Positions 1 through 50,862 of a stretch of 50,862 nt of DNA are shown piece after piece. The first letter of the stretch is position 1, and each line of letters starts with the position of its first letter. Below the pieces are notes generated by a model. It made no database searches, was not told where the DNA came from, and saw only the letters and a program-made list of their open reading frames with translations. Made by a program: the position numbers and the translations under genes. Source of the stretch: Prevotella sp. (GTDB lineage: Bacteria > Bacteroidota > Bacteroidia > Bacteroidales > Bacteroidaceae); assembly GCA_017557185.1 (NCBI GenBank), contig JAFZAP010000082.1, forward strand, positions 1 through 50,862, written 5' to 3'.

Positions 1-2
1 CC

Positions 3-1313
3 CAAGCCTTGAGCCTTGGACGCAGCACTGCTGATACCACTTTCAATACTACCACCTACTTTTTCGGCTTCCTTCTGAAAACTCGACACAGCCTGTGAGG
101 CTTGTTGCTGTAGTTGTGAAGCTGCCTGGGTAGCTTTTCCCTGAACATCCTGAATACCACTCTCTATTTGGGTGGTCAGATTCTGGGCACTGTCTTGTAG
201 TTGCGTAACTGCACTTTCTGCTTGCTGCTTCACTTGAGCCACAGCATTGGCTGAAGTGGCACTGGCCTGACTTACTGCCTGACTAGCCTGCTCCTGAATA
301 TTACTGATACTATCCTGTACCTGACTGCTCATTTCCTGAGCCTTGTTCTGGAGTTCACTAGCGGCATTTTGAGCTTTTTCTTGTAACTGAGAAGCTGCTT
401 CTGATGCTTGTTGCTGTATATTGTTAACTCCATCTTGGAGTTTTGCACTCGCTTCCTGTGCACCATTCTCTATTTGAGAAGCGGCATTCTGAATCTGCGA
501 CTCCATCTGCTGAGCCGTCTGCTCTGCCATCTCCTTGGCAGAACTCACAGCCTGTTCCATTTGACCAGCTGCATCCTCAGCGGCACTTTGTACTGTATTA
601 GCTGCATTCTGAGCTGTCGACTCTATCTGACTGACTGCATTCTGGGCTGTACTCTCAAGTGTACTCGTCGCATTCTGTGCTGCACTCTCTATCTGACTGG
701 CCAGATTCTGACCCATGTCTTGTGCAGAATTCATGGCATTCTCTACACCGCCCTGCACAGCATCAGCAGCATTCTCCAAGGTGCTCTCCGCCTTGTCGGC
801 CACGTTCTGAGCCATTCCTTGGGCAGAATTCATCGCTTGCTGAGCTGTGTCCTGCACAGTGTTGGCAGCATTCTCCAAGGTGCTCGCCGCCTTGTCGGCC
901 ATGTTCTGAGCCATTCCCTGGGCAGAATTCATCGCTTGCTGAGCCGTGTCCTGCACTGTGTTGGCAGCATTCTGCATGGTGCTCGTCGCCTGATCGGCCA
1001 CGTTCTGAGCCATTCCCTGAGCAGAATTCATCGCCTTCTGTGCAGTGTCCTGAATCGTATTTGCAGCTTTCTGAGTAGCATTCTGTGCTGAACTAGCCGA
1101 ATTCTTTAGCACTCTCTCAGCTGTTTTACTAGCGTTCTGTGCGGCTGACTTTGCTGAGTTGACCGTCTTTTTTATGGCCGATTCAGCAGAGTGAGCGGCT
1201 TTCTTTTTGCCTGATCCAAAAAGATTGAACACATCCTCTATATCTGATTCTACACCGTCTGTTGTTTTCTTGATAGAATCAGCTGCTTTTGATATGTCGT
1301 CAAGGAATCCCAT
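3..1313 (-). CDS. LEA-like 11-residue-repeat protein downstream of Hcp (partial, runs off left edge)
   Basis: An open frame of 437 codons starts at ATG 1313 and stays open to the window edge, so the C-terminus is missing. The N-terminus (MGFLDDISKAADSIKK) has no signal peptide. From about residue 60 on the protein is Ala/Gln/Asn/Ser-rich, without Cys or Trp in what I translated, and built of 11-residue units of the type AQNAANTVQDT. This resembles group-3 LEA proteins and other long amphipathic helices. Three 11-mers form a 33-residue super-repeat that is nearly identical in four copies. It is the last visible gene of the T6SS operon, about 100 nt after hcp and behind a hairpin. The coding call is firm; the function is unknown. 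It could be a cargo, chaperone or structural protein. Confidence 0.85.
   Translation of the reverse strand, partial: MGFLDDISKAADSIKKTTDGVESDIEDVFNLFGSGKKKAAHSAESAIKKTVNSAKSAAQNASKTAERVLKNSASSAQNATQKAANTIQDTAQKAMNSAQGMAQNVADQATSTMQNAANTVQDTAQQAMNSAQGMAQNMADKAASTLENAANTVQDTAQQAMNSAQGMAQNVADKAESTLENAADAVQGGVENAMNSAQDMGQNLASQIESAAQNATSTLESTAQNAVSQIESTAQNAANTVQSAAEDAAGQMEQAVSSAKEMAEQTAQQMESQIQNAASQIENGAQEASAKLQDGVNNIQQQASEAASQLQEKAQNAASELQNKAQEMSSQVQDSISNIQEQASQAVSQASATSANAVAQVKQQAESAVTQLQDSAQNLTTQIESGIQDVQGKATQAASQLQQQASQAVSSFQKEAEKVGGSIESGISSAASKAQGL
636..1031 (-). repeat. Four tandem 99-bp repeats within the LEA-like gene
   Basis: Near-identical 99-bp units begin at 1031, 932, 833 and 734 on the minus strand, each opening with codons for MNSAQ. 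99 bp equals 33 codons, or three 11-residue turns, so gain or loss of a unit keeps frame and helix phase. The last unit is more diverged. Confidence 0.85.
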
Positions 1314-1370
1314 GCGCTATAATATATAAATAAGGTATAAAATATAATAAGGTGTAGTTAAAAGAGTAAA

Positions 1371-1399
1371 TGAGGGTGTGCTTAGGGAACACACCCTCA
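1371..1399 (-). terminator. Hairpin between hcp and the LEA-like gene
   Basis: A perfect 10-bp stem (TGAGGGTGTG / CACACCCTCA) with a 9-nt loop lies 15 nt past the hcp stop. On the minus strand it is followed by a moderately U-rich stretch (TTTACTCTTTTAAC). It may be a partial terminator or a 3' stabiliser that raises Hcp expression over the downstream gene. Confidence 0.6.
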
Positions 1400-1414
1400 T
1401 GATTTAGACAAGGA

Positions 1415-1819
1415 TTAGTTGTCGATTGTCCAACGGTTGTTGTGACGAGCGTTACCAATCGAGATCTCCTTAGCAGAGATGGTGAACTCCTCATACTGCT
1501 GAACCTCGTTCTTGTTATCATAGGTCTCAGCATACTCTACAAGATAGCCCTCCTTGAAGTCGAGGTGCTTCATCTCACCACCCTGACGGTTGGGGAATGA
1601 AATCGTGCCTGACTTGCTCATGTAGGTGTCGCACATCCACTCCAGCAGTTCGGTGTTGCCATCGTCATTTGACTTCACCTTCAAAAAGATCTTACCACCA
1701 CGGGTGGTACCTGTGGGCTGACCCTCAACGTCAGTCTGCTGATTCAGTTCATAACGAACATACATCACTTCGCGCTCGGCAATGCCGTCAGCGTTGATAG
1801 TTACGGTTCTTGTTGCCAT
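1415..1819 (-). CDS. tssD: T6SS tube protein Hcp/TssD
   Basis: 134 aa, the usual size of Bacteroidetes TssD. The protein has the family pattern: an early Y-x-L-x-Q-x-TD segment, TRGGKI, a LLEWMCD segment, KEGYLVEY and the closing FTISAKEISIGNA. Hcp forms hexameric rings that stack into the inner tube expelled by sheath contraction and may carry effectors. It follows tssC after 38 nt and precedes a stable hairpin, which fits the need for large amounts of Hcp. No C-terminal effector extension is present, so this is a plain structural Hcp. Confidence 0.93.
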   Translation of the reverse strand: MATRTVTINADGIAEREVMYVRYELNQQTDVEGQPTGTTRGGKIFLKVKSNDDGNTELLEWMCDTYMSKSGTISFPNRQGGEMKHLDFKEGYLVEYAETYDNKNEVQQYEEFTISAKEISIGNARHNNRWTIDN

Positions 1820-1857
1820 AATAATACAATGATTAAAAAATTAGAAAACTGTTTTTA

Positions 1858-3234
1858 TTAAGAAACATTCTGATCCCATTCAACACCAGCCTGTCCATTA
1901 TGTCCAGTCAGTTCGATGAAGAAGTTCTTAGCTGCAAAGAATGGCTTTAGCTCAACCTCAATCTTGATATCCTTGGTCTTCGGATCCTGGTTGATACCCT
2001 TAAGGTTGTAGTTCTCAATGAGCTTGCCCGGGCCCTTATAGTCGCTCAGGAAGTCGTGAACGGCCTGCTGCAGTTCTGCCTTCACTGCCGAGTTCCAGTT
2101 GATGAATGCCTCATCGTTGAAGAAGTTCTGGAACACCTTACCAATCCAGTCGAATACGCGAACGATAGGATACTCCTGCAAACCAAGAGTTGCACCATTA
2201 TAGAGAGAGCGGTTCGAGAACGCCATCGTACGGCCATCTTCCTCAACCATAGGAATAACACCCTGGTCGATGAGAGCTGCAATCTCCGACTTGCGCAGAT
2301 TCAGGCGTGCGCCCTTCACATTGCTCAGCGTACCATACTTCTTACCAGCGGCACCTTGTGCGATCACGATCTCATCGGTATTGGTCATACGTCCTGCCAA
2401 AGCTGCTGAGCCAGGTACATACAGGTCGTCGTCCTCGTTGGCGAGTTCAGACTTCTTACGTCCCAACAGATAGTTACATGTCATGATGATATTTGCCAGC
2501 TTGGCATCCTGTCCCTGCATGTTGGCATCGTCGAGCTCATCCTTCAGCATGCTGAAGTTCTGGCTGTCCTTGAAGTCGGTCACCATGATCACCTTGTTAC
2601 GATAAGCGGTATCAGCCCACATACGGATAGTATTCGAGTCGCCCAGATATCCGGGGATAATCAGCAGACTGTAGTTGTTCTTCAGACTCAGACGGTCATA
2701 GTATTTCTCCATCTCGTCGCGGATGGCCAGCGTGTCCTCAGAGTCGTGGTACTCCAGCTCTTCCTTGTTCACATTCATCAACGTGAGACATTCCATCTTA
2801 CCCTGTCCTGCGTTGGCGAAGAAAGAGTCGAGGGCACGATAAGTTACCTCCAGTTTCTTAATCTCCTCATGAACATTGAAGAGGTTATCCTGCAGGTTCT
2901 TCTCGGCCTTGTCGCGCTTCTCCTTGCATGAGTCAATGATCTGCATGGGGTCAGTGCCGCCGCTCTCGAGAATGCTTACCCAGAGTTCCAGCTCGGCTTT
3001 GAGCTTCTTACGGCTGTCAGCATAAGCTGCATCGCCGAGGAAGATATTCTTCACTGCCTTACGGCGCGGATCCATGTTCTCAACACCCTTGATAAGGCCC
3101 TTCACCATCTGGAAACCACCGAACTTATTCAGTCCGTCAAGACTTTCCTGTAGCAGGGCTGAAGGGTTTTCAATCTTTTCACGAAGTTGTACGGCTTCAC
3201 CTTGAGCTTCTTTTTTCAGTTCTTCTGCTGCCAT
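1858..3234 (-). CDS. tssC: T6SS contractile sheath large subunit TssC (VipB)
   Basis: 458 aa. It pairs with TssB to form the contractile sheath around the Hcp tube. The Bacteroidetes-type TssC is divergent from the proteobacterial one, but the order tssB-tssC-hcp, the length and segments such as NYSLLIIPGYLGDSNTIRMW support the call. The start ATG at 3234 follows the tssB stop by 50 nt. The C-terminus (IELTGHNGQAGVEWDQNVS) would lie in the sheath handshake and ClpV-contact region by analogy with VipB. I see no frameshift or truncation. Confidence 0.9.
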   Translation of the reverse strand: MAAEELKKEAQGEAVQLREKIENPSALLQESLDGLNKFGGFQMVKGLIKGVENMDPRRKAVKNIFLGDAAYADSRKKLKAELELWVSILESGGTDPMQIIDSCKEKRDKAEKNLQDNLFNVHEEIKKLEVTYRALDSFFANAGQGKMECLTLMNVNKEELEYHDSEDTLAIRDEMEKYYDRLSLKNNYSLLIIPGYLGDSNTIRMWADTAYRNKVIMVTDFKDSQNFSMLKDELDDANMQGQDAKLANIIMTCNYLLGRKKSELANEDDDLYVPGSAALAGRMTNTDEIVIAQGAAGKKYGTLSNVKGARLNLRKSEIAALIDQGVIPMVEEDGRTMAFSNRSLYNGATLGLQEYPIVRVFDWIGKVFQNFFNDEAFINWNSAVKAELQQAVHDFLSDYKGPGKLIENYNLKGINQDPKTKDIKIEVELKPFFAAKNFFIELTGHNGQAGVEWDQNVS

Positions 3235-3284
3235 AATAATATAGTTTTTAGATTTTCAATTACCATTTTACAGTTATCAATTAC

Positions 3285-3740
3285 TTACTCTGCCTCATCG
3301 AGCTCTGCCAACAGAGCCTTCAGTGCATTCTTCAGATTACCACGGGCAGCCTCGTCTTTCAACGTGTTGCGAAGGGTCTTGTTCTTCTCCAACTGACGGA
3401 TCACAGAGTTGTAAGCATCAATCTTACCCTTAGCGGCACTCATCAGGTCGCTCTGGGCAATGAGCTGCTCGTCCTCGAAGTCCTTCAACTGCTTGAAGTC
3501 GAAGTCCTCATAGACAGCGCCGCCGGCTTCTGTCTCCATAGTTACACCTTTCTTACTGGGCTGATAGTGCTCAAAAACATCTTTCATGCTCTTGGGCTTG
3601 AAGCCTTCGCGCTCCTCGTCAGTGTTGGGAGCCTCATCAGTAAACTGGTCTGCGTACAGCGCACGATTTTGCGGGAACTCGATGATGCCATCCTGGGCCT
3701 CTACGTCGAGCACCTTTGTAATAACAGTTTTTCTTGCCAT
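3285..3740 (-). CDS. tssB: T6SS contractile sheath small subunit TssB (VipA)
   Basis: 151 aa, near the usual size for TssB. It precedes tssC, its obligate sheath partner, and follows clpV by 68 nt. The N-terminal half is beta-rich (KTVITKVLDVEAQDGIIEF). The C-terminal half (KQLKDFEDEQLIAQSDLMSA onward) is helical and charged and contains an LLAELDEAE end. The assignment rests on position, length and general character, since Bacteroidetes TssB proteins are divergent. Confidence 0.88.
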   Translation of the reverse strand: MARKTVITKVLDVEAQDGIIEFPQNRALYADQFTDEAPNTDEEREGFKPKSMKDVFEHYQPSKKGVTMETEAGGAVYEDFDFKQLKDFEDEQLIAQSDLMSAAKGKIDAYNSVIRQLEKNKTLRNTLKDEAARGNLKNALKALLAELDEAE

Positions 3741-3808
3741 AATAGATTTTAATTTATTAGTTAAAAATGAAATCTTTCTTTTTATATCAAATAAACGTGC
3801 CTATTGCA

Positions 3809-6226
3809 CTATTCTTTCTCCTCTGCCGGAGCCTCTGCCTCGGGCTCTGGTGCCTCAGCGGGAGCGCTCTCCTCAACAGGAGCCTTCTCCTCAACGGGGG
3901 CAGGTTCTGCAGCGGGGGCAGGTTCTGCAGCAGGAGCTTTCTCCTCAGCAGGTGCATCGGAATCATCAGGTGTGTCAATATCCCATACGATCTGCTTCTG
4001 CTCCTCATCATACTTCATCGTAACGGTATCGCCAGGAGCCACCGTGCCAGCAATGATCAGCTTCGACAACGGGCGGCGAATTTCCTTACGAATGATACCG
4101 AGGATAGGACGTGCACCGTAGTGAGCGTTGAATCCAACCTTCGTCACATACTTACGAGCCGACTCATCGATGACAAGCTTGATGTTCTGCTCGTTCAAGG
4201 TCTTCAACAGGTTCTTGATGTGGATATCGAAGATACGGTCGATCATCTCCTCCGTAATCGGCGAGAACGGAACAATCTCTGTCAGACGAGCCAGGAACTC
4301 CGGACGGAAGTTACCCTGCATCACCTCAAGGAGCTTGTCATGAGTAGGTACGACACCTTCGCCGAAAGACTTGAAGATGTAGTCGCTACCGATATTCGAG
4401 GTGAAGATGATGAGTGAGTTCGAGAAGTCGCCCACACGTCCCAGACGGTCGTGCAGCTTACCTTCGTCAAGAATCTGCAGGAAGAGGTCGAACACCGACT
4501 TGTGAGCCTTCTCGATCTCATCGAACAGCACGACAGAATAAGGATGCTGACGAATCTGATTCACCAGCAGACCACCTTCCTCATATCCCACATATCCCGG
4601 AGGTGCACCATAGAGCAGAGCTACCGAGTGTTCCTCCTTGTACTCCGACATATCGAAGCGAAGCATGGCGGTCTCGTCGTCGAAGAGGAAGTTAGCCAGC
4701 GACTTCGCCAGCTCGGTCTTACCTGTACCAGTCGGGCCAAGGAAGAAGAACGAACCCATGGGCTGTCCTTTCTTGTTCAGACCTGAACGGCTCTCGAAGA
4801 TAGCGTCGAGAATACTCTTGATAGCGTGGTTCTGTCCTACGACGCGCTTGTGCAGGATCTCCTCGGCGTTGCCCAGCTTCTCGCGCTCCTCGCTCTGGAT
4901 GTTACCCATAGGAATACCCGTCATCTTAGCCACAACGTCGCGGACGGCATCCTTCTCCAGTTTCTCCATCTTGGCATCTTCCTTCTTCTCTTCTGCCAAA
5001 TCGGCCATCTCGTTGGCAATCTTCACCGACGACATAGCGCGGTCGAGCAGGTCAAGAGCGGATGACGGCAGACGGCGATCAGGCATATAGCGCTTGGCCA
5101 GACGAACAATCTCAGCAGGCACATCATCATCGATGGGCAGATGGTGGAACTCCTCGTAACTCTGTTGCTTGCTCTTGATAATCTCAATAGCCTGCTCCTC
5201 GTTGGGTTCCTCCACGCTGATCTTTTCGAAGAAAGCGGTAAACTCCTTGTCCTTCTCAATGTCCTTGGTGTATCCGTCGATAGTAGCTGTGCACACCACC
5301 TGCAGCATGTTCTTGGAGAGCAGCCTCTTCAGGTTGGGCAGGATACCGTTGAGTACCGACTGCTTATCCTCCACGCGGTGGAAGTTCTCAATCACCAATA
5401 CCGGCTGCGTCTGAGCAAGCAGGTCCTCAGTAACCTTCTTGAAGCGGTCCTCGATCTCGCCCTTGTAGCTCACGCCCTGACTCAGAGTGATAAGGTCGAG
5501 CTCATAAGGCTGCATGTTCTCCAGCGAAGAAGGAACCTTCTTATCGCGCACACGCTGGACGATGCTATCGATCAGACTGGTCTTACCAACGCCCGTCTCA
5601 CCCACGATGAGCAGGTTGGCACGGTCCTTACGGGCAAGAATCTCAACGATGGAGAGAATCTCCTTGTCGAAACCGATGACGGGAGCCTCAGCCACTTCCA
5701 TCAGCATCGGGATGCAATAGTCATTAGCACCAGGAGCACCTGCTGCTGCGCTGCCGCCGCCTGAAGGAGCCGACACAGTCTTTACGACTCCGCCCGACTG
5801 CGTTGCCATCACCTTCTCTGCCTGCAGCGGAAGTGTCTTCAACTGCTCATAGGAGAAGCCGATGCCAGGAGTCACCAGCGAAGCAAGCAGCGTGACCAGC
5901 GTAATGTCGCCCAGTCCGTGCTTCTCGGCAATATCCTTTGCCTCTTTCACCACATTCTTAGAATCCTGAGAGAGTTCTATGCCCTTCATACCATAAGGCG
6001 ACTTGTCGCATTGTTTCATGCGCATGTCTGCCCAGTCGAGCATATAGTAGTAATCCTCATCAAGGGTGTCCTCGATGAAACTGACGAGTCCGGCACTCTT
6101 GTGAAGCAGAGCGCGGAGTAGGTGGGCTGGCTCAATCTTCGGTGATTTGTTATCGTTGGCAAACGACTGTGCCACATGCAACAAATCGAACGGAAGATCT
6201 GCTAACATTTCAGAATATTTATCCAT
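3809..6226 (-). CDS. tssH: T6SS sheath-disassembly ATPase ClpV/TssH
   Basis: 805 aa AAA+ unfoldase of the ClpA/B type that recycles contracted sheaths. A Clp_N-like domain fills about residues 1-150. NBD1 has Walker A GETGVGKT near residue 208, but its Walker B is VLVIENFH instead of the usual LFIDEIH, and the usual ERRFQ arginine-finger segment reads EFTAFFE. NBD2 looks intact: Walker A GPTGTGKT near 495, pore loop YVGYEEGG, Walker B VVLFDEIEKAH, sensor-2 GARP. The last ~50 residues are a Pro/Ala/Glu-rich acidic tail. It lies 12 nt after the antiterminator gene and heads the sheath and tube genes, which separates it from housekeeping ClpB. Confidence 0.92.
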   Translation of the reverse strand: MDKYSEMLADLPFDLLHVAQSFANDNKSPKIEPAHLLRALLHKSAGLVSFIEDTLDEDYYYMLDWADMRMKQCDKSPYGMKGIELSQDSKNVVKEAKDIAEKHGLGDITLVTLLASLVTPGIGFSYEQLKTLPLQAEKVMATQSGGVVKTVSAPSGGGSAAAGAPGANDYCIPMLMEVAEAPVIGFDKEILSIVEILARKDRANLLIVGETGVGKTSLIDSIVQRVRDKKVPSSLENMQPYELDLITLSQGVSYKGEIEDRFKKVTEDLLAQTQPVLVIENFHRVEDKQSVLNGILPNLKRLLSKNMLQVVCTATIDGYTKDIEKDKEFTAFFEKISVEEPNEEQAIEIIKSKQQSYEEFHHLPIDDDVPAEIVRLAKRYMPDRRLPSSALDLLDRAMSSVKIANEMADLAEEKKEDAKMEKLEKDAVRDVVAKMTGIPMGNIQSEEREKLGNAEEILHKRVVGQNHAIKSILDAIFESRSGLNKKGQPMGSFFFLGPTGTGKTELAKSLANFLFDDETAMLRFDMSEYKEEHSVALLYGAPPGYVGYEEGGLLVNQIRQHPYSVVLFDEIEKAHKSVFDLFLQILDEGKLHDRLGRVGDFSNSLIIFTSNIGSDYIFKSFGEGVVPTHDKLLEVMQGNFRPEFLARLTEIVPFSPITEEMIDRIFDIHIKNLLKTLNEQNIKLVIDESARKYVTKVGFNAHYGARPILGIIRKEIRRPLSKLIIAGTVAPGDTVTMKYDEEQKQIVWDIDTPDDSDAPAEEKAPAAEPAPAAEPAPVEEKAPVEESAPAEAPEPEAEAPAEEKE

Positions 6227-6238
6227 AAGTAATTAGGT

Positions 6239-6781
6239 TTATATGATGCTTAGATAACTCGACGGAACAAAGGCGATGGCCACAGCGGCAACACCTTCTA
6301 CCTGTACTACAACATGTTTGTTTTTCTTGATGCGCTTAATGACGCCCTCCACACCGGCAAAGGTTCCCTCATTAATTCTCACGCGACGGCCTTCTTTCCC
6401 AATGAAATCCTTATAGTCGAGGAACATCACGCTATCGTCCTGCATGGAGGCTACCCGCATGAAATTGTACATCTCGTCGTCAGGGACAATCATGATTTCA
6501 CTTCGGGTTTGATTACTCCCGGGAACGGGTTTCATCATGTATCGCAACGGTTCACATTCTTTCTTGGTCATCTTCAGATGAGTCAGCGCTTCCTGCGTGG
6601 AGTGGATGAAAATAAGATTGTGAACAGCTGGCACCAACATTCTTCTTCTACCGTGTCTGGTTTCTACCAACTCATAACGCATCGGAACGAAACTCTCAAT
6701 ACCCAGAAGGTCCATCTGCTTCTTGATTTTCATTTCCCGATGGTATGTGACACGCATGGGATACCATTTCAGATTCACCAT
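6239..6781 (-). CDS. UpxY-family NusG-like transcription antiterminator
   Basis: 180 aa. The N-terminal NGN domain (LKWYPMRVTYHREMKIKKQ, 'LGIESFVPM') and the C-terminal KOW domain (about residues 125-175, GRRVRINEGTFAGVEGVIKR) match NusG paralogues of the UpxY/LoaP type. These proteins bind RNA polymerase early in a transcript and let it read through a long operon. In Bacteroides they usually sit first in capsule loci; here the next gene is clpV, 12 nt on, so it probably controls the T6SS operon in cis. A strong promoter and a ~180-nt leader precede it. Confidence 0.9.
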   Translation of the reverse strand: MVNLKWYPMRVTYHREMKIKKQMDLLGIESFVPMRYELVETRHGRRRMLVPAVHNLIFIHSTQEALTHLKMTKKECEPLRYMMKPVPGSNQTRSEIMIVPDDEMYNFMRVASMQDDSVMFLDYKDFIGKEGRRVRINEGTFAGVEGVIKRIKKNKHVVVQVEGVAAVAIAFVPSSYLSII

Positions 6782-6799
6782 TAGACGAAGAAGTAAAGA

Positions 6800-6895
6800 T
6801 TAAGATAAGCTAAGACAAAAGGAGAGGGACACCACAAAATAATTGCAGATGGTTTCGTAGGGATGAAAAAAGGTTAATATTACTCTCCATGTCAT
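6800..6895 (-). CDS. Possible 31-codon leader peptide upstream of the antiterminator
   Basis: ATG 6895 opens a 31-codon frame (MTWRVILTFFHPYETICNYF...) ending at TAA 6800, 18 nt before the antiterminator start. It lies wholly inside the predicted 5' leader and could serve as a regulatory upstream ORF. There is no homology evidence, and a chance frame of this length is possible. Confidence 0.25.
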   Translation of the reverse strand: MTWRVILTFFHPYETICNYFVVSLSFCLSLS

Positions 6896-6969
6896 GCACT
6901 GGCCTCCAGCAACAGCAATAGATTGAATATTACAACTATCTTTATGCGAAAGAATAGCTTAACTGTCGG

Positions 6970-7000
6970 CAAATTTACATAAAATAATCGTAAAAACAAA
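6970..7000 (-). promoter_or_regulatory. Bacteroidetes-type promoter of the T6SS operon
   Basis: On the minus strand a -33 TTTG (7000-6997) and a -7 TAAATTTG (6977-6970) are separated by 19 nt, which fits the TTTG-N19-21-TAnnTTTG consensus. Transcription would start near 6965 and give a leader of about 180 nt before the ATG at 6781. Confidence 0.75.
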
Positions 7001-7122
7001 AAAAAATAAAAGAAAAATAGAGCAAAACTAAAAAAAATAAACTAATGATGTGGGGAAGGAACCAAAAGAAAGGCTTGCGAAAGGCTGAAAACACCCGTCC
7101 AGCAGCAAAAATCCGGAAAACA

Positions 7123-7154
7123 TTTGCTGGATTCGAACGAATTCACTACCTTTG
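7123..7154 (+). promoter_or_regulatory. Promoter of the thioesterase gene
   Basis: -33 TTTG at 7123-7126 and -7 TACCTTTG at 7147-7154, spacing 20 nt, a full Bacteroidetes consensus. The in-frame TTG at 7152 is part of the -7 box, so translation must start later, at ATG 7179. Confidence 0.85.
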
Positions 7155-7178
7155 CCGAAAACAAGAAAGGAAAACGAG

Positions 7179-7577
7179 ATGAAGTACGTTTTTGAAACCG
7201 AGATGGAAGTTCGCGACTACGAGTGCGATATTGAGGGAATCGTCAATAATGCCAACTACCTGCACTATGCCGAACATACGCGACACTTATTCCTGCGCAG
7301 CCTCGGTGTGAGCTTCGCCAAGATTCACGAGCAGGGCACCGATGCAGTTGTTGCTCGCATGAATCTGAAATTCAAGACTCCTCTGCGTTGCGACGATGTC
7401 TTCGTGTCGAAGCTCTGGATCACGAAGGAAGGCATCAAGTATGTGTTCCATCAGGACATCTTCCGCAAGGAAGACAACCGTCTGTGCTTTCATGGCGACA
7501 TAGAGCTTGTTTGCCTCGTAAACGGCCGCCTCAGCGCCTCACCTGAATACGACGCCATTTTCGCGCCATTTGTGTAG
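7179..7577 (+). CDS. Hotdog-fold acyl-CoA/acyl-ACP thioesterase (4HBT family)
   Basis: 132 aa from ATG 7179. The earlier in-frame TTG at 7152 lies in the -7 box, and AGGAAAA precedes the ATG. The sequence RDYECDIEGIVNNANYLHY is the hotdog thioesterase signature of the YbgC/FadM type: an Asp near residue 15 and an NNANY turn that contacts the substrate thioester. The enzyme should hydrolyse small or medium acyl thioesters in the cytoplasm. It has its own promoter and stands alone, convergent with the MATE gene 5 nt past its stop. Confidence 0.88.
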   Translation: MKYVFETEMEVRDYECDIEGIVNNANYLHYAEHTRHLFLRSLGVSFAKIHEQGTDAVVARMNLKFKTPLRCDDVFVSKLWITKEGIKYVFHQDIFRKEDNRLCFHGDIELVCLVNGRLSASPEYDAIFAPFV

Positions 7578-7582
7578 GCAAC

Positions 7583-8932
7583 TCATTTCCCCTTGCGAAA
7601 CAACCCATATTGAACGATTCCCCGCAGCGCGAGATACGTGATGAGGGCAACCCATAACGCGTGGTTACCCCATAGCGGAAACAACAGGAAGTAGAGTCCG
7701 AAGAAAGCTGCCGTAGCCACAGCGCAGGCTATCAGCATTCCTCGTGTTTTAAGCAAACCGATAAAAATGCCGTCGTAGACGAATGCCGCCATCCCTGTCA
7801 ATGGGATAAGTAGCGCCCAAGGCAGATACTGCATTGCTGCTTCCACCACATTTCTTTCATCAGTCAGCAGCCCAAGGAAGCTATGCCCGCCTAAGGCATA
7901 GACAGCCGTAAACAACACGACCATCAGCCAACCCCAACGGAAGAGGTGGCTGACGACGACGAGGAGCGAGGAGTGTGGAGTGTGAAGAGAGGTGTGGGAA
8001 TACTTTCCACAAAGTGCCTCGCCCGCATTAGCAAAGCCGTCCATCACGTAGGAGAAGAGGGTGAAGAACGTCATCAGCAGCGTGTTCACCGACAAGATCA
8101 AATCGCCCTGTCTGGCTCCCGCCGTTGTGAAAAACAAGTTGACGGCAACCAGACAAAGTGTACGAAGGAACAAATCGCGATTGACAGAATTGAAAGAGGA
8201 GAATCCGGAGAGGAGAGAGGAGAGAGAAAACCCTTGAATCCTTGTGCTCCCCTCGCCTTTAGGAGAGGGGCGGGGGGTGAGGCTCCACGCCATCGCCGCC
8301 CCACTCCACTGAGCAATCAACGTGCCCAAAGCAACACCTTCAATCTTCATGCCGAAGCCGAACACCAGCACCAGCGAAGCCAGGATGTTGATGATGTTCT
8401 GCGTAATGGAAACCACCATCGGCGTACGCGTGTCCTGCATACCGATGAACCAGCCCGTCATCACATACAGGCTCAACACCGCTGGCGCGCCCCAAATACA
8501 TATATTAAAATACGTGCGAACAAAAGCCGCCACTTCTGCCGACGGCCCCATCAGCCACAACGACAGCCAGAGCAACGGTATCTGCAACACCAACATGCCT
8601 GCAGCAATCAGCAAGGCAAGGCGAAGATGTCTAAAAAGAATTGTGTAGCATTCTCTCTCCACTTTCCCTTCCCCACTCTCCACCATTCTTCCATACTCCT
8701 GCGCAGCCATTCCGCTGGTGCCCATACGCAGAAAGCCCATGAGCCAATACATCACGTTGAAAATCATCGACCCAACGGCAATAGCTCCAATCATCGTCTC
8801 ATTGCCGATATGGCCTACGATAGTCAAATCGACAAGCCCCAACAGCGGAACCGTCACATTCGTAATAATCGACGGAACAGCCAGCCGCAGTATCTCTTTA
8901 TCCCACTTACTGATTCTCACACGCTCTTTCAT
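7583..8932 (-). CDS. MATE-family multidrug/Na+ antiporter
   Basis: 449 aa, about twelve membrane segments, with the MATE opening KEILRLAVPSIITNVTVPLLGLVDLTIVGHI. It exports organic cations or metabolites in exchange for Na+ or H+. The gene starts 12 nt after the symporter stop, so the two are probably cotranscribed. Four low-complexity segments look like repeat DNA in frame: VESGEGKVERE (~82-92), TPRPSPKGEGS (~217-227, encoded by a palindromic element), FSLSSLLSGFSSF (~235-250) and TSLHTPHSSLL (~313-324). All seem to fall in loops, so the transporter may still work. Confidence 0.9.
   Translation of the reverse strand: MKERVRISKWDKEILRLAVPSIITNVTVPLLGLVDLTIVGHIGNETMIGAIAVGSMIFNVMYWLMGFLRMGTSGMAAQEYGRMVESGEGKVERECYTILFRHLRLALLIAAGMLVLQIPLLWLSLWLMGPSAEVAAFVRTYFNICIWGAPAVLSLYVMTGWFIGMQDTRTPMVVSITQNIINILASLVLVFGFGMKIEGVALGTLIAQWSGAAMAWSLTPRPSPKGEGSTRIQGFSLSSLLSGFSSFNSVNRDLFLRTLCLVAVNLFFTTAGARQGDLILSVNTLLMTFFTLFSYVMDGFANAGEALCGKYSHTSLHTPHSSLLVVVSHLFRWGWLMVVLFTAVYALGGHSFLGLLTDERNVVEAAMQYLPWALLIPLTGMAAFVYDGIFIGLLKTRGMLIACAVATAAFFGLYFLLFPLWGNHALWVALITYLALRGIVQYGLFRKGK
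8247..8285. repeat. Dispersed palindromic element inside the MATE gene
   Basis: Core CTCCCCTCGCCTTTAGGAGA then GGGGCGGGGGGTGAGGC; the inverted arms flank a CCTTTA-type loop. It is read in frame as part of TPRPSPKGEGS. Confidence 0.75.
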
Positions 8933-8944
8933 AGTTTAAGATGC

Positions 8945-10369
8945 TCATCGATGCAGCCACTTCGTGAGCAGGAAACCGACGAGGAAGATGGCGATGGTAC
9001 CAAAGACAATGGCAAGGTATTCGTGGATACCGCTGTTTCCAAGAGATATCCAGGCGATGACGAGAAAACCGCAGACGACACCGATAGCAGCGTCAATGTT
9101 GCGGGCCTTGCGCGAGAGAAATCCCAATAGGAACAGACCGAGCATACCTCCCGAGAAGATGCTGGAGAGCTTCCACCACGAATCGAGGATGCTGTCGACA
9201 TTCACCAATGCCAACGAGATCAGAATGCCCAACGCCCCGATGACAGCGCTGGACAGACGGAGGACGAAGAGTTCGGACTTCCCCCCCAATCTTCTGTAAA
9301 AGTCGCTCAGCACGATGGTGGCACCAGAGGTGATACTCGTCGACACCGTGCTCATGCCTGCAGCAAAGATGCTGGCGACGAGCAATCCCGTCAGGCCTGT
9401 TGGCAGGACGTTGACGATGAAGTAAGGGAACATCTGATCGCCCTTGAGGCCTACCCCCATCCCCTCCCTGAAGGGAAGGGAGGCTTGATAGTAGCTCCAC
9501 AGGGCGGTACCGATCAGAAAGAACACTGCGGAAACGGGAATGAACAAATATCCGCCGAAGAGGGCGGAGAAGCGGGCTTCGCGATCAGACTTGGCGGCAT
9601 GATAGCGCTGCACGTAGTTCTGGTCGATGCCGTAGTTTTGCAGATTGGTGAAGATTCCATAGACCAAGCACACCCAGAACGTGCTTTCGCCAAGCGTGGT
9701 GAGCGAGAACGAGCCTAGCGAGAATTTATCAGCCTCCCACGCCATCCGCAGCGACTCAACGGGGCCTTCGGGATGTGAGAACAACAGAATAAAAAGGCAG
9801 ACAAGCGCTCCGCCAATCATGATGAATCCCTGAATGGCATCGGCCCAGATCACACCCTTCACACCACCCAACATCGAATAAGCGATGATGGCAAGACTGG
9901 TCAGGATGATGACCCAACGGATATCCCATCCCAGCAAAAGATTCATGGGTAAAGCAAGCAGATAGACTATCGTTCCGATACGGGCAACCTGTGTGAGCAG
10001 GTAGCAGGCTGACGCATACCAGCGCGCCCAGAGTCCGAAGCGTTCTTCGAGGAACGAATAGGCCGACACACTCGTCTGCTTTCTATAGAACGGCACAAAC
10101 CAGCGCGCCGCCACCCACGATGCGATGGGAATCGACAGACTGAACACGAATGCATTCCAGTTGCTATCGTACGCCTTGCCGGGATAGCCCAGATAACTGA
10201 TGCTGCTGACATAGGTGGAAAATATCGACATACCCACCACCCAGCCTGGCAGCGAGCGCCCGGCCGAAGTGAAGTCGTCGGCCGTAGCCTTGCGGCTATA
10301 GAACGACGCCCCGAGCAACACGATGCCGCCCGTGAAGACGAAGAAGATGATAAGGTCGATATAGTTCAT
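8945..10369 (-). CDS. Sodium:solute symporter (SSS family)
   Basis: 474 aa, about thirteen membrane segments. It begins with a hydrophobic helix (IDLIIFFVFTGGIVLLGASF) and carries the family stretches GWVVGMSIFSTYVSSISYLG and a later AAGMSTVSTSITSGATI, which matches the Na+-site helix 8 region of SSS proteins. The substrate is unknown; sugars, sialic acid or amino acids are all possible. A palindromic element (9449-9484) is read in frame as SLPFREGMGVGLKG in an apparent loop before DQMFPYFIVNVLP. The downstream MATE gene follows after 12 nt. Confidence 0.9.
   Translation of the reverse strand: MNYIDLIIFFVFTGGIVLLGASFYSRKATADDFTSAGRSLPGWVVGMSIFSTYVSSISYLGYPGKAYDSNWNAFVFSLSIPIASWVAARWFVPFYRKQTSVSAYSFLEERFGLWARWYASACYLLTQVARIGTIVYLLALPMNLLLGWDIRWVIILTSLAIIAYSMLGGVKGVIWADAIQGFIMIGGALVCLFILLFSHPEGPVESLRMAWEADKFSLGSFSLTTLGESTFWVCLVYGIFTNLQNYGIDQNYVQRYHAAKSDREARFSALFGGYLFIPVSAVFFLIGTALWSYYQASLPFREGMGVGLKGDQMFPYFIVNVLPTGLTGLLVASIFAAGMSTVSTSITSGATIVLSDFYRRLGGKSELFVLRLSSAVIGALGILISLALVNVDSILDSWWKLSSIFSGGMLGLFLLGFLSRKARNIDAAIGVVCGFLVIAWISLGNSGIHEYLAIVFGTIAIFLVGFLLTKWLHR
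9449..9484. repeat. Dispersed palindromic element inside the symporter gene
   Basis: GCCTACCCCCATCCCCTCCC followed by TGAAGGGAAGGGAGGC, the same architecture as the other copies, translated in frame in a loop of the symporter. Confidence 0.7.
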
Positions 10370-10374
10370 AATAG

Positions 10375-10407
10375 AAGCCTACCCCAACCCCTCCCTAGGG
10401 AGGGGCT
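10375..10407. repeat. Dispersed palindromic element between ABC exporter and symporter genes
   Basis: AAGCCTACCCCAACCCCTCC followed by CTAGGGAGGGGCT, lying 5 nt past the ABC gene stop. The hairpin could also act as a terminator or mRNA stabiliser on the minus strand. Confidence 0.75.
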
Positions 10408-10411
10408 ATTG

Positions 10412-12280
10412 TTAACTTAATAGCGACGTGTCACCGGTATAGAGTTGATAGTACTTGCCCCGCAGATGGATAAGTTCATCGTGCGAGCCGTGCTCGATGA
10501 TACGCCCGTGGTCAAGCACAATGATCTGGTCGGCATTGCGAACGGTGGAGAGTCGGTGGGCGATGACGAACGTGGTGCGACCACGCATGATGCTATCCAT
10601 ACCTCGCTGCACAAGCTGCTCCGTGTGAGTATCGATAGAGCTCGTGGCCTCGTCGAGGATGAGCACAGGCGGATTGGCGACAGCAGCACGCGCGATGGCC
10701 AACAGTTGGCGCTCACCCTGCGAGAGATTACCTCCATCGCCGCTGAGCATCGTGTGATAACCGTCGGCAAGACGCAGGATGAAGTCGTCGGCGCCTACCA
10801 GACGTGCTGCCTCGCGGCACTCTTCATCGGTTGCATCAAGACGCCCATAGCGAATGTTGTCAAGAACGGTAGCCGTGAAGAGATGCGTCTCCTGCAGCAC
10901 GATGCTCATCGAGTGGCGCAAGGCGTCGAGCCGGATTTCGTTGACGGGAATACCGTCATAAAGCAACTTGCCTTCACCCACATTGTAGAAGCGGTTGATG
11001 AGGTTGATGATGGTGGTCTTGCCAGCACCCGTGCCTCCCACGAAGGCAATCTTCTGACCAGGCATCGTATTGATGTTGATATCGTAGAGTACCTGCTTCT
11101 CGGGCAGATAGCCAAAGTCGACATGCTGGAAATCGACATCGCCTTGCACGGGAGTTCCATTGCTCCACTTTCCGTCTATCACTTCACACTCTCCATTGTC
11201 CTCCTCAGGTTCTGCATCCATGAGTTTGAAGACGCGCTCGGCACCGACAAGGGCGTTCAGCACGGAGTTGATTTGCTGCGAAACATGACTGATAGGCTGT
11301 GTGAAACTCTTGTTCAACTGCAGGAAGGCAACAATCGTTCCGAGAGAAATCGTGAACTGCCAACTACTAATATGGAAGTTCCCCAAAGCAATCGTGGCAC
11401 CCACAACAGCAATGAGCACATAGCCCAGCTGTCCCAGGTTTCCGTTGACCGGCATCACGATGCTGGCGATGCGGTTGGCGTTGCAGGCCGACGACCGCAG
11501 CTGTTCGTTGATCTGCTCGAAGTCCCTGATGGACTGTTCCTCGTGGCAGAACGTCTTCACCACCTTCTGACCCGTCATCATCTCCTCGATGAAGCCGTTG
11601 ACGCCCGCCAGCGACTCCTGCTGTGTGCGGAAATAGCCGCGCGACCACTTGCCGAGCCGAGTCGTAGCAATCGACATCAGAACGGCAATCACAATACTGA
11701 CGAAGGTCAGCGGGATGCTCAGGACAATCATCGAGGTGAACGTGACAACGATGGTAATCAACGAGTTGAACACCTGTGCCATACTTGTGGAGATAACCTG
11801 TCGCAGCGAATCCACGTCGTTGGTGTAGGTCGACATCATCTCGCCGTGCGAACGGGAGTCGAAGTAGCTCAGCGGCAGACGCTCCATTCGCTCGAAGAGC
11901 TGTTTGCGCAGCCGCAACTGCGTGCCCTGCGAGACGTAGATCATCAGTCGGTTGTAGGTGTAGGAACAGATAACTCCCAGCAACAGGATGAGTCCGAGTT
12001 TGAAGAGTGCCTGCAGGAGCGAACTGTATTCAGGATTGCTCACCTGCGTCAGCGGCACTACATAGTCATCGATGAGCGTACGTGTGAACAGCGTGGAAGC
12101 CAGCGAGGTCACCGACGAAATGGCGATGCACACCAGCACGGTGAACACCATCCATTTGTAGTGTTTCATCACCAAGCGAAACAGTCGCATGAGCGTCGAC
12201 CGCTGTTGCTTGTCTATCTTCTGGAAGCCTGCCTGAGGGCGAGGGCCGCCTGGGTTTCTATTGAAATTGGGTTGGCGCAT
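10412..12280 (-). CDS. ABC exporter half-transporter, catalytically complete partner
   Basis: 622 aa from ATG 12280; an upstream in-frame TTG at 12289 overlaps the preceding gene and is less likely. The first ~45 residues are polar, then six membrane helices (about 50-350), then the nucleotide-binding domain: Walker A GGTGAGKTTI near 413, signature LSQGERQ near 525, Walker B VLILDEATSS with the catalytic Glu, and H-loop IAHRLSTV. It starts 5 nt after the stop of the sister gene, and a TGATAGT repeat abuts the ATG. With the sister it should form a heterodimeric exporter for drugs, lipids or peptides. Confidence 0.92.
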   Translation of the reverse strand: MRQPNFNRNPGGPRPQAGFQKIDKQQRSTLMRLFRLVMKHYKWMVFTVLVCIAISSVTSLASTLFTRTLIDDYVVPLTQVSNPEYSSLLQALFKLGLILLLGVICSYTYNRLMIYVSQGTQLRLRKQLFERMERLPLSYFDSRSHGEMMSTYTNDVDSLRQVISTSMAQVFNSLITIVVTFTSMIVLSIPLTFVSIVIAVLMSIATTRLGKWSRGYFRTQQESLAGVNGFIEEMMTGQKVVKTFCHEEQSIRDFEQINEQLRSSACNANRIASIVMPVNGNLGQLGYVLIAVVGATIALGNFHISSWQFTISLGTIVAFLQLNKSFTQPISHVSQQINSVLNALVGAERVFKLMDAEPEEDNGECEVIDGKWSNGTPVQGDVDFQHVDFGYLPEKQVLYDININTMPGQKIAFVGGTGAGKTTIINLINRFYNVGEGKLLYDGIPVNEIRLDALRHSMSIVLQETHLFTATVLDNIRYGRLDATDEECREAARLVGADDFILRLADGYHTMLSGDGGNLSQGERQLLAIARAAVANPPVLILDEATSSIDTHTEQLVQRGMDSIMRGRTTFVIAHRLSTVRNADQIIVLDHGRIIEHGSHDELIHLRGKYYQLYTGDTSLLS

Positions 12281-12285
12281 AACTA

Positions 12286-14070
12286 TCAACTATCAACTTT
12301 ATCAAAATCTCCCGAGCCGAGGCTCTGCAGTTCGTTCACCTCACGATAGAACTGGTTGTCGGCAAGCAGGTGTTCATGGGTGTCGAAGCCCGTCACGTGT
12401 CCGCCCTCCAGGACAAGGATTCTGTCGCAATGCTGCACAGAGGAGATGCGCTGTGCGATGATGAGCTTCGTCATCTCAGGCAGCTGCGTACGGAAAGCCA
12501 ACTGAATCTTACGATCGGTATCGGTGTCGCAGGCGGAAGTAGAGTCGTCGAGGATGAGAATTTTCGGCTTACGCAGCAGGGCGCGGGCGATACAGAGTCG
12601 CTGCTTCTGTCCGCCGCTCACATTGGTTCCGCCTTGCTCGATGCGGGTGTCGTAGCCATTTGTCATCTCCATGATAAACTCATCGGCCTGCGCCATACGG
12701 CATGCTTCGCGGCACTCCTCGAGCGTGGCATCAGCATTTCCCCAACGCAGGTTGTCGAGGATGGAACCTGTGAACAGCGTGTTCTGCTGCAAGACTACCG
12801 ACACCGCTGAGCGCAACGTCTTCAGGTCGTAGTCCTTCACATTGCGGCCGCCCACCAGCACTTCGCCCTTTCCAACGTCATAGAGTCGGCTCACCAGGCT
12901 CACCATCGTCGACTTACCCGAACCGGTTCCGCCAATCACGCCAATCGTCTCGCCTGAGGCGATGCTGAAGGTTACGTTGTAGAGAGCTGAGCGGCGGGAG
13001 GAAGCCTCACCCCGACCCTCTCCTAAAGGAGAGGGAGAAGCGGCATTATAGTCGAACCTCACTTCGCGGAACTCCAGGCTGCCGTCAGCAACCTCCATCA
13101 AGGGATTCTCAGGATTCACGATGTCGGGCTGCTCGTTGATGACTTCGGTGACGCGCTTCGCCGAAGCGGCACTCTGCGTGAGCATCACGAAGATCATCGA
13201 AAGCATCATCAGCGCCTGCAGGATCGACATCACATAGGTGAAGAGCGACGTCAGCTCACCCGTAGTGAGCGTACCGCCCACGATGAAGTGGGCACCCCAC
13301 CACGAGAGGGCGATCATACAGCCGTAGACCACCATATTCATCACAGGATGGTTGAGCGCCATCAGGCTCTCCGCGCGTACATATAACTTATATAAGCCTT
13401 CGGCAGCACGCGCGAACTTCTCGTTCTCGAACTTCTCGCGCACGAACGCTTTCACTACACGTATGCCGGCGATATTCTCACCTACGCTCTCGTTCAGCGC
13501 ATCATATTTCTCGAATACCTGCTGGAACAGGCGCGACACGCGCGAGATAATCTGCCACAACGACACCGAGAGAACTACCATCGCCACGATGAAGATCAAC
13601 GAGAGGCGGGGATCGATGACCAGACACATCACCACGCTGAGCACCAGGCGGAACGGCGCACGAACCGTCACGCGCAGAATCTGCTGGAATGCCTGCTGCA
13701 GGTTCTGCACATCGGTGGTCATACGCGTCACCAGGCCCGCCGTCGAATACTTGTCGATGTCGCTAAATGCAAACGTCTGGATGTTCTTATACATCGCCGA
13801 GCGGAGGTTGGCGGCAAAGCCTGTCGAAGCCACAGCCGACGAGCGGCCTGCCAGGATGCCCAGCACCAGACTGATGAAAGCCATCACCAGCATCAGCCCT
13901 CCATAGCGGTACACCTCGCCGATGTTCCCGGCATTGATGCCTTTGTCGATGAGCGATGCCGTCACCCAGGGGATGAGCACATCCATCACCACCTCCAGCG
14001 CTGTCAGCACAGGTGTCATCACCGCCGCCCACTTGTATTGTCCTATTTGTCGATAAAGAGTCTTGAGCAT
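12286..14070 (-). CDS. ABC exporter half-transporter with degenerate ATP site
   Basis: 594 aa, six membrane helices, then an NBD with Walker A GGTGSGKSTMV near 382, signature VSGGQKQR near 483 and Walker B ILILDDSTSA near 505. The catalytic Glu is replaced by Asp and the H-loop reads IAQRISSV, with Gln for the switch His. Both changes are typical of the degenerate subunit in heterodimeric exporters of the BmrCD/TM287-288 type. A palindromic element (13002-13037) is read in frame as SPSPLGEGRGEAS at the start of the NBD, between the first two strands. The partner gene follows after 5 nt. Confidence 0.92.
   Translation of the reverse strand: MLKTLYRQIGQYKWAAVMTPVLTALEVVMDVLIPWVTASLIDKGINAGNIGEVYRYGGLMLVMAFISLVLGILAGRSSAVASTGFAANLRSAMYKNIQTFAFSDIDKYSTAGLVTRMTTDVQNLQQAFQQILRVTVRAPFRLVLSVVMCLVIDPRLSLIFIVAMVVLSVSLWQIISRVSRLFQQVFEKYDALNESVGENIAGIRVVKAFVREKFENEKFARAAEGLYKLYVRAESLMALNHPVMNMVVYGCMIALSWWGAHFIVGGTLTTGELTSLFTYVMSILQALMMLSMIFVMLTQSAASAKRVTEVINEQPDIVNPENPLMEVADGSLEFREVRFDYNAASPSPLGEGRGEASSRRSALYNVTFSIASGETIGVIGGTGSGKSTMVSLVSRLYDVGKGEVLVGGRNVKDYDLKTLRSAVSVVLQQNTLFTGSILDNLRWGNADATLEECREACRMAQADEFIMEMTNGYDTRIEQGGTNVSGGQKQRLCIARALLRKPKILILDDSTSACDTDTDRKIQLAFRTQLPEMTKLIIAQRISSVQHCDRILVLEGGHVTGFDTHEHLLADNQFYREVNELQSLGSGDFDKVDS
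13002..13037. repeat. Dispersed palindromic element inside the ABC exporter gene
   Basis: AAGCCTCACCCCGACCCTCT then CCTAAAGGAGAGGGAG. It is the best match to the family core and adds about 12 in-frame residues to the NBD. Confidence 0.8.
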
Positions 14071-14139
14071 AGATGCAGTATATAAGTTTCTAGTTGTTCG
14101 TCGAAAAGTTCAAGTTTCAAATGCAAAAATACAAAAAAG

Positions 14140-14253
14140 GCCTCACCCCAGCCCTCTCCGAAAGGAGAGGGAGACGACTTACTTCAGTCATCATTTCCCA
14201 AACATGTGGAACCTTTCTTCTCTCTCCCCCTTGGGGAGAGTCGGAGTGGGGCT
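14140..14253. repeat. Two inverted palindromic elements between trpS and the ABC genes
   Basis: The first copy (14140-14173, GCCTCACCCCAGCCCTCTCC... then GAAAGGAGAGGGAG) and a second, inverted copy (14221-14253, TCTCTCCCCCTTGGGGAGAG then TCGGAGTGGGGC) lie in the 267-bp gap between the two genes. Transcripts could fold each, or pair one with the other. Confidence 0.75.
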
Positions 14254-14337
14254 AAAAGATGGGGGCACTCGAAAGGAAGTGCCTCCATCTGTATTCGTAC
14301 GAAGCGAATTAAGATTACTTCGAGAAGCGATTTGTGA

Positions 14338-15420
14338 TTACTTCGTGAAGCGTTCCACCTGCTGGCGGATAAGCTCGGTGTCGTTGAAGTAGTCGATGCG
14401 CATCGCCTTGCGCACCTCGTCCATCGTCTGAGCAGCCGTCTCGCGAGCCTTATCGGTACCCTTGCGCAGGATGTTGTAGATCTCGGGGATGTCCTGCTCC
14501 AGCTCATGACGACGCACGCGCATCGGCTCGAGGAACTTGTTGAGCACCTGGTTGAGGAACTTCTTGCACTTCATATCGCCCAGTCCACCGCGACGATAGT
14601 GGTCCTTCAGCTCGTCGAGGTTCTGGTATTCGGGCCAGAACTCAGCAAAGTCGGCATCGGTCGAGAAGGCGTCAAGGTAGGTGAACACAGCGTTTCCTTC
14701 CACATGACCCGGGTCGCTGACGTTCAGATGCGTGGGGTCGGTGTACATCGAGCGCACCTTCTGCCACACCTCGTCGGCAGAATCGCTGAGGTAGATGCAG
14801 TTACCGAGCGACTTCGACATCTTCTCCTTACCATCGGTGCCAGGCAAACGGCGTGCTGTGAGGTTCTCGGGCAACATGATCTCCGGCTCAACGAGCACGG
14901 GGGCGTAGGTCTGGTTGAAGCGGCGAACGAGCTCGCGCGTCACCTCGATCATAGGCTCCTGATCCTCGCCTACAGGCACAGTCGTCGACTTGAACAGCGT
15001 GATGTCGGCAGCCTGCGAAACGGGATAGCAGAAGAATCCCAACGGGATGTTTGCCTCGAAGTTTCGCATCTTGATTTCCGTCTTCACCGTCGGATTGCGC
15101 TGTACGCGGCTCACGGTGATGAGATTCATCAGATATGTGGTGAGTTCAGCGAGCTCGGGGATATGACTCTGGATGAAGAGCGTGCACTTCTCGGGATCAA
15201 GACCTGCAGCCATCCAGTCGAGAGCGACATCAGCGATGCTCTGACGCAGTTTCTCGGGGTTATCTGCATTGTCGGTGAGGGCCTGAACATCGGCCATAAA
15301 CACAAACATTTTTTCATAGCCGCCGGCGTTTTGCAGTTCAACGCGACGGCGCAGCGAGCCGATATAATGGCCCAGGTGGAGCTTTCCTGTGGGGCGATCT
15401 CCTGTAAGAATTACTTTCAT
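14338..15420 (-). CDS. trpS: Tryptophanyl-tRNA synthetase
   Basis: 360 aa class I aminoacyl-tRNA synthetase that charges tRNA-Trp. The HIGH-like motif is HLGH at residues 15-18 ([14 protein letters not shown]) and KMSKS lies near residue 200 ([11 protein letters not shown]). The middle contains the family stretch [20 protein letters not shown]. The length is normal for the long-insert bacterial form. The gene lies downstream of the actin/tubulin cassette on the same strand, with a 64-nt gap filled by short GAACTTTT-type repeats; a functional link is not implied. Confidence 0.96.
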
Positions 15421-15484
15421 TTTATTATGTTGTTTAGTTTCTTTTCAAAACTTGAACTTTTGAACCTTGAACTTTTGAACTCTC

Positions 15485-16258
15485 CTATTGCTTCTCCATC
15501 AGCATACCTTCACCGGCATCGATGCGCTTGCGCTTCATGTCGAGGTGGCGTTTTGCAAGTTCGCCGTCGCCGAAGTCACAATAGAGCGTACCTTGTCTAT
15601 AGTAGAACGTACCGCGACTGATTTCGCCTCCCGACTCTTCAGCAATCTTGTTACCGTGAATGGTGATCGTAATCACACCATAGTCGGTCTCCACACGCCA
15701 CGCTCCTTCGAGCCAGTCGGGAATAGGCTCCGGGTGAATCTCGACGAACTCATCGACATCGCGCACCACAGCCTCGTCGCCAAACTCGTTGAGCGATTCC
15801 TTCACGCCTTCCTCGAGCATCGCCTGCTTGTAGGAGCGGTCGCCGAAACAATTCCTTACGGCAAACACCAGAGCGATGAACGCGAGCAGGAAGACGATCA
15901 GGCAGTTGCGCAGACAGCCGCGCCGACTCCTCCCTTGAGGCTTTCCAGCGGGAATGGTATGCTTGATCCACTGCGACGACGCGTCGCCTTTCACAGCGTT
16001 CTCGCCCATTGGCACACCCGCTGCCGGGCGCTCGGCATACTGTTCCTCCTCCTGCGGATGAACGGCCGCCGCTCTTTCCAGGCGGTTCTCGATGTCGCCG
16101 ATCTCCTGCGCTGCCGGCGCCTGAGGAGCGAGGTCGTCGTCGGTGATGGTATGTGTGAACGGGGTTCCGCAGCGCGGACAGACGCAGGCTACCTCGGTGA
16201 TGCCGGGAGCAACCTCTGTGGCATAGCGGAAACGACATTTAGGGCATTTTACTTCCAT
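15485..16258 (-). CDS. Zinc-ribbon single-span membrane protein of the actin/tubulin cassette
   Basis: 257 aa. A zinc ribbon opens the protein (CPKC at 4-7, CPRC near 29, MJ0042-like), followed by a polar linker, a membrane helix around 118-136 (LIVFLLAFIALVFAV) and a C-terminal domain of about 110 residues with an 'EGAWRVETDYGVITITIHG' beta segment that resembles a small lipocalin-like or lipid/ligand sensor fold. The zinc ribbon should be cytoplasmic and the C-terminal domain periplasmic. The ATG lies 1 nt after the stop of the coiled-coil gene, so translation is probably coupled. I do not recognise a named family. Confidence 0.8.
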   Translation of the reverse strand: MEVKCPKCRFRYATEVAPGITEVACVCPRCGTPFTHTITDDDLAPQAPAAQEIGDIENRLERAAAVHPQEEEQYAERPAAGVPMGENAVKGDASSQWIKHTIPAGKPQGRSRRGCLRNCLIVFLLAFIALVFAVRNCFGDRSYKQAMLEEGVKESLNEFGDEAVVRDVDEFVEIHPEPIPDWLEGAWRVETDYGVITITIHGNKIAEESGGEISRGTFYYRQGTLYCDFGDGELAKRHLDMKRKRIDAGEGMLMEKQ

Positions 16259-16259
16259 A

Positions 16260-16943
16260 TCATTCGAATCTTACAACTGCCTTGCGGACCACCCTCCAAG
16301 CCCCGCCCTCGCGGGTGGCTGTGCCCTCCTCTTCGGTAATGATGTGACGGGGCTGCATATAGGTGTTTCCGCTGACCTTACACGCGGGTTTCACAAACGT
16401 CGAGACACTGATCATAGCCGTTGCGATAGCGTCAGGCGTGTCGAGCAGGATGAACGTGCCGTTCAGGCCGTCGCTGGTGGTGAGCTGATAGACGCTCTTA
16501 CCGATCTGCTCGCGCTCCGAAGCCTGCAGGAACAAGCCGTCGGGCGTGGGAGCAGGGAGGTAGTAGACGCTGGACGTGCGCACATTGACCACAGTGCCAC
16601 CTACGACAGGTTCGCCGAAGGGTGCGGGGTCGCAGTTGATGCCGACGGGCTCGTCGTCCTCCATCATGCCGAAGGAAACGGTAACATGTGGGTCAATGGG
16701 TTGGTCGTCGCGCGAGTCAGCGGGCTGGTCGACGGGCTGGTCGACAGGCGGTGTCGCGGTGGCGTCGTCCATCTGCGCCGATGCGGCCTTGTTGCGCCGC
16801 GTGACGAATTCCTCCTCCAAGTCGCGGAGGCGTGCGTCGAGGCGGCGACACTTGCGCTCGAGGTGCTCGAGTCGCTGGAACAGTTCCTTCAGGTCCTGGG
16901 GAGAGAAGGCGTCGTTGTCACTCTTACTATTGAATAGTCCCAT
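16260..16943 (-). CDS. Coiled-coil protein of the actin/tubulin cassette, unknown function
   Basis: 227 aa from ATG 16943 (MGLFNSKSDNDAF). An earlier in-frame start at 17093 would overlap the actin-like gene by 120 nt and give a low-complexity extension, so I reject it. Residues ~12-50 are a charged heptad coiled coil (LKELFQRLEHLERKCRRLDA). A polar Asp/Gln-rich linker (DQPVDQPADSRDDQPIDPH) follows, then a beta-rich C-terminal domain (about 105-227). There is no signal peptide or membrane helix. It lies 28 nt after the actin-like gene and is tightly coupled to the zinc-ribbon gene. It may be an adaptor between the two; I know no matching family. Confidence 0.8.
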   Translation of the reverse strand: MGLFNSKSDNDAFSPQDLKELFQRLEHLERKCRRLDARLRDLEEEFVTRRNKAASAQMDDATATPPVDQPVDQPADSRDDQPIDPHVTVSFGMMEDDEPVGINCDPAPFGEPVVGGTVVNVRTSSVYYLPAPTPDGLFLQASEREQIGKSVYQLTTSDGLNGTFILLDTPDAIATAMISVSTFVKPACKVSGNTYMQPRHIITEEEGTATREGGAWRVVRKAVVRFE

Positions 16944-16971
16944 TATTGATTGAGATTGGTTCAGAATGGTT

Positions 16972-19900
16972 CTACATGTTCTCGATGAGGTTGTCGCGAA
17001 TGCTGCCGATGACGGGATAGAAGAACACGGCGTCCTCGATAGGATCGCTGCCGTTCTTGTCGTCGGCATTCTTGTTGACGAAGTTCCAACCATTGAGCAG
17101 ATGGTGCTCGAGGTCCTTGTTCACGAGCTCGCGGAAGCGCACCAGCGACTTGTTATCGACCAGGAAGCGGTCGGTGACGTGTATCTCGTCGCAGAGCTTG
17201 CAGAAGAACTCGTTATACTCACGCACGGCTTCCACAATCTGCTGATGGATGTCGGTCGAGGTCATATCGTCGTAGGTGAGCTTCTCCTTCGCGATCATCG
17301 AGTAGTTATACTTCAGCGGCGTGTCGAAGTCGTCGAGCAGCTTGTTCAGCTTATCCACACTCTCACAGCCCTTGTCGTCGCGCACCTGCATCAGGGCACC
17401 GCGACAGGTGATCTGCTTCGGCTCCTTGCGCTCCATCACAACCGAGAATCCGTCGACGTCGTATTTCTCACCATAGACGCGCTCGAAGACGGCCTGCGTC
17501 AGTAAGTCGAGGTCGCGGGTGGTGCCCACGATGTCGAGAACCTTCGAACCCGTTCCGCTGAACATTAGCGAGCGGGGCTTCGCCAGCTGGCGCTGCTTCA
17601 TCATGCGAGCCACGTAATAGACCAGCGTCACATAGAAATAGATGAAGATGAGCTTGCGCTGCGGGTCTTCGTTCAGGCGCATGTTGTAGCTGAACACATC
17701 GTTTCCGCCCACCACCTTGTTGTTCTGCACCGAGAAGAGGAACGCATTGATGTCCTCACTCTTGCGCTTCGAGGTGATGTCGTCGAGAATGCCGTTCAAC
17801 TCGCCGTAGCGCTCGTCGTCGCCGTCGAAGAGGCGCTTGAAGTAATCCACATATTTCACCAGCATCGGATTGCTGTCGCCGTGAGGAACCTCCGAGAAGC
17901 CGTCGCCGAACAGCACGTTGGCTGCGAAGCGGAACGACGTGAGGATGACGGGCTGCTGGGCGTTGCTCTCGAAGACCACTACGTCCGACGAGCCGCCGCC
18001 GATGTCGATGCTTGCGACGTTCGAAGCCGACCCGCGGAACTTGCTCGACGACTTGTAGAAATAGTAGGGAGCCACCGACTCCGGCATCTGTATCAGGTTC
18101 TGGTCGTTGGCGCTGATGCCAAACACCTCCTTGAACGTCTTCTCCCACATCTCGCCCATCTTGTGGATGTTACCCACCTTCATAGCCAGCGGGTAGAACC
18201 AAATGAGGCGTGTCTTCGTGATGTCGCCGTTCTCGAGCAGCACCTTCGTGCGCATGAGCTGGGCGAGCTCGGTGAGATAGGCCTTCACACGCTTCGATGT
18301 AGCCATCTCGGTCGACCACTTCAGGTTCGGCACGATGCGGTTTCCATAACCGATACTCTCCTTCTCGTAGATGAAGGGAACGTTGGCGTCGGCCAGCGCG
18401 AGGATGGCATCCACGTTCTCGGCATCCAAGCGCTCAGCCTCGCTGAGCACCGTGCGCTGCGGGAAGCCGTAGTCCTCGCCGATGGTCTTCGGTAGGAACT
18501 CCTGCTTCAGAATCACGTCGTAGAGTATCTGCTCGCCGTTGTAGAGCGTAGCCAGCAGACGCTGCGTCGATGCGGAGTTGAGCTGCAGCGGACACGGCAT
18601 ATCGCTACCCTTCATGCACTCCAGATGGGTGTTCGTCGTACCGAAGTCCACCGAGAACGTGAAGGCGTCGTGACCCGGGATATGCGATGCCCAGCGCGGA
18701 CAGATCATACCCTCGGCAGCCTGGTTGCCGCGGTCGTCGGTCAGCGTGACGGTGATATAGTCGAAGTCGTCCGACAGCTTGTAGTATTGCGAACCCACGC
18801 GCTTCTCCGACTTCAGGCTACGTTCGCGAACAACGACGCTGTCGCCGGTGAGCTGGCGCTGGAAGCCGTTCTTGAAGAACGACAGCGAGAGCCCGTAGTT
18901 CTGCAGCATGCCCAACGCGCGGTCCACGAGCTGTATGGAGTACTGATTGGCCTGCGGAGTGCGCACGAAGGGGAAGATGCTCAGCGCGAAAGGCACCGTG
19001 AGGAAGTAGCCGCGGTTGTTGGCCTGGTCGTAGCGCAGGTCGTTGGTGTGGGCGGCCACGTAGTTTCGCTCCAGCGTGATGTATTTTCCTTGTTTCTGTA
19101 CGGGCACGCGCAGCACCACGCGCACCGTCTCGGTGGCGCCGTTCTGCGTGTGTATGAGCTCGAACTTCGGCTTCCCCGCGATGGTGCCCCACAGGTCGCT
19201 GGCATTGAAATACTTGAAGAACAGCGGCTTCAGCGGCAGCACGAAGTCGCAGTCGTCGGTATCGCGCGAGCCAACCGAGAGGTTTCCGTCGAAGAAGCAG
19301 TCGCGGTCGAGCGTGTAGTCGAGCTTGATGAGCGTCGGCTGGAAGAAGTCGTCGTCGGTGAGCCAGGGATACTCGTGGCTCGTGGCAGGCAGCACGCGCT
19401 TCTCAGGCGGCAGCTGGTAGTCCTCGGGAGTGATGACGGTGGCATCGGTCCAGGGCGACGTGATGTATTTGAACGGGTCGGTCTGCGGAGCATTCAGGTG
19501 GTTCTGCAGCACCAGCGGCAGCGGCGCACCGCAGTCGTCGCGCGAGGGAACAATCATGAAGTCGCTCTCCTGGATGGCCTTCTGCACATCCTCGGCGCGA
19601 GCCTGATAGAACGGAATGCCCAGCGCCTGGATGCCCTCGTCCATCTTCGTGAACGTGGTGTCGAGGAATGTCTTCGCCCGCTCGATGTTCTCGTAGTCGT
19701 AGGCGGCGGGATTGCCCACCTCCTTCAGAATCTCGTTATGCAGCGCCGGCGGCAGCAGCGGCAACGCGGTGATGAGGTAGCTGTTCACCTCGCCGCAGCA
19801 CTTCTTCAGCTCAGGATAGGCGGTGAAGAGTGCGTAGATATATTTCACGAACTTCTGGTCGCGCGCATAGAGCGGACGCCAGAAGTCGAACAGGTTCACG

Positions 19901-20445
19901 TTCTGCTCCACAGGAATCGGGAAGCGGCCCGGGCGCGCGTTCGGAGTGGCCATGAAGAGGGTGACCGGCGACGTCGATCCCACCACCTGATTGCCGTAGA
20001 CGAGGAAGTAGAGGCGGTCCATACGGTCGAAGTTGAACGCTTCCTTGTCCTGGGCGAGGAACATCTCGATGGTCTCGCCGAGCAGCTTGTGCTGCCCCGA
20101 GTCCTTCAGCATCTGCAGCTGTGTGTCGCGGTTCCACTCCACGATGCGCAGCACATTGCGCAGCTCGGAGTAGTTGAAGAACAGCTGCGCCACGTCGAGG
20201 GCGTTGGCAACCAACTTCTCGTCCATCGCCTCACCCTGCAGGTTGGCGTGCATAGCGAGTCGCTTGAAGGCGTTCTTCACGAGGTCCATCTGTGCAAACG
20301 GCGACGGAATAGCCGTGCGCGGCTGCTGCGAGAGTCCGCCGTTCGGGTCCTCGATCATCTCGATTTCGTCGGCATTATACTGACTGGTCAGCGGTATCCA
20401 TCCCTCGCCGGCGGTCTTGTTGTTGTAGGATAATATCTTGCTCAT
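16972..20445 (-). CDS. Very large actin/Hsp70-fold (ASKHA) ATPase
   Basis: 1157 aa, soluble. The C-terminal half shows the three canonical nucleotide motifs of the actin/Hsp70/sugar-kinase fold in order: phosphate-1 FSVDFGTTNTHLE (~605-617), phosphate-2 ASIDIGGGSSDVVVFES (~812-828) and an adenosine-type motif LMFSGTGSKVLDIVG (~962-976). The first ~600 residues form a domain I cannot assign. No signal peptide or membrane helix is visible. The size and N-terminal extension rule out MreB, FtsA and DnaK; proteins annotated as SrfB-like are the nearest idea, held loosely. It lies 95 nt after the tubulin-like gene and 28 nt before the coiled-coil gene. Confidence 0.85.
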   Translation of the reverse strand: MSKILSYNNKTAGEGWIPLTSQYNADEIEMIEDPNGGLSQQPRTAIPSPFAQMDLVKNAFKRLAMHANLQGEAMDEKLVANALDVAQLFFNYSELRNVLRIVEWNRDTQLQMLKDSGQHKLLGETIEMFLAQDKEAFNFDRMDRLYFLVYGNQVVGSTSPVTLFMATPNARPGRFPIPVEQNVNLFDFWRPLYARDQKFVKYIYALFTAYPELKKCCGEVNSYLITALPLLPPALHNEILKEVGNPAAYDYENIERAKTFLDTTFTKMDEGIQALGIPFYQARAEDVQKAIQESDFMIVPSRDDCGAPLPLVLQNHLNAPQTDPFKYITSPWTDATVITPEDYQLPPEKRVLPATSHEYPWLTDDDFFQPTLIKLDYTLDRDCFFDGNLSVGSRDTDDCDFVLPLKPLFFKYFNASDLWGTIAGKPKFELIHTQNGATETVRVVLRVPVQKQGKYITLERNYVAAHTNDLRYDQANNRGYFLTVPFALSIFPFVRTPQANQYSIQLVDRALGMLQNYGLSLSFFKNGFQRQLTGDSVVVRERSLKSEKRVGSQYYKLSDDFDYITVTLTDDRGNQAAEGMICPRWASHIPGHDAFTFSVDFGTTNTHLECMKGSDMPCPLQLNSASTQRLLATLYNGEQILYDVILKQEFLPKTIGEDYGFPQRTVLSEAERLDAENVDAILALADANVPFIYEKESIGYGNRIVPNLKWSTEMATSKRVKAYLTELAQLMRTKVLLENGDITKTRLIWFYPLAMKVGNIHKMGEMWEKTFKEVFGISANDQNLIQMPESVAPYYFYKSSSKFRGSASNVASIDIGGGSSDVVVFESNAQQPVILTSFRFAANVLFGDGFSEVPHGDSNPMLVKYVDYFKRLFDGDDERYGELNGILDDITSKRKSEDINAFLFSVQNNKVVGGNDVFSYNMRLNEDPQRKLIFIYFYVTLVYYVARMMKQRQLAKPRSLMFSGTGSKVLDIVGTTRDLDLLTQAVFERVYGEKYDVDGFSVVMERKEPKQITCRGALMQVRDDKGCESVDKLNKLLDDFDTPLKYNYSMIAKEKLTYDDMTSTDIHQQIVEAVREYNEFFCKLCDEIHVTDRFLVDNKSLVRFRELVNKDLEHHLLNGWNFVNKNADDKNGSDPIEDAVFFYPVIGSIRDNLIENM

Positions 20446-20449
20446 ACTT

Positions 20450-20480
20450 TAGCCCCCTAAAATAGGGGGTTGGGGGTCTT
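20450..20480. repeat. Dispersed palindromic element between tubulin-like and actin-like genes
   Basis: TAGCCCCCTAAAATAGGGGG then TTGGGGGTCTT, just upstream of the actin-like start. Next to it lie CACTGTT and CGCGCTT short repeats (20500-20540). Confidence 0.65.
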
Positions 20481-20540
20481 ATGATTATTCTGTTCTATTA
20501 TTTTTCACTGTTCACTGTTCACTTCGCGCTTCGCGCGGTA

Positions 20541-22085
20541 TCACACCACTCCCACAAACTTCTCATCAATCAGCTTGTCGAGGGTTTCATCCAGCAGGTC
20601 GAGGAGCTTCAGCGCCGTGCGGTCCGTACCGTACTTCTGCGTCTTCATAGCCTGCTGCGACGCCTTGTTCAGAGCCGCGAGCACCGACTTGTAGTCGATG
20701 GTCGACTTCAGGAAGCCGGTCTTCGGAGCGATGTCGTTCAGACAGTCCGACAGCTTGTCTGTGGTGAGGTTGAACGGCACGAAGCTACGCTGGTTCTGCC
20801 GCAGCTCGCGCAGCCACTGGCGGTAGCTCACGAAGAAGTCGCTGGTCAGCGTGTTGTAGAACGACGTCGACAGGAATGCATTCGACAGCTCCGGCTTGTC
20901 CTGCGTGTAGCCGCGACCGATGTCCTGGCGCAGCTGGTTGGTGATATACATATACGCCAGGTGGAACTTCACCAGCTGGCGGTTCACGAGCGCACGTGTC
21001 TGCACACCGAAGTCCTTCAGCGTGAGCGTCTGCTTGTCGTAGGCAAGGCCGAACTCCTTGTAGATCGGGTTCTGGGCATTGCCGTCGGCGGTCTGCAGCT
21101 GGTCGTCGGGGATGCCGAGGAAGTCGAGCACCGACAGCGCACCCACATACTCCACGAGGTGTGCATCATTGCGCTGGCCGTTGCCGCCCGGGTCGTTGAA
21201 ATACGGGTTCGAGGGCACCTGGTCGCCGAGATAGTAGCACGCGTTCACCTTCGACATGTTCAGGTCCACACCGTTCTGGCGCAGACCGGTCAGGTTGTCG
21301 TGATAATAGTATAGAGCCGACTTCGTCTTCGAGATGAAGTCGCCGCGCGAGATCGGACTGTTGTCGTCCTGCTGCACGTTGAAGTACGGCAGCACCGTGA
21401 GCGCGCCGATGCGGGCGTCGCGCAGGTCGCCGCGGTTGTTGATCTGCGAGTTGAGGGCGGCATTGCGGATATTCTTCACGATGATCGGATAGCCCGCAGC
21501 ACCCGTCCCTCCGAAGATACTCGACACCACGAACACGCGGTCGGTCTTCTGGAACACATTCGAGAACTGCTTGAACTCCTCCGAGTCTTTGAACTGGTTC
21601 AGCGCCACGCTGCCGATGTTTGGCGAGCCCACGAAGCCGATGTCCATCTTCGTGTTCAGCTGGTAGTCAGAGAACATCATCGAGCACAGTGCCTGGTTAC
21701 CCGTGTCGAGCGTCGAATAGTTGATGAAGTCCTGGAACTTCTTCGACTCGATGGCGCCCATGTTGAAGAGGAACGTGTCGCTGAGCTGCGAGCCGTTCGG
21801 CAGGATGTCGGCGAGACTCGAGATCTTCGTCGAGAAGAAGCCCCGACGCACGTCCACCTGCTCACCGTAGAGCGCGCGGCGTATCTGCTTATACCAGCGC
21901 ATCAGGTTATCCGTGCGCTTCAAGTCTTCGTTGGCCTTATGCGGGTCCACAACGATAGGAATGATTTCGAGCGGCATCGGCTGGCCCTGCTCATCGACAG
22001 GATGCACTCCTGCCGCACATTGCATGATCAGCGGTCGCATCACTCGCGAACCCGTACCGCCTACAAGGAATAGAAATAATCTCAT
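20541..22085 (-). CDS. Tubulin-like protein
   Basis: 514 aa, soluble. The N-terminus has a beta strand and glycine loop (FLFLVGGTGSRVMRPL), a second strand ends in IPIVVDPH, and residues ~187-200 read FVVSSIFGGTGAAGYP. That GGTGxxG loop matches the tubulin/FtsZ phosphate-binding signature, and its spacing from the N-terminus fits the Tubulin_2-like families that NCBI names 'tubulin-like doman-containing'. It differs from FtsZ in length and in the absence of the FtsZ C-terminal tail. It may bind GTP and polymerise, or act as a switch. It lies between the four-helix membrane protein gene and the actin-like gene. The ATG is preceded by heptamer repeats. Confidence 0.82.
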   Translation of the reverse strand: MRLFLFLVGGTGSRVMRPLIMQCAAGVHPVDEQGQPMPLEIIPIVVDPHKANEDLKRTDNLMRWYKQIRRALYGEQVDVRRGFFSTKISSLADILPNGSQLSDTFLFNMGAIESKKFQDFINYSTLDTGNQALCSMMFSDYQLNTKMDIGFVGSPNIGSVALNQFKDSEEFKQFSNVFQKTDRVFVVSSIFGGTGAAGYPIIVKNIRNAALNSQINNRGDLRDARIGALTVLPYFNVQQDDNSPISRGDFISKTKSALYYYHDNLTGLRQNGVDLNMSKVNACYYLGDQVPSNPYFNDPGGNGQRNDAHLVEYVGALSVLDFLGIPDDQLQTADGNAQNPIYKEFGLAYDKQTLTLKDFGVQTRALVNRQLVKFHLAYMYITNQLRQDIGRGYTQDKPELSNAFLSTSFYNTLTSDFFVSYRQWLRELRQNQRSFVPFNLTTDKLSDCLNDIAPKTGFLKSTIDYKSVLAALNKASQQAMKTQKYGTDRTALKLLDLLDETLDKLIDEKFVGVV

Positions 22086-22189
22086 TTATAGTGTATAGTT
22101 TACAGTTTACAGTTGATAGTTCATGATTACTATTACTGATGGTTGATAGGACGTTGACAAAGTTAACAGTTTATAGTGAAAAACCAACC

Positions 22190-22216
22190 GTAGGGGCAGA
22201 CCCCCGTGTCTGTCCG
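22190..22216. repeat. GTAGGGGCAGAC-type palindrome
   Basis: GTAGGGGCAGACCCCCGTGT then CTGTCCG: an imperfect palindrome of a kind that I have seen dispersed in many Bacteroidetes genomes. It lies in the 203-bp gap before the tubulin-like gene and is flanked by TCAACTA heptamers (22257-22291) and TTTACAG heptamers (22095-22120). Confidence 0.6.
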
Positions 22217-22288
22217 AAAACAGACAACCAGCTACCCAACCCGTCGAGGGTAATCACAAACTATCAACTCTCAACTATCAACTATCAA

Positions 22289-22732
22289 CTATTCGGGTAT
22301 CGGCGTATGCCGGCAGTTCGTGCTCCACCACCGCATCGCGAACGAGGCCACCGTGAACAGCACAGCCTCCACAGCGAGGTCGATCACGCAGAAGCTGCCC
22401 AGCTGACCTGTGAAGTCGTAGCCCTCAGCGGTGAACGCGTTGTTGCAAATCACGAACGAGATCACGGGAGCAGCCACAGCCGCCACACCCAGCACGATGA
22501 GCCAGTGGTACCAGCGCGAGAAGCTCACGGAGTTGATCACGTAGTAGAACACAGCCGCCAAGCCCCACGCCACGAGCACCGTCACCAGCGCCACCACGAA
22601 GTAGAGGTTCTGGTTGTACATCTCGTTCGAGAACTGGCGCTCAAAGTACAGCGCTTCAAAGATCTTTGTGTTCAACACCAGGAACAGCAGCGTAATCACC
22701 GCCCCTGCAATCAGCAAAATTGAATTCTTCAT
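22289..22732 (-). CDS. Four-helix inner-membrane protein of the cassette
   Basis: 147 aa with four predicted membrane helices at about 4-24, 44-68, 74-97 and 108-134, and short polar loops. The second loop carries several Tyr and Asn residues (ERQFSNEMYNQNLYF). It has no recognised family signature. It lies upstream of the tubulin-like gene on the same strand and downstream of the BspA-like gene. It could be a membrane anchor for the cassette; that is inference from position only. Confidence 0.78.
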   Translation of the reverse strand: MKNSILLIAGAVITLLFLVLNTKIFEALYFERQFSNEMYNQNLYFVVALVTVLVAWGLAAVFYYVINSVSFSRWYHWLIVLGVAAVAAPVISFVICNNAFTAEGYDFTGQLGSFCVIDLAVEAVLFTVASFAMRWWSTNCRHTPIPE

Positions 22733-22754
22733 TGTCTATCTTTATCTACATATA

Positions 22755-24902
22755 TTACTTATTTAATATCGTTTTTCTCACAGTCCCATCTGACTTCTTT
22801 ACAATTGTCAAACCTTTATGGAAAGTATTTATCATTCTTCCATCAGACATATACATTTGCTGTTCTTTAAATTCTTCAGCTATGATAGAAATATGATCGG
22901 GGTCTTCAGATTCGATGCTTACAATTTTTCCAAAGTTTTTCCAAGGAGCAGTATCTTGATATAATGTCAACGCTGACTCAGGTACATGTAACACGACTGA
23001 CGCTATTGGTACATCCTGAAATGCATTTTGGTCGCAATAAGGAACTTTTGTGGCATAGCAATATACATCCTTTAAAGCTTGGCAATTGCCAAATGTGTAA
23101 TAATAAATGGAACTGAGACCAGAACCCAACGATATCTCCTGCAATGCACTACAATTAGAAAATGCCGACTGCCCAATGTCCCACATTCCATCAGGAAAAA
23201 CAATTGATGTAAGATTGCTACACCCCCAGAAGGCACCATCACTAATCGACACAACCGTTTCTGGTATATTCAGAGAGTCTAACGAAACGCAACCAGAGAA
23301 AGCATAACTACTAATCCTGCTCAACTCTTCAGGTAAAGAAACTTCCTTCAAACTGCTACAATTACCAAACGTGAAACTTTTTATGACTCTCACAGCTTCT
23401 GGAATATCAACCGACAGCAGAGACTTGCAATCATAGAAGGCCCTGTCTTCAATAACAGTCACACTGTTTGGAATATCGATGTTTTCCATACTTTCGCATT
23501 CTCGGCAGAGTTCATAAGGAATGGTCTCCACGCCTTGAGGAATTGTCAAAGACTTTAATGCTCTGCATTCTGCGAAAGCAGACTTTCCAATAAGTTGCAG
23601 TTCCTCGTTCAAAAGTATACGCTCAAGTTTAGTGCAAGTCATGAATGCATATTCTCCAATCTCTCTTAGAGATGATGGCAGTACTATTTCCGATAAACTT
23701 TCACAGAAAGAAAAAGCTCCTGAGCCAATCTTTTCCAGCGTATTGTTTAATGTCAGACTCTTCATAGAATAACAGGCCGAAAAAGCCGACTCTCCTATTT
23801 CCGTCAGTCCATCTGGTATGACAACTTCTTTTAATTCCCAACACATGGAAAAAGCCGATTGCCCTATGGTCCTAATACTTTCGGGAAACGCCAAACTCTG
23901 TAAGGCTCCACAATGAGAGAAGGCGTACGAATCAATCGTGGTCAAACCTTCAGAAAAATAAACAGCGCGAAGACTATTACATCCCCTGAATGCGTTTGTT
24001 GGAATGGTTTTCAACCCCTCACCAAAAGCCACCTCCTCCAATGTTGACTCAGAGAAGATACTTGAGCCTATAGAGGTAACCGAGTTAGGAAGTACCAGTT
24101 TTTTCACTCTGCCAATCCAATAGAAGGCTTCCTCTCCTATTGTTTCCAAACCCTCATGTAATCCGATATTGCTCAAGAAAGAGCACAACATAAACGCTCG
24201 GTCGCCAATAGCAGATACGCTCGAAGGGATATCTATAGTGCCTAAAGAACCGCAACGCAAAAATGCATCTTCCTCTATAGTTTTCAAACCTTCAGGAAGT
24301 TTAACGGATTCCAATTCACTACATTTACAAAATGTTCCCTTAGCGATTTTCTTAATTCCCTTGCCTATCAACACTTCAAGTAAATTCGAACAATATGAAA
24401 AAGCATAATCTCTGATTTGCGAAACCGAATCAGGGATTTCAACCTTCATCAGATTTTCGCATTCAGTGAATGCATATACTCCGATGGTCCTCAAATTCTT
24501 CCCAAACGAAACTTTCTGCAATTTTTCACAATGTCTGAATGCATATCCGCCAATACTTAACACACTATCCGGAATGATGATTTCCTTCAGAGCCGTACAG
24601 TTTTGAAATGACGAACTGCCAATTGTCTTTACCCGCTTACCTATTTTGACAGATTTCAACTCACTACAATCGTAAAACGCTTCATCGCCAATTGATGTGA
24701 CATAATAAGTATTGGCTCCTACTACGACAGAATCTGGAATCGTAACAGAACCAACATATGGAGAATCGCCCGCTATCACCTCCGCTGTCTGTCTTGCGGC
24801 ATCGAGGTAATAGTTGATTCCCTCATGATAAATATCCTGTGCCCACAACGATTGGACACAGATGAAGCTAAGAACAAAACATATAATACTATATTTTATC
24901 AT
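22755..24902 (-). CDS. BspA-like leucine-rich-repeat surface protein
   Basis: 715 aa with an N-terminal signal peptide ending at SLWAQ (~residue 21). About two dozen 23-residue LRR_5 repeats of the form IPDSVxxIGxxAFxxCxxLxx (TpLRR/BspA type) fill residues ~55-630. A C-terminal tail (YMSDGRMINTFHKGLTIVKK) resembles the degenerate T9SS-like tail common in Prevotella. BspA-like proteins act in adhesion to host or other bacteria. The DNA is visibly AT-rich compared with neighbours, with AAA, TTT, AAT codons prevailing, so it looks like a recent arrival that splits the vWA gene from the other cassette genes. Confidence 0.92.
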   Translation of the reverse strand: MIKYSIICFVLSFICVQSLWAQDIYHEGINYYLDAARQTAEVIAGDSPYVGSVTIPDSVVVGANTYYVTSIGDEAFYDCSELKSVKIGKRVKTIGSSSFQNCTALKEIIIPDSVLSIGGYAFRHCEKLQKVSFGKNLRTIGVYAFTECENLMKVEIPDSVSQIRDYAFSYCSNLLEVLIGKGIKKIAKGTFCKCSELESVKLPEGLKTIEEDAFLRCGSLGTIDIPSSVSAIGDRAFMLCSFLSNIGLHEGLETIGEEAFYWIGRVKKLVLPNSVTSIGSSIFSESTLEEVAFGEGLKTIPTNAFRGCNSLRAVYFSEGLTTIDSYAFSHCGALQSLAFPESIRTIGQSAFSMCWELKEVVIPDGLTEIGESAFSACYSMKSLTLNNTLEKIGSGAFSFCESLSEIVLPSSLREIGEYAFMTCTKLERILLNEELQLIGKSAFAECRALKSLTIPQGVETIPYELCRECESMENIDIPNSVTVIEDRAFYDCKSLLSVDIPEAVRVIKSFTFGNCSSLKEVSLPEELSRISSYAFSGCVSLDSLNIPETVVSISDGAFWGCSNLTSIVFPDGMWDIGQSAFSNCSALQEISLGSGLSSIYYYTFGNCQALKDVYCYATKVPYCDQNAFQDVPIASVVLHVPESALTLYQDTAPWKNFGKIVSIESEDPDHISIIAEEFKEQQMYMSDGRMINTFHKGLTIVKKSDGTVRKTILNK

Positions 24903-24944
24903 AACTCATTTCTCAATTGGCTTGACTATCCATACCCCCCTCCC

Positions 24945-24966
24945 CTCGGCTTTGCCGCTTGCGTAG
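24945..24966. repeat. Dispersed repeat CTCGGCTTTGCCGCTTGCGTAG
   Basis: An inverted copy of this repeat, with one mismatch, is at 48863-48885. The core CGGCTTTGCCG is palindromic. It lies between the vWA gene and the BspA-like gene, next to TCAACTA heptamers (24981-25013). Confidence 0.6.
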
Positions 24967-25010
24967 CATCGCGGAGCAAGAACTCTCAACTATCAACTCT
25001 CAACTATCAA

Positions 25011-26513
25011 CTACCTATCGAATCCCAGCTCGATCACGTAGTAGTAGGGCTCTCCCTTCGAATGCTTCCGGTAGCTGTCGTAGATGCCCTGCAGCAGGTA
25101 CTTCAGACCGAACGTCGTATTCGCGAAACCTGCGCCGCCCACGCTCGAGTCGTCGTCGCTCGACGAAGCCTCCACCCATTCCGGCAGCCGGTTCATCAGC
25201 TTGATCCTCACGTTCTGGCGGTGCTTGATGCCCTCGCTCTCCAGGATGAACAGGTGCGTTGCCTTGCCCAGGTGCTTGCGCTCCGCAGGCGACACATCCT
25301 TCTGCTCCACCGGCCGGATCTCCTTGATCACCAGCGGGTCGTCGCTCTCCACGCGGTAGTTGTCGATGTCCAGCAGATACTGCTCGTCGATGAGCATTCC
25401 GCTCAGGTCCACCGCCAGCACCAGCCGCAGGTCACCGCTGTTGCGGTCCACCTCCACATTCTCGATATACCGTATCTGATCACCCTGGCCGTGCACCGTG
25501 CGGAAGCGGCCGCGAATCTGGTCGCTCTCCAGCAGCAGCGAGTAGTAGGGCTTATAGACGTCGTCGGTCTCGAAGAGATACATATCCTCATAGCCGCGCA
25601 GCTCGCTGAAACGGCTGAAGGGCACATATGCCTCGTCGCGCGTCAGGCGGGCGATGTTCTGGTTCGAGCCCACCACCACGATGTAGTAAGGCCGGCGACC
25701 GTTATACTGCACTCCACCGGCGGCGTTATACGGGTAGTAGGGACCGTTGTACGAACCCTGCATCTTCACCACCAGCAGACCTTTCTCCTTCACCTGGCTC
25801 TTGAACACCGCATTCGTCATGCCCTGCGCCTCCGCAAACACCTTCTGCGCGTTCACGCCTGCCATCTGCTTCGTCGAGTAGATCATGTCCGTCACCAGTA
25901 TCGACAGCTCGTCGGGTCCCGTCTTGTCGAGCAGCTGCTGGAAGATCGCTGCGAAGTCCGTCGACGAGGCGTCGCCGATACCCTTCGTAGCCTCGAAGAT
26001 GTTCGAGTCGCCGATGAACTGCGAGAAACCCTTCGGATAGGCGTTGATCTCCGAGTTCACCACGTAGATGTGGTTATCGTCGCCACCGCCCGGCAGCTTG
26101 TTCAGCATGCCCACGATGGCAGCCTTAAACGAGCCGTCGCCACCGGCGGCATCATACGGCACCATCGACCCCGAGCGCTCCAGGTAGAAGTTCACGCCCA
26201 GCGTGCGGCGACCCGCCTGGATGTCGATCTTCTTCGGCGGACGGCGGCCCTCGAAGAAGTCACCGATGTACTCCTTCACAGCGTCGATGTCCAGCTCCCC
26301 GTCCTTATAGAAGTCCTTGAAGTGCGCCTTCTGGCCGTCGAGGAACTCCGCAATCTGTTCCCACTCCGAAGCATCAATCACCTCGTCCTTGTCGGCAACG
26401 TCGAGCAGCAGGCGGTTCAGCGCCTTCTTCTCACCACCGCCGCAACTGGCGAGCAGCACACCAGCGAGGAGTGCCATCAGCAGCGTTTTCACTCTATTTC
26501 TCTTCATTTCCAT
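25011..26513 (-). CDS. vWA-fold lipoprotein of the cassette
   Basis: 500 aa from ATG 26513; ATG 26507 is an alternative, while an upstream start at 26582 would bury the signal. The signal peptide ends in a lipobox LLAGVLLASC, so the protein is a lipoprotein. A von Willebrand A-type fold spans about residues 105-300: NFYLERSGSMV is a MIDAS-like ExSxS (Glu replaces the usual Asp), followed by STDFAAIF and ILVTDMIYS. The C-terminal ~200 residues (an FETDDVYKPYYSLL segment and onward) are unassigned. vWA domains bind metal and partner proteins. It is the first gene of the cassette on the minus strand, exported to the envelope. Confidence 0.85.
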   Translation of the reverse strand: MEMKRNRVKTLLMALLAGVLLASCGGGEKKALNRLLLDVADKDEVIDASEWEQIAEFLDGQKAHFKDFYKDGELDIDAVKEYIGDFFEGRRPPKKIDIQAGRRTLGVNFYLERSGSMVPYDAAGGDGSFKAAIVGMLNKLPGGGDDNHIYVVNSEINAYPKGFSQFIGDSNIFEATKGIGDASSTDFAAIFQQLLDKTGPDELSILVTDMIYSTKQMAGVNAQKVFAEAQGMTNAVFKSQVKEKGLLVVKMQGSYNGPYYPYNAAGGVQYNGRRPYYIVVVGSNQNIARLTRDEAYVPFSRFSELRGYEDMYLFETDDVYKPYYSLLLESDQIRGRFRTVHGQGDQIRYIENVEVDRNSGDLRLVLAVDLSGMLIDEQYLLDIDNYRVESDDPLVIKEIRPVEQKDVSPAERKHLGKATHLFILESEGIKHRQNVRIKLMNRLPEWVEASSSDDDSSVGGAGFANTTFGLKYLLQGIYDSYRKHSKGEPYYYVIELGFDR

Positions 26514-26593
26514 CTGTTTTGTTCTTGTTATTCTGACGGTGCGAGAGCACAAAAAGATGCATGCGCCTACGCACGTACGCAATTAAAAACGTG

Positions 26594-26601
26594 CAAAATT
26601 A
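26594..26601 (-). promoter_or_regulatory. -7 promoter element upstream of the vWA lipoprotein gene
   Basis: TAATTTTG on the minus strand (26601-26594) fits TAnnTTTG. No good TTTG is found 19-21 nt upstream, so support is partial. The start site would lie near 26588, about 75 nt before the ATG. Confidence 0.45.
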
Positions 26602-26710
26602 CAAAAAATAATTTGAAATCCCCCCACTCTTCCACGATTATTCAGAGTTTTTAACTGATTTTGTGTTCTGGCCTGCCCATTCGACCAGAGATGCAAATTC
26701 CACAATCCGT

Positions 26711-26902
26711 TTGGTACAGTTGGTACAGATGGCAGTTATATTATGAGCCACATCATGACGTACTTAAGAGGGTAAATGGAAACTTACTATTATATAATAT
26801 ATAATAGTATATTTATATACTTATATTTATTAACTAAAATCAATGGAAAAATCATATCATACCCCCTCGCCTACATAACTGCCATCTGCCATCTGTACCA
26901 AA
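26711..26902. repeat. Inverted-repeat element with AT-rich centre
   Basis: Arms TTGGTACAGATGGCAGTTAT (26720-26739) and ATAACTGCCATCTG plus CCATCTGTACCAA (26875-26901) are inverted copies around ~135 bp of AT-rich DNA. Each arm holds a short direct duplication: TTGGTACAG twice on the left, CCATCTG twice on the right. It resembles a MITE or a folded RNA; no transposase is linked. Confidence 0.7.
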
Positions 26903-27179
26903 TCCATCCTATTCGATAGCTACACAAAAAAACGCAAAACCCTTTTGTACACAATATTCTACGATTGAAATCCGTATCATCTGATACATAGTTCAACAGC
27001 TGCTCTAGCGAAAAGTTTTCTGAATATTTACTGCTTATAATTTGTAAGTTAATGTTTTAAGGCACCCAAGTCCGAACCTCTCATCTCGTACGGAGCATAG
27101 CTCTGGAACCTACGGAGCACGTCTCCTTTCTCTCTAGAGCATAGCTCTATATGCTACGGAGCATTGCTTTGTTAGCTAC

Positions 27180-27224
27180 GGAGATATGCTCCATCATCAA
27201 TTGCAAGCAAAAAATGCAAACACA
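27180..27224. repeat. Dispersed ~45-bp repeat, copy 1
   Basis: AGAGATATG(C/T)TCCATCATCA then ATTGCAAGCAAAAAATGCAA recurs with few changes at 40074-40116. Both copies end in ACACAG. Confidence 0.7.
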
Positions 27225-27237
27225 GCTTCTTAATTCA

Positions 27238-27271
27238 GCCGCCCCCACTCCACTTTGGAAATGAGGGCGGC
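27238..27271 (-). terminator. GC-rich hairpin downstream of the TonB-dependent receptor
   Basis: GCCGCCC and GGGCGGC arms, about 45 nt past the receptor stop on the minus strand. It lacks a strong U tract, so it may be a terminator or a mRNA-stabilising hairpin. Confidence 0.45.
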
Positions 27272-27315
27272 CGCTCCTAATCAAGGAAACTCAATGGTTG
27301 ATGCTTGGCAAGCGA

Positions 27316-29679
27316 TTAGAAATGGAGGCGGAGGTCGATGCCGGCCTGGAAGGGGTTGGCGCGCTGGGCGAAGTAGCGGGTGCCTCCGGCGGCTGAGCTC
27401 TGCACGGCAAACGTGTTGTACTGGGTGTCGGTGAGGTTGCGGGCCCAGAGGGAGATGACGGCGGGACCGAAGTCGTAGTCGGCATGGGCACCAAGCAGGG
27501 CGTAGAAGTTCTGTGAGAACGTGTTGGCCTCGTCCCACCACGTCTTGCCTTGTCCGGTGAGGTTCAGGCCGAGTGTGAACTGCGGTGTGAAGTGGTAGTC
27601 GCCAGCGAGGGAAAAGGTGTGCTGGGGCACGAAGGGCACATAGTTGCCCTTGTGGTTCTCACTTTCATCGAACCAGGGGATATCGGCGTTGACACCTACA
27701 TTGTTCAGCTTTACAACATAATCGTCGAATTTCGCACTCGTATAGCCGTAGGTGGCGTTCCAGTCGAGCTGTCCGCCGAAGGCCTTGCCGCGCAGGGCAA
27801 GCTCCAGACCGCAGGAGTGGCTCTTTCCTGCATTCACCATCACACGACCGTAGTTATAGTCTGGCACCATGATGGAGAGCTGCTGGTTGCGAATCTGCAT
27901 GTAGAACAAGGCAAAGTCGAGGTGCAGGCGGTTCTCGAAGAGGTTCAGGTGGGTGCCCACCTCGTAGTTCCACGACTCCTCGGGCTCGTAGCTGATGGTC
28001 TCCTCGATGGCGGCATAGTCGTCGGCGGAGTGCTCGAGGGTCTTCGTCTCGTTCTGCAGGGAGCTGATGTCCTTTCCGTTTGCCATCAGGTCGGACTGCA
28101 GGATATCGGAGAACATCTGGATGTTGTAGCCGCCCGAGCGATAGCCTTTCGACACAAGGGCATAGACATTGCCGAGGTTCCTATCGAAGTTGTAGGTGAG
28201 GCCGACCTTCGGCAGGAACTGCGTGAAGCTCTTGTCGAGGCTCTGCGCGAGCGGCGACAGCAGGCCATTGGTGTATTCCATGCTGCGCGGTCCCATTTGT
28301 GCGGCATAGTGGAGCGTCATCAGGGCCTGTGTTTGGTAGTCGATCTTCACCTTGTCGTAGTTCAGGCGGAAGCCCAGCGTTGCCTTCAGGCGATTGGTGA
28401 GCAGGATGTTTGACTCATGGAACAGGCCGAGGTTCATCTGTGGCGTGTGGAACTGCTCGGCGACATCGAGTACTGGTATCTCCCAAGTGGTGAACATGGA
28501 GCGCACTCGCTCGGGCATGTAGCCGAGAATGGTCGCTGCCAGCGTGTTGCGCATCTCCTCGCCGAAGTAGACGGGTGCATCGGTGCGCAGCCACTGGTAG
28601 GAGCCGAAGAGGCCGGAGGTGTGCTGCCAGCGGGTGTAGGAATGGGAGCGGAGCACGAACTCCTGCGTGACGGCGTTCTGCTTCTGCCGCTGGATGAGGC
28701 GCAGATAGTCGGGCGCCATATAGTCCTGGTCCATGAGCATCAGGTCGCGCAGATACTGATAGCTGGTGGTGGAGGTGAAGAGCAGAGGGCCGAAGTCGTA
28801 GCTGATGTTCAGACCGGTGTTCAGCATGTTGCGCTTGTAGCCGTTCATGAGGGTGGTGGAGGGATCCTCCACAGTGGAGAATGGAGAGTGGAGAGCGGAG
28901 AGTTGGGCTTCGCCGTAGCCGAAACCGTTCTGGTTGACATACTGATAGTCGGCGACGAGGTCGAAGTTTAGTTTTTGTGTTGGTTGCCAGACGAAGCGCA
29001 TACGAGCGCCAGCCTCGTTGGTGAGGTCGTTCTTCTGCTCGAAGTTCTGATTGTCGATGAAGCCCTTCAGACCGCTATAGAAGCCTGCCACCGAGAAGGC
29101 GAAGGTGTCGGAGGGGCGGTGGTAGTGGGCAACCTCGATGTTCGAATAGAGGCCTGTGCCCAAACCGAGATTGACATCGGTACCCTGATAGTTCATCGGG
29201 TTCTTCGAGTAGACGCGCACGAGTCCGCCCTCGGTGTTCTGTCCGTAGAGGGTGCCCTGTGGTCCACGCAGCACATCGACGCGGTCGACCATGTAGAAAT
29301 GGTTGTTGAATGCCGACTTCGACATGAGCGGCATATTGTCGTAATAGACGCCGACGGCAGGGTTGTTGATGCGCGAGCCGATACCGCGCACGTACATGGA
29401 AGAGGTGAGGCGCGAGCCGTAGGCAGGCATCGTGAACGACGGTACGAACTGCGACAGCTGGCTGAGGTCGGTGATGTGGAGCTGGTTGAGCTGGTCGCCC
29501 ACCATCACCGTGCTTGACAACGGCTGCAGGCGCAGGCGCACCTGTTCCTTCGGTTGGCTTACTACGATGACCTCGTCGAGGTCCTGGACGCGCGAGGTGT
29601 CGCCCATCTCTTCGATTCCTTCTGCCATCAGGGGCATCGACAGTGCGAGCATCAGGCCCGCAAAGAGTTGTTTCTTCAT
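27316..29679 (-). CDS. TonB-dependent outer-membrane receptor
   Basis: 787 aa from ATG 29679. Earlier in-frame codons (TTG 29703 in the -7 box, ATG 29691 next to the start site) are rejected, and MKKQLFAGLMLALSMPLMAEG is a clean signal peptide. TonB-box-like DEVIVVSQ precedes a plug domain (about 40-160: VRGIGSRINNPAVGVYYD, VLRGPQGTLYGQNTEGG), then a 22-strand barrel ending in LRLHF. There is no CarboxypepD (SusC-like) domain, so a siderophore, heme or cobalamin-type cargo is more likely than glycans. Heptamer-repeat DNA (28867-28907) is read in frame as LSALHSPFSTVED in a loop. There is no SusD neighbour. Confidence 0.92.
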   Translation of the reverse strand: MKKQLFAGLMLALSMPLMAEGIEEMGDTSRVQDLDEVIVVSQPKEQVRLRLQPLSSTVMVGDQLNQLHITDLSQLSQFVPSFTMPAYGSRLTSSMYVRGIGSRINNPAVGVYYDNMPLMSKSAFNNHFYMVDRVDVLRGPQGTLYGQNTEGGLVRVYSKNPMNYQGTDVNLGLGTGLYSNIEVAHYHRPSDTFAFSVAGFYSGLKGFIDNQNFEQKNDLTNEAGARMRFVWQPTQKLNFDLVADYQYVNQNGFGYGEAQLSALHSPFSTVEDPSTTLMNGYKRNMLNTGLNISYDFGPLLFTSTTSYQYLRDLMLMDQDYMAPDYLRLIQRQKQNAVTQEFVLRSHSYTRWQHTSGLFGSYQWLRTDAPVYFGEEMRNTLAATILGYMPERVRSMFTTWEIPVLDVAEQFHTPQMNLGLFHESNILLTNRLKATLGFRLNYDKVKIDYQTQALMTLHYAAQMGPRSMEYTNGLLSPLAQSLDKSFTQFLPKVGLTYNFDRNLGNVYALVSKGYRSGGYNIQMFSDILQSDLMANGKDISSLQNETKTLEHSADDYAAIEETISYEPEESWNYEVGTHLNLFENRLHLDFALFYMQIRNQQLSIMVPDYNYGRVMVNAGKSHSCGLELALRGKAFGGQLDWNATYGYTSAKFDDYVVKLNNVGVNADIPWFDESENHKGNYVPFVPQHTFSLAGDYHFTPQFTLGLNLTGQGKTWWDEANTFSQNFYALLGAHADYDFGPAVISLWARNLTDTQYNTFAVQSSAAGGTRYFAQRANPFQAGIDLRLHF
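28867..28907. repeat. TGGAGAG heptamer array inside the TonB-dependent receptor gene
   Basis: Repeated GTGGAGAATGGAGAGTGGAG then AGCGGAGAG. It adds an in-frame Ser/His/Leu-rich loop to the barrel. Confidence 0.65.
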
Positions 29680-29700
29680 GTTTGTAATCATATTTGGCTG

Positions 29701-29708
29701 CAAAGGTA
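29701..29708 (-). promoter_or_regulatory. -7 element of the TonB-dependent receptor gene
   Basis: TACCTTTG on the minus strand, 22 nt upstream of ATG 29679. The -33 region has only a weak TTTC-like match. It fixes the start codon. Confidence 0.65.
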
Positions 29709-29752
29709 GTGGTTTCCGGCGAATCGTGAAATCCTCATAAATAGGGATTTTT

Positions 29753-29786
29753 AAGCCCCACTCCGACTCTCCCCAAGGGGAGAGGT
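29753..29786. repeat. Dispersed palindromic element between receptor and CotH genes
   Basis: AAGCCCCACTCCGACTCTCC then CCAAGGGGAGAGGT, in the divergent intergenic region. Confidence 0.7.
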
Positions 29787-29876
29787 TTTATCGGAAAGAA
29801 ATTCGAATAATTAGAATAATTATGACCAGAAAATAAGGACACTAGTTGCTTCATTTGTTTGAAAAAATCAAATACA

Positions 29877-29908
29877 TTTGGTATTTCGCTCACTTATTTG
29901 TAACTTTG
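29877..29908 (+). promoter_or_regulatory. Promoter of the CotH gene
   Basis: -33 TTTG (29877-29880) and -7 TAACTTTG (29901-29908) with 20 nt between them, a full consensus. The ATG at 29914 is only 6 nt past the -7 box, so the mRNA should be leaderless or nearly so. Confidence 0.8.
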
Positions 29909-29913
29909 TCGGC

Positions 29914-31929
29914 ATGAAACGGCTTCTGATCGTATTATCGCTGCTGATGCTCGGCTTGATTTGTGCCTATGCACAGTGGACGCGGCTGACGAATCTGCCC
30001 ACCATCTATATTGACACGTATAGCGGACGGGCGATTACGAGCAAGACAACGTATGTCTATGCCACGATGCGGTATGTGGACGAGGCGGATCAGGTGACGG
30101 TCTACGACTCGCTGGAGATACGCGGGCGGGGAAATTCGACGTGGAGCTTGCAGAAGAAGCCGTATAAGCTGAAGTTCCACGAGAAGGAGAAACTGCTGGG
30201 GAAGGGCTATGCGAAGACGAAGAAGTGGACGCTGCTGGCGAATGCTGGTGACAAGACGCTGATCAGAAACGCGGTGACATCGGCGATGGGCGAGTTCACG
30301 ACGTTGAAGTTCAACCCGGCCTATAAGTTCGTGGACCTCGTGCTGAACGGCGCGTTCGTGGGCTGCTACCAGCTGAGCGACCACGTGGATGTGCGGCCTC
30401 ATCGCGTGGACGTCGTCGAACAGGACCTGCCGCTGACCGACGACAGCGATATCTCGGGCGGCTACCTGCTGGAGGTGGACGGCTTCAAGGACGGCAACTG
30501 CTTCACGACATCGAGCTATAGTGTTCCCATCCGTATTCACTATCCCGACGAGGACGACATCGTTGCCTCGCAGAACACGTATATCCGAGACTACATCGGG
30601 CAGTTCGAGCGTGCGCTGCGGTCGTCGGACTTCAAGGACCCCGTGCTGGGCTATCGTGCGTTTGTAGACTCCACATCGCTCATCGACTGGTTCCTCTGCA
30701 CGGAGATCAGCGCGAACCTCGACGGCTACTACAGCACCTATTTCTATAAGGACAAGGGGGACTCGCTACTCTACTGGGGCCCCATCTGGGATGCCGATAT
30801 TGCGTTTGGCAACGACTACCGAGTGACGACAACCGTCGACAGACTGATGACGGATGTGGGATTCGGCCAAACGAAGCAGTGGCTGAACCGCATGTGGCAG
30901 GACGAATGGTTCTCGCGGAAGGTATTTACGCGCTACATGGAGCTGGTGGAGCGAGGGCTGGTGGACTATCTGTTCACGCAGATCGACAGTTTGCGGGAGC
31001 TGCTGTGGGAGTCGCAAGAGCTGAACTACGAGCGCTGGGGCATCGACCGCCGCATGTATCACGAGATTGTGCTCTACAGCAGCTACGACGAGTATATCAG
31101 CTATCTGCGCAGCTTCATCTCCGCACACTGTGCCTACCTGGAAGAAGCCTTCGCTAACCGCAAGCCTGTAGATCCCACGCCACCGTTTGTGGCAAGTAAT
31201 TATTTCTACCGCATCACGAATGCCGGCAGCGCGAAGGCGATTAAGGAGAGCACGAGCGGCGACCCCGCGAAGGGTGTTGTACAGCAATGGGAGAACCTCG
31301 AGGATGCTGAGAGCGAGGACTGGTGGGTGAAGAAGGCGAACGGGCACTATATGCTGTTGAACCGCGTGTCGCTACGGGCGCTCAACGATCCCACACAAGG
31401 CGAGGTGGGACCAACCACGAACGTCGGAACGGCTCTCGACACAGCGCCGGAAGACTCGCTCGACGAGCGACAGCTGTGGGATATCATCCCGCAGGGTACG
31501 GCGGGATATTATAACCTGTTGAATGTGTACACGCAGCATATTGCCAACCTCAGCGGCGGCAACAGCGCAAACGGAGCGTCCATCCTGAGCTATACGAACG
31601 ACGAGCGGAATGCCTCGAGCAGAAACCGCCTGTGGTATTTCATCCCGACGAAGGAGGCTATTCCCGAGACGCTGACGGGTATTCGCGACATAGAGCCGAA
31701 GGAATATGCGCTGGCTTACAATCCGTCGACGGACGAGCTGCACTTCGGGTCGGAGACTCCCGAACTGCTTGCACGACTGACGGCGAGGGTGTACGACGCC
31801 AGCGGCCGCCTCGTGGGTAGTTTCCGGGGCGACGAGCGTTTCTCGATGGCCGCACAGCCGCACGGAGTGTTCATCGTCGCGTGGCGCTGCGGCTCTCAGC
31901 AGAGAAGCGTGAAGTTCATAAAGCCTTAG
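29914..31929 (+). CDS. Secreted CotH kinase-like protein with ricin-type domain
   Basis: 671 aa from ATG 29914, with signal peptide MKRLLIVLSLLMLGLICAYA. The CotH kinase domain covers about 35-380 and includes a KKPYKLKFHEKEKLLGK segment and the metal/ATP-site motif WDADIAFGN (~291-299). CotH proteins are atypical kinases that phosphorylate secreted proteins. A ricin/RICIN_2-like beta-trefoil follows (about 430-580, FYRITNAGSAKAIKE, QLWDIIPQGTAGYYNLLNVY), then a C-terminal tail (SFRGDERFSMAAQPHGVFIV) like T9SS or Por tails. It may attach to a glycan and phosphorylate a surface protein; that is inference. Confidence 0.88.
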   Translation: MKRLLIVLSLLMLGLICAYAQWTRLTNLPTIYIDTYSGRAITSKTTYVYATMRYVDEADQVTVYDSLEIRGRGNSTWSLQKKPYKLKFHEKEKLLGKGYAKTKKWTLLANAGDKTLIRNAVTSAMGEFTTLKFNPAYKFVDLVLNGAFVGCYQLSDHVDVRPHRVDVVEQDLPLTDDSDISGGYLLEVDGFKDGNCFTTSSYSVPIRIHYPDEDDIVASQNTYIRDYIGQFERALRSSDFKDPVLGYRAFVDSTSLIDWFLCTEISANLDGYYSTYFYKDKGDSLLYWGPIWDADIAFGNDYRVTTTVDRLMTDVGFGQTKQWLNRMWQDEWFSRKVFTRYMELVERGLVDYLFTQIDSLRELLWESQELNYERWGIDRRMYHEIVLYSSYDEYISYLRSFISAHCAYLEEAFANRKPVDPTPPFVASNYFYRITNAGSAKAIKESTSGDPAKGVVQQWENLEDAESEDWWVKKANGHYMLLNRVSLRALNDPTQGEVGPTTNVGTALDTAPEDSLDERQLWDIIPQGTAGYYNLLNVYTQHIANLSGGNSANGASILSYTNDERNASSRNRLWYFIPTKEAIPETLTGIRDIEPKEYALAYNPSTDELHFGSETPELLARLTARVYDASGRLVGSFRGDERFSMAAQPHGVFIVAWRCGSQQRSVKFIKP

Positions 31930-31950
31930 GCTTGTTTCCCCAACCTTGCT

Positions 31951-31980
31951 CTGTCTGTTGCGATTAATCGCAACAGACAG
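31951..31980. terminator. 30-bp perfect palindrome between convergent genes
   Basis: CTGTCTGTTGCGATT and its exact complement AATCGCAACAGACAG form a 30-bp perfect palindrome between the CotH stop (31929) and the GH43 stop (31990). It could be a bidirectional terminator. No strong U tract follows, so a protein-binding site is also possible. Confidence 0.6.
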
Positions 31981-31989
31981 GACAGGTCA

Positions 31990-33624
31990 TCATTTGAACT
32001 CGAAATCCTGGAGGGTGCAGAGACTCTTTTCCTTCGTTTCAGAGGAAAACACGAAGAAGAGGGCGTGCTTGCCTGTGAGCTCGGCGAGCGTGGGCAGGTC
32101 GGCGGCGACCTCGGTTGAGGTCTGCGGCATATCAGCCTTCAGCTGAATGGTGCCCAACGGTTTTCCTCCCTGCGAGGTCCAGGGGCGGTCGGCAAGGATA
32201 GTGATGGTTCCGTCGACGCCGGTCGGTATGAGGCGGATGCGGAGCTGCACATCGTTTCGTCCCTGTGTCTTATTGAAGTTGAAGTACTTATAGCCTACGA
32301 TAGAACCGTCGGTATTGTTGACGATGTTGTTGGTGTTGTTGCGGATATCGTAGGGCGCCTTGAATTTGTCGTCGGTACCGTAGGAAGCCTCAATGTACGA
32401 GCCATAGAAGATGTTGTTCGGCCATTCGTGTACGGCAGGCTTCGGTCCTGTGTGCCAGCAGGCGATGCCGGCAGAGTGGGTTTCGAACGGGTCGAGGCCG
32501 TCGAGTGCGAAGCCTTCCGAGTTGTATTCGCCCTCGCTGATGGTGACCTTTCCTCCCGGTCCTTCTACTACGTCAACGCTGATGGGAGCCACCATCGCCT
32601 GACGCGCAAACTCGTTGAGTCCCGTCTGACGGTGATAGAACACATACCACTGACCGTTGATCTCACAGATGCTGCCGTGTGTGTTGCCGTCGGGGGTAGC
32701 AGTCGGGATGGTGTCGCCCTGCTCGTTGATATCGCGAGCGCGGCCGTCGATGATGGTTCCGCCGTAGGTCCACGGTCCCAGCGGATGGTCGCTGTAGGCA
32801 TAGGCCAGCGTGTAGTTCGACACGGGAAGACCGAACTCGCCTTCCTTCGTGAAGCGGCTGTAGATGAAGACATACTTATCCTTAATCTTGCGGATGGAGG
32901 ATGCCTCGAAGAAGCTGAAGTCGCCTTTCTGATAACGGCCTGACACCATATCCTCGATCACCGGAGTACCGGGCTTCACCGTAGCCATCGTGGCTGGATC
33001 GAGCTCGGCGGCATACGACCGCTCGAATCCCCAGTAGCCATAGACGCGCCCGTCGTCGTCGACAAACACGGCGGGGTCGAACTGCAGTACGCCGTCAACC
33101 ATATTCGCGTTGTCGGCATTCCAGTTGCAAACCTCAAACGGGCCGTCGGGGCGGCTGCTCTTGGCGATGAGTCCGTTACGTCCTCCCGTCTGGTCGTTGG
33201 GGAAGAGATAGTAGGTCTTGGTGCCATCGGGGGCGGTAACCAGCGTGACATCGGGCGCATAGAGCACGTCGGCGGTGCCGGCGGAGTCGAACGGCTCACC
33301 CTTCGCATTCTTGTCGACGACGAGAATCACACCGTCGTAGCGCCAGTTGCTGAGGTCGTCGACATCGGCCGACCAAACCACCTGATCGCGTCCGCAGTAT
33401 TTGGTAATAAGGTCGTCGTGCGAGCCGTAGATGTAAACACGATACTTTCCAGGATGATCCGGGTCTTCGAAGACGTAGGGTTCGCCATCAGGGATATGTT
33501 CCCATAGTGGCAGATAGGGATTTCCGGGTGTTTGCATGACGGACTTTGTGTTGGCTGCTGTGCCGCAGGATGCGAGGAGGGCAAGGAGGACACAGGCTAA
33601 CAGGAAGGAAAGATTCTTTGTCAT
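31990..33624 (-). CDS. Glycoside hydrolase family 43 lipoprotein
   Basis: 544 aa from ATG 33624. An earlier in-frame start (33714) would read through the heptamer repeats and the neighbouring gene's end. Signal peptide with lipobox LLALLASC. A five-bladed beta-propeller GH43 domain fills about 40-370: VLYAPDVTLV (pKa-modulating Asp), FEASSIRKIKDKYVF (likely general-acid Glu), and WYVFYHR near its end. A C-terminal carbohydrate-binding-like beta domain (~390-544) follows. GH43 enzymes split arabinose- or xylose-containing glycans at the cell surface. The gene stands alone, without SusCD partners. A (TCTCAACT)-type array abuts the ATG. Confidence 0.9.
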   Translation of the reverse strand: MTKNLSFLLACVLLALLASCGTAANTKSVMQTPGNPYLPLWEHIPDGEPYVFEDPDHPGKYRVYIYGSHDDLITKYCGRDQVVWSADVDDLSNWRYDGVILVVDKNAKGEPFDSAGTADVLYAPDVTLVTAPDGTKTYYLFPNDQTGGRNGLIAKSSRPDGPFEVCNWNADNANMVDGVLQFDPAVFVDDDGRVYGYWGFERSYAAELDPATMATVKPGTPVIEDMVSGRYQKGDFSFFEASSIRKIKDKYVFIYSRFTKEGEFGLPVSNYTLAYAYSDHPLGPWTYGGTIIDGRARDINEQGDTIPTATPDGNTHGSICEINGQWYVFYHRQTGLNEFARQAMVAPISVDVVEGPGGKVTISEGEYNSEGFALDGLDPFETHSAGIACWHTGPKPAVHEWPNNIFYGSYIEASYGTDDKFKAPYDIRNNTNNIVNNTDGSIVGYKYFNFNKTQGRNDVQLRIRLIPTGVDGTITILADRPWTSQGGKPLGTIQLKADMPQTSTEVAADLPTLAELTGKHALFFVFSSETKEKSLCTLQDFEFK

Positions 33625-33655
33625 AGTTGAGAGTGGAGAGTTGAGAGTTGATAGT

Positions 33656-34618
33656 TTATTCATTGATGGCTCCGCAATGGGGGCAGGGGCCCTTGCTGAT
33701 GAGTTCTTCGCCACAGTTGCCGCAGAAGTAGCGGCAGGCGTGGTGACGATAGTACTGGCGCACGGCGAACACGATATAGATGATCAGGAGGAGGTAGCCG
33801 ATGTACCATAACGTGGTGATACTAAACACGATGTAGTTGACGGCACATACTGCGGCGAGTCCTCCCAGATAGAGCAGCGCTTCGCCGAAAGGCAGTTTCC
33901 TGCGCACGTCGTCGACGACAGCGATAGCGATGATGAGCATCGCCCACACGGACACGAGGAACACCGAGAGCAGTCCCGGCACCGAGAACGGGTTCAGCGT
34001 GGGATGATAGTAGAACTGCTGCCAGAGCTCGGGTGCGAACATCTGCAGGGATGCGTAGAACGTGGCAGCCATCGCGACGACGACGGCGAGCAACGTGGGA
34101 TAGAACGAGTGGATGTCGTTGAAGTGAACGAGGAAAGGCGCCTCACCCTCCGTTTCTTTCCTACTGGCGAGGGGCGTTTTGTATTTGCGGTAGAGATAGA
34201 CCACCGCGAGCAACACGATGACGATGAGCGAGATGAGCACATGTCGCTCGGAGAAGAGGGAGATGAACTGCGAGATGGGATCGTCAGGCACGACACGCGG
34301 CAGCAGCTCCGACTCGCGCGTCCATCCGAACTCCGAGTCTTCTGTGGCGAGCTGCACCCAGACGGAATCGATTGAGTCGTTAGGCATCATGCGGAAGTCG
34401 GCGACAACCAGTCGGCAGCCTTTCCTGATGACGAACGAGTCGGTGAGCAGGTCGCTCGCCAACTCCTCGGGTTGCTGCCGCAGTAGTTCCATACTGTCGG
34501 CCTTCACCGCGAAATTGTAGTTGAAGGAATAGTGTCGTCCCTCCCAATACTTCTGGTTGTAGCAGCTGCTCAGGCTCAACAACAGGAAGCAATACAGCGC
34601 AATTCTCTTCATACGCAT
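33656..34618 (-). CDS. Zinc-ribbon membrane lipoprotein with SH3-like domain
   Basis: 320 aa from ATG 34618; ATG 34612 (MKRIAL) is equally possible. A lipobox LLLSLSSC ends the signal. A small beta domain with VWVQLATEDSEFGWTRESEL (~85-105) looks SH3-like. At least five membrane helices follow (from about 130 to 295), and the C-terminus is a zinc ribbon of four cysteines (CGNCGEEL and CPHC). The mix of lipobox, SH3-like domain, helices and zinc ribbon is unusual; I do not recognise a named function. It begins 9 nt after the U32 peptidase stop, so it is probably cotranscribed. Confidence 0.75.
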   Translation of the reverse strand: MRMKRIALYCFLLLSLSSCYNQKYWEGRHYSFNYNFAVKADSMELLRQQPEELASDLLTDSFVIRKGCRLVVADFRMMPNDSIDSVWVQLATEDSEFGWTRESELLPRVVPDDPISQFISLFSERHVLISLIVIVLLAVVYLYRKYKTPLASRKETEGEAPFLVHFNDIHSFYPTLLAVVVAMAATFYASLQMFAPELWQQFYYHPTLNPFSVPGLLSVFLVSVWAMLIIAIAVVDDVRRKLPFGEALLYLGGLAAVCAVNYIVFSITTLWYIGYLLLIIYIVFAVRQYYRHHACRYFCGNCGEELISKGPCPHCGAINE

Positions 34619-34627
34619 CAACGTTTT

Positions 34628-36541
34628 TTACTTGGAATAGATATTCATCTGGCATGCACGGCAGTCGAACTCCAATCGGAACTCGCGGCCATCGCCCAGA
34701 CGGAGGAACAGCGGTTCGCGCCAAGCGGGCTTCCGGCCTCCGTGCTTCACGCAATAGCCCAGCGTGAATCTGAGGCAGTGGCGGCATTGCATGAGCAAGA
34801 GTCCGCTCCCTCCATTGCGGAGGGGAGATATCTCGAGTGCATCGGTCGCCTCAATGCCCTGTTCCCTGTAGAACTTGCGGGCGAGACGGTTCGAGACGTT
34901 GAGGAGGTGAGGTTGGCCCCCACTCCCCTCAAAAGCTACCTTCCCTACGAGGGAAGGACTGGGGGAGAGGCCGGGAACGACTGGGGATTGCATCTTTCTC
35001 CTCAGTTCCGCCAGCTGACTCGAAGGAATGAAATACTTGTCGGCATCGCCAGCAATCGTCAGCTCTTCGCAGACGTAGGGCGTGTTGCCCAGCTTCGTGA
35101 GCTGGCAGATGATGTTCTCGCGCTGCGGTTTCTGTGCCAGCTGCAGTTCGACATCCATCGCCGCTGTGGCCAGCAACGTATCGTCGGCAGCATCGAAAAC
35201 CTGCAGCGACATACCGTCAGGCGAAGCGTCGAACACCATTCTGACAGGAATCTTCCGCTCGGCAGTCTTTCCCGACATGAGCCGTTCGAAGACAATATCG
35301 TTGTTGCGATAGAGTCCCACGCCCGGCCGGAGCGCCTCGGGCATCCGCAACGGGAACAGGCGGTTGCCTTCAGCCCGATTCACGCGAAAGCCCACGAGTT
35401 CCGTCTCTCTCCACTCTCCTCTCTCGTCATTCTTCTGAAAAAAGCACAGCCCGTCGCCGTTGGCAAAGGCTGCTGTACCTGCCACCGTGAACGAATCGCG
35501 GCGCACCTCCTTCACCTTGCCCACGTATTCGCCCAGCGCCTTCGGCGTGTCGAACGACGCGATGTCGCGCTGCCGACCTTGCAGGATTCCGTTTTCGTCG
35601 CGATAAGCATGCAGGAAGTAGTCGGTGAACCCGCGGTTGAACGTCTTGCGCAGGTCGGGTTTGAAGGCGTAGGCAACACGTCCGCGCGAAGCCCGTTGGA
35701 AGTCGTCGGGACGCCGACGAATCAGGTCATCGAGTCGCTGGCTATAGGCAGCCACCACGTTCTTCACGTAGGCGACGTCCTTCAACCGGCCTTCAATCTT
35801 GAACGACACAGCACCCGCGTCGGCGAGTTCCTCCAACGCGTCGATGCGGCACATGTCCTTCAGCGACAACAAGTGGCGCTGATGCTCAATCTCACGGCCG
35901 TCGGCATCGAGGAGGTCGTACTTCATGCGGCACATCTGCGCACACTCACCACGATTGGCCGAGCGGCCCAGACAGAACTGCGACATATAGCATTGTCCGC
36001 TGTAGCTCACGCACAACGCCCCATGCACGAACACCTCGAGCTCCACATCCGGCACCTGGCGATGAATCGCGCGAATCTCCTCCAGCGACAGCTCGCGAGC
36101 CAATACGACCCGGCTGAAACCCAGCGACCTGAGCCACGCCACCTTCTCGGGTGTACGGTTATCGGTTTGGGTGGAAGCATGAAGAAACCCCCTCCAACCT
36201 CCCCCCGTAGGGGAGGCTTTTTTGATGAGAGATGAGGCGGAAGTGAGACTCATATCCTGCACCAGCAGGGCATCAACACCTGCTTCCTGCAGCTGACCGA
36301 CGAGCCGGAACATATCGTCGAGCTCGTGGTCGTAGACAATCGTGTTGGTGGTGACGTAGACCTTCGCTCCAAACTGGTGGGCATAGCGGCAAAGCGCGGC
36401 GATATCGTCCACGCTGTTGCCTGCCGCAGCACGCGCGCCAAAGCGCGGTGCCCCGATGTATACGGCATCGGCGCCACAATCGATGGCCGCGATACCGCAC
36501 TCCAGATTCTTGGCAGGAGCCAGTAGTTCCAGTCTCTTCAC
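34628..36541 (-). CDS. U32-family peptidase-like protein (RlhA/TrhP type)
   Basis: 637 aa. It carries the U32 signature EVFVHGALCVSYSGQCYMS and the cysteine cluster C-LG-RSANRGECAQMCR (~175-200) that bind an iron-sulfur cluster or substrate in RlhA/TrhP-type RNA hydroxylation enzymes; family members are also annotated as collagenases. The N-terminal TIM-barrel half and a C-terminal DUF3656-like region are present. Two palindromic elements are read in frame: ASPTGGGWRGF (~110-120, just before LHASTQ) and LSPSPSLVGKVAFEGSG (~525-542). A role in 23S rRNA or tRNA modification is more likely than proteolysis. Confidence 0.88.
   Translation of the reverse strand: MKRLELLAPAKNLECGIAAIDCGADAVYIGAPRFGARAAAGNSVDDIAALCRYAHQFGAKVYVTTNTIVYDHELDDMFRLVGQLQEAGVDALLVQDMSLTSASSLIKKASPTGGGWRGFLHASTQTDNRTPEKVAWLRSLGFSRVVLARELSLEEIRAIHRQVPDVELEVFVHGALCVSYSGQCYMSQFCLGRSANRGECAQMCRMKYDLLDADGREIEHQRHLLSLKDMCRIDALEELADAGAVSFKIEGRLKDVAYVKNVVAAYSQRLDDLIRRRPDDFQRASRGRVAYAFKPDLRKTFNRGFTDYFLHAYRDENGILQGRQRDIASFDTPKALGEYVGKVKEVRRDSFTVAGTAAFANGDGLCFFQKNDERGEWRETELVGFRVNRAEGNRLFPLRMPEALRPGVGLYRNNDIVFERLMSGKTAERKIPVRMVFDASPDGMSLQVFDAADDTLLATAAMDVELQLAQKPQRENIICQLTKLGNTPYVCEELTIAGDADKYFIPSSQLAELRRKMQSPVVPGLSPSPSLVGKVAFEGSGGQPHLLNVSNRLARKFYREQGIEATDALEISPLRNGGSGLLLMQCRHCLRFTLGYCVKHGGRKPAWREPLFLRLGDGREFRLEFDCRACQMNIYSK
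34917..34970. repeat. Dispersed palindromic element inside the U32 gene, copy a
   Basis: CCCCCACTCCCCTCAAAAGC then TACCTTCCCTACGAGGGAAG and GACTGGGGGAG. It is an expanded member of the family, in frame with the U32 protein. Confidence 0.65.
36187..36216. repeat. Dispersed palindromic element inside the U32 gene, copy b
   Basis: CCCCCTCCAACCTCCCCCCG then TAGGGGAGGC. It is in frame and sits directly before the conserved LHASTQ segment. Confidence 0.7.
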
Positions 36542-36547
36542 TTCCCG

Positions 36548-37468
36548 TTACTTGATATCCTCGATGTTGTAAGGCGTCTCCTGATATACGTAGTAGTTGA
36601 TCCAGTTGGAAAACAGCAGATTGCCGTGAGCGCGCCACGAAACCAGCGGACCTGCATCGGGATCATCGTGGCGGTAGTAGTTACGCGGAATGCCCACATC
36701 GCTACGTCCCAGTGCCATATCTCGACGATACTCCTTGTCGAGTGTGTCGGCAGCATATTCCAGATGTCCCGTGATAAAGAACTCACGACCGCCGCGCGCC
36801 ATCACCATCGACACGCCGCAGTCGTCGCCCTCGGCAAGCAGCGTCAGCCGGCTGTCGGCAACGATATCCGCACGTCGGATCTCCGTGTGGCGGCTATGCG
36901 GCATCATGAACACATCGTCGAAGCCGCGGAAGATGGGCACAGGCGCCTCAATGGCCCGTTGCGGGAAGATGCCGAACATCTTCTTCTCGAGCGGGTACTT
37001 CGGGATGCCGTAGTGATAGTAGAGCCCCGCCTGCGCTGCCCAGCAGATGTAGAGCGTAGAGGTGACGTGGGTCTTCGCCCACTCGAAGATGGTTGAGATT
37101 TCATCCCAGTAGCTCACCTCCTCGAACTCCATCTGCTCCACCGGCGCACCCGTGATAATCATTCCGTCGAACTTCTCGCGCGAGAGCGTCTCGAAGTCCT
37201 TGTAGAACATCATCATATGTTCGACGGGGGTGTTCTTCGGCGTGTGGCTCTTCAGCTTCATGAACGCGATGTCCATCTGAAGCGGCGTGTTCGAGAGCAG
37301 ACGGATGAGGTCGGTCTCGGTGGTGATCTTCAGCGGCATAAGGTTCAGAATGACGATACGCAACGGACGGATGTCCTGCGAGTGGGCTCGCGTGGCATCC
37401 ATCACGAAGATATTCTCCTGCTTCAGCAGGTCGATGGCCGGCAACCGGTCGGGCAGTCTAAGTGGCAT
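36548..37468 (-). CDS. metA: Homoserine O-acyltransferase MetA (predicted acetyl-type)
   Basis: 306 aa, near the usual 300-310. It activates homoserine for methionine synthesis. The catalytic Cys is C142 in YICWAAQAG and residue 111 is Glu (ITGAPVEQMEF). In characterised MetA proteins, Glu at 111 goes with acetyl-CoA and Gly with succinyl-CoA, so acetyl transfer is predicted despite the usual 'succinyltransferase' label. The gene sits between the M13 peptidase (66 nt upstream) and the U32 gene (6 nt downstream), all on the minus strand. Confidence 0.93.
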   Translation of the reverse strand: MPLRLPDRLPAIDLLKQENIFVMDATRAHSQDIRPLRIVILNLMPLKITTETDLIRLLSNTPLQMDIAFMKLKSHTPKNTPVEHMMMFYKDFETLSREKFDGMIITGAPVEQMEFEEVSYWDEISTIFEWAKTHVTSTLYICWAAQAGLYYHYGIPKYPLEKKMFGIFPQRAIEAPVPIFRGFDDVFMMPHSRHTEIRRADIVADSRLTLLAEGDDCGVSMVMARGGREFFITGHLEYAADTLDKEYRRDMALGRSDVGIPRNYYRHDDPDAGPLVSWRAHGNLLFSNWINYYVYQETPYNIEDIK

Positions 37469-37476
37469 AGGTTATT

Positions 37477-37530
37477 GCCCCCTACGCAGGGGACCTGAAT
37501 TATCATTTTTCAATTATCAATTTTCAATTA
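37477..37530. repeat. Small hairpin and TCAATTT repeats between the M13 and metA genes
   Basis: GCCCCCTACGCAGGGGAC-type hairpin (37477-37492), then ATTTTTCAATTATCAATTTT repeats (37499-37528), in the gap before metA. Confidence 0.55.
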
Positions 37531-37533
37531 CTC

Positions 37534-39594
37534 TTACCAAAGGTCGAGGCGCTGTTCCTTCGGGATAAACATCTTGTCGCCGGGCTTCACGCCAAAGGCT
37601 TCATACCACATGTCGACATGCGGCAGAGCACCGTTCACACGCCACTCGCCGAGTGAGTGCGGGTCGTTCTTCACGCGCTGGCGGATCTCCTGTTCCGTGA
37701 TGTTCTGTCCCCAAACGCCAGCATAGGCGATGAAGAAACGCTGGTCGGCCGTGAATCCGTCCTTCACCTTCAGCGGCTTGTTGGTTGTAGCGTTCTTGTA
37801 GGCATACCACGCTACCTGCAGACCACCATGATCGGCGAGGTTCTCGCCCAGCGTCAGTCGTCCGTTGCTGTTCAGGCCCGGCAGTACTTCGATGGCCGAG
37901 AAGAAGCGGTCGTAGAGGTCGGCACGCTCATTGAAGCCTGCCGCGTCGTCGGCCGTCCACCAGTCGTGCATGTTACCTGTAGCATCGAACTGGCGGCCCT
38001 GGTCGTCGAAGCCGTGCGTCATCTCGTGTCCGATGACCACGCCGATAGCTCCATAGTTGAAGGCCTCGTCGGCATTAGGATCGAAGAACGGATACTGCAG
38101 GATGCCGGCAGGGAAGCAGATCTCGTTGGTCGTAGGATTGTAATAGGCGTTGACGGTCTGCGGGGTCATATGCCACTCGTCTCTGTCGACGGGCTTTCCT
38201 GCCTTCTCATCGATATGCTTGGCCGAGCGCCAGGCGCGTACCGCCATCATGTTCTCATAATACGACTTCGACGGATCAATCTCAAGCTTTGAATAATCGG
38301 TCCACTTGTTGGGATAGCCAATCTTCACGTAGAACGTGTCGAGCTTCTTGTGAGCATTCGCCTTCGTGGAATCGCTCATCCACTTCTGTGCGTCGATGCG
38401 CTCACCAAGGGCAATCTGCAGGTTGCGCACCAGCGTCTCCATCTGCTTCTTCGACGTAGCGGGGAAGTAGCGATCGCAGTACATCTTACCCAGAGCCTCG
38501 CCCATCGCTCCCTGTACGGCGTTGGTAGCACGGCGCCACAGCGGATAGTCCTCCTGACGGCCGGTCATCGTGCGTCCGTAGAAGTCGAAGTTCGCCTCGC
38601 GGATCTCGTCGCTCAGCATTCCGGCAGCACCAGAGATCACATCCCACTCCATGTAGGCACGCAGGTCGTCGGCAGTCATCGCTGCCATCAGCTTGTCGGC
38701 ACCCTCCATGAACTTGGGCTGACCCACGATCATCTCCTGAATATACTCGCTCTTGATGCCCTCGGCATTCGCAAAGGTCTCAAGCGGAATATTGGGATAG
38801 CTGGTCTGGAACTCCTTCAGAGTCATCTTATTGTAGTTGGCTTGCGGGTCGCGAAGCTCCGTGCGGCTCTTCGAAATGAGTGCAAGAGCTGTCTCGAAGC
38901 GGAAGATGGCATCGCGTTTGGCGACTGCCTGTGCCTCCGTGAAGCCGAACAACTTGAACATACGGACGATGTGCTCCTTGTAAGCCTCGCGGATTTTCAC
39001 CGTAGCTTCGTCGTTATTGAGGTAGTAGTCGCGCTGTCCAAGCGTCAAACCGCCCTGACTGATGTTGAGGATGTTCATCGTAACGTTCTTCTCGTCGGCG
39101 CCAAAACCATAGCCGAAGGGCAATCCGTAGCCGTTCACGGCATACTTCAGCTGAATCTTCGTCAACGCTTCCTTCGTCTTTGCTGCCTCCATCTCGTCGA
39201 GGATGGGTTTCACGGGAGCAATGCCCTCATTGTTGCGGCGCACCGAGTCCATCGCTAGCTTGTAGAAGTCAGCGAGCTTGCGTTCTGTCGTTCCGGCGGC
39301 ATACGTCTTCTTCTGCAGATCGCCCAGAATGCTGTTGATGCGCTTGTTGTTGTCCTCCTGCAACTGGTCGAAGCTGCCGAAGCGCGAGTAGGCGGCAGGC
39401 AGCGGGTTCAGCTTCTGCCAGCCACCGGTTGCAAACATGTAGAAATCGTCGGCGGGTTTCACATTCTTGTCAAGATTCTCCATGCGGAGACCCGACTGGT
39501 TACCGCTTGCTCCTTTACTCTTTCCCTTTGCTCCGAAAGAAACTACAGGCAGCGCCAGCAGCAGAGCCATCGCAATCATTGCTTTCATCTTCAT
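37534..39594 (-). CDS. M13-family (neprilysin/PepO) metallopeptidase
   Basis: 686 aa, with signal peptide MKMKAMIAMALLLALPVVSFG. The zinc-binding HExxH is HEMTH (~523-527, VIGHEMTHGFDDQGR), the third ligand lies in ENLADHGGLQ (~582), and NAYYNPTTNEICFPAG and the C-terminal WRVNGAL..FGVKPGD are M13 hallmarks. The protein should be periplasmic or secreted and cleave oligopeptides. A consensus promoter lies upstream and a short hairpin/repeat gap leads to metA. I see no truncation. Confidence 0.95.
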   Translation of the reverse strand: MKMKAMIAMALLLALPVVSFGAKGKSKGASGNQSGLRMENLDKNVKPADDFYMFATGGWQKLNPLPAAYSRFGSFDQLQEDNNKRINSILGDLQKKTYAAGTTERKLADFYKLAMDSVRRNNEGIAPVKPILDEMEAAKTKEALTKIQLKYAVNGYGLPFGYGFGADEKNVTMNILNISQGGLTLGQRDYYLNNDEATVKIREAYKEHIVRMFKLFGFTEAQAVAKRDAIFRFETALALISKSRTELRDPQANYNKMTLKEFQTSYPNIPLETFANAEGIKSEYIQEMIVGQPKFMEGADKLMAAMTADDLRAYMEWDVISGAAGMLSDEIREANFDFYGRTMTGRQEDYPLWRRATNAVQGAMGEALGKMYCDRYFPATSKKQMETLVRNLQIALGERIDAQKWMSDSTKANAHKKLDTFYVKIGYPNKWTDYSKLEIDPSKSYYENMMAVRAWRSAKHIDEKAGKPVDRDEWHMTPQTVNAYYNPTTNEICFPAGILQYPFFDPNADEAFNYGAIGVVIGHEMTHGFDDQGRQFDATGNMHDWWTADDAAGFNERADLYDRFFSAIEVLPGLNSNGRLTLGENLADHGGLQVAWYAYKNATTNKPLKVKDGFTADQRFFIAYAGVWGQNITEQEIRQRVKNDPHSLGEWRVNGALPHVDMWYEAFGVKPGDKMFIPKEQRLDLW

Positions 39595-39662
39595 TGTTTT
39601 CCTTTTTAATTAAATTGTTTCTGATTCTTTATGAAATTATTTGTGATTCTTCATTTCGACTA

Positions 39663-39693
39663 CAAAGGTAGTGCAAATCGAAGACAATACAAA
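39663..39693 (-). promoter_or_regulatory. Promoter of the M13 peptidase gene
   Basis: -33 TTTG (39693-39690) and -7 TACCTTTG (39670-39663) on the minus strand, spacing 19 nt. The adjacent GTGCAAATCGAAG segment is duplicated further upstream at 39759-39771. Confidence 0.8.
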
Positions 39694-40002
39694 ACAAATA
39701 ACACTTTTTTTGTTTTTATTGCTGAGATGCCGCCTACCTTCGACGCTAGTCAAAGATAGTGCAAATCGAAGATATTTGAGTTTCCTTGATAAGGAAACGG
39801 CGTAAGCAAAGGTTATTATTGCCGAACGAAGATGCAGCTAAAAAATCCAAAAACGAATGCTTCCATGTTGCTATATGACCGCTCTCATGATGCCTGAACA
39901 TTGCTTGCGTGAACACGGAGTAATGACCTGGTTTTGCAAATTAAGTTGTTTTGTGAAGTAAGTTAATTTACTGAACTACCTCGATGCTCTATGAAAACTA
40001 TC

Positions 40003-40046
40003 GCATTGCTAACGACAAATAAAAGCATTGCTGACGACAAATAAAA
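40003..40046. repeat. Tandem 22-bp repeat
   Basis: GCATTGCTAACGACAAATAA plus AA, repeated once with one change, upstream of the HTH regulator gene. Confidence 0.75.
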
Positions 40047-40073
40047 GGAATGATATAGGAGATGAACTTTCAG

Positions 40074-40116
40074 AGATATGTTCCATCATCAATTGCAAAC
40101 AAAATGCAAACACAGT
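40074..40116. repeat. Dispersed ~45-bp repeat, copy 2
   Basis: AGAGATATGTTCCATCATCA then ATTGCAAACAAAATGCAAAC; copy 1 is at 27180-27224. Confidence 0.7.
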
Positions 40117-40142
40117 TTCTCGTTGTTTTGCGGAAAAAACAC

Positions 40143-40150
40143 TAATTTTG
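40143..40150 (+). promoter_or_regulatory. -7 element of the HTH regulator gene
   Basis: TAATTTTG, 22 nt upstream of ATG 40173; no clean TTTG at the right distance. Confidence 0.5.
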
Positions 40151-40172
40151 CAGAAAATAACACCGATGAACT

Positions 40173-41201
40173 ATGAAACTGCTTCTATCATACATCGTAT
40201 TAGCCGTAAGCCTATTGGCAGGATGTACGTCGGAAGGCGGCAAATCAAACCCTTACTCCCTGGAGGGTACATGGACGCTCGCACAATATGAGACTCCTAT
40301 GGGACATATCGAGACGTTTTCTGGCGACAATACATTCCTTCTCATCTACAAGGGCGATAGTGCGATGTTCCAATGCCGATTGATAAATACAGGGTCGGCA
40401 ATGATCATTCAGCCGGAATACCTGTGCTCCGTGACGCTCATCGACAAAGGCGGCGGTGAAAACATCTATCTAGAGAGCGAAGACCCGCGGCCGCTGACGC
40501 TGAAGGATGATACAACCATCGTCATCCAGCGCAACGGGGTGCTCTACACGTGGCATCGGGCCGACCGCCTCGAGAGGGAATGGGGCGAAGAGATCTGCAG
40601 CATTATCGCTACCGACTTGCAGCATGGAAACACCGACAATGCCACCAGCTATGTGCTCTCTGCCAAAGAGCGCCAGCAGGCTGGCATCATCCACGTGCTC
40701 CTCGTTTCAATCATGGCGTTTGTCCTCATCATGCTCGTCATCGCCTGGATAGCCATCGACAACCGCAAGGCAAAGCGAAGGCTACAGCTGCAGCTACAGC
40801 AGATACAAGAGGTGCGCGAAGAGCGCCCGAAGTCGGTCCGACAGGCGATTGCATCGGTTGAGTCGGCCTATTTTTCTTCCGACGAATACTTGTCGTTGCA
40901 ACGTCGCATTGCCGGCGGACAGCGGTTAAAAGATGAGGAATGGGCCGACATAGAGAATCAGATCAAGAGGGTATATCCGGGGTTCAGCAGTCAGCTGCAC
41001 AGCCTTTACTCTATGTCGGAACTGGAATATCACGTGTGCCTGCTCATCAAGCTTAGGACTGCCCCCACCGACATCGCCCTTGTCCTCGCTCGCGACGTGA
41101 GCACCATCAGCACCGTGCGCAGCCGACTCTATAAAAAGGTGTTCGGCCAGAAGGGCGGTGCCCGTGAATGGGATGATTTCATCCTCTCCATCGGAGCATA
41201 A
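40173..41201 (+). CDS. Membrane-anchored protein with C-terminal LuxR-like HTH
   Basis: 342 aa. The N-terminus has a signal peptide with lipobox SLLAGC (Cys 18), then a beta-rich domain (~28-130: GTWTLAQYETPMGHIETF), a membrane helix (~175-197: IIHVLLVSIMAFVLIMLVIAWIA), a basic coiled region and a C-terminal HTH (~270-340: SMSELEYHVCLLIKLRTAPT, DIALVLARDVSTISTVRSRL). Such one-piece membrane-bound regulators are common in Bacteroidetes. If the N-terminal Cys is lipidated, the protein would be held in the membrane with the HTH in the cytoplasm. The following DUF4488-like gene has a promoter of its own and could be a target. Confidence 0.78.
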   Translation: MKLLLSYIVLAVSLLAGCTSEGGKSNPYSLEGTWTLAQYETPMGHIETFSGDNTFLLIYKGDSAMFQCRLINTGSAMIIQPEYLCSVTLIDKGGGENIYLESEDPRPLTLKDDTTIVIQRNGVLYTWHRADRLEREWGEEICSIIATDLQHGNTDNATSYVLSAKERQQAGIIHVLLVSIMAFVLIMLVIAWIAIDNRKAKRRLQLQLQQIQEVREERPKSVRQAIASVESAYFSSDEYLSLQRRIAGGQRLKDEEWADIENQIKRVYPGFSSQLHSLYSMSELEYHVCLLIKLRTAPTDIALVLARDVSTISTVRSRLYKKVFGQKGGAREWDDFILSIGA

Positions 41202-41298
41202 GAGCCTTTTCTTTCGAAGAAATCATCGGGAACTGCAGGCGATGGTTTCTTTGCAAATTGTTTGCAACGCAGATGCAAAGGAAATGCAAACAAAAAAG

Positions 41299-41330
41299 TT
41301 TGGAACTCGAACGAAAAGGCCCTACTTTTG
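41299..41330 (+). promoter_or_regulatory. Promoter of the DUF4488-like gene
   Basis: -33 TTTG (41299-41302) and -7 TACTTTTG (41323-41330), spacing 20 nt. Supports ATG 41375. Confidence 0.8.
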
Positions 41331-41374
41331 CACCGACAAACAAAATGTCTAACCCGATTAAAACCGTAACACGT

Positions 41375-41866
41375 ATGAAAAAAGTAATGTTAGTAATGGC
41401 TTTGGCGCTCATGAGTGCCTTGCAAGTTAGTGCACAAGTGAAGGTGGCCGACAAAGAACTCGTCGGCACGTGGATCATGGAGTCTATGCAGTGGGAAGGC
41501 GAGAAGAAAACCCTCTGTGGCAAGGAAAGCGGCTACTCCCAGTTCAAGTATTATGGAACCGACGGTGAGTATGCCTGCGCCGAAATTGCTTTGACCAAGG
41601 ACGGAAAGGTCGTCGTGATGCCGCACGAATACGGCACCTACACGTTCAAGGACGGCTGGTATTCCGAGATGGGCCGCGAGAAAATCAAGGATGCTATTGT
41701 CTGGATTGACAAGACCACGACGAAAGGGACTTGGATGAAGCGTCACGACATTTGGAAAAAGGTTGTTCTTCCTGAAAAGGTGACCAAGTACATCCTTGCC
41801 TGCTGCAAGACGAAGAACATGCCTGACGACGTGCAGCAATCTATCAAGCAGGCAATGTTCAAGTAA
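41375..41866 (+). CDS. Secreted DUF4488-like protein
   Basis: 163 aa from ATG 41375, 44 nt past the -7 box; ATG 41345 would leave only a short leader and add a non-signal stretch. Signal peptide MKKVMLVMALALMSALQVSAQ. The mature part (ELVGTWIMESMQWEGEKK, YGTDGEYACAEIALTKDGK, GTYTFKDGWYSEMGR) looks like the lipocalin-like DUF4488 fold known from Bacteroidetes, of unknown ligand. The C-terminal tail is helical and basic with two cysteines (LACCK). Confidence 0.82.
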   Translation: MKKVMLVMALALMSALQVSAQVKVADKELVGTWIMESMQWEGEKKTLCGKESGYSQFKYYGTDGEYACAEIALTKDGKVVVMPHEYGTYTFKDGWYSEMGREKIKDAIVWIDKTTTKGTWMKRHDIWKKVVLPEKVTKYILACCKTKNMPDDVQQSIKQAMFK

Positions 41867-41970
41867 CCCCTCCGCTGCAACAGTCTACCCCTTGTATTCA
41901 AGCTTAATTAGTTGTTAGACTTTAAAAGCGTAATTCATTAGTTGAATTATTTTTGATTAGTTAGTAACCC

Positions 41971-42015
41971 GGGCGATTCTGGAGGCCGCAGCGATGCACC
42001 CTCCAGAAATTGCCC
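41971..42015. terminator. Hairpin downstream of the DUF4488-like gene
   Basis: GGGCGATTCTGGAGG pairs with CCTCCAGAAATTGCCC, with one bulge, around a GC-rich loop. It could be a terminator, although no T run follows. Confidence 0.5.
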
Positions 42016-42047
42016 GTTTGAAATACCTCAGCAATTAGCCGCCTCCA

Positions 42048-42089
42048 CTTCTAAAGCGGCCTGCAGGGCCAGTGAGCTAGCCTGAGCAC
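42048..42089 (-). repeat. CCCAGGGC-family repeat, inverted partial copy
   Basis: Read on the minus strand: GGCTAGCTCACTGGCCCTGC then AGGCCGCTTTAGAA. It aligns with GGCTAATAGCTCGTTGGCCC... of the copy at 42273-42327. Confidence 0.55.
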
Positions 42090-42272
42090 AAATGGAGTGC
42101 AAGAAGCAAAGGTTAATAAAGACAACACGAACCGCTCGGCTTTATGAATCTACTACTCAGATAGTCTTTACAAAACAAATGGTTTTCGGAATCAAAAAGA
42201 GTTTCTGGGTCTAATTGTATATAATTCCCAATGCTTTTGCACTTACAGCGCGAAAATACTCTGAACGCATAA

Positions 42273-42327
42273 AGCCCAGGGCGATGCCCTGGGCTAATAG
42301 CTCGTTGGCCCTGTAGGCCGTCTTATG
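42273..42327 (+). repeat. CCCAGGGC-family repeat with two hairpins
   Basis: CCCAGGGCGATGCCCTGGG, then GCTAATAGCTCGTT, then GGCCCTGTAGGCCGTC. Nearly the same as 47672-47724, so it is a mobile or amplified repeat. Confidence 0.75.
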
Positions 42328-42360
42328 AAACCATATTCCAAGAAGCGAAGACCAATCAGA

Positions 42361-42756
42361 CTATTCGTCCTGCGGCTGTTCCTGTTCCTTCTTCTGCATC
42401 TTCTGTTCGATGAAGAACGAGACGAGGAGGCCGAGACCTATGCCGAATGCAATGACGAGCCAGAAATAGAGGTCGTTCTCGAAGTTAATGCCAAGCAGAT
42501 AGTCAGCAAAAGTTCCTAGGCCAAGACCGATGAGAATGCATGCCCAGCGCAGCGAAGTATACTTCGACGGTTTCTTCTCCTGCTCGGCGATGAGCGCCTT
42601 AGCAGTCTCGAGGTCGGCGTGGTTCTCGATGATCAGTCGCCTCAACTCTGTGTCGTTTTGCTTCTTTCGGATATACATGAGAGATCCGAAGATGATGCCT
42701 AAGATGGGGATGGTCATAGAAAGTACAATTGCGAAAATGCCTTCATACCCTGTCAT
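42361..42756 (-). CDS. DUF6249-like membrane protein
   Basis: 131 aa. A first helix (MTGYEGIFAIVLSMTIPILGIIFGSLMYI), a cytoplasmic KQNDTELRRLIIENH segment, two more helices (WACILIGLGLGTFADYLLG, FWLVIAFGIGLGLLVSFFI) and a charged Lys/Gln/Glu tail. Its layout matches DUF6249 proteins, which often lie beside ECF sigma factors in Bacteroidetes. Here it follows the sigma/anti-sigma pair on the same strand after a gap of about 80 nt, so it may belong to the same envelope-stress unit. Confidence 0.8.
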   Translation of the reverse strand: MTGYEGIFAIVLSMTIPILGIIFGSLMYIRKKQNDTELRRLIIENHADLETAKALIAEQEKKPSKYTSLRWACILIGLGLGTFADYLLGINFENDLYFWLVIAFGIGLGLLVSFFIEQKMQKKEQEQPQDE

Positions 42757-42834
42757 AATTTCTTTCCTTTCTTTTTTAAGTTAAACTTTTCGTTAATCAC
42801 TCTTCACGAATAAGACAGCCCTGTTGCCGGATTA

Positions 42835-43176
42835 TTACACTCTTTCGGCAGAAAAATTTTCGATGGCTTTCCAAGTGGCGTAGAGCATAGCGGCTACGGG
42901 GAACACAAGACAAAGATAAATGAGTGAGCTATGGCCCTGCTGACTGGCGAACGACCAAAGCAGCCAACCGAAGAGCAGAAGCACAAGGGGAAGGCCGAAA
43001 GCAAAGGCGGCTGCCCTGCCCCACTTCCGCAACTGGCGACGGCGTGTCTGGCGGCGAAGGTCTTTCATCACGGCGACAGAGATTTCGTCGGCGATGGACT
43101 GACGCTCAAACGACTCACAAATAAGATCGTCGAGCTGCTGATCGGTGATGGAATTGTTTGTGTTCATATCGTTCAT
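42835..43176 (-). CDS. Putative anti-sigma factor / membrane partner of the ECF sigma factor
   Basis: 113 aa with a polar N-terminus (about 55 residues: TDQQLDDLICESFERQS), a basic stretch (RRQTRRRQLRKWGR) and two membrane helices. This is the size and layout of small Bacteroidetes anti-sigma proteins. Its ATG at 43176 overlaps the sigma stop in an ATGA, so translation is coupled. The N-terminal segment would bind the sigma factor at the membrane; that is inferred from position and topology. Confidence 0.75.
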   Translation of the reverse strand: MNDMNTNNSITDQQLDDLICESFERQSIADEISVAVMKDLRRQTRRRQLRKWGRAAAFAFGLPLVLLLFGWLLWSFASQQGHSSLIYLCLVFPVAAMLYATWKAIENFSAERV

Positions 43177-43691
43177 AATTCATGGTTTATTGTTGTTAAT
43201 GCTTTGCGCAGACGGTCGCGGATGCGGTGCAGACGGACGAGGACGTTTGACTGCGAGAGCCCCGTCTGGCTGGCTATCTCGTCGGTTTTCATTTGTTTGT
43301 AGTAGTGCAGGCGGATAATCAGCTGGTCTTGATCAGGCAACTGGGCAATGGCCTGTTCCATTTGTTGCAGCAGGGCCTCACGCTCTGCGTCGTAATCCGT
43401 TGCAGGCATAGCCGTCAGGGAGTGAGCGCGCTTCTGCCGTTCCAGTTCGTTGAGTGCCACATGCATGGCGATAGCGGCAAGCCACGGGCCGAGCGAATCG
43501 TTACGCCAATAGACCAGCCGCTCGTAGGCACGGATGAATGTCTGCTGAGCCACGTCCTTCGCCAAGTCTTCCTGTCTGACGATGGCGAGCGACTTCGAGA
43601 AAACCATTCCCGAATAGCGCTTGACAATCTCTGCAAAACTCCGCTGATCGCTGTCGCTTAACACTCTGTTTACGAGTTCTCTATCAGTCAT
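43173..43691 (-). CDS. ECF-type RNA polymerase sigma factor
   Basis: 172 aa from ATG 43691; an upstream start (43739) adds a hydrophobic non-conserved stretch. Region 2 (FAEIVKRYSGMVFSKSLAIV, DLAKDVAQQTFIRAYERL) binds the -10 element and core polymerase; region 4 (DQDQLIIRLHYYKQMKTDEI, ASQTGLSQSNVLVRLHRI) binds -35. No sigma-1.1 or sigma-3. Promoter not seen clearly. It overlaps its anti-sigma partner by 4 nt (ATGA). Confidence 0.93.
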   Translation of the reverse strand: MTDRELVNRVLSDSDQRSFAEIVKRYSGMVFSKSLAIVRQEDLAKDVAQQTFIRAYERLVYWRNDSLGPWLAAIAMHVALNELERQKRAHSLTAMPATDYDAEREALLQQMEQAIAQLPDQDQLIIRLHYYKQMKTDEIASQTGLSQSNVLVRLHRIRDRLRKALTTINHEL

Positions 43692-43755
43692 TCTGCTATT
43701 AAGACCGCCAAGCGTAAAAATTATTACACTTTCAGACAAAGATTATTTTACTTTT

Positions 43756-44121
43756 TCACACAATCTCGCGACCGAACGGCGTCAGGGCGATATGGGCAAG
43801 CTTGAAGTGCTGCTTGCCGAAGGGGATGCCGATGATGGTGATATATAGCAGGCAGCCGAAGAAGAGGTGGGTGAGCCAAATCCAAAAACCGCCGATGATG
43901 AACCACAGGATGTTCATGCCTGTGTTCAGACAGCCGCTCGTGGGTTTCTTCTTCACCTGCGAACCGAAGGGCCACAAAGCCAGCAGCCCCAGCTTCAACG
44001 ATTGCAGACCGAAGGGGATGCCGATGATAGTGACCATCATGGCCAGACTGGCCACCAGATACTCGATGGCGGTTGCTAAACCGCCAAACACCAACCAAAT
44101 GATATTTCCTAATAGTTTCAT
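43756..44121 (-). CDS. YccF-domain inner-membrane protein
   Basis: 121 aa from ATG 44121; the longer frame to 44271 adds repeat-derived residues. It holds two YccF repeats: NIIWLVFGGLATAIEYLVAS, then IIGIPFGLQSLKLGLLALWPFG, and NILWFIIGGFWIWLTHLFFG, then IIGIPFGKQHFKLAHIALTPFG. Each repeat has two membrane segments. YccF proteins are of unknown function. Standing alone on the minus strand, between the sigma unit and the ABC-F gene. Confidence 0.88.
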   Translation of the reverse strand: MKLLGNIIWLVFGGLATAIEYLVASLAMMVTIIGIPFGLQSLKLGLLALWPFGSQVKKKPTSGCLNTGMNILWFIIGGFWIWLTHLFFGCLLYITIIGIPFGKQHFKLAHIALTPFGREIV

Positions 44122-44223
44122 GTTGCGAGGTTTTAAGTTTACTTTTTGACGACAAAACCACTCAAAAAGTTGCAAGGGTTTTGATATTATTTGGGGTAAT
44201 AATATAGGAGTTAACCCCAGAAG

Positions 44224-44296
44224 TGTTGGGACGCGACGTGTCGCGTAAATGGATGATGTCTTCGCCTGCAACGCGGCACGCCGCGTCCCTACGTAG
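44224..44296. repeat. GGGACGCG palindromic repeat pair
   Basis: GGGACGCGACGTGTCGCGT (44228-44246) and its inverted partner ACGCGGCACGCCGCGTCCCT (44271-44290) flank about 25 bp. Each arm is itself a hairpin. It sits between YccF and ABC-F genes. Confidence 0.65.
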
Positions 44297-44305
44297 TTTA
44301 TGTTT

Positions 44306-46279
44306 TTACTTCGTCAACGCCTCGAGCTCCTCGGAGAGTTGCATCCAGCGATCGTTCTCCTCGTCGAGCTGGCGCATGGTCTGCGCGTATTCCTCGATGA
44401 GTTTCATATCGGTGGCGTGTTCGGGACGGGAGAGCAGACGGTCCATTTCCTTGATGCGGGCTTCCATTTGCGCAATCTTCTCTTCGCAGGCCTTCACGGC
44501 CTTCTCGGCTCGCTTCACCTTCTTCTGCTGCTCCTTGCGCTCAGCGTACAGCTGCCCACTTGTAGGGGCGGGATTCACTTCCCGTCCGCTGTCAGTCTGA
44601 CCGGTTACGGATGGGGAGTGAACCCCATCCCTACTCATTGCCAGACGTTCATCTATGGTCATGTCGGCACCGCCCTTGGGATGGGCTCTTAGCCAATCGT
44701 AGATACCGCCTAGATGCTCGCGCACGCGACCTCCACCAAACTCATAAACCTTTGTCACAAGACCATCGAGGAACTCGCGGTCGTGAGAGACAAGGATAGC
44801 GGTGCCGTCGAAGGCGCGGATAGCCTCCTTCAGCACGTCCTTCGACTGCATGTCGAGATGGTTCGTTGGCTCGTCGAGGATGAGCAGGTTGACGGGCTCC
44901 AGCAGCAGGCGGATCATCGCCAGTCGGCTGCGCTCGCCACCTGATAGCACTTTCACCTTCTTCTCCGACTCTTCGCCGCCGAACATGAACGCTCCCAGAA
45001 TGTCGTTGATGCGCAGACGGATGTCGCCTCGAGCCACGCGGTCGATGGTCTCGAAAACCGTCAGACTCTCGTCGAGCAGCTGTGCCTGGTTCTGCGCGAA
45101 ATAACCGATTTGCACGTTATGTCCGATCTTCAGCGTTCCCTCGAAGGGAATCTCTCCCATGATGCACTTCACCAGTGTCGTCTTTCCCTCACCGTTCTTG
45201 CCCACGAAGGCCACCTTCTCACCACGTTTCAGCGTGAAGGTCACATCGGAGAACACCTGATGATCACCATAAGCTTTCTTTACCTCATCACAGATGATGG
45301 GATAGTCGCCCGAGCGAAGGCAAGGCGGGAACTTCAGTCGCAGCGATGAATTGTCAACCTCGTCGATTTCGATGGGCACGATCTTCTCCAGTTGCTTGAT
45401 TTTCTGCTGCACCTGAACGGCCTTCGTGGCCTGATAGCGGAAGCGCTCGATGAACGCCCGCATGTCCTGAATCTCCTTCTGCTGGTTCTCGTAGGCGCGC
45501 AGCTGCTGTTCGCGACGCTCTTTTCTGAGCACGACATACTCGTTGTACTTCACACGATAGTCGATGATCTGCCCGCAGGAGATTTCCAACGTGCGGTTGG
45601 TCACATTATTGATGAAGGCACGGTCGTGGCTCACTAGCACGACGGCTGAGGCACTTGTCTGAAGGAACTGCTCGAGCCACTGGATGCTCTCGATGTCGAG
45701 GTGGTTGGTAGGCTCGTCGAGGAGCAGTACGTCGGGACGCTGCAACAGGATCTTCGCCAGCTCGATGCGCATGCGCCAACCGCCTGAGAACTCGGCTGTA
45801 GGACGGTCGAAGTCGCTTCGCAGGAAGCCCAAGCCCATGAGCGTGCGCTCTATCTCGGCCTCGTAGCCTTCGCCGCCGAGCATCAGGTAGCGTTCGTGCT
45901 CCTGCGTGAACTTCTCCACAAGCCGCATATAGTCGTCGCTCTCGTAGTCGGTACGCTCGCCGAGTTCGCGTTCCATACGGTCGATTCGCTCCTTCAGACG
46001 CGTAGTGTCGCTGAAGGCCTTGCGCGCCTCCTCCTTCACAGAGGTGTCGTCGGCAATCCGCATCACCTGCGGCAGATAGCCTATGCTGGTGTCGTTGGGA
46101 ATACTCACCACGCCGCTTGTGGGTAGTTGCTGACCACACAGTATCTTCAGCAGCGTCGACTTGCCGGCTCCGTTCTTTCCAACGAGCGCGATACGGTCGC
46201 GGTCGTTGATCACGAAGCTTGCCTCGCTGAACAACGGCTTCACGCCAAATTCCACTTTCAGGTTCTCAACAGATATCAT
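44306..46279 (-). CDS. ABC-F family ATPase (Uup/EttA-like translation factor)
   Basis: 657 aa with two ABC domains and no membrane helices. NBD1: Walker [12 protein letters not shown] near 35, signature FSGGWRMR, Walker [13 protein letters not shown]2: Walker [12 protein letters not shown] near 360, signature LSGGERSR, Walker [10 protein letters not shown]. An interdomain linker rich in Arg/Gln/Glu ([20 protein letters not shown]) and a C-terminal coiled coil (~585-655) are present. ABC-F proteins act on stalled ribosomes or confer antibiotic protection. Two palindromic elements (44556-44640) add [20 protein letters not shown] in frame before the coiled coil. Confidence 0.94.
44556..44640. 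repeat. Paired palindromic elements inside the ABC-F gene
   Basis: GTAGGGGCGGGATTCACTTC then CCGTCC, and GGATGGGGAGTGAACCCCAT then CCCTAC. The two related hairpins are inverted relative to each other, in frame with the protein. Confidence 0.7.
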
Positions 46280-46302
46280 CGGGATTTACGATTTACGAAG
46301 TG

Positions 46303-46310
46303 CAAAAGTA
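46303..46310 (-). promoter_or_regulatory. -7 element of the ABC-F gene
   Basis: TACTTTTG on the minus strand, 24 nt upstream of ATG 46279; the -33 spacing is poor (16 nt). Confidence 0.45.
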
Positions 46311-46335
46311 CAAAAAAAACAGCAAACAAAAAAAC

Positions 46336-46365
46336 TTTCATCTTTCATCTTTCGTCTTTCATCTT
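46336..46365 (+). repeat. Heptamer array CTTTCAT upstream of trmD
   Basis: ACTTTCATCTTTCATCTTTC then GTCTTTCATC, about four copies, followed by a T tract (46363-46374). Copy-number changes would alter -33/-7 spacing. Confidence 0.7.
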
Positions 46366-46373
46366 TTTTTTTT

Positions 46374-46381
46374 TAACTTTG
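46374..46381 (+). promoter_or_regulatory. -7 element of trmD
   Basis: TAACTTTG, 21 nt before ATG 46402. A CTTTCAT heptamer array (46336-46365) covers the place of the -33 box. Confidence 0.6.
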
Positions 46382-46401
46382 CACGTGGAAAAGAAACATT
46401 T

Positions 46402-47079
46402 ATGAGAATAGACATTATCACCGTTCTGCCCGAGATGATTGAGGGATTTGTGCACGAAAGCATTCTCGCACGGGCAGAGAAGAAGGGATTGGCCGAGATC
46501 CGGTTGCACAATCTGCGCGACTACACGCTCGACAAATGGCGGCGCGTGGACGACTATCCATATGGCGGATTCGCCGGTATGGTGATGCAATGCGAGCCCA
46601 TCGACCGCTGCATTTCGGCTCTGAAGGCTGAGCGCGACTACGACGAAGTGATCTTCACCAGTCCCGACGGCGAGCAGTTCAACCAACACGTGGCCAATGA
46701 GCTGTCGCTGCTGAACAACATTATTATATTATGTGGGCACTACAAGGGCATCGACCACCGCATTCGCGAACACCTCATCACACGCGAAATCTCCATCGGC
46801 GACTACGTGCTGACGGGTGGTGAACTGGCGGCTGCCATCATGGCCGACGCCATCGTGCGCGTGGTGCCGGGCGTCATCGGCGACGAGCAGAGTGCCTTGA
46901 GCGACTGCTTCCAGGACGATATGCTGTCGGCTCCTATCTACACGCGCCCAGCCGACTACAAAGGGTGGAAGGTTCCTGAGATTCTGCTTTCGGGCAACGA
47001 GGCGAAGATCAAGCAATGGGAGTTCGAACAGGCGATGGAACGCACGAAACGGCTGCGCCCCGACCTGCTGAAGAAATGA
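46402..47079 (+). CDS. trmD: tRNA (guanine-N1-)-methyltransferase TrmD
   Basis: 225 aa from ATG 46402; the frame extends upstream through the promoter repeats and must be trimmed. TrmD methylates G37 in tRNAs, which prevents +1 frameshifts. The SPOUT knot segments are clear: the N-terminal [26 protein letters not shown], then [13 protein letters not shown] and the closing [19 protein letters not shown]. Length is normal. DUF805 follows 33 nt downstream. Confidence 0.97.
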
Positions 47080-47112
47080 CAAACGAAACTTAACAAATAA
47101 AAACAGGGAAAA

Positions 47113-47637
47113 ATGAAAAGAATGATTGCAAAACCGCAACTGGGATTTGGCGAAGCCGTCAGGCTCGCGTTTAGTCGAATTACGCAGATGAGCGGACGCT
47201 CACGCCGTTCGGAGTTCTGGTGGTTCATACTGGTGTACGTCATTGGCTACTGGGTGTTGAGTAGCATTGCATCAGTAGTGCTGCCAGTCATGGAAGCACA
47301 GATTGCCGCCGGACTGATTATGCTTGTCGCCGTGCCTGCCACAGCCCGCCGCCTCCACGACACGGGTCATGGTTCATGGTGGGTGATCGTCAGCTGGGCG
47401 CTGAACCTCGCGATCAGTATCTACATGGTAAAAAGCGGCTTCTTCGAGGAACTCACGAGTGTCAACCCCGACCCGTTGAAGGCCGTGTCAACCTTGAACG
47501 GTCCTGTGTTCGGTGTGGCAAGCCTGGCGCTGGCCGTCACGTCGTTCGCCACATTCATCTTCTGCCTGCTCGACAGCAAGCCCACAGCCAACAAGTACGG
47601 TGAATCGCCAAAGTACGAGGTAGTAGAAGAAGAGTAG
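47113..47637 (+). CDS. DUF805 inner-membrane protein
   Basis: 174 aa. The family signature RITQMSGRSRRSEFWWF lies near residues 22-38, and three or four membrane helices follow. DUF805 proteins are common small membrane proteins of unknown function. It starts 33 nt after trmD and may share its transcript. A dispersed repeat block follows the stop. Confidence 0.88.
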   Translation: MKRMIAKPQLGFGEAVRLAFSRITQMSGRSRRSEFWWFILVYVIGYWVLSSIASVVLPVMEAQIAAGLIMLVAVPATARRLHDTGHGSWWVIVSWALNLAISIYMVKSGFFEELTSVNPDPLKAVSTLNGPVFGVASLALAVTSFATFIFCLLDSKPTANKYGESPKYEVVEEE

Positions 47638-47671
47638 CCACACCCCAACCCTAACTTTCCTGAACACACAA

Positions 47672-47724
47672 AACCCAGGGCGCTGCCCTGGGCTGATAGC
47701 TTCCTGGCCTTACAGGCCGATTTC
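47672..47724 (+). repeat. CCCAGGGC-family repeat, second full copy
   Basis: ACCCAGGGCGCTGCCCTGGG, then GCTGATAGCTTCCT, then GGCCTTACAGGCCG; closely matches 42273-42327. Confidence 0.75.
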
Positions 47725-47726
47725 TT

Positions 47727-47860
47727 CCCCTTTCCTTGAGGGAGGGGTTAGGGGGTAGGCTTCTGCTCCCTCTCCCTTTGGGGCGACTGGGGTCTTTAGA
47801 GCAGCCACCGGCGTGGCTGCGGCCCCACAAAGGGGAGCGAATCCCTCATTCGCGACGGAG
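47727..47860. repeat. Mosaic of palindromic elements after DUF805
   Basis: CCCCTTTCCTTGAGGGAGGG (47727-), CCCTCTCCCTTTGGGG (47769-), AGCCACCGGCGTGGCT (47803-), and GCGAATCCCTCATTCGC (47837-) lie in series between the convergent DUF805 and patatin genes. Each is a separate hairpin. Confidence 0.6.
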
Positions 47861-47867
47861 GTTAGGA

Positions 47868-48713
47868 CTAGGGTGAGGCTTCACAGAAGCGGTCGCCGAG
47901 GCTGAAGCCCTCCTCATAAAGACGTTCAAGTTTTTGGGCGTCTTTTTCTAATCGCTCCACTTCCAGCGGACGCTCGGGGCGGATGCAGACCACACGCCCC
48001 TCCTGCTCCAGCTGTTCGACATATTCCAACTGGCGGTTGTAGATCTCCAGCCGATGGCTCAGAGCCTCGCGCAGCCGCGGGTACTTGCGGTAGAAGAAAT
48101 GCGGAATCTTCCAATCGTGCCCCGTCTTGCGATAGCCACGATTGCGCGTCAGCACGACGACATTTCGCTCATAGCCCTTACTGATGGCATGCTGCACAGG
48201 GATGGAATCAACGATTCCGCCGTCGAGCATCGGCTTCCCATCGACCATCACGATCTTGCTGACATAGGGCAGCGAACTCGATGCCTGCACGATGTCGAGT
48301 GCGCGCTGGGGGTCGTGACGTTCTGAGAGATATTCAGCCTCACCCGTCAGGCAGTTGGCAACGACCATCTCGAAGTCCGTCGGGCTCTGGAAGAAAGTAT
48401 CGAAATCGAACGGCAGCAGTTCGAAGGGAAAGCGCTCGTAGAGCAGTTGCGGGTCGAAGATGTTTCCCTTCAACAACAGATTGCGGATGCTGATGTAATC
48501 ATACTTCTCCAGCATCTCGATGTTCGACCTGCGGGCGCGCCCCGGCTGACGGCTCACGTAACTCATGCCGTTGCAGGCACCTGCCGACACTGCGACGATG
48601 TACGGGAACTCCACCCCGTGCTTCATAAACGCATCGAGCACGCCGCTTGTGAAGACGCCGCGCATACCGCCGCCTTCGAGCACCAATCCCGTCTTCTCGT
48701 CAATCTTCATCAT
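47868..48713 (-). CDS. Patatin-like phospholipase
   Basis: 281 aa from ATG 48713; an in-frame start at 48767 lies upstream of the -7 box. The oxyanion-hole motif is GGGMRG (14-19), the nucleophile elbow is AVSAG (Ser 43), and the dyad Asp lies in MLDGGIVDSIPV. The Gly-x-Ser-x-Gly motif is shortened to A-x-S-x-G, also seen in YjjU-like proteins. It resembles the YjjU branch of patatin proteins, likely a lipid acyl hydrolase near the inner membrane. It has its own promoter. Confidence 0.9.
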   Translation of the reverse strand: MMKIDEKTGLVLEGGGMRGVFTSGVLDAFMKHGVEFPYIVAVSAGACNGMSYVSRQPGRARRSNIEMLEKYDYISIRNLLLKGNIFDPQLLYERFPFELLPFDFDTFFQSPTDFEMVVANCLTGEAEYLSERHDPQRALDIVQASSSLPYVSKIVMVDGKPMLDGGIVDSIPVQHAISKGYERNVVVLTRNRGYRKTGHDWKIPHFFYRKYPRLREALSHRLEIYNRQLEYVEQLEQEGRVVCIRPERPLEVERLEKDAQKLERLYEEGFSLGDRFCEASP

Positions 48714-48737
48714 CCTGTAGAAGGGAAAAATCCGTTG

Positions 48738-48768
48738 CAAAGATAATGAAAACCGAGCGCAGAACAAA
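48738..48768 (-). promoter_or_regulatory. Promoter of the patatin gene
   Basis: -33 TTTG (48768-48765) and -7 TATCTTTG (48745-48738), spacing 19 nt, on the minus strand. Confidence 0.8.
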
Positions 48769-48862
48769 AAAATTCACGATTTATTTTTTATGCCGAGGTG
48801 CATCTTATCTTCGACCGAGGTCAAAGATCCGATTTCGTTCGTATCATTCTTGCTCCGTTTTA

Positions 48863-48885
48863 CTACGCAAGCGGCAGAGCCGAGC
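48863..48885. repeat. Dispersed repeat CTACGCAAGCGGCAGAGCCG
   Basis: Inverted copy of 24945-24966, one mismatch in the loop region. Confidence 0.6.
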
Positions 48886-49081
48886 GCGCATGAAAAACAT
48901 TTTTGTTTTAATTTTTTTCTAATTGGTTCTAATTTGTTTCTTTAAAAAACCGTGTCATCTGTGGGAAAACTTATGTACGTCTGTTTCGTATGTCTTAGAA
49001 ATACAACTCAGCGAACGCAACAAAACTGAATATCTTTAACTTCTTTAACGTCATTATTTATTTTATGTTGCGGAAATTTGT

Positions 49082-49089
49082 TACCTTTG
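49082..49089 (+). promoter_or_regulatory. -7 element of the aminopeptidase P gene
   Basis: TACCTTTG, 40 nt upstream of ATG 49129. The -33 region is TTTA-like (49057-49060), spacing 21 nt. Confidence 0.65.
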
Positions 49090-49128
49090 TGCCGAAATCG
49101 ACAAAAAAGTTCTAAAAACACAACAGCT

Positions 49129-50538
49129 ATGTTTTGTAAAGAAACCTACATTCAGCGCCGCAATGAGCTGAAACGTCTCGTGGGCGAAGGTGTTATCGTA
49201 TTGTTCGGCAACAACGAGTCACCCAACAACTACCCCAACAACGCCTACTATCCGTTCCGTCAGGACTCGTCGTTCCTCTATTACTTCGGCCAGCAGCGCG
49301 ACGGACTCGTTGGCGTCATCGACGTCGACAACGACCGCGAATGGCTCATCGGCGACGACATCGACATTGAGGACATCGTCTGGTATGGCTCGGTTGACAG
49401 CGTGAGCGACCTCGCCGCACAGGTGGGCATCACCAAGAGTGCCCCGATGGCGAAACTCAGCAAGATCTGTGGCGATGCCCTTGCGGCAAACAGAACCATC
49501 CACTTCCTGCCGCCCTATCGCCACGACATCAAGATTCAAATCATGGATCTGCTCGGCCTGCATCCCTCCAAGCAGAAGGCTGCCGCCTCGATGAAGCTCA
49601 TCATGGCCGTAGTAAAAATGCGCTCTTCGAAGACGCAGGAAGAGATTGAGGAACTGGAGCGCGCCGCCGAAATCGGCTACCTGATGCACACCACCGCCAT
49701 GCGGCTCATCAAGCCGGGCGTCACGGAAAAATATATTGCCGGACAAATCGACGGCATCGCCCACAGCTATGGTGCTCAGGTGAGCTTCGCCACCATCTTC
49801 TCGCAGCACGGCGAAATCATGCATGGTGCTCCGTCGCTGCGCCCGCTGGAGGCCGGACGCCTCGCCCTGTGCGACTGCGGTGCGGAGACGGTGAACAACT
49901 ACTGCTCTGACAACACCCGCACGATGCCTGTTTCGGGTAAGTACACACAGCGGCAGCTCGACATCTACTCCATCGTCGAGGACTGTCACGACCTCGTCTT
50001 GAACGTGGCGAAGCCCGGTGTGAAGTACATGGACTGCCACTTCGCCGTCTGCCGGCTGATGACCGACCGCCTGAAAGAGCTCGGCCTGATGAAGGGCGAC
50101 ACCGAGGAGGCTGTTCGCGCCGGTGCACACGCCATGTTCCTGCCTCACGGACTCGGTCACATGATGGGTATGGACGTGCACGACATGGAGAACCTCGACC
50201 AGATCAACGTGGGCTTCGATGAAGAGACCCGACCCATCCTTGACCAGTTCGGTACGAATTGTCTGCGCATGGGCCGACGCTTGGAAGAAGGCTTCGTAGT
50301 TACCGATGAACCGGGAATATACTTCATTCCTGCCCTCATCGACGACTGGCGGAATAGCGGTCATTGTGCTGAATACCTGTGCTTTGACGAGATAGAGAAA
50401 TATAAGAACTTCGGTGGCATTCGTCTCGAGGACGACATCCTCATCACCAGCGACGGCTGTCGCTTCCTCGGTGAAAAGCGCATCCCGTATCATCCGAAGG
50501 ACGTCGAGGAGTTCATGGCCGTAGCCCAATCAAAATAA
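49129..50538 (+). CDS. pepP: Xaa-Pro aminopeptidase (aminopeptidase P, M24B)
   Basis: 469 aa from ATG 49129, since the frame upstream runs through the -7 box. The N-terminal creatinase-like domain (SPNNYPNNAYYPFRQDSSFL) leads to a pita-bread catalytic domain with the five metal ligands in order: the Asp in LALCDCG, the Asp in CSDNTRTM, the His in LPHGLGHMMG, the Glu in TDEPGIYF and the Glu in GIRLEDDILIT. It removes N-terminal residues before proline, in the cytoplasm as no signal is seen. A C1 peptidase gene follows. Confidence 0.96.
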   Translation: MFCKETYIQRRNELKRLVGEGVIVLFGNNESPNNYPNNAYYPFRQDSSFLYYFGQQRDGLVGVIDVDNDREWLIGDDIDIEDIVWYGSVDSVSDLAAQVGITKSAPMAKLSKICGDALAANRTIHFLPPYRHDIKIQIMDLLGLHPSKQKAAASMKLIMAVVKMRSSKTQEEIEELERAAEIGYLMHTTAMRLIKPGVTEKYIAGQIDGIAHSYGAQVSFATIFSQHGEIMHGAPSLRPLEAGRLALCDCGAETVNNYCSDNTRTMPVSGKYTQRQLDIYSIVEDCHDLVLNVAKPGVKYMDCHFAVCRLMTDRLKELGLMKGDTEEAVRAGAHAMFLPHGLGHMMGMDVHDMENLDQINVGFDEETRPILDQFGTNCLRMGRRLEEGFVVTDEPGIYFIPALIDDWRNSGHCAEYLCFDEIEKYKNFGGIRLEDDILITSDGCRFLGEKRIPYHPKDVEEFMAVAQSK

Positions 50539-50581
50539 AGCAAAATAAGAGATTAATTAATATTATTGTTTCACAAATTCA

Positions 50582-50610
50582 AGACCCCATCCCCCTATGA
50601 TAGGGGGCTA
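50582..50610. repeat. Dispersed palindromic element next to the C1 peptidase start
   Basis: AGACCCCATCCCCCTATGAT then AGGGGGCTA. It is the same family, and lies exactly where the start of the C1 peptidase would be expected. Confidence 0.7.
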
Positions 50611-50615
50611 GAAAA

Positions 50616-50862
50616 ATTAAAAAGATTCTATTTATTGCGCTGGCCCTGTTCGTAGCTGCAGGAAGCGTGACGGCAGCCAAGAAAAAGGCTCCCGCAAAAC
50701 CTGACAACAAACCCGTATTCACGGTGGTGAAGGAGATTCCCGTCACCTCGATGAAAGATCAGAACCGCTCAGGCACGTGTTGGGACTACTCGACACTCTC
50801 GTTCTTCGAGGCTGAGGTTCTGAAAGCAACTGGCAAGAAATACGATCTCTGTGAGTCGTTCA
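50616..50862 (+). CDS. C1-family (bleomycin hydrolase/PepC-like) aminopeptidase, partial, start unclear
   Basis: At least 82 codons, cut by the right edge. A signal-like N-terminus (KKILFIALALFVAAGSVTAA) is followed by a Lys/Pro linker and the papain-fold segment MKDQNRSGTCWDYSTLSFFE, where the Gln oxyanion residue and the catalytic Cys in GTCWDYST are plain. The protein should be a secreted cysteine peptidase. The frame lacks an ATG: the codon in the expected position is ATT (50616), with AGGGGG 8 nt upstream. An in-frame stop lies at 50601. The next ATG (50751) would lose the signal. It may use an AUU start. Confidence 0.8.
   Translation, partial: MKKILFIALALFVAAGSVTAAKKKAPAKPDNKPVFTVVKEIPVTSMKDQNRSGTCWDYSTLSFFEAEVLKATGKKYDLCESF

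Follow-up and report, generated by a model that had tools for sequence, protein, structure and literature searches.

A tubulin-fold and actin-fold gene pair with candidate envelope partners in Prevotella, recurring patchily among Bacteroidota and matched on cyanobacterial plasmids

Operons that combine an FtsZl1 (Tubulin_2) protein with a vWA protein were predicted by Makarova and Koonin in 2010 to form a membrane-remodelling system (PMC2875224). According to the sections of that paper drawn on here, the majority of the FtsZl1 family have a long coiled-coil and helical C-terminal extension, the proteins lack recognisable FtsZ filament elements, and a Bacteroides caccae sequence is included in its Figure 1. 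In Synechocystis, sll0445 (Tubulin_2), sll0446 (FtsA domain) and sll0447 (DivIC domain) form a cluster (PMC9880817, relevant sections), and sll0443-sll0449 is a transcription unit (PMC2633013, relevant sections). Mutants of sll0445-0447 are impaired in phototaxis, with an association with pilus assembly proteins (PMC9880817, same sections), and the roles published for the cluster are phototaxis and photosystem function. Within the parts of the literature covered, only PMC2875224 (tubulin with vWA) and PMC9880817 (tubulin with actin) were relevant to a module of tubulin, actin and vWA.

We analysed a window of 50,862 nt, positions 1 to 50,862 of contig JAFZAP010000082.1 of Prevotella sp. (assembly GCA_017557185.1), in which a gene cluster lies at 15485..26513. 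A first-pass annotation had placed six genes on a single strand, and all six were found on the minus strand. With a seventh gene, the cluster reads as follows.

VWA, 25011..26513, minus strand: open reading frame for a 500-aa lipoprotein with signal peptide, lipobox Cys and MIDAS-like E-x-S-x-S site
LRR, 22755..24902, minus strand: 715-aa BspA-type leucine-rich-repeat exported protein (PF13306, E=1.9e-215)
TM4, 22289..22732, minus strand: 147-aa four-helix membrane protein with four hydrophobic segments
TUB, 20541..22085, minus strand: 514-aa tubulin/FtsZ-fold protein with GGTG (T1) and FGGTGA (T4) loops, the latter within FGGTGAAG
ACT, 16972..20445, minus strand: 1157-aa ASKHA protein with DFGTTN, DIGGGSSD and SGTG motifs
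CC, 16260..16943, minus strand: 227-aa coiled-coil protein with a conserved C-terminal domain
ZR, 15485..16258, minus strand: zinc-ribbon protein with an N-terminal four-Cys ribbon, one membrane helix and a presumably periplasmic C-terminal domain

The details claimed for these genes were recovered: the four helices of TM4, the GGTGAAG loop of TUB, the three ASKHA motifs of the 1157-aa protein, the ribbon and single hydrophobic segment of ZR, and the 1-nt spacing between CC and ZR. Missing from that annotation was the LRR gene, which shares the strand and separates VWA from TM4. It lies within the operon, yet it is no conserved member, as no LRR gene intervenes in the 77 related loci that show both flanking genes (of the best 80 of at least 556 candidates). 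The Bacteroides-type promoter pattern has 6 matches in the window against 0.24 expected, none of them upstream of the operon. Sigma-70-like sites are more frequent in the window than in shuffles (18 vs 7.9), and terminator-like sites show no excess (7 vs 11.4).

To describe the distribution of the pair, strong hits were defined as E<=5e-12 for TUB and E<=1e-20 for ACT. Strong TUB and strong ACT occurred in identical sets of genomes in each sample, namely 12/198 (order), 19/151 (family) and 6/247 (phylum), or 35 distinct genomes over the three samples. The two genes are adjacent on one contig in 10/12, 19/19 and 6/6 of these genomes, respectively, the two order exceptions (G035 and G036) having them on separate contigs. 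Left out of these counts were two genomes with weak TUB hits and without ACT at E<=1e-20 (G481, E 1.8e-5, 431-aa frame; G412, E 4.4e-8, 1622-aa frame), and 103 further order-sample genomes whose ACT hits were all weak (E 1.2e-7 to 9.4e-4). Nearly all of these weak ACT hits fall on the phosphate-2 region; their frames are 121-519 aa long and probably encode FtsA, MreB and the like.

Gene order was compared in 80 loci, which scored best among 556 or more candidates and are biased to close relatives. In this set the order VWA-TM4-TUB-ACT-CC-ZR recurs on one strand, with VWA present in 77 loci, TM4 upstream of TUB in 78, ACT in 79, CC in 75 and ZR in 63, and the median gaps between genes are 18-94 nt. 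ZR is mostly confined to the broad clade of the window, although locus L021 has it too. The 95 TUB sequences fell into 34 clusters at 75%, and the ACT and TUB distance matrices correlated with r=0.976 over 32 loci, a value that carries no species-tree control. The gene set is thus found together far more than chance allows, and TUB and ACT are inseparable, neither occurring without the other across the genomes sampled, usually with VWA and TM4 just upstream and CC just downstream. Hosts include Hoylesella pleuritidis, H. nanceiensis, Prevotella koreensis, Leyella lascolaii and Cryomorpha ignava. The module is present in 3/10 genomes of its own genus (among genomes listed), and such patchiness indicates that it is not essential.

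Similar loci were found on plasmids of two cyanobacteria, Gloeothece PCC 7822 and Picosynechococcus PCC 8807, where TUB (E 3e-57 and 2e-52) is directly followed by ACT (E 4e-35 and 2e-41), with similar partners. The best Pfam names there are Tubulin_2 for TUB and FtsA (below cut-off) for ACT; for the third protein, DivIC (below cut-off) is the best name in Gloeothece but ranks as a weaker one in Picosynechococcus. The TM4 profile gave zero matches in these two loci, and a putative counterpart was assigned from position, size and hydrophobic look. Judged by domain names and the same order of tubulin-like, actin-like and third protein, sll0445-0447 is probably the cyanobacterial version of TUB-ACT-CC. 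The sole published phenotype found, in the sources as far as drawn on, is the loss of pilus-linked phototaxis in this probable counterpart, and the phototaxis and photosystem roles cannot hold as such in Bacteroidota. To our knowledge, Bacteroidota generally lack type IV pili, and therefore the phototaxis phenotype is not directly transferable.

The predicted model of TUB has a tubulin-type GTPase fold. Its GG(T/S)G and FGGTG loops are kept in 121/121 rows, a conservation that is partly circular for the 80 scan loci because the scan patterns include those motifs. Since the pocket is conserved, TUB may bind GTP. A relationship to Tubulin_2 (PF13809) had been proposed for checking, and the outcome was mixed: profile-profile comparison gave 74% against PF13809 and 9% against FtsZ, but window TUB scored 17.4 bits, under the 27-bit Pfam cut-off. 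The relatives L148 (40.8) and L023 (33.6) passed this cut-off, as did one in genome G081, and L112 (25.5), L109 (24), L149 (20.7) and L028 (13.2) were under it. At the level of sequence profiles, TUB is a distant relative of Tubulin_2. It differs from FtsZl1 in being short (median 508 aa among relatives' loci; range 391, at a contig end, to 574 aa) and mostly under the cut-off, and in having no long C-terminal extension. Five long Tubulin_2 proteins (798-1059 aa) in the order sample belong to genomes without TUB. The 6 to 20 kb stretches around their genes gave no hit at E<=0.05 with the profiles of TUB, ACT, VWA, TM4, CC and ZR, and canonical Tubulin_2 loci were rejected as the same system on this ground.

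In the predicted model of ACT, residues ~592-1035 match the actin/ASKHA fold, and the protein has the phosphate-1, phosphate-2 and adenosine motifs; a separate large region (~48-590) precedes the actin-fold part. Structural matches include the filament formers BeeR, MreB and ParM, plus Hsp70, and the conserved pocket suggests that ACT binds ATP. Both folds claimed by the first-pass annotation were therefore borne out on predicted models; in the match tables TUB has entries of tubulin type and ACT has entries of actin/Hsp70 type, and the absence of other folds from them is no evidence. Like the FtsZ-FtsA division pair, the locus joins tubulin-fold and actin-fold partners, but it is an accessory module outside the division cluster, its actin-fold protein has ~1150 aa, and its partners include a lipoprotein and TM4. 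SrfB, an ASKHA protein of ~1000 aa, is large as ACT is, and profile comparison of the two gave 87% over 98 columns. However, the suggested match failed, as Pfam SrfB (PF07520) did not hit window ACT at E<=1. SrfB was present in 1/247 phylum genomes, where TUB was not found within the 32 kb examined, and SrfB membership of ACT was rejected on both counts.

The lipobox Cys and ExSxS of VWA are invariant in an alignment of 36. In a wider set of 107, the first site of the conserved MIDAS-like E-x-S-x-S...T...D residues is E in 102, where Glu replaces Asp, and D in 5, followed by S (107/107), S (106/107) and the later D (107/107). Pfam vWA (PF00092) had no match at E<=0.1 among the 36 family members scanned, and a profile comparison with three vWA proteins encoded in this genome gave a weak match (probability 10% and E 0.003, vs 0.1% and E 0.56 for a negative control). 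Of the label 'vWA lipoprotein', the lipoprotein with its signal peptide and MIDAS-like motif stands, and the vWA assignment is at motif level. The candidate counterpart of the vWA partner in FtsZl1 operons is this lipoprotein with its MIDAS-like site, encoded in 77/80 loci. CC shows its conserved C-terminal domain in an alignment of 30, many relatives having an additional N-terminal hydrophobic segment and extension, and Cys 5, 8, 27 and 30 of ZR are invariant in an alignment of 22.

Some relatives carry a MotA/ZorA-like and MotB/ZorB-like pair inside the operon, recalling the Zorya/MotAB stator, and a MotB-like gene is present in 15/120 loci. The MotB-like proteins scanned matched ZorB1 in 3/3 cases (E 3e-12 to 2e-15), the MotA-like proteins matched ZorA2 well in 1/6 (E 1.7e-11), and 13/15 MotB-like proteins retain the presumed channel Asp. 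Unlike these relatives, the window version has no ZorA/ZorB motor in its operon. Its own genome (89% complete) gave no MotA-like match, and its MotB-like matches amounted to a 288-aa frame aligned over the C-terminal part at E 8e-4 and a second frame at E 0.45.

Joint action of the genes, claimed by the first-pass annotation, is strongly supported because the order is conserved, TUB and ACT share presence and absence in three samples, and the synteny extends to TUB-ACT with similar partners on cyanobacterial plasmids. We consider it reasonably probable that the cluster encodes a single accessory envelope machine, a TUB/ACT scaffold on the inner membrane linked to an external lipoprotein. By analogy with FtsZ/FtsA, TUB (GTP) and ACT (ATP) would form a cytoplasmic nucleotide-switched scaffold, or a filament-plus-adaptor pair, at the inner membrane. 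TM4, CC and ZR would link it across the membrane to the external lipoprotein, which may bind a ligand or partner via its metal site. A MotAB/ZorAB-like ion motor would complete the complex in some relatives, and the clade of the window would operate without it. As its output, the least certain step, the machine may assemble, position or operate a structure at the surface or a complex for export. The annotated span from cytoplasm through inner membrane to exterior agrees with the predicted topology, and also with the presence of ion-motor genes in some relatives. The separate contigs in G035 and G036, the motor-less window version, the motif-level vWA and the patchiness count against such a machine, as do the unmatched TM4 profile at the cyanobacterial loci, the limited transferability of the phototaxis phenotype, the equation of sll0445-0447 with TUB-ACT-CC by names and order, and the lack of recognisable filament elements noted for FtsZl1 proteins.

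The rivals overlap mutually and with this reading, and their odds do not sum to one. A divergent copy of the predicted FtsZl1/vWA membrane-remodelling or vesicle system would explain the distant relationship of TUB to Tubulin_2 and the recurrence in both of vWA or vWA-like, OmpA-like and membrane partners. The sections of PMC2875224 drawn on also describe those operons as patchy and typically beside ordinary FtsZ. We hold this improbable, since the five long Tubulin_2 loci lack TUB in the genome and core homologues nearby, and the paper's text, in those sections, mentions no actin-like partner for the tubulin-superfamily protein, which is paired here with a giant one. The word 'undescribed' in the first-pass annotation holds only in part, in view of the predicted FtsZl1/vWA operons and the published Synechocystis mutants. 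Comparably improbable is anti-phage defence related to Zorya, in which an envelope sensor (lipoprotein, ion motor) would act on a cytoplasmic tubulin/actin effector. The ZorB1 and ZorA2 matches, the patchy distribution, the plasmid-borne copies, two copies on IMG/VR contigs and a SNase-family nuclease gene (PF00565, E 7e-26) immediately after the module in L107 speak for it. However, Zorya is not known to include partners resembling tubulin, actin or vWA proteins (cf. PMC11890865, relevant part). None of the 7 window proteins matched PADLOC at E<=1, among annotated neighbours no nuclease gene recurred with the module, the motor is missing from the window and most close relatives, and the Synechocystis phenotype is motility. 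Flanks in 11 family genomes (110/176 ORFs scanned) were compared with 20 stretches, 9 from the same genomes and 11 from module-bearing order genomes (107/114 ORFs). PADLOC families at E<=1e-15 numbered 61 from the 110 flank proteins vs 78 from the 107 controls, with no visible defence-gene excess, a weak test, the two family lists being covered down to their first 25 entries. A search of 50,697 phage records found no match, and a phage origin was rejected.

TUB and ACT may instead be non-polymerising regulatory NTPases that help to build a surface complex, TUB as its GTP switch and ACT in the manner of an assembly factor of the Hsp70 type. The Hsp70 match of ACT, the large region ahead of its actin domain and the possible lack of filament contacts in FtsZl1 proteins (PMC2875224, same sections) favour this, but the matches also include filament formers and a filament reading fits the data equally; we regard it as unlikely, though less so than the two rivals above. 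Tubulin and actin relatives function in plasmid partition, and copies lie on cyanobacterial plasmids. Even so, a TubZ/ParM-type plasmid or DNA segregation system is very improbable, as the module also lies on megabase contigs (L058, 2.7 Mb; G574, 4.2 Mb; G449, 3.0 Mb) and its conserved partners are a lipoprotein and membrane proteins. Chance neighbourhood, to which the separation of TUB and ACT in 2/12 order genomes would point, is already refuted by their same-genome occurrence in three samples and the conserved order.

The envelope machine that we prefer may be pictured more fully, in a version that is speculative and rather doubtful. Its energy would come from three sources: the tubulin-fold protein as a GTPase, the actin-fold protein as an ATPase and, in the fuller form, a peptidoglycan-anchored MotAB/ZorAB-type ion motor that acts on or is steered by the co-assembling tubulin-actin scaffold, and the lipoprotein would read an external ligand. 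The pair would then be an ancient second FtsZ-FtsA-like pair across Bacteroidota and Cyanobacteria, serving surface dynamics and not division.

Outside division, we know of no well-studied bacterial precedent for such a pair of tubulin and actin homologues, of which neither was found without the other in these samples. The module amounts to a definite set of genes, present in named strains of two phyla, and therefore makes the joint role of such pairs directly testable. It connects tubulin- and actin-fold proteins to MotAB/ZorAB motors, and it may explain an orphan cyanobacterial motility cluster.

The window is an entire contig of 50,862 bases from an 89% complete genome. The operon occupies positions 15485-26513 on its minus strand, with genes in this transcription order:

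25011-26513, minus strand: VWA, lipoprotein
22755-24902, minus strand: LRR, BspA-type leucine-rich-repeat protein
22289-22732, minus strand: TM4, four-helix membrane protein, 147 aa
20541-22085, minus strand: TUB, tubulin-like, 514 aa
16972-20445, minus strand: ACT, actin-like, 1157 aa
16260-16943, minus strand: CC, coiled-coil, 227 aa
15485-16258, minus strand: ZR, zinc-ribbon, 257 aa

The first-pass annotation had described six genes on one strand with CC and ZR 1 nt apart; this was borne out, but the LRR gene, 22 nt upstream of TM4, had been left unmentioned. None of the 77 related loci showing both VWA and TM4 carries LRR between them; therefore, it is probably a recent insertion. From its sequence, the gene after ZR is presumably tryptophanyl-tRNA-synthetase-like. 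Against Pfam, TUB gave weak matches to Tubulin (E 0.0019) and Tubulin_2 (E 0.0028), both below cut-off, and ACT, CC, TM4, ZR and the VWA lipoprotein reached no curated cut-off. NCBIfam and PADLOC gave the operon proteins no name above cut-off. The window contains six matches to the Bacteroides-type promoter pattern TTTG-N19..23-TANNTTTG (0.24 expected), one of them at 29877-29908 and none before the operon.

Apart from LRR, linkage of these genes is conserved. The best 80 of at least 556 candidates from a TUB scan, leaning to close relatives, came from Prevotellaceae, Muribaculaceae, Cryomorpha, Mucilaginibacter, Spirosoma, Catalimonadaceae and others, and kept VWA-TM4-TUB-ACT-CC-ZR in this order on the same strand, the median gaps being 37, 59, 39, 18 and 94 nt. 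VWA was present in 77/80, TM4 in 78/80, ACT in 79/80, CC in 75/80 and ZR in 63/80, some misses being contig ends. Pairwise distances, uncorrected for the species tree, correlated at r=0.976 for ACT and TUB (32 loci), and those of VWA and TM4 with TUB at 0.916 and 0.751.

We searched one 198-genome order sample with TUB and with an ACT profile, and strong matches (E<=5e-12 and E<=1e-20, respectively) fell in the identical 12 genomes; weak matches were left out of this and the following counts. Both proteins likewise shared the identical 19/151 genomes of a family sample and 6/247 of a phylum sample, giving 35 distinct genomes; no genome in the three samples had a strong match to one alone. The pair is patchy, found in 3/10 own-genus genomes among those listed. 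TUB adjoins ACT on one contig in 19/19 family, 6/6 phylum and 10/12 order genomes, the other two (G035, G036) carrying them on different contigs. The core of the proposal, a linked, nucleotide-driven envelope module, stands, with linkage stronger than first suggested.

Several loci vary this arrangement. Two ACT-family ORFs in succession (L066:9822-16236) are apparently a tandem duplication, and in the single-contig genome G449 only a 291-aa ACT frame adjoins TUB (L198:9254-10126), which may be a split or decaying copy. In the distant group of L026 and L028, inspection by eye shows TUB preceded by a lipoprotein-like protein bearing a MIDAS-like motif and by a hydrophobic protein of 128-142 aa, and the VWA and TM4 profiles found no match there; L028 also has, by eye, a PP2C-type phosphatase-like gene directly 3' of ACT (8274-9056). 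A retropepsin-like aspartic-protease lipoprotein follows the module in several genera (L107:18379-18906, L109:18328-18822, L058:15782-16336, L063:16134-16670), with PF13975 matched in 3/3 scanned (L107, L109, L058); by eye, an HtrA-like trypsin lipoprotein takes its position in L112.

Some relatives carry two extra genes 3' of ACT or CC. The product of one, at roughly 450-600 aa, combines membrane helices resembling those of MotA/ExbB/TolQ with a long helical tail; that of the other, at roughly 200-265 aa, has a MotB-like helix and matches OmpA weakly, below cut-off. The MotB-like gene was found in 15/120 loci, most of the 120 being close to the window, and in 7/18 other genomes of the family sample; the presumed channel aspartate is retained in 13/15 proteins. 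A compact VWA-TM4-TUB-ACT-MotA-MotB operon also lies on two IMG/VR 'viral' contigs (L193:6299-14905, 103.6 kb; L194:6303-14905, 58.3 kb), perhaps a mobile element or misclassified bacterial contigs. No MotA-like gene was found elsewhere in the window's own genome. In a quick 44-row TUB tree, limited by long branches and cut contigs, the motor-less Prevotellaceae/Muribaculaceae-type clade of the window (10 rows, support 100) is nested next to Cryomorpha and Mucilaginibacter, which bear the motor (support 92); loss of the motor in this clade would therefore be the simpler reading.

Compared with PADLOC models (for ZorAB/MotAB, see PMC11890865, PMC12505986), 3/3 MotB-like proteins matched ZorB1 (E 2.3e-15 to 2.7e-12); among six MotA-like proteins, one matched ZorA2 (1.7e-11), three gave weak ZorA matches (2e-4 to 0.03) and two none. 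At the Cryomorpha cluster end, a staphylococcal-nuclease-family gene (L107:18903-19424, PF00565, E 7e-26) lies directly 3' of the aspartic-protease gene. Because of these ZorAB-like genes, this one adjoining SNase-family gene and the patchy distribution, a defence system is possible, although a limited neighbourhood scan found defence genes near the module no more often than in control stretches.

Relatives also occur beyond Bacteroidota. In a translated search over 72,556 plasmid records, TUB relatives turned up in six (five cyanobacterial) and ACT relatives in five (four cyanobacterial). In Gloeothece and Picosynechococcus, the annotated order is a 155-156-aa hydrophobic protein, which the TM4 profile does not match in either, then TUB (3e-57 and 2e-52, respectively), ACT (4e-35 and 2e-41) and further proteins. 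The best Pfam name of these TUB proteins is Tubulin_2 (40.8 bits, above cut-off, and 20.7, below), and that of both ACT proteins FtsA, below cut-off. Two Picosynechococcus proteins beyond ACT match CC (~1e-8); the CC profile does not reach the third Gloeothece protein, whose best name is DivIC (E 0.004, below cut-off). Beside the Gloeothece operon, in divergent orientation, lies a lipoprotein gene (E 3e-7) whose product has a canonical D-x-S-x-S site. By gene order and Pfam names, Synechocystis sll0443-sll0449 is a putative chromosomal version. It is listed as a single unit of transcription that has a putative CRP site (PMC2633013). Sll0445 and Sll0446 are reported to be deregulated when comFB is mutated, in a strain showing a pilus phenotype (PMC12313861), and sll0443-0445 and sll0448 are among the genes listed as altered roughly 4- to 6-fold in a comparison involving a lexA mutant (PMC4759255). 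Mutants of sll0445-0447 are reported to have impaired phototaxis (PMC9880817). The cluster is probably a cyanobacterial relative of the module for which a phenotype is known.

The module is also close in kind to a predicted membrane-remodelling system of vWA, FtsZl1, GTPase and OmpA proteins (PMC2875224, which defined FtsZl1, now Tubulin_2; PMC9871819). In the portions available, that paper mentions actins in general only, and PMC5898192 and PMC2651865 add nothing about an actin partner. Long Tubulin_2 proteins (798-1059 aa; loci L124-L128) occur in other genomes of the order; no homologue of the module was detected in the surrounding stretches.

In predicted models, TUB and ACT each have a nucleotide-type fold, and their pocket motifs are conserved; membrane and lipoprotein partners and an optional ion motor accompany them. 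Both may bind nucleotide, and the module proteins could form a physical complex in which TUB and ACT would act as an FtsZ-FtsA-like scaffold, coupled across the envelope to a surface-related output. Given the FtsZl1/vWA prediction and the probable cyanobacterial relative, the module, put forward as a candidate undescribed system, is not wholly so, but belongs as a variant to a known, barely studied kind.
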